Part shown: one piece after another, positions 1-7,457 of the stretch
Layout: each line of letters opens with the position of its first letter
Position numbering within the stretch: position 1 is the first letter of the stretch
From: Desulfobacterales bacterium
GTDB lineage: Bacteria > Desulfobacterota > Desulfobacteria > Desulfobacterales > C00003060
Direction of reading: 5' to 3'
Assembly: GCA_030613145.1 (NCBI GenBank)
Contig: JAUWMM010000081.1
Coordinates: forward strand, 1-7,457
Length of the DNA stretch: 7,457 nucleotides
Program-made: the position numbers and the translations under genes
Notes under the pieces: generated by a model
Database searches by the model: none
Told to the model about the DNA's origin: nothing
Seen by the model: the letters and a program-made list of their open reading frames with translations, nothing else

Positions 1-58
1 GATCAAGTCCTTCCGACCACTTCTACATGATATAGTCATGGACTCAATCCTCTTAACT

Positions 59-239
59 AGTTTCCATCCATAAATGGCCCTTTTCCGCAATCCCTGCCTG
101 AGGCAGGCAAGTCGGCGTCAATCAGCCGGAGGCTGACAAGACTGCGGAGTTGCTTGTGCGACGTACCTCGGTACGCCTCCGCGCAACCCCTTGTTTCCCT
201 TGACCTTGCGGAAAATTGCTCATTTCTGAATTGGAAACT
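59..239. repeat. MITE-like inverted-repeat element with internal hairpins
   Basis: The ends are imperfect inverted copies: AGTTTCCA at 59-66 mirrors TGGAAACT at 232-239, AAATG at 73-77 mirrors CATTT at 221-225, and a perfect 10-base arm TTTTCCGCAA (81-90) mirrors TTGCGGAAAA (206-215). Three hairpins lie inside: TGCCTG/CAGGCA (95-100/104-109), TCAGCC/GGCTGA (122-127/131-136) and CGTACC/GGTACG (162-167/170-175). The last is enclosed by GCGGAG/CTCCGC (144-149/177-182). The architecture resembles a non-autonomous MITE or a large REP-type element. No transposase gene is present and no clear target-site duplication is visible. An 85-codon open frame across it on the minus strand is best explained as a by-product of the repeat. 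Confidence 0.6.
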
Positions 240-244
240 TACGC

Positions 245-284
245 TTGTGCCCATTGAGTTTTTACTATTCATGGATGGGCACAA
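245..284. repeat. 10-bp perfect inverted repeat (hairpin)
   Basis: TTGTGCCCAT at 245-254 pairs perfectly with ATGGGCACAA at 275-284 around a 20-base loop. The right arm overlaps ATGGATGG (271-278), which is also the reverse complement of CCATCCAT (64-71) at the left end of the neighbouring element. TAGTTT (58-63) is likewise mirrored by AAACTA (283-288). The hairpin may therefore be the outer right end of one larger element spanning about 58-288. No T-run follows on either strand, so it is not a typical intrinsic terminator. Confidence 0.55.
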
Positions 285-339
285 ACTATAGGATACTTGA
301 TCATATTCTTTCACGAATAAGCAGGATGGAGTCGAAACA

Positions 340-402
340 GATGCTGGTTACTGGAGGCTGGATTCAAGGTCATCCAGTATCAAGAATCCAGTAACCAGTA
401 TC
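340..402. repeat. Inverted repeat of the CTGGTTACTGG / CCAGTAACCAG family
   Basis: CTGGTTACTGGA (344-355) is a perfect 12-base inverted copy of TCCAGTAACCAG (387-398). GAT/ATC extends the arms at the outside (340-342/400-402). A second stem, CTGGAT/ATCCAG (358-363/372-377), sits inside. The same words (CTGG, TACTGG, CCAGTATC) recur at 955-1044. It lies about 75-140 bases past the stop codon of the cobalamin-subunit gene on the minus strand and could act as a transcript 3'-end structure, but there is no T-run. The remaining bases 1-57 and 403-477 show nothing I can name. Confidence 0.55.
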
Positions 403-477
403 GGGTCATTAAAAGATCGAAAAGCCTGTCAAAACTTTTCAAATCAATAGCCAAAGTGATGATCGCTGACCGGGGGT

Positions 478-876
478 CTATGCAGAAACGGTCTGTTGTA
501 TGAATTGAACAATATCAGTTGTCGGTGTGCCGGGGCCAAACACTGCTTGAATACCGACATCTTTCAGGCTCTTAATATCTTCTTCGGGGATGATACCACC
601 GCCGATGACAATAATGTCTGTTGCCCCGGCTTCCTTTAGGAGTTCCATGACCCTGGGAAAAAGATAGTCGTGAGCACCTGAGAGCACGCTCATACCTATT
701 ACGTCCACATCTTCCTGGATAGCAGCCTGCACGATCTGCTCAGGGGTCTGCCGCAGCCCCGTATAAATCACCTCCATGCCTGCATCACGCAATGCACAGC
801 AGATGACCTTGATGCCCCGATCATGGCCGTCAAGGCCGGGCTTTGCAGCCAATACTCGAATCTTTTTCATAGGCAT
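478..876 (-). CDS. mcmA2: Methylmalonyl-CoA mutase, cobalamin-binding (small) subunit
   Basis: This 132-residue protein is a stand-alone B12-binding domain that pairs with the separate catalytic subunit encoded just upstream to form adenosylcobalamin-dependent methylmalonyl-CoA mutase (succinyl-CoA to (R)-methylmalonyl-CoA and back). The signature DxHxxG is present as DGHDRG at residues 16-21, so H18 should be the lower axial cobalt ligand ('base-off/His-on'). GMSVLSGAH (61-69) and IGGGIIP (91-97) line the nucleotide-tail pocket of the Rossmann-like fold. Length and motifs fit the split mutases of anaerobes and archaea. Two in-frame ATGs compete, at 876 and 870. Neither has a convincing Shine-Dalgarno sequence. 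The second gives MKKIRVL, which looks like the usual beginning of homologues, and the first may belong to the flanking repeat. The stop is TAG. Confidence 0.93.
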
Positions 877-1062
877 TGGTCAATAGTCACTGGTTATTAA
901 TATCAACAAAAGATCGTCGATGTTTGTAACATGTTGTTTTTGTATTTGTTACGGATGCTGGTTCCTGGTCGCTGGATACTGGAAGAACCGGAATCAAAAA
1001 TCAAGGATCATATATCCAGTATCAAGTATCAAGCATCCAGTATCAGTACTTTCTTAGGCATT
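877..1062. repeat. Intergenic CCAGTATC-type repeats between the two mutase genes
   Basis: This 186-base spacer has no gene. GATACTGGA (975-983) is an inverted copy of TCCAGTATC, which occurs twice as a direct repeat (1015-1023 and 1036-1044), with the related GATGCTGG at 954-961. GTAACA/TGTTAC (926-931/947-952) forms a weaker hairpin. The words match the inverted repeat at 340-402, so one repeat family flanks the small-subunit gene on both sides. ACCAGTGACTATTGACC, read on the minus strand just before the ATG at 876, resembles the same family. Confidence 0.5.
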
Positions 1063-2739
1063 TTACAGCGTCGACACCGCGGTGTACTCTCCAAATACAT
1101 CCCTTAGGGTATCGCAAATCTCTCCAAGTGTGGCATAGCACCTTACGGCTTCCATGATAGGCGGCATCAGGTTGTCATTTCCTTTTGCGCTTTTCTTAAG
1201 CTTTTTGATGGCAGTGGCAACCGCCACGTTGTCCCGCTTTGCCTTTAATTGTTTCAGTCCGGCAACCTGAGATTCCATAATGGCGGTATCCACGCGCAGC
1301 AGGTTTCTTGGGGGGACCGCCTCGTCCTGAAACTTATTCAAGCCTACCTGAATCTCTTCTCCGGCCTCCACGGCTTTCTGATATGCATAAGCACTTTCCT
1401 GGATTTCTCTTTGGATATAGCCCTGTTCGATGGCGGCCGCAGCGCCACCAATTTCATCAATCTTTTCGATGTATGTCTGGGCACGCTCTTCAATCTCGCT
1501 GGTCAGACGCTCCACATAAAATGAGCCGCCCAATGGATCGGCAGTGTTTGCGACCCCTGATTCATAAGCAATAACCTGTTGCGTCCTTACGGCTATTTGC
1601 ACGGCTTCTTCAGAGGGAAGGGAGAACGCCTCATCCATGGAATTGGTATGAAGGGACTGGGTGCCGCCAAGCACGGCCGAGAGGGCCGGCAGGGTGACCC
1701 TGATCACATTGTTTTGTGGCTGTTGAGCCGTGAGGGTGCATCCGGCAGTCTGGGTATGAAAGCGGAGCATAAGGGACTTGGGCGATTTGGCGCCGAATCG
1801 CTCTTTCATGATTTTGGCCCACAATCGCCGTGCTGCCCGGAACTTGGCTATCTCTTCAAAAAAATCCAGATGTGCATTGAAAAAAAAGGAAAGTCGTGGC
1901 GCAAAGTCATCGACCTTGAGTCCGGCCTGCAGGGCGGCCCCTACATAGGCGATCCCATTGGCCAGCGTAAAGGCCAGTTCCTGGACGGCAGTGGAGCCGG
2001 CTTCCCGGATGTGGTATCCACTGATACTGATGGTGTTCCAACTCGGTATGTTTTGAGAGCAGAAGGCAAAGATATCTGTAATAAGGCGCATCGAGGGGGC
2101 CGGTGGGAATATGAAGGTCCCCCGGGCGGCATATTCCTTCAGGATGTCATTCTGGATGGTGCCTTTCAATTTTTCACAACCAACGCCCTGCTTGTCTGCT
2201 GTCTGCACGTACATGGCCAGCAGGATTGCGGCAGGGGCATTGATGGTCATGGATGTGCTGACCTTGTTTAGGGGAATCCCGTCAAACAGGGCTTCAATGT
2301 CCCCGAGAGTATCAATTGCAACACCCACCTTGCCCACCTCGCCGCGGGCCATTGGGTGGTCTGAATCGTACCCGATTTGGGTTGGAAGGTCGAAGGCTAC
2401 ACTCAGGCCGGTCTGGCCCTGTTCCAGCAGGTACTTGTACCGTTTGTTGGACTCCTCTGCACTGGCAAAACCGGCATACTGCCGCATGGTCCAGAATCGC
2501 CCGCGATACATAGTGGGCTGCACCCCCCGGCAGTACGGATAACTGCCTGGAAATCCAAGATCCGTCAGATAGTCACACTTAGCTACAGAGAGCGGGCTAT
2601 AGACACGGTCTACCGGTATCCCTGAAAGCGTTTGAAAACTCTTTTTGCGCTCCGGGCGCTTGTCGAGGACTTTTTGTGTGTTTTCGTCCCAGGCAGCCGA
2701 AGATTTTTCAATTTTCTTTAACTTTTTTGAATCGTACAT
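1063..2739 (-). CDS. mcmA1: Methylmalonyl-CoA mutase, catalytic (large) subunit
   Basis: This 558-residue TIM-barrel subunit is the substrate-binding half of a two-protein methylmalonyl-CoA mutase. It lacks the C-terminal B12 domain of one-piece mutases (about 700 or more residues), which is supplied by the next gene. Catalytic residues as I number them are Y88 (in MRQYAGF), Q196 (TIQND), R206 (AARGT) and H243 (SGYHIREAG), each one position below Y89, Q197, R207 and H244 of the Propionibacterium enzyme as I recall it. The Tyr and Arg that hold the substrate carboxylate are both present, whereas isobutyryl-CoA mutases have Phe and Gln there; this supports methylmalonyl-CoA specificity. Other family blocks are [19 protein letters not shown] (111-129), [13 protein letters not shown] (327-339) and [11 protein letters not shown] (361-371). 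The ATG at 2739 is used; the sequence before it has no clear Shine-Dalgarno. The gene lies between the carboxyltransferase and the B12 subunit. Confidence 0.96.
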
Positions 2740-2867
2740 GGCAGCAAGTCCGCAGCTGAAAGCTCAAAGCTGACAGCTCAAAGGTAAAAGAAGCTTCCTG
2801 CCCTTTCAGCTTTGAGCCTTGTCTGCCCCGTGAAATGAACCACCTATTTCACCGGGGAGCTTTCAGC
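2740..2867. repeat. AGCTGAAAGCTC-type repeats and a hairpin between carboxyltransferase and mutase genes
   Basis: The spacer is composed of AGCT-centred words: AGCTGAAAGCTCAAAGCTG near 2754-2772 and ACAGCTCAAAGG after it, mirrored by CCTTTCAGCTTTGAGCC (about 2802-2818) and AGCTTTCAGCTCA up to 2870. The TGA stop of the carboxyltransferase (2868-2870) lies within the last word. Inside is a hairpin, CCCCGTGAAAT (2826-2836) with ATTTCACCGGGG (2846-2857), one bulged base and a 9-base loop. No T-run follows on the minus strand, so read-through into the mutase gene is plausible. Confidence 0.55.
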
Positions 2868-4418
2868 TCATAAAGGCAAATTGTCGTGTTTTTTCCTTGG
2901 CATACTGTCTTTCTTGTTTTTCAAGGACTCAAGGGCCCTGATCAGCTTGGGTCGCGTCTGCTCCGGCAAGATAATCTCATCAATATATCCTCTTTCTGCA
3001 GCGCGATATGGGCTCGCAAAGGTATTGCGGTACTCCTCGATCATTTCGGCCTCTTTTTTTGCAGGGTCCTCAGCAGCGCCGATCTCCTTCTTAAAGACAA
3101 CATTCACCGCCCCGTCAGGTCCCATGACCGCAACCTCTGCTGTCGGGTATGCATAATTAATGTCTCCCCAAAGGTGCTTGCTTGACATCACAATGTAAGC
3201 ACCGCCATAGGCCTTTCGGGTGATAACGGTAATCTTGGGCACCACTGCCTCGCAGTATGCATAAATGAGTTTTGCCCCGTGTTTGATGATTCCCCCGTAC
3301 TCCTGGGCCGTGCCAGGGAGAAACCCGGGGACATCACAAAAGGTGATGAGGGGAATGTTGAAGCAGTCACAGAATCGAACAAATCGGGCCCCCTTGATGG
3401 AGGCACTGATATCCAAACACCCGGCCAGGAAGGCGGGTTGATTGGCCACCACGCCGACCGGTTGGCCATTCAAGCGTGCAAAGCCGACGATGATATTCTG
3501 AGCACACCAGGCCTGTACCTCAAAGAATTGGTGGTCGTCCACTACCGAGTCGATAATCCGGCGCATGTCATACGGCTGTCTAGGACTTTCAGGAACAACT
3601 TCTCGAAGTCCCATGTCGGTTCGGCTCGCATCATCCGTGGGCTCAATACAAGGGGGCTTCTCGCGATAGTTTTGGGGCAGATAGGTTAAAAGCTCCCTTA
3701 TCATGGCCAGGACCTCTTGGTCGTCCTTGCCGGAAAAATGGGCAACCCCGCTTGTTGCATTGTGGGTCAGGGCACCACCCAGCTTTTCGGCGGTGACTTC
3801 TTCGTGGGTTACGGACTTAATGACCTGCGGGCCCGTGATAAACATATAGCTGGTTTTTTCTACCATAAAAATGAAATCTGTCAGGGCCGGAGAATAGACC
3901 GCGCCCCCCGCACAGGGTCCCATAATTGCCGAAATTTGTGGGATTACCCCGCTGCCCAGGACATTTCGCATGAAGATGTTGCCGTATCCAGCCAGGCTGG
4001 ACACACCCTCTTGTATGCGTGCCCCACCGGAATCGTTCAGACCGATAAACGGGGCGCCGTTCTTGCGGGCAAGGTCCATCACCTTGCAAATTTTGTCGCT
4101 CACGGCCAGGCTCAACGACCCCCCCAGTATTGTAAAGTCCTGGGCAAAGACATAGACTGGCCGGCCATTAATGCGGCCGTAACCTGTTACTACGCCGTCT
4201 CCCGGGAACCTTTTCTTGTCCAGCCCGAAATCCGTGGATTGGTGGAGGACAAACTTGTCGATCTCTTCAAAACTATCCTGGTCAAGTAGCTGATGAATCC
4301 GCTCTCTTGCCGTCCATTTCCCCTTTTTGTGCTGCACATCGATCCGGTCTTTGCCACCGCCCAGATCGGCCTCAGCGTTTTTTTCAACCAGGGCTTGTAT
4401 CCTGTCTGCATCTGCCAT
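2868..4418 (-). CDS. Biotin-dependent acyl-CoA carboxyltransferase (propionyl-CoA carboxylase / methylmalonyl-CoA decarboxylase family)
   Basis: This 516-residue cytoplasmic carboxyltransferase transfers CO2 between biotin and an acyl-CoA, most likely propionyl-/methylmalonyl-CoA given the mutase genes downstream. It has two crotonase-like halves. In the first, [11 protein letters not shown] (128-138) and [15 protein letters not shown] (167-181) form the acyl-CoA site. In the second, [13 protein letters not shown] (361-373) and [11 protein letters not shown] (401-411) form the biotin side. Length is normal for PccB, MmdA and the transcarboxylase 12S subunit, which share this fold and cannot be separated by sequence motifs alone. 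Residue 409 is Ile where actinobacterial propionyl-CoA carboxylases carry the specificity Asp, as I recall. The ATG at 4418 is preceded by GGAGA six bases upstream (4425-4429), the clearest ribosome site in the set. The C-terminal tail is Lys-rich. No biotin carboxylase or membrane decarboxylase subunit is in the window. Confidence 0.93.
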
Positions 4419-4424
4419 AATATT

Positions 4425-4429
4425 TCTCC
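4425..4429 (-). promoter_or_regulatory. Shine-Dalgarno site for the carboxyltransferase gene
   Basis: GGAGA on the minus strand sits six bases before the ATG at 4418 and decides that start. It contrasts with the mutase genes, which have no comparable site. Confidence 0.6.
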
Positions 4430-4450
4430 AGCCTCATTATCTATCTAGTG

Positions 4451-4538
4451 CCTGAACGTAAAGTCATGTTCAGGAAAAATCCCTGGCCCAGACCTGGCCT
4501 AAGGCGAAACATCTTGTTTCAAGGAAGTCGCGCCAGGG
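4451..4538. repeat. Multi-hairpin segment in the leader of the carboxyltransferase gene
   Basis: Three stems lie in a row. CCTGAAC/GTTCAGG (4451-4457/4468-4474) is a 7-bp stem with a 10-base loop. CCCTGGC/GCCAGGG (4481-4487/4532-4538) is an outer 7-bp stem. GAAACA/TGTTTC (4506-4511/4515-4520) is an inner 6-bp stem with a 3-base loop. All are perfect. On the minus strand the segment ends about 30 bases before the start codon. It could be a dispersed repeat copy or a cis-acting RNA structure; I recognise no named riboswitch. Stem positions are read directly; function is unknown. Confidence 0.45.
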
Positions 4539-4543
4539 CGGGC

Positions 4544-4757
4544 CGAATATCGAAACATGAAATTCGAAATGGTTCGACTGGCTCACCATCCTGAGCGAAG
4601 TCGAAGGATAAATTCGAATACCAAATGACAAAATGACCGAAACCAAACTTGTTGGAAACTCTATGTTTTTGTCATTGGAGCATTATTATTTCTGTCATTG
4701 TTTGCGGCTGACGCCTTGAAAACAGCACGGATTTCGAAATTCGAAATTCGAATTTTT
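4544..4757. repeat. TTCGAA-type repeat block between biotin carrier and carboxyltransferase genes
   Basis: The block is bounded by runs of the palindrome TTCGAA: one copy at 4563-4568, one at 4613-4618, and three at exact 7-base spacing at 4733-4738, 4740-4745 and 4747-4752. Between them, CCAAATGACAAAA (4621-4633) is mirrored by TTTTGTCATTGG (4667-4678) with one bulge, and GTCATTG recurs at 4694-4700. The pattern resembles the AAATTCGAAT...AAATGAC repeats I remember from many anaerobe and metagenome-derived genomes. No gene is visible here. Confidence 0.55.
4573..4605. repeat. REP-like hairpin (TTCGAC...GCTCA...TGAGC...GTCGAA)
   Basis: TTCGAC (4573-4578) pairs with GTCGAA (4600-4605), and inside them GCTCA (4581-4585) pairs with TGAGC (4592-4596) around CCATCC. 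The core CTCAGGATGGTGAGC, read on the minus strand, matches a dispersed repeat I recall from many unrelated bacterial genomes. It sits inside the TTCGAA block as a separate element. Confidence 0.6.
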
Positions 4758-4784
4758 GACCGCAAAACCGGGGTTTTCGGTCAA
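4756..4784. other. Strong hairpin just after the biotin carrier stop codon
   Basis: TTGACCGCAAAACC (4756-4769) pairs with GGTTTTCGGTCAA (4772-4784): 13 base pairs with one bulged C. On the minus strand it begins 7 bases after the TAG stop of the biotin carrier. The next transcribed bases are AAAATTCG rather than a T-run, so it is not a textbook terminator. It may stabilise the 3' end of the biotin carrier message or allow partial read-through. Confidence 0.5.
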
Positions 4785-4791
4785 GCCCTAT

Positions 4792-5247
4792 CTATGCTTC
4801 TTCTATCACCATCAGGGTCTCATCGGTTGCAACCTTGTCCCCTACTTTGACCGCGATTGTCTTGACCGTTCCATTGACGGGAGAGGGGATCTCGTTTTCC
4901 ATTTTCATGGCTTCTATCTTAATAACGGGTTTGCCTGCCACCACTTCATCTCCGGTCGCTACCATGATGTCGAGAATCAGGCCGGGCATGGGCGCGGTCA
5001 CCTCCCCGCCTGACGTGGCCGATCGGACGGGGACCTGCGGAGGTTCCGGGGCGGTCGGCGTTGTCTTTTGTATACCAGGCCGGGCAGGCATCGATGTGGG
5101 GGAAGGTTTTGATGCTTCTTCTACACCCTTTTTGACTTCGATCTCGTATGGCTTGCCGTCCACCTTAACAAGGGCTCGCTTGCCATCAAACTTTTCAACA
5201 TCTACCTTGTAAGCTTTGTCTCCAACTGAAAGTTCAAATTTTTTCAT
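4792..5247 (-). CDS. Biotin carboxyl carrier protein (biotin/lipoyl-domain subunit)
   Basis: This 151-residue carrier holds covalently bound biotin and shuttles carboxyl groups to or from the carboxyltransferase encoded next. Residues 1-40 form a small beta-rich N-terminal segment (KFELSVGDKAYKVDVEKFDG), 46-80 a Pro/Ala/Thr/Ser-rich flexible linker, and 81-150 the biotinyl domain. The biotinylation motif EAMKMEN is at 112-118, making K115 the modified lysine, with the conserved APMPG loop at 85-89. The layout resembles the 1.3S transcarboxylase subunit and the gamma/biotin subunits of Na+-pumping decarboxylases more than the AccB of fatty-acid synthesis, but this is a judgement from layout. 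The ATG at 5247 has AGGA (5250-5253) close upstream and GGGAAG (about 5259-5264) further off. It is the first minus-strand gene after the divergent spacer. Confidence 0.93.
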   Translation of the reverse strand: MKKFELSVGDKAYKVDVEKFDGKRALVKVDGKPYEIEVKKGVEEASKPSPTSMPARPGIQKTTPTAPEPPQVPVRSATSGGEVTAPMPGLILDIMVATGDEVVAGKPVIKIEAMKMENEIPSPVNGTVKTIAVKVGDKVATDETLMVIEEA

Positions 5248-5277
5248 GCTTCCTACACTTCCCTGTTTTTTTCATCT

Positions 5278-5292
5278 TTGACAGGTTGTCAA
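5278..5292. promoter_or_regulatory. Palindrome TTGACA-ggt-TGTCAA in the divergent spacer
   Basis: A perfect 6-base inverted repeat with a 3-base centre lies 31-45 bases upstream of the biotin carrier start. Each arm also reads as a -35 hexamer (TTGACA) on its own strand, though no good -10 follows at 17 bases on either. It could be an operator or a leader hairpin. Confidence 0.3.
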
Positions 5293-5308
5293 ATCTTAAG
5301 TCAATGCC

Positions 5309-5337
5309 TTGTACGATAACGATTTTATCTGTATATT
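5309..5337 (+). promoter_or_regulatory. Candidate sigma-70 promoter for dksA and the PHP gene
   Basis: TTGTAC (5309-5314) is followed after 17 bases by TATATT (5332-5337) in an AT-rich stretch, predicting a start near 5344. The -10 matches consensus at five of six positions, the -35 at three. It would give a leader of about 325 bases before dksA. The minus-strand promoter for the biotin carrier probably lies in the same stretch, but I found no clear match. Confidence 0.4.
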
Positions 5338-5389
5338 AAATATTTACCATAATCGCCACATTTATCAAGTCCAAAGTCCGACAGTCCAA

Positions 5390-5538
5390 CCCGGAAATCG
5401 GTGCTTTGCTCAGCAGGGAAAAAGTGAAGCCTCCCTGTGCTCCCGCACGGGGCATTCTGGCGAAGGCGAGTATCCCCACATTCCAAGGAATCGCACCGGC
5501 CAAAATTCAAGCGATGACTATGCGCCGGGGATGTTTTT
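5390..5538 (+). ncRNA. Candidate structured leader or small RNA upstream of dksA
   Basis: The 422-base gap between the biotin carrier and dksA contains nested pairing: CCCGG/CCGGG (5390-5394/5525-5529), CGGTGC/GCACCG (5399-5404/5493-5498), and inside these CCCTGTGC/GCACGGGG (5433-5440/5445-5452, one G-T pair, 4-base loop) and ATTCC/GGAAT (5480-5484/5487-5491). A T-run (5534-5538) follows the outer stem after GAT. AGTCC is repeated three times just before it (5368-5387). I do not recognise 6S, SRP, RNase P or a known riboswitch. An overlapping plus-strand frame looks non-coding. The structure was found by eye and is unproven. Confidence 0.3.
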
Positions 5539-5669
5539 ACCTGTGTTTTTCCCTTTACAAGGGGTATTTCGTATGATAAATACATCGCTTTTAAATCGAG
5601 TGACTTTGCTTTTCATCCTAATTGGGTTGGAGCAGAGCCTTAAGGTTCATTTTTTTGGCAGGTTTTATA

Positions 5670-6032
5670 ATGAAAAAGAAGGACATCGGGTATTTCAGAA
5701 AGCTTCTGACCGAACGTGTGGAAAATCTTCTGTCTGAGGCCAGCAAGACAATATCGGGCATGACAGGCGAGATTGTGAATTTTCCTGACCCCACAGACCG
5801 AGCCTCCCTTGAGGCCGACCGCAACTTTATGCTGCGGATACGAGACAGGGAGCGAAAATTAATCTTGAAAATCCGGGATGCCCTTGATCGAATCGATAAG
5901 GGTATTTATGGGATTTGTCAGACATGTGGCTCTGAGATCTCAATTAAACGCCTGAAGGCCCGGCCGGTAACCACACAATGTATAGATTGTAAGACCAAGG
6001 AAGAGGCAAAGGAAGATGCCCTTGGGGTTTGA
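5670..6032 (+). CDS. dksA: RNA polymerase-binding transcription factor DksA
   Basis: DksA binds in the secondary channel of RNA polymerase and, with ppGpp, tunes promoters during nutrient stress. The 120-residue product has the coiled-coil tip motif FPDPTDRA (38-45), matching the DxxDxA tip (D40, D43, A45; D71, D74, A76 in E. coli as I recall). A zinc finger with four cysteines follows: C83-x2-C86 and C104-x2-C107 (CQTC...CIDC), with IKRLKARP between. It lacks roughly the first 30 residues of the 151-residue E. coli protein, a short form that is usual outside gamma-proteobacteria. The ATG at 5670 is chosen because AGG lies seven bases upstream and because MKKKDIGYFRKLL begins the coiled coil; an upstream TTG at 5622 would add a hydrophobic stretch not expected in this family. 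The next gene starts 6 bases after the stop. Confidence 0.94.
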   Translation: MKKKDIGYFRKLLTERVENLLSEASKTISGMTGEIVNFPDPTDRASLEADRNFMLRIRDRERKLILKIRDALDRIDKGIYGICQTCGSEISIKRLKARPVTTQCIDCKTKEEAKEDALGV

Positions 6033-6038
6033 GTCCTC

Positions 6039-6917
6039 TTGAGTATCTTACATGCAAAAACCCCCATTAGGCCCCCCTACGTTGACCTCCATATCCACTC
6101 CACGGCCTCTGATGGCTCTCTTTCTCCTTTGCAGATCGTCAAAACCGCCGAGAACGTGGGTCTTCGCGCCATAGCGATCACAGATCACGATACCATCGAG
6201 GGCTCGCTCGAGGCGTTACGGCACCAGCATTCCACTGACGTTGAGATATTATCCGGAATTGAGATAAGTGCCGGTGTTGACTCGGGTACGATGCATTTAT
6301 TGGGTTACTTGATCCATTTGGATGACGTCTCTCTCAGACAGACCCTCAAGGTCGTGCAAGAGGCCCGGGCCAACAGAAACATAGAGATCATAAGAAAGCT
6401 TCAAGATCTCGGAGTTGATATTAATTTTGATGAGGTCTCAAAGGTTTCAGGTGGTGGTCAGATTGGGCGGCCCCACATTGCCCAGGTGCTGGTCCACAAA
6501 GGGGCTGTTCATAGTATTGATGAGGCCTTTAGGAAGTTTTTAAAAAAAGGTCGTCCCGCCTACATTGAAAGATACCGACTTTTGCCTGACGAGGCAATCC
6601 AGACTATTTTACAGGCAGGAGGTGTCCCCGTGCTGGCTCATCCCTTTACTTTGGATGCAAAGACCGAGGGGGAACTGGACAGGCTCCTTGCAGACTTGAA
6701 ACAGGCCGGGTTAAAAGGTGTGGAGGTCTACTATCCAGCCCATGGGCCTGAGCTCACCGCCCAGTATGAGCGTCTTGCGCATAGCCATGGGCTTCTTATT
6801 ACAGGTGGAACGGATTTTCACGGAACGGTAACTTCGGGGGTTAATATTGGGGTAGGAAGAGGGGACCTGCGGGTACCATACCGGCTTGTGGAGGAACTCA
6901 AACGAAGTGCGACATAG
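6039..6917 (+). CDS. PHP-domain phosphoesterase (RNase AM / 3',5'-nucleoside bisphosphate phosphatase type)
   Basis: This 292-residue PHP-family metallohydrolase matches the size of E. coli RNase AM (YciV/TrpH, about 293 residues) and of nucleoside 3',5'-bisphosphate phosphatases. The trinuclear metal-site motifs are in order: VDLHIHSTASDG (15-26; H18, H20, D25), TDHDT (48-52; H50), GIEIS (73-77; E75), HLLGY (86-90), GRPHIA (143-148; H146), AHP (200-202; H201) and GTDFHG (257-262; D259, H261). Expected substrates are pAp-like nucleotides or short 5'-monophosphorylated RNA ends; sequence alone cannot choose. The start is TTG at 6039, the only start codon before the HIH motif in this frame, placed 6 bases after dksA. 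GGGG at 6024-6027 is a weak ribosome site, so translational coupling to dksA is likely. The stop is TAG. No terminator hairpin with a T-run is seen after it. Confidence 0.87.
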   Translation: MSILHAKTPIRPPYVDLHIHSTASDGSLSPLQIVKTAENVGLRAIAITDHDTIEGSLEALRHQHSTDVEILSGIEISAGVDSGTMHLLGYLIHLDDVSLRQTLKVVQEARANRNIEIIRKLQDLGVDINFDEVSKVSGGGQIGRPHIAQVLVHKGAVHSIDEAFRKFLKKGRPAYIERYRLLPDEAIQTILQAGGVPVLAHPFTLDAKTEGELDRLLADLKQAGLKGVEVYYPAHGPELTAQYERLAHSHGLLITGGTDFHGTVTSGVNIGVGRGDLRVPYRLVEELKRSAT

Positions 6918-6928
6918 GGGCCTCTATA

Positions 6929-7362
6929 CCCCATAAGCGCTAAGTTGTTTTGTAAACGTTCACAGGTGGCATTTATGCCGTACGGAATTGTTTTGAAAGA
7001 TGAACATCGAACATCGAACGTCCAACGTCGAATGAAAAACGAATATCCAATACCGAACATTCAACGGCTATTTCTGTTTCTTTTCAGCTGTTTTGATACT
7101 CGCAACGAAAATCTTAATTAATTCTTCTGTTTCCTCTAGAATATCATTTAGTAGTTCAGGTTTTTTAATTCATAGTACACGCTGAATGAGTTTTAACCAT
7201 CTCTGGGTCTCCCTTTTTCCCATTCAACATTCGATCCGCCGGACAAGTGCTTGCTCGCCTGTGGCGAGTTGGACGTTCGATGTTCGATGTTCATTTTTTT
7301 CAGTAAACCTTCCACAGTCCATCCAGTGCAAAAATAACTTAGTGCCTATGGGGCTTATGGGG
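6929..7362. repeat. Nested inverted-repeat element around a four-helix bundle gene fragment
   Basis: Outer arms: CCCCATAAGC (6929-6938) mirrors GCTTATGGGG (7353-7362), and CTAAGTTGTTTT (6940-6951) mirrors AAAATAACTTAG (7331-7342) with one mismatch. Inner arms: 27 bases at 7000-7026 are a perfect inverted copy of 7268-7294, built from GAACATCGAAC and CGTCCAAC words. Short hairpins GGCAT/ATGCC (6968-6972/6975-6979) and CTCGCC/GGCGAG (7254-7259/7263-7268) also lie here. The centre holds a decayed four-helix bundle gene. The whole looks like a transposed or rearranged cassette. No transposase is visible. Confidence 0.65.
7068..7223 (-). pseudogene. 3' fragment of a four-helix bundle (S23 / 23S intervening-sequence) protein gene
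   Basis: Read on the minus strand from 7223, one frame gives MGKRETQRWLKLIQRVL, an in-frame TGA at 7170-7172, then IKK-PELLNDILEETEELI and KIFVASIKTAEKKQK, ending at TAG (7068-7070). The blocks RET-x-RWLKLI and ELLNDILEETEELIKIF-x-x-SIKTA are what I recognise as the last two helices and tail of the four-helix bundle family (intervening-sequence proteins of 23S rRNA genes, related to the Avd protein of diversity-generating retroelements). Intact members are about 115-130 residues, so the first half is missing; it is replaced by repeat sequence from about 7221 onward. Truncation plus an internal stop make this a relic. The family assignment is by memory of the motif. Confidence 0.7.
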
Positions 7363-7428
7363 GCGTCCTTGACTAATTTGACAATGATGCGATAGAAGGA
7401 AAATTCTGTCTTTCCGGGGGCGAGTAAA

Positions 7429-7457
7429 ATGCGGGTAGAAGGCGCAAAGATGAGTAA
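7429..7457 (+). CDS. Possible start of a gene cut by the window edge
   Basis: ATG at 7429 opens a frame reading MRVEGAKMS to the end of the window. GGGGGCGAG (about 7415-7423) lies a few bases upstream and TTGAC words occur at 7369-7373 and 7378-7382. Nine codons are too few to identify a family or to be sure it is coding. Confidence 0.2.

Follow-up and report, generated by a model that had tools for sequence, protein, structure and literature searches.

A decayed, probably inserted element with a four-helix bundle gene relic between inverted seven-base repeat arrays in a Desulfobacterales genome

The window analysed here is a stretch of 7,457 nucleotides from contig JAUWMM010000081.1 of a Desulfobacterales bacterium. 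A decayed multi-copy element spans 6932 to 7350 of the window, in the gap 3' of an ORF at 6039-6917 that by its look encodes a PHP-type protein. The element consists of the following parts, among them the relic of a four-helix bundle (4HB) gene:

6932-6946, plus strand: left terminal inverted repeat, CATAAGCGCTAAGTT; a left end common to the copies on contigs C79, C302 and C286
6996-7026, plus strand: left heptad arm, GAACATC GAACATC GAACGTC CAAC, from the inverted-repeat search and the sequence
7027-7067, plus strand: degenerate extension of the left heptad array, GAATATC CAATACC GAACATT CAAC, from the sequence
7068-7214, minus strand: 4HB gene relic, roughly the final 40% of the coding sequence, with one in-frame TGA and a TAG stop at 7068-7070, from the TIGR02436 match
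7215-7236, minus strand: what was probably once the 5' leader of this gene, with degenerate heptads (GAATGTTGAATGGGAAAA)
7237-7267, no strand: small nested palindrome-like insert with a GACAAGTGCTTGCTCGCC core, between the relic and the right arm
7268-7298, minus strand: right heptad arm, the inverted copy of the left arm, from the inverted-repeat search and the sequence
7336-7350, minus strand: right terminal inverted repeat, CATAGGCACTAAGTT, equal to the left one at 13 of 15 positions

The two arms form a 31-nt inverted repeat that is 97% complementary and is built of a 7-bp tandem unit, GAACRTC; the perfect 27-base inverted arms at 7000-7026 and 7268-7294 described in the initial annotation lie inside it. 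The outer inverted pair of that annotation was recovered as the 15-bp terminal repeat listed above. Its minus-strand 4HB fragment with one in-frame stop was also found, but it falls short of the C-terminal half, covering roughly the final 40% of the gene up to the TAG.

When the own draft genome, which comprises 2.0 Mb in 319 contigs and is 65% complete, was searched at the DNA level, copies of the element were located on nine contigs: C159 (the window), C3, C79, C203, C302, C202, C286, C45 and C46. The C46 copy perhaps occupies the same place as the C202 copy, the C45 and C46 copies are contig-end pieces, and the C3 copy likewise runs into a contig end. Both terminal repeats are present in the window, C79 and C286 copies only; the others have one repeat, an altered one or a contig end, the left-side homology of C203 and C202 beginning further inside and C302 having one clean and one altered end. 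The copies diverge right outside the right terminus and, in C79, C302 and C286, outside the left terminus, and the terminal repeats therefore look like real termini. With up to two mismatches allowed, the 2.0-Mb draft contains the terminal motif 17 times, compared with once for the reversed control pattern. The element is thus short and multi-copy, with common terminal inverted repeats (both ends in three copies) and no transposase inside, which are the hallmarks of a miniature inverted-repeat transposable element (MITE). Outside the own genome, DNA matches to the element were present in 16 of 39 relatives.

A piece of the 4HB gene is kept in the window and C3 copies only, and at least five of the nine copies are without the gene. 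In C79, C203, C302, C202 and C286 the start codon is followed at once by the final codons of the gene (ATG AAG AAA CAG AAA TAG or near, on the minus strand), and these five copies are therefore internal-deletion derivatives. The degenerate extension of the left array recurs in the C3, C79, C203, C302, C202 and C286 copies, and a leader like that at 7215-7236 is present in the short copies and ahead of the intact 4HB gene L059. The insert at 7237-7267 is absent from C79, C203, C302 and C3, and inserts lie at other positions in C202, C286 and C45. Such palindrome-like inserts, nested at varying positions per copy (window 7237-7267, L029, L030 and L031, also L025 and L028), have a GACAAGTGCTTGCTCGCC core, the form GTCGTAGC...CTACTATGGCGAAGTCGGC or the form CTTCGACTCCGCTCAGGGC, as if tiny second-order elements target the copies.

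Assignment of the relic to the S23/four-helix bundle family, as had been proposed, is supported; intact relatives of the same subfamily lie above the profile cut-offs, and the window fragment alone lies just under. TIGR02436 matches the relic at 7086-7214 (profile positions 66-108, one TGA inside) with 21.5 bits, the curated cut-offs being 24 bits for TIGR02436 and 33.8 bits for PF05635; the intact genes L161 and L165 score 91.5 and 89.7 bits with TIGR02436 and 58.7 and 58.4 bits with PF05635. The frame of the relic reads RETQRWLKLIQRVL-stop-IKKPELLNDILEETEELIKIFVASIKTAEKK, with the stop left in, and is close to L161. The sister copy on C3 is 87% identical to L161 over residues 73-119, and the window is 50% identical to it over 19-121, a stretch that includes non-homologous read-through with two TGA codons.

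With L161 (G005) as the query, intact members of the subfamily were found in G037, G059, G040 and G038 at 89%, 87%, 82% and 76% identity, respectively. These five genomes represent five families of one order, and the five members have GAACRTC-type arms, which bears out the earlier suggestion that a 4HB gene and its repeats form a cassette. Members at 54-56% identity to L161 (G017, G011 and G044) and a member in G042 (49%, partial match) have GAATRTC arms, those in G016 and G008 (51-54%) have ATGATAA arms, that in G015 (53%) has TATTTGA arms, and that in G020 (62%, partial match) has CAATRTC arms, which are weaker. The heptad thus changes stepwise together with the protein. The 4HB proteins are basic, with a median pI of 8.9 (85 proteins), and, among proteins of solved structure, their relatives by sequence are 2rld and 2gsc (XCC0516 of Xanthomonas). 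S23p of X. campestris is described, in the part of the source consulted, as a homopentameric torus (PMC4990558). Two 4HB matches (G017:C218:9330-9680 and G016:C71:20561-20899) lie inside open frames of 415 and 414 codons, respectively, and are possible fusions.

To quantify the enclosure of 4HB genes by inverted repeats, here called a cage, the best inverted match of the left against the right flank was scored, with a threshold of 16 or more. Matches to 4HB (E 0.01 or better) were present in 50 of 60 genomes, the own one counted. A cage was present in the own flanks of 60 of 87 relatives' loci, compared with 2.1% of mismatched pairs, these loci being biased to strong 4HB hits because they were taken from the best matches listed; a direct-orientation flank match reached the threshold at 11 of the 87. 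This set is 87 of 88 loci, with L090 and L103 omitted beforehand (contig ends) and with L165, a flank of which contains N, taken in. When ORF boundaries were used instead of profile ends, 44 of 83 relatives' loci had a cage, compared with 1.2% of mismatched pairs, the set omitting L083, L104 and L108 (truncated), L165 (N) and L153 (short flank).

Two further sets extend the result beyond these relatives. Named loci from a species-genome scan of many phyla were caged in 41 of 75 cases, compared with 1.2% of mismatched pairs; they derive from the 80 loci closest to one query, of 570 confirmed relatives, 77 being used and two of these (L187 and L189) repeating L133 and L159. By record titles, the caged named loci include members of Bacteroidetes, Chloroflexi/Anaerolineales, Planctomycetota, Acidobacteria, Nitrospirae, Verrucomicrobia, Neomarinimicrobiota and Zixibacteriota and a filamentous cyanobacterium. 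A third set, 30 loci out of 80 4HB matches in twelve genomes reached via the named loci, had a cage in 16 of 30, compared with 0.1% of mismatched pairs; nine of the 30 repeat named loci, and without the loci already counted the figure is 10 of 21.

Control ORFs of 100-190 codons, which are mechanical and not verified genes, were caged in 2 of 748 cases (0/150 in G016, 0/309 in G001 and 2/289 in 20 other genomes). High scores were also given by 28 of 935 random intervals, which are assumed to come from N runs in the sampled contigs. The predicted enrichment of 4HB genes between inverted repeats is therefore present, as they are caged far more often than random small ORFs, and neither of the outcomes named beforehand as refuting the initial reading was obtained. 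No clear cage was found at 31% to 47% of 4HB loci. Across many phyla, 4HB genes are often caged by inverted seven-base arrays, the unit of which differs by locus. The link to GAACATCGAAC repeats drawn in the initial annotation was too narrow, as many 7-bp repeats are involved, every one of them linked to a particular 4HB subfamily; the idea that GAACATCGAAC is a mobile sequence of a special kind was rejected, since it is one heptad among many. At L106 (G042) and L134 (G044), which belong to two families, the sequences flanking the caged 4HB genes resemble each other on either side, which suggests that the gene has long been kept at one site by vertical descent.

The period of seven is a property of the arms. 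In relatives' loci, both flanks have a mean best self-match of 0.62-0.63 at lag 7, compared with 0.40 in the genes and 0.40 in far flanks; lag 14 is as high as lag 7, lag 6 gives 0.41-0.43 and lag 8 gives 0.46. The two flanks of the named set give 0.57 and 0.52 at lag 7 and 0.51 and 0.47 at lag 8. Random stretches of G016 contain 21 arrays of period 7, seven of period 8 and one of period 10, with none of periods 4-6, 9, 11 or 12. A modest core is common to 58 heptad units (3.66 bits; permuted units give 2.93, s.d. 0.09). Arm similarity between loci of different families (85 proteins) stays level at 7.6-7.9 as long as protein identity is below 40%, and rises to 13.3 at 60-80% and 17.9 above 80%; the Mantel correlation of arms and proteins is 0.157, with none of 999 permutations as high. 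Gene and arms therefore travel as one unit, a co-variation that by itself is no proof of binding and can also reflect plain co-inheritance. Arm similarity is 16.0 within loci and 14.4 between loci (49 of 78 pairs, p 0.002, the pairs not being independent).

Co-occurrence was also compared at the level of whole genomes. G001, a same-genus single contig without a 4HB match and so a natural near-control, has one heptad array in 400 kb, and G016, with 19 4HB matches, has 21 in 228 kb. Four arrays in all were found in 20 other genomes (5-40 kb sampled each), and six sampled contigs (L329, L334, L342, L353, L354 and L359) are N runs, so that G053 was in effect not sampled. No significant association between heptad arrays and 4HB number was obtained across the sampled genomes (Mann-Whitney p 0.53; Spearman 0.25, p 0.27), and the pooled excess of arrays stems from G016. 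A tblastn search of the sampled G016 stretches detected no 4HB gene, and accordingly no such gene lies inside any of the 21 arrays.

Marks of insertion were found for sister elements. Thirty rows with GTAACTACTCAGG ends were read, 16 of them with paired ends, and perfect 8-bp target duplications are present at seven distinct loci (eight rows; L427, L435, L436, L437, L438, L451 and L453), with sizes of 104-467 bp. L436, also seen as L452, is in the own genome on contig C31. At L440, 7 of 8 bp of the target duplication match, and paired GTAACTACTCAGG ends without a clear duplication were read at L429, L431, L432/L449, L445, L450 and L455. The element at L437 (also L139; G015) is 467 bp long, carries an intact 4HB gene and is inserted at an apparent start codon. 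Its site is uninterrupted in G009 (joined bases 3-300 match over 298 bp at 81%), and the insert is also not in G020 or G001, where the spacer is 26-37 bp longer. The site of the G013 element (L098) is uninterrupted in G006 (68% identity). Empty sites, for which a search had been suggested, are thus seen for sister elements.

A second type of end, CATAAGCGCTAACTTA, is accompanied by 11-bp duplications at two of the five distinct loci with paired ends, L463 and L470, where no cage is visible; the caged CATAAGCGCTAACTTA-end element L461 (G017) has no clear target duplication. Paired CATAAGCGCTAACTTA ends within 3.5 kb (14 rows, draft genomes) enclose 86-617 bp only, and no partner element bearing a transposase was seen. 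A systematic scan gave 8-bp duplications at 31 of 168 loci compared with 5 of 80 mismatched pairs, and 9-bp duplications at 12 of 168 compared with 0 of 80; many of these fall inside heptad arrays, and the set was restricted to those with GTAAC ends. The element ends presumably resemble those of IS186/IS66, and CATAAGCGCTAACTTA with its GC-rich targets is taken to resemble IS186 (IS186/IS231-type, IS4 family). A GTAAxCGTTCACAGG-like motif lies at 6952-6966, immediately inward of the left terminus of the window copy, and at the outer edge of some GGTTCA-type cages (L149, L159 and L188), hinting at composite ends.

The flanks of the window copy, GGGGCCTCTATACCC and GGGGCTTATGGGGG, are alike and unequal, with no clean target duplication. 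In the closest relative, G018, in which the neighbouring protein is 96% identical, the site (L168) has no GAACATC element and holds a different, gene-less heptad hairpin of the AAAGTGC/AAAGTTT type. In G006 (L185), a GAACATC element is present at the same site 3' of the PHP-type gene, in the opposite orientation.

The window locus is probably a decayed inserted element in which terminal inverted repeats surround a caged 4HB relic, and which is likely to have been moved by a transposase in trans. Given that at least five of the nine own-genome copies are without the gene and that ends with target duplications look IS-like, movement need not depend on protein from each copy. The initial proposal that these genes travel with the repeats is supported; its further idea, that the protein helps movement, is conjectural. 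Points against the reading as a whole are the lack of a significant co-occurrence across genomes, the empty G016 arrays, the 4HB loci with no clear cage and the want of a clean target duplication in the window copy and in L461. The 4HB protein is basic and related to a ring-forming pentamer; its predicted target is the heptad arrays of its own subfamily, bound as DNA, and it is likely that the protein recognises its own repeat. By bridging the arrays on both sides of the gene it could hold the ends together or hide them from the host, and a resident IS transposase would do the cutting. Gene-less copies would stay mobile while ends and arms remain, which would give rise to gene-less heptad hairpins, and 23S rRNA intervening sequences (IVSs) may be members that landed in an rRNA loop.

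An element acting at the RNA level, in which the arms pair in the transcript, the 4HB protein binds the stem as Avd may do with template RNA, and spread occurs via RNA or reverse transcription, as it might for an rRNA IVS, is unlikely. Stems of this kind are on record for IVSs, which RNase III cleaves, in the excerpted account of PMC4990558, and PF05635 is homologous to Avd of diversity-generating retroelements, a homologous protein family with a nucleic-acid role, in the portion of PMC10053308 consulted. Arm mismatches, however, have no G.U strand bias (152 compared with 154 over 96 loci), those compatible with G.U on the gene strand being without excess; selection on an RNA stem was rejected for lack of signal, which also speaks against a uniform RNA mechanism common with rRNA IVSs. 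From the lack of a G.U preference, we infer that DNA arms are favoured as the binding target. The 8- and 11-bp duplications beside terminal inverted repeats indicate DNA transposition in those subsets, and Rfam gave no match in seven sources, the window among them.

An ordinary MITE, derived from an IS, with a chance one-time capture of a 4HB gene useless to the element and with heptads that are products of intergenic slippage, is about as unlikely. The gene-less copies, the IS-like look of the ends with target duplications and the broken gene of the window fit this reading, and the elements do resemble MITEs in being short and multi-copy, in their terminal inverted repeats and target duplications (here of sister elements) and in having no transposase inside. 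Unlike MITEs, they carry a conserved protein family between inverted heptads and have at least two unrelated end types. Moreover, a single chance capture would not link 4HB to heptads repeatedly and is disfavoured by the cage statistics, in which many 4HB subfamilies with different or no detected ends are caged in many phyla and random small ORFs hardly ever are. That the host uses heptad arrays as regulatory sites, either protein-binding or structural, with cellular 4HB genes between them by chance, is highly improbable: earlier papers, in the parts consulted, took heptads as regulatory (PMC4679880, PMC2700814) and L106 and L134 look vertically kept at one site, but empty sites and target duplications, multi-copy dispersal with frequent decay, and a unit that tracks the 4HB subfamily across genomes argue against it.

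The known system closest in anatomy to the inserted element favoured here is the 23S rRNA IVS. As described in the consulted parts of PMC4990558, the Coxiella IVS has 428 nt, an S23p ORF, a 28-bp terminal stem, excision by RNase III and ORF decay, together with tandem GACAGAT heptamers of varying number before the S23p start codon, and mobility of IVSs was proposed there as an earlier idea. As far as that account extends, 23S IVSs are like the present elements in their length of about 430 nt, 4HB/S23p ORF, terminal inverted repeats, heptamers just upstream and decaying ORF; the same anatomy, from the heptamers ahead of the 4HB ORF to the inverted ends and the length of about 430 nt, was found in the element and its intact relatives. 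They differ in that IVSs lie in 23S rRNA and are excised by RNase III, whereas the present elements lie between genes, IS-like ends and target duplications marking some of them, and have heptads that vary among subfamilies. The window element lies between the ORF at 6039-6917 and the contig end, with no Rfam match, and not in 23S rRNA; 23S motifs were at none of the 4HB loci examined. Since the Coxiella IVS has the same parts, IVSs are probably rRNA-inserted members.

Cyanobacterial STRRs are bacterial heptanucleotide repeats, and repeats of this class are like the present arms in having a period of 7, a mostly intergenic position, inverted pairs in Xanthomonas and abundance in some genomes. 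In the consulted portions of the literature, GGGAATC in Xanthomonas forms 70 and 75 inverted pairs in two genomes (PMC4692102), GGGGAYT and TAACTGA repeats are reported from Nostoc and Beggiatoaceae, respectively (PMC4692102, PMC4679880), and heptad repeats are generally not associated with mobile elements (PMC4692102). The wording 'four helix' was not found in the available parts of PMC4692102, PMC4679880 and PMC2700814. Among the matches listed from open-licence PMC titles and abstracts, subscription papers being outside this scope, none joins heptad arrays to non-rRNA 4HB genes.

Foldback elements of Drosophila have inverted terminal arms of short tandem repeats; unlike the present elements they are eukaryotic and have other proteins, and we know of no kinship between the two. 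REPIN/RAYT systems are alike in combining a repeat family with a protein in trans. RAYT is a transposase and 4HB has, to our knowledge, no known catalytic site, and the repeat here is tandem, unlike REPIN.

A wider reading is put forward tentatively, as one that may well prove wrong: pan-bacterial tiny mobile elements in which a ring-shaped 4HB protein and a heptad code would co-evolve, every subfamily binding a heptad of its own, the gene being caged, the ends of resident ISs borrowed and hairpins shed, with heptanucleotide repeats and 23S IVSs as products. It would join the very common 4HB/S23 family, for which no function is known, the excess of bacterial heptanucleotide repeats and the origin of 23S IVSs, and the 4HB-heptad link would explain orphan seven-letter repeats across bacterial genomes. 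If the heptad is what the protein binds, genomes would offer dozens of protein-repeat pairs, graded in their heptads, from which a specificity code could be read, and the function of the 4HB family would be directly testable by simple binding assays.

Four more intergenic gaps of the window (340-402, 950-1048, 2759-2820 and 4544-4755) contain gene-less inverted repeats of other short tandem units, of the CTGGATA/CTGGTTA, AAGCTGA and AAATTCG types. Units like these flank intact 4HB genes elsewhere, for example at L121, L128, L113 and L163.
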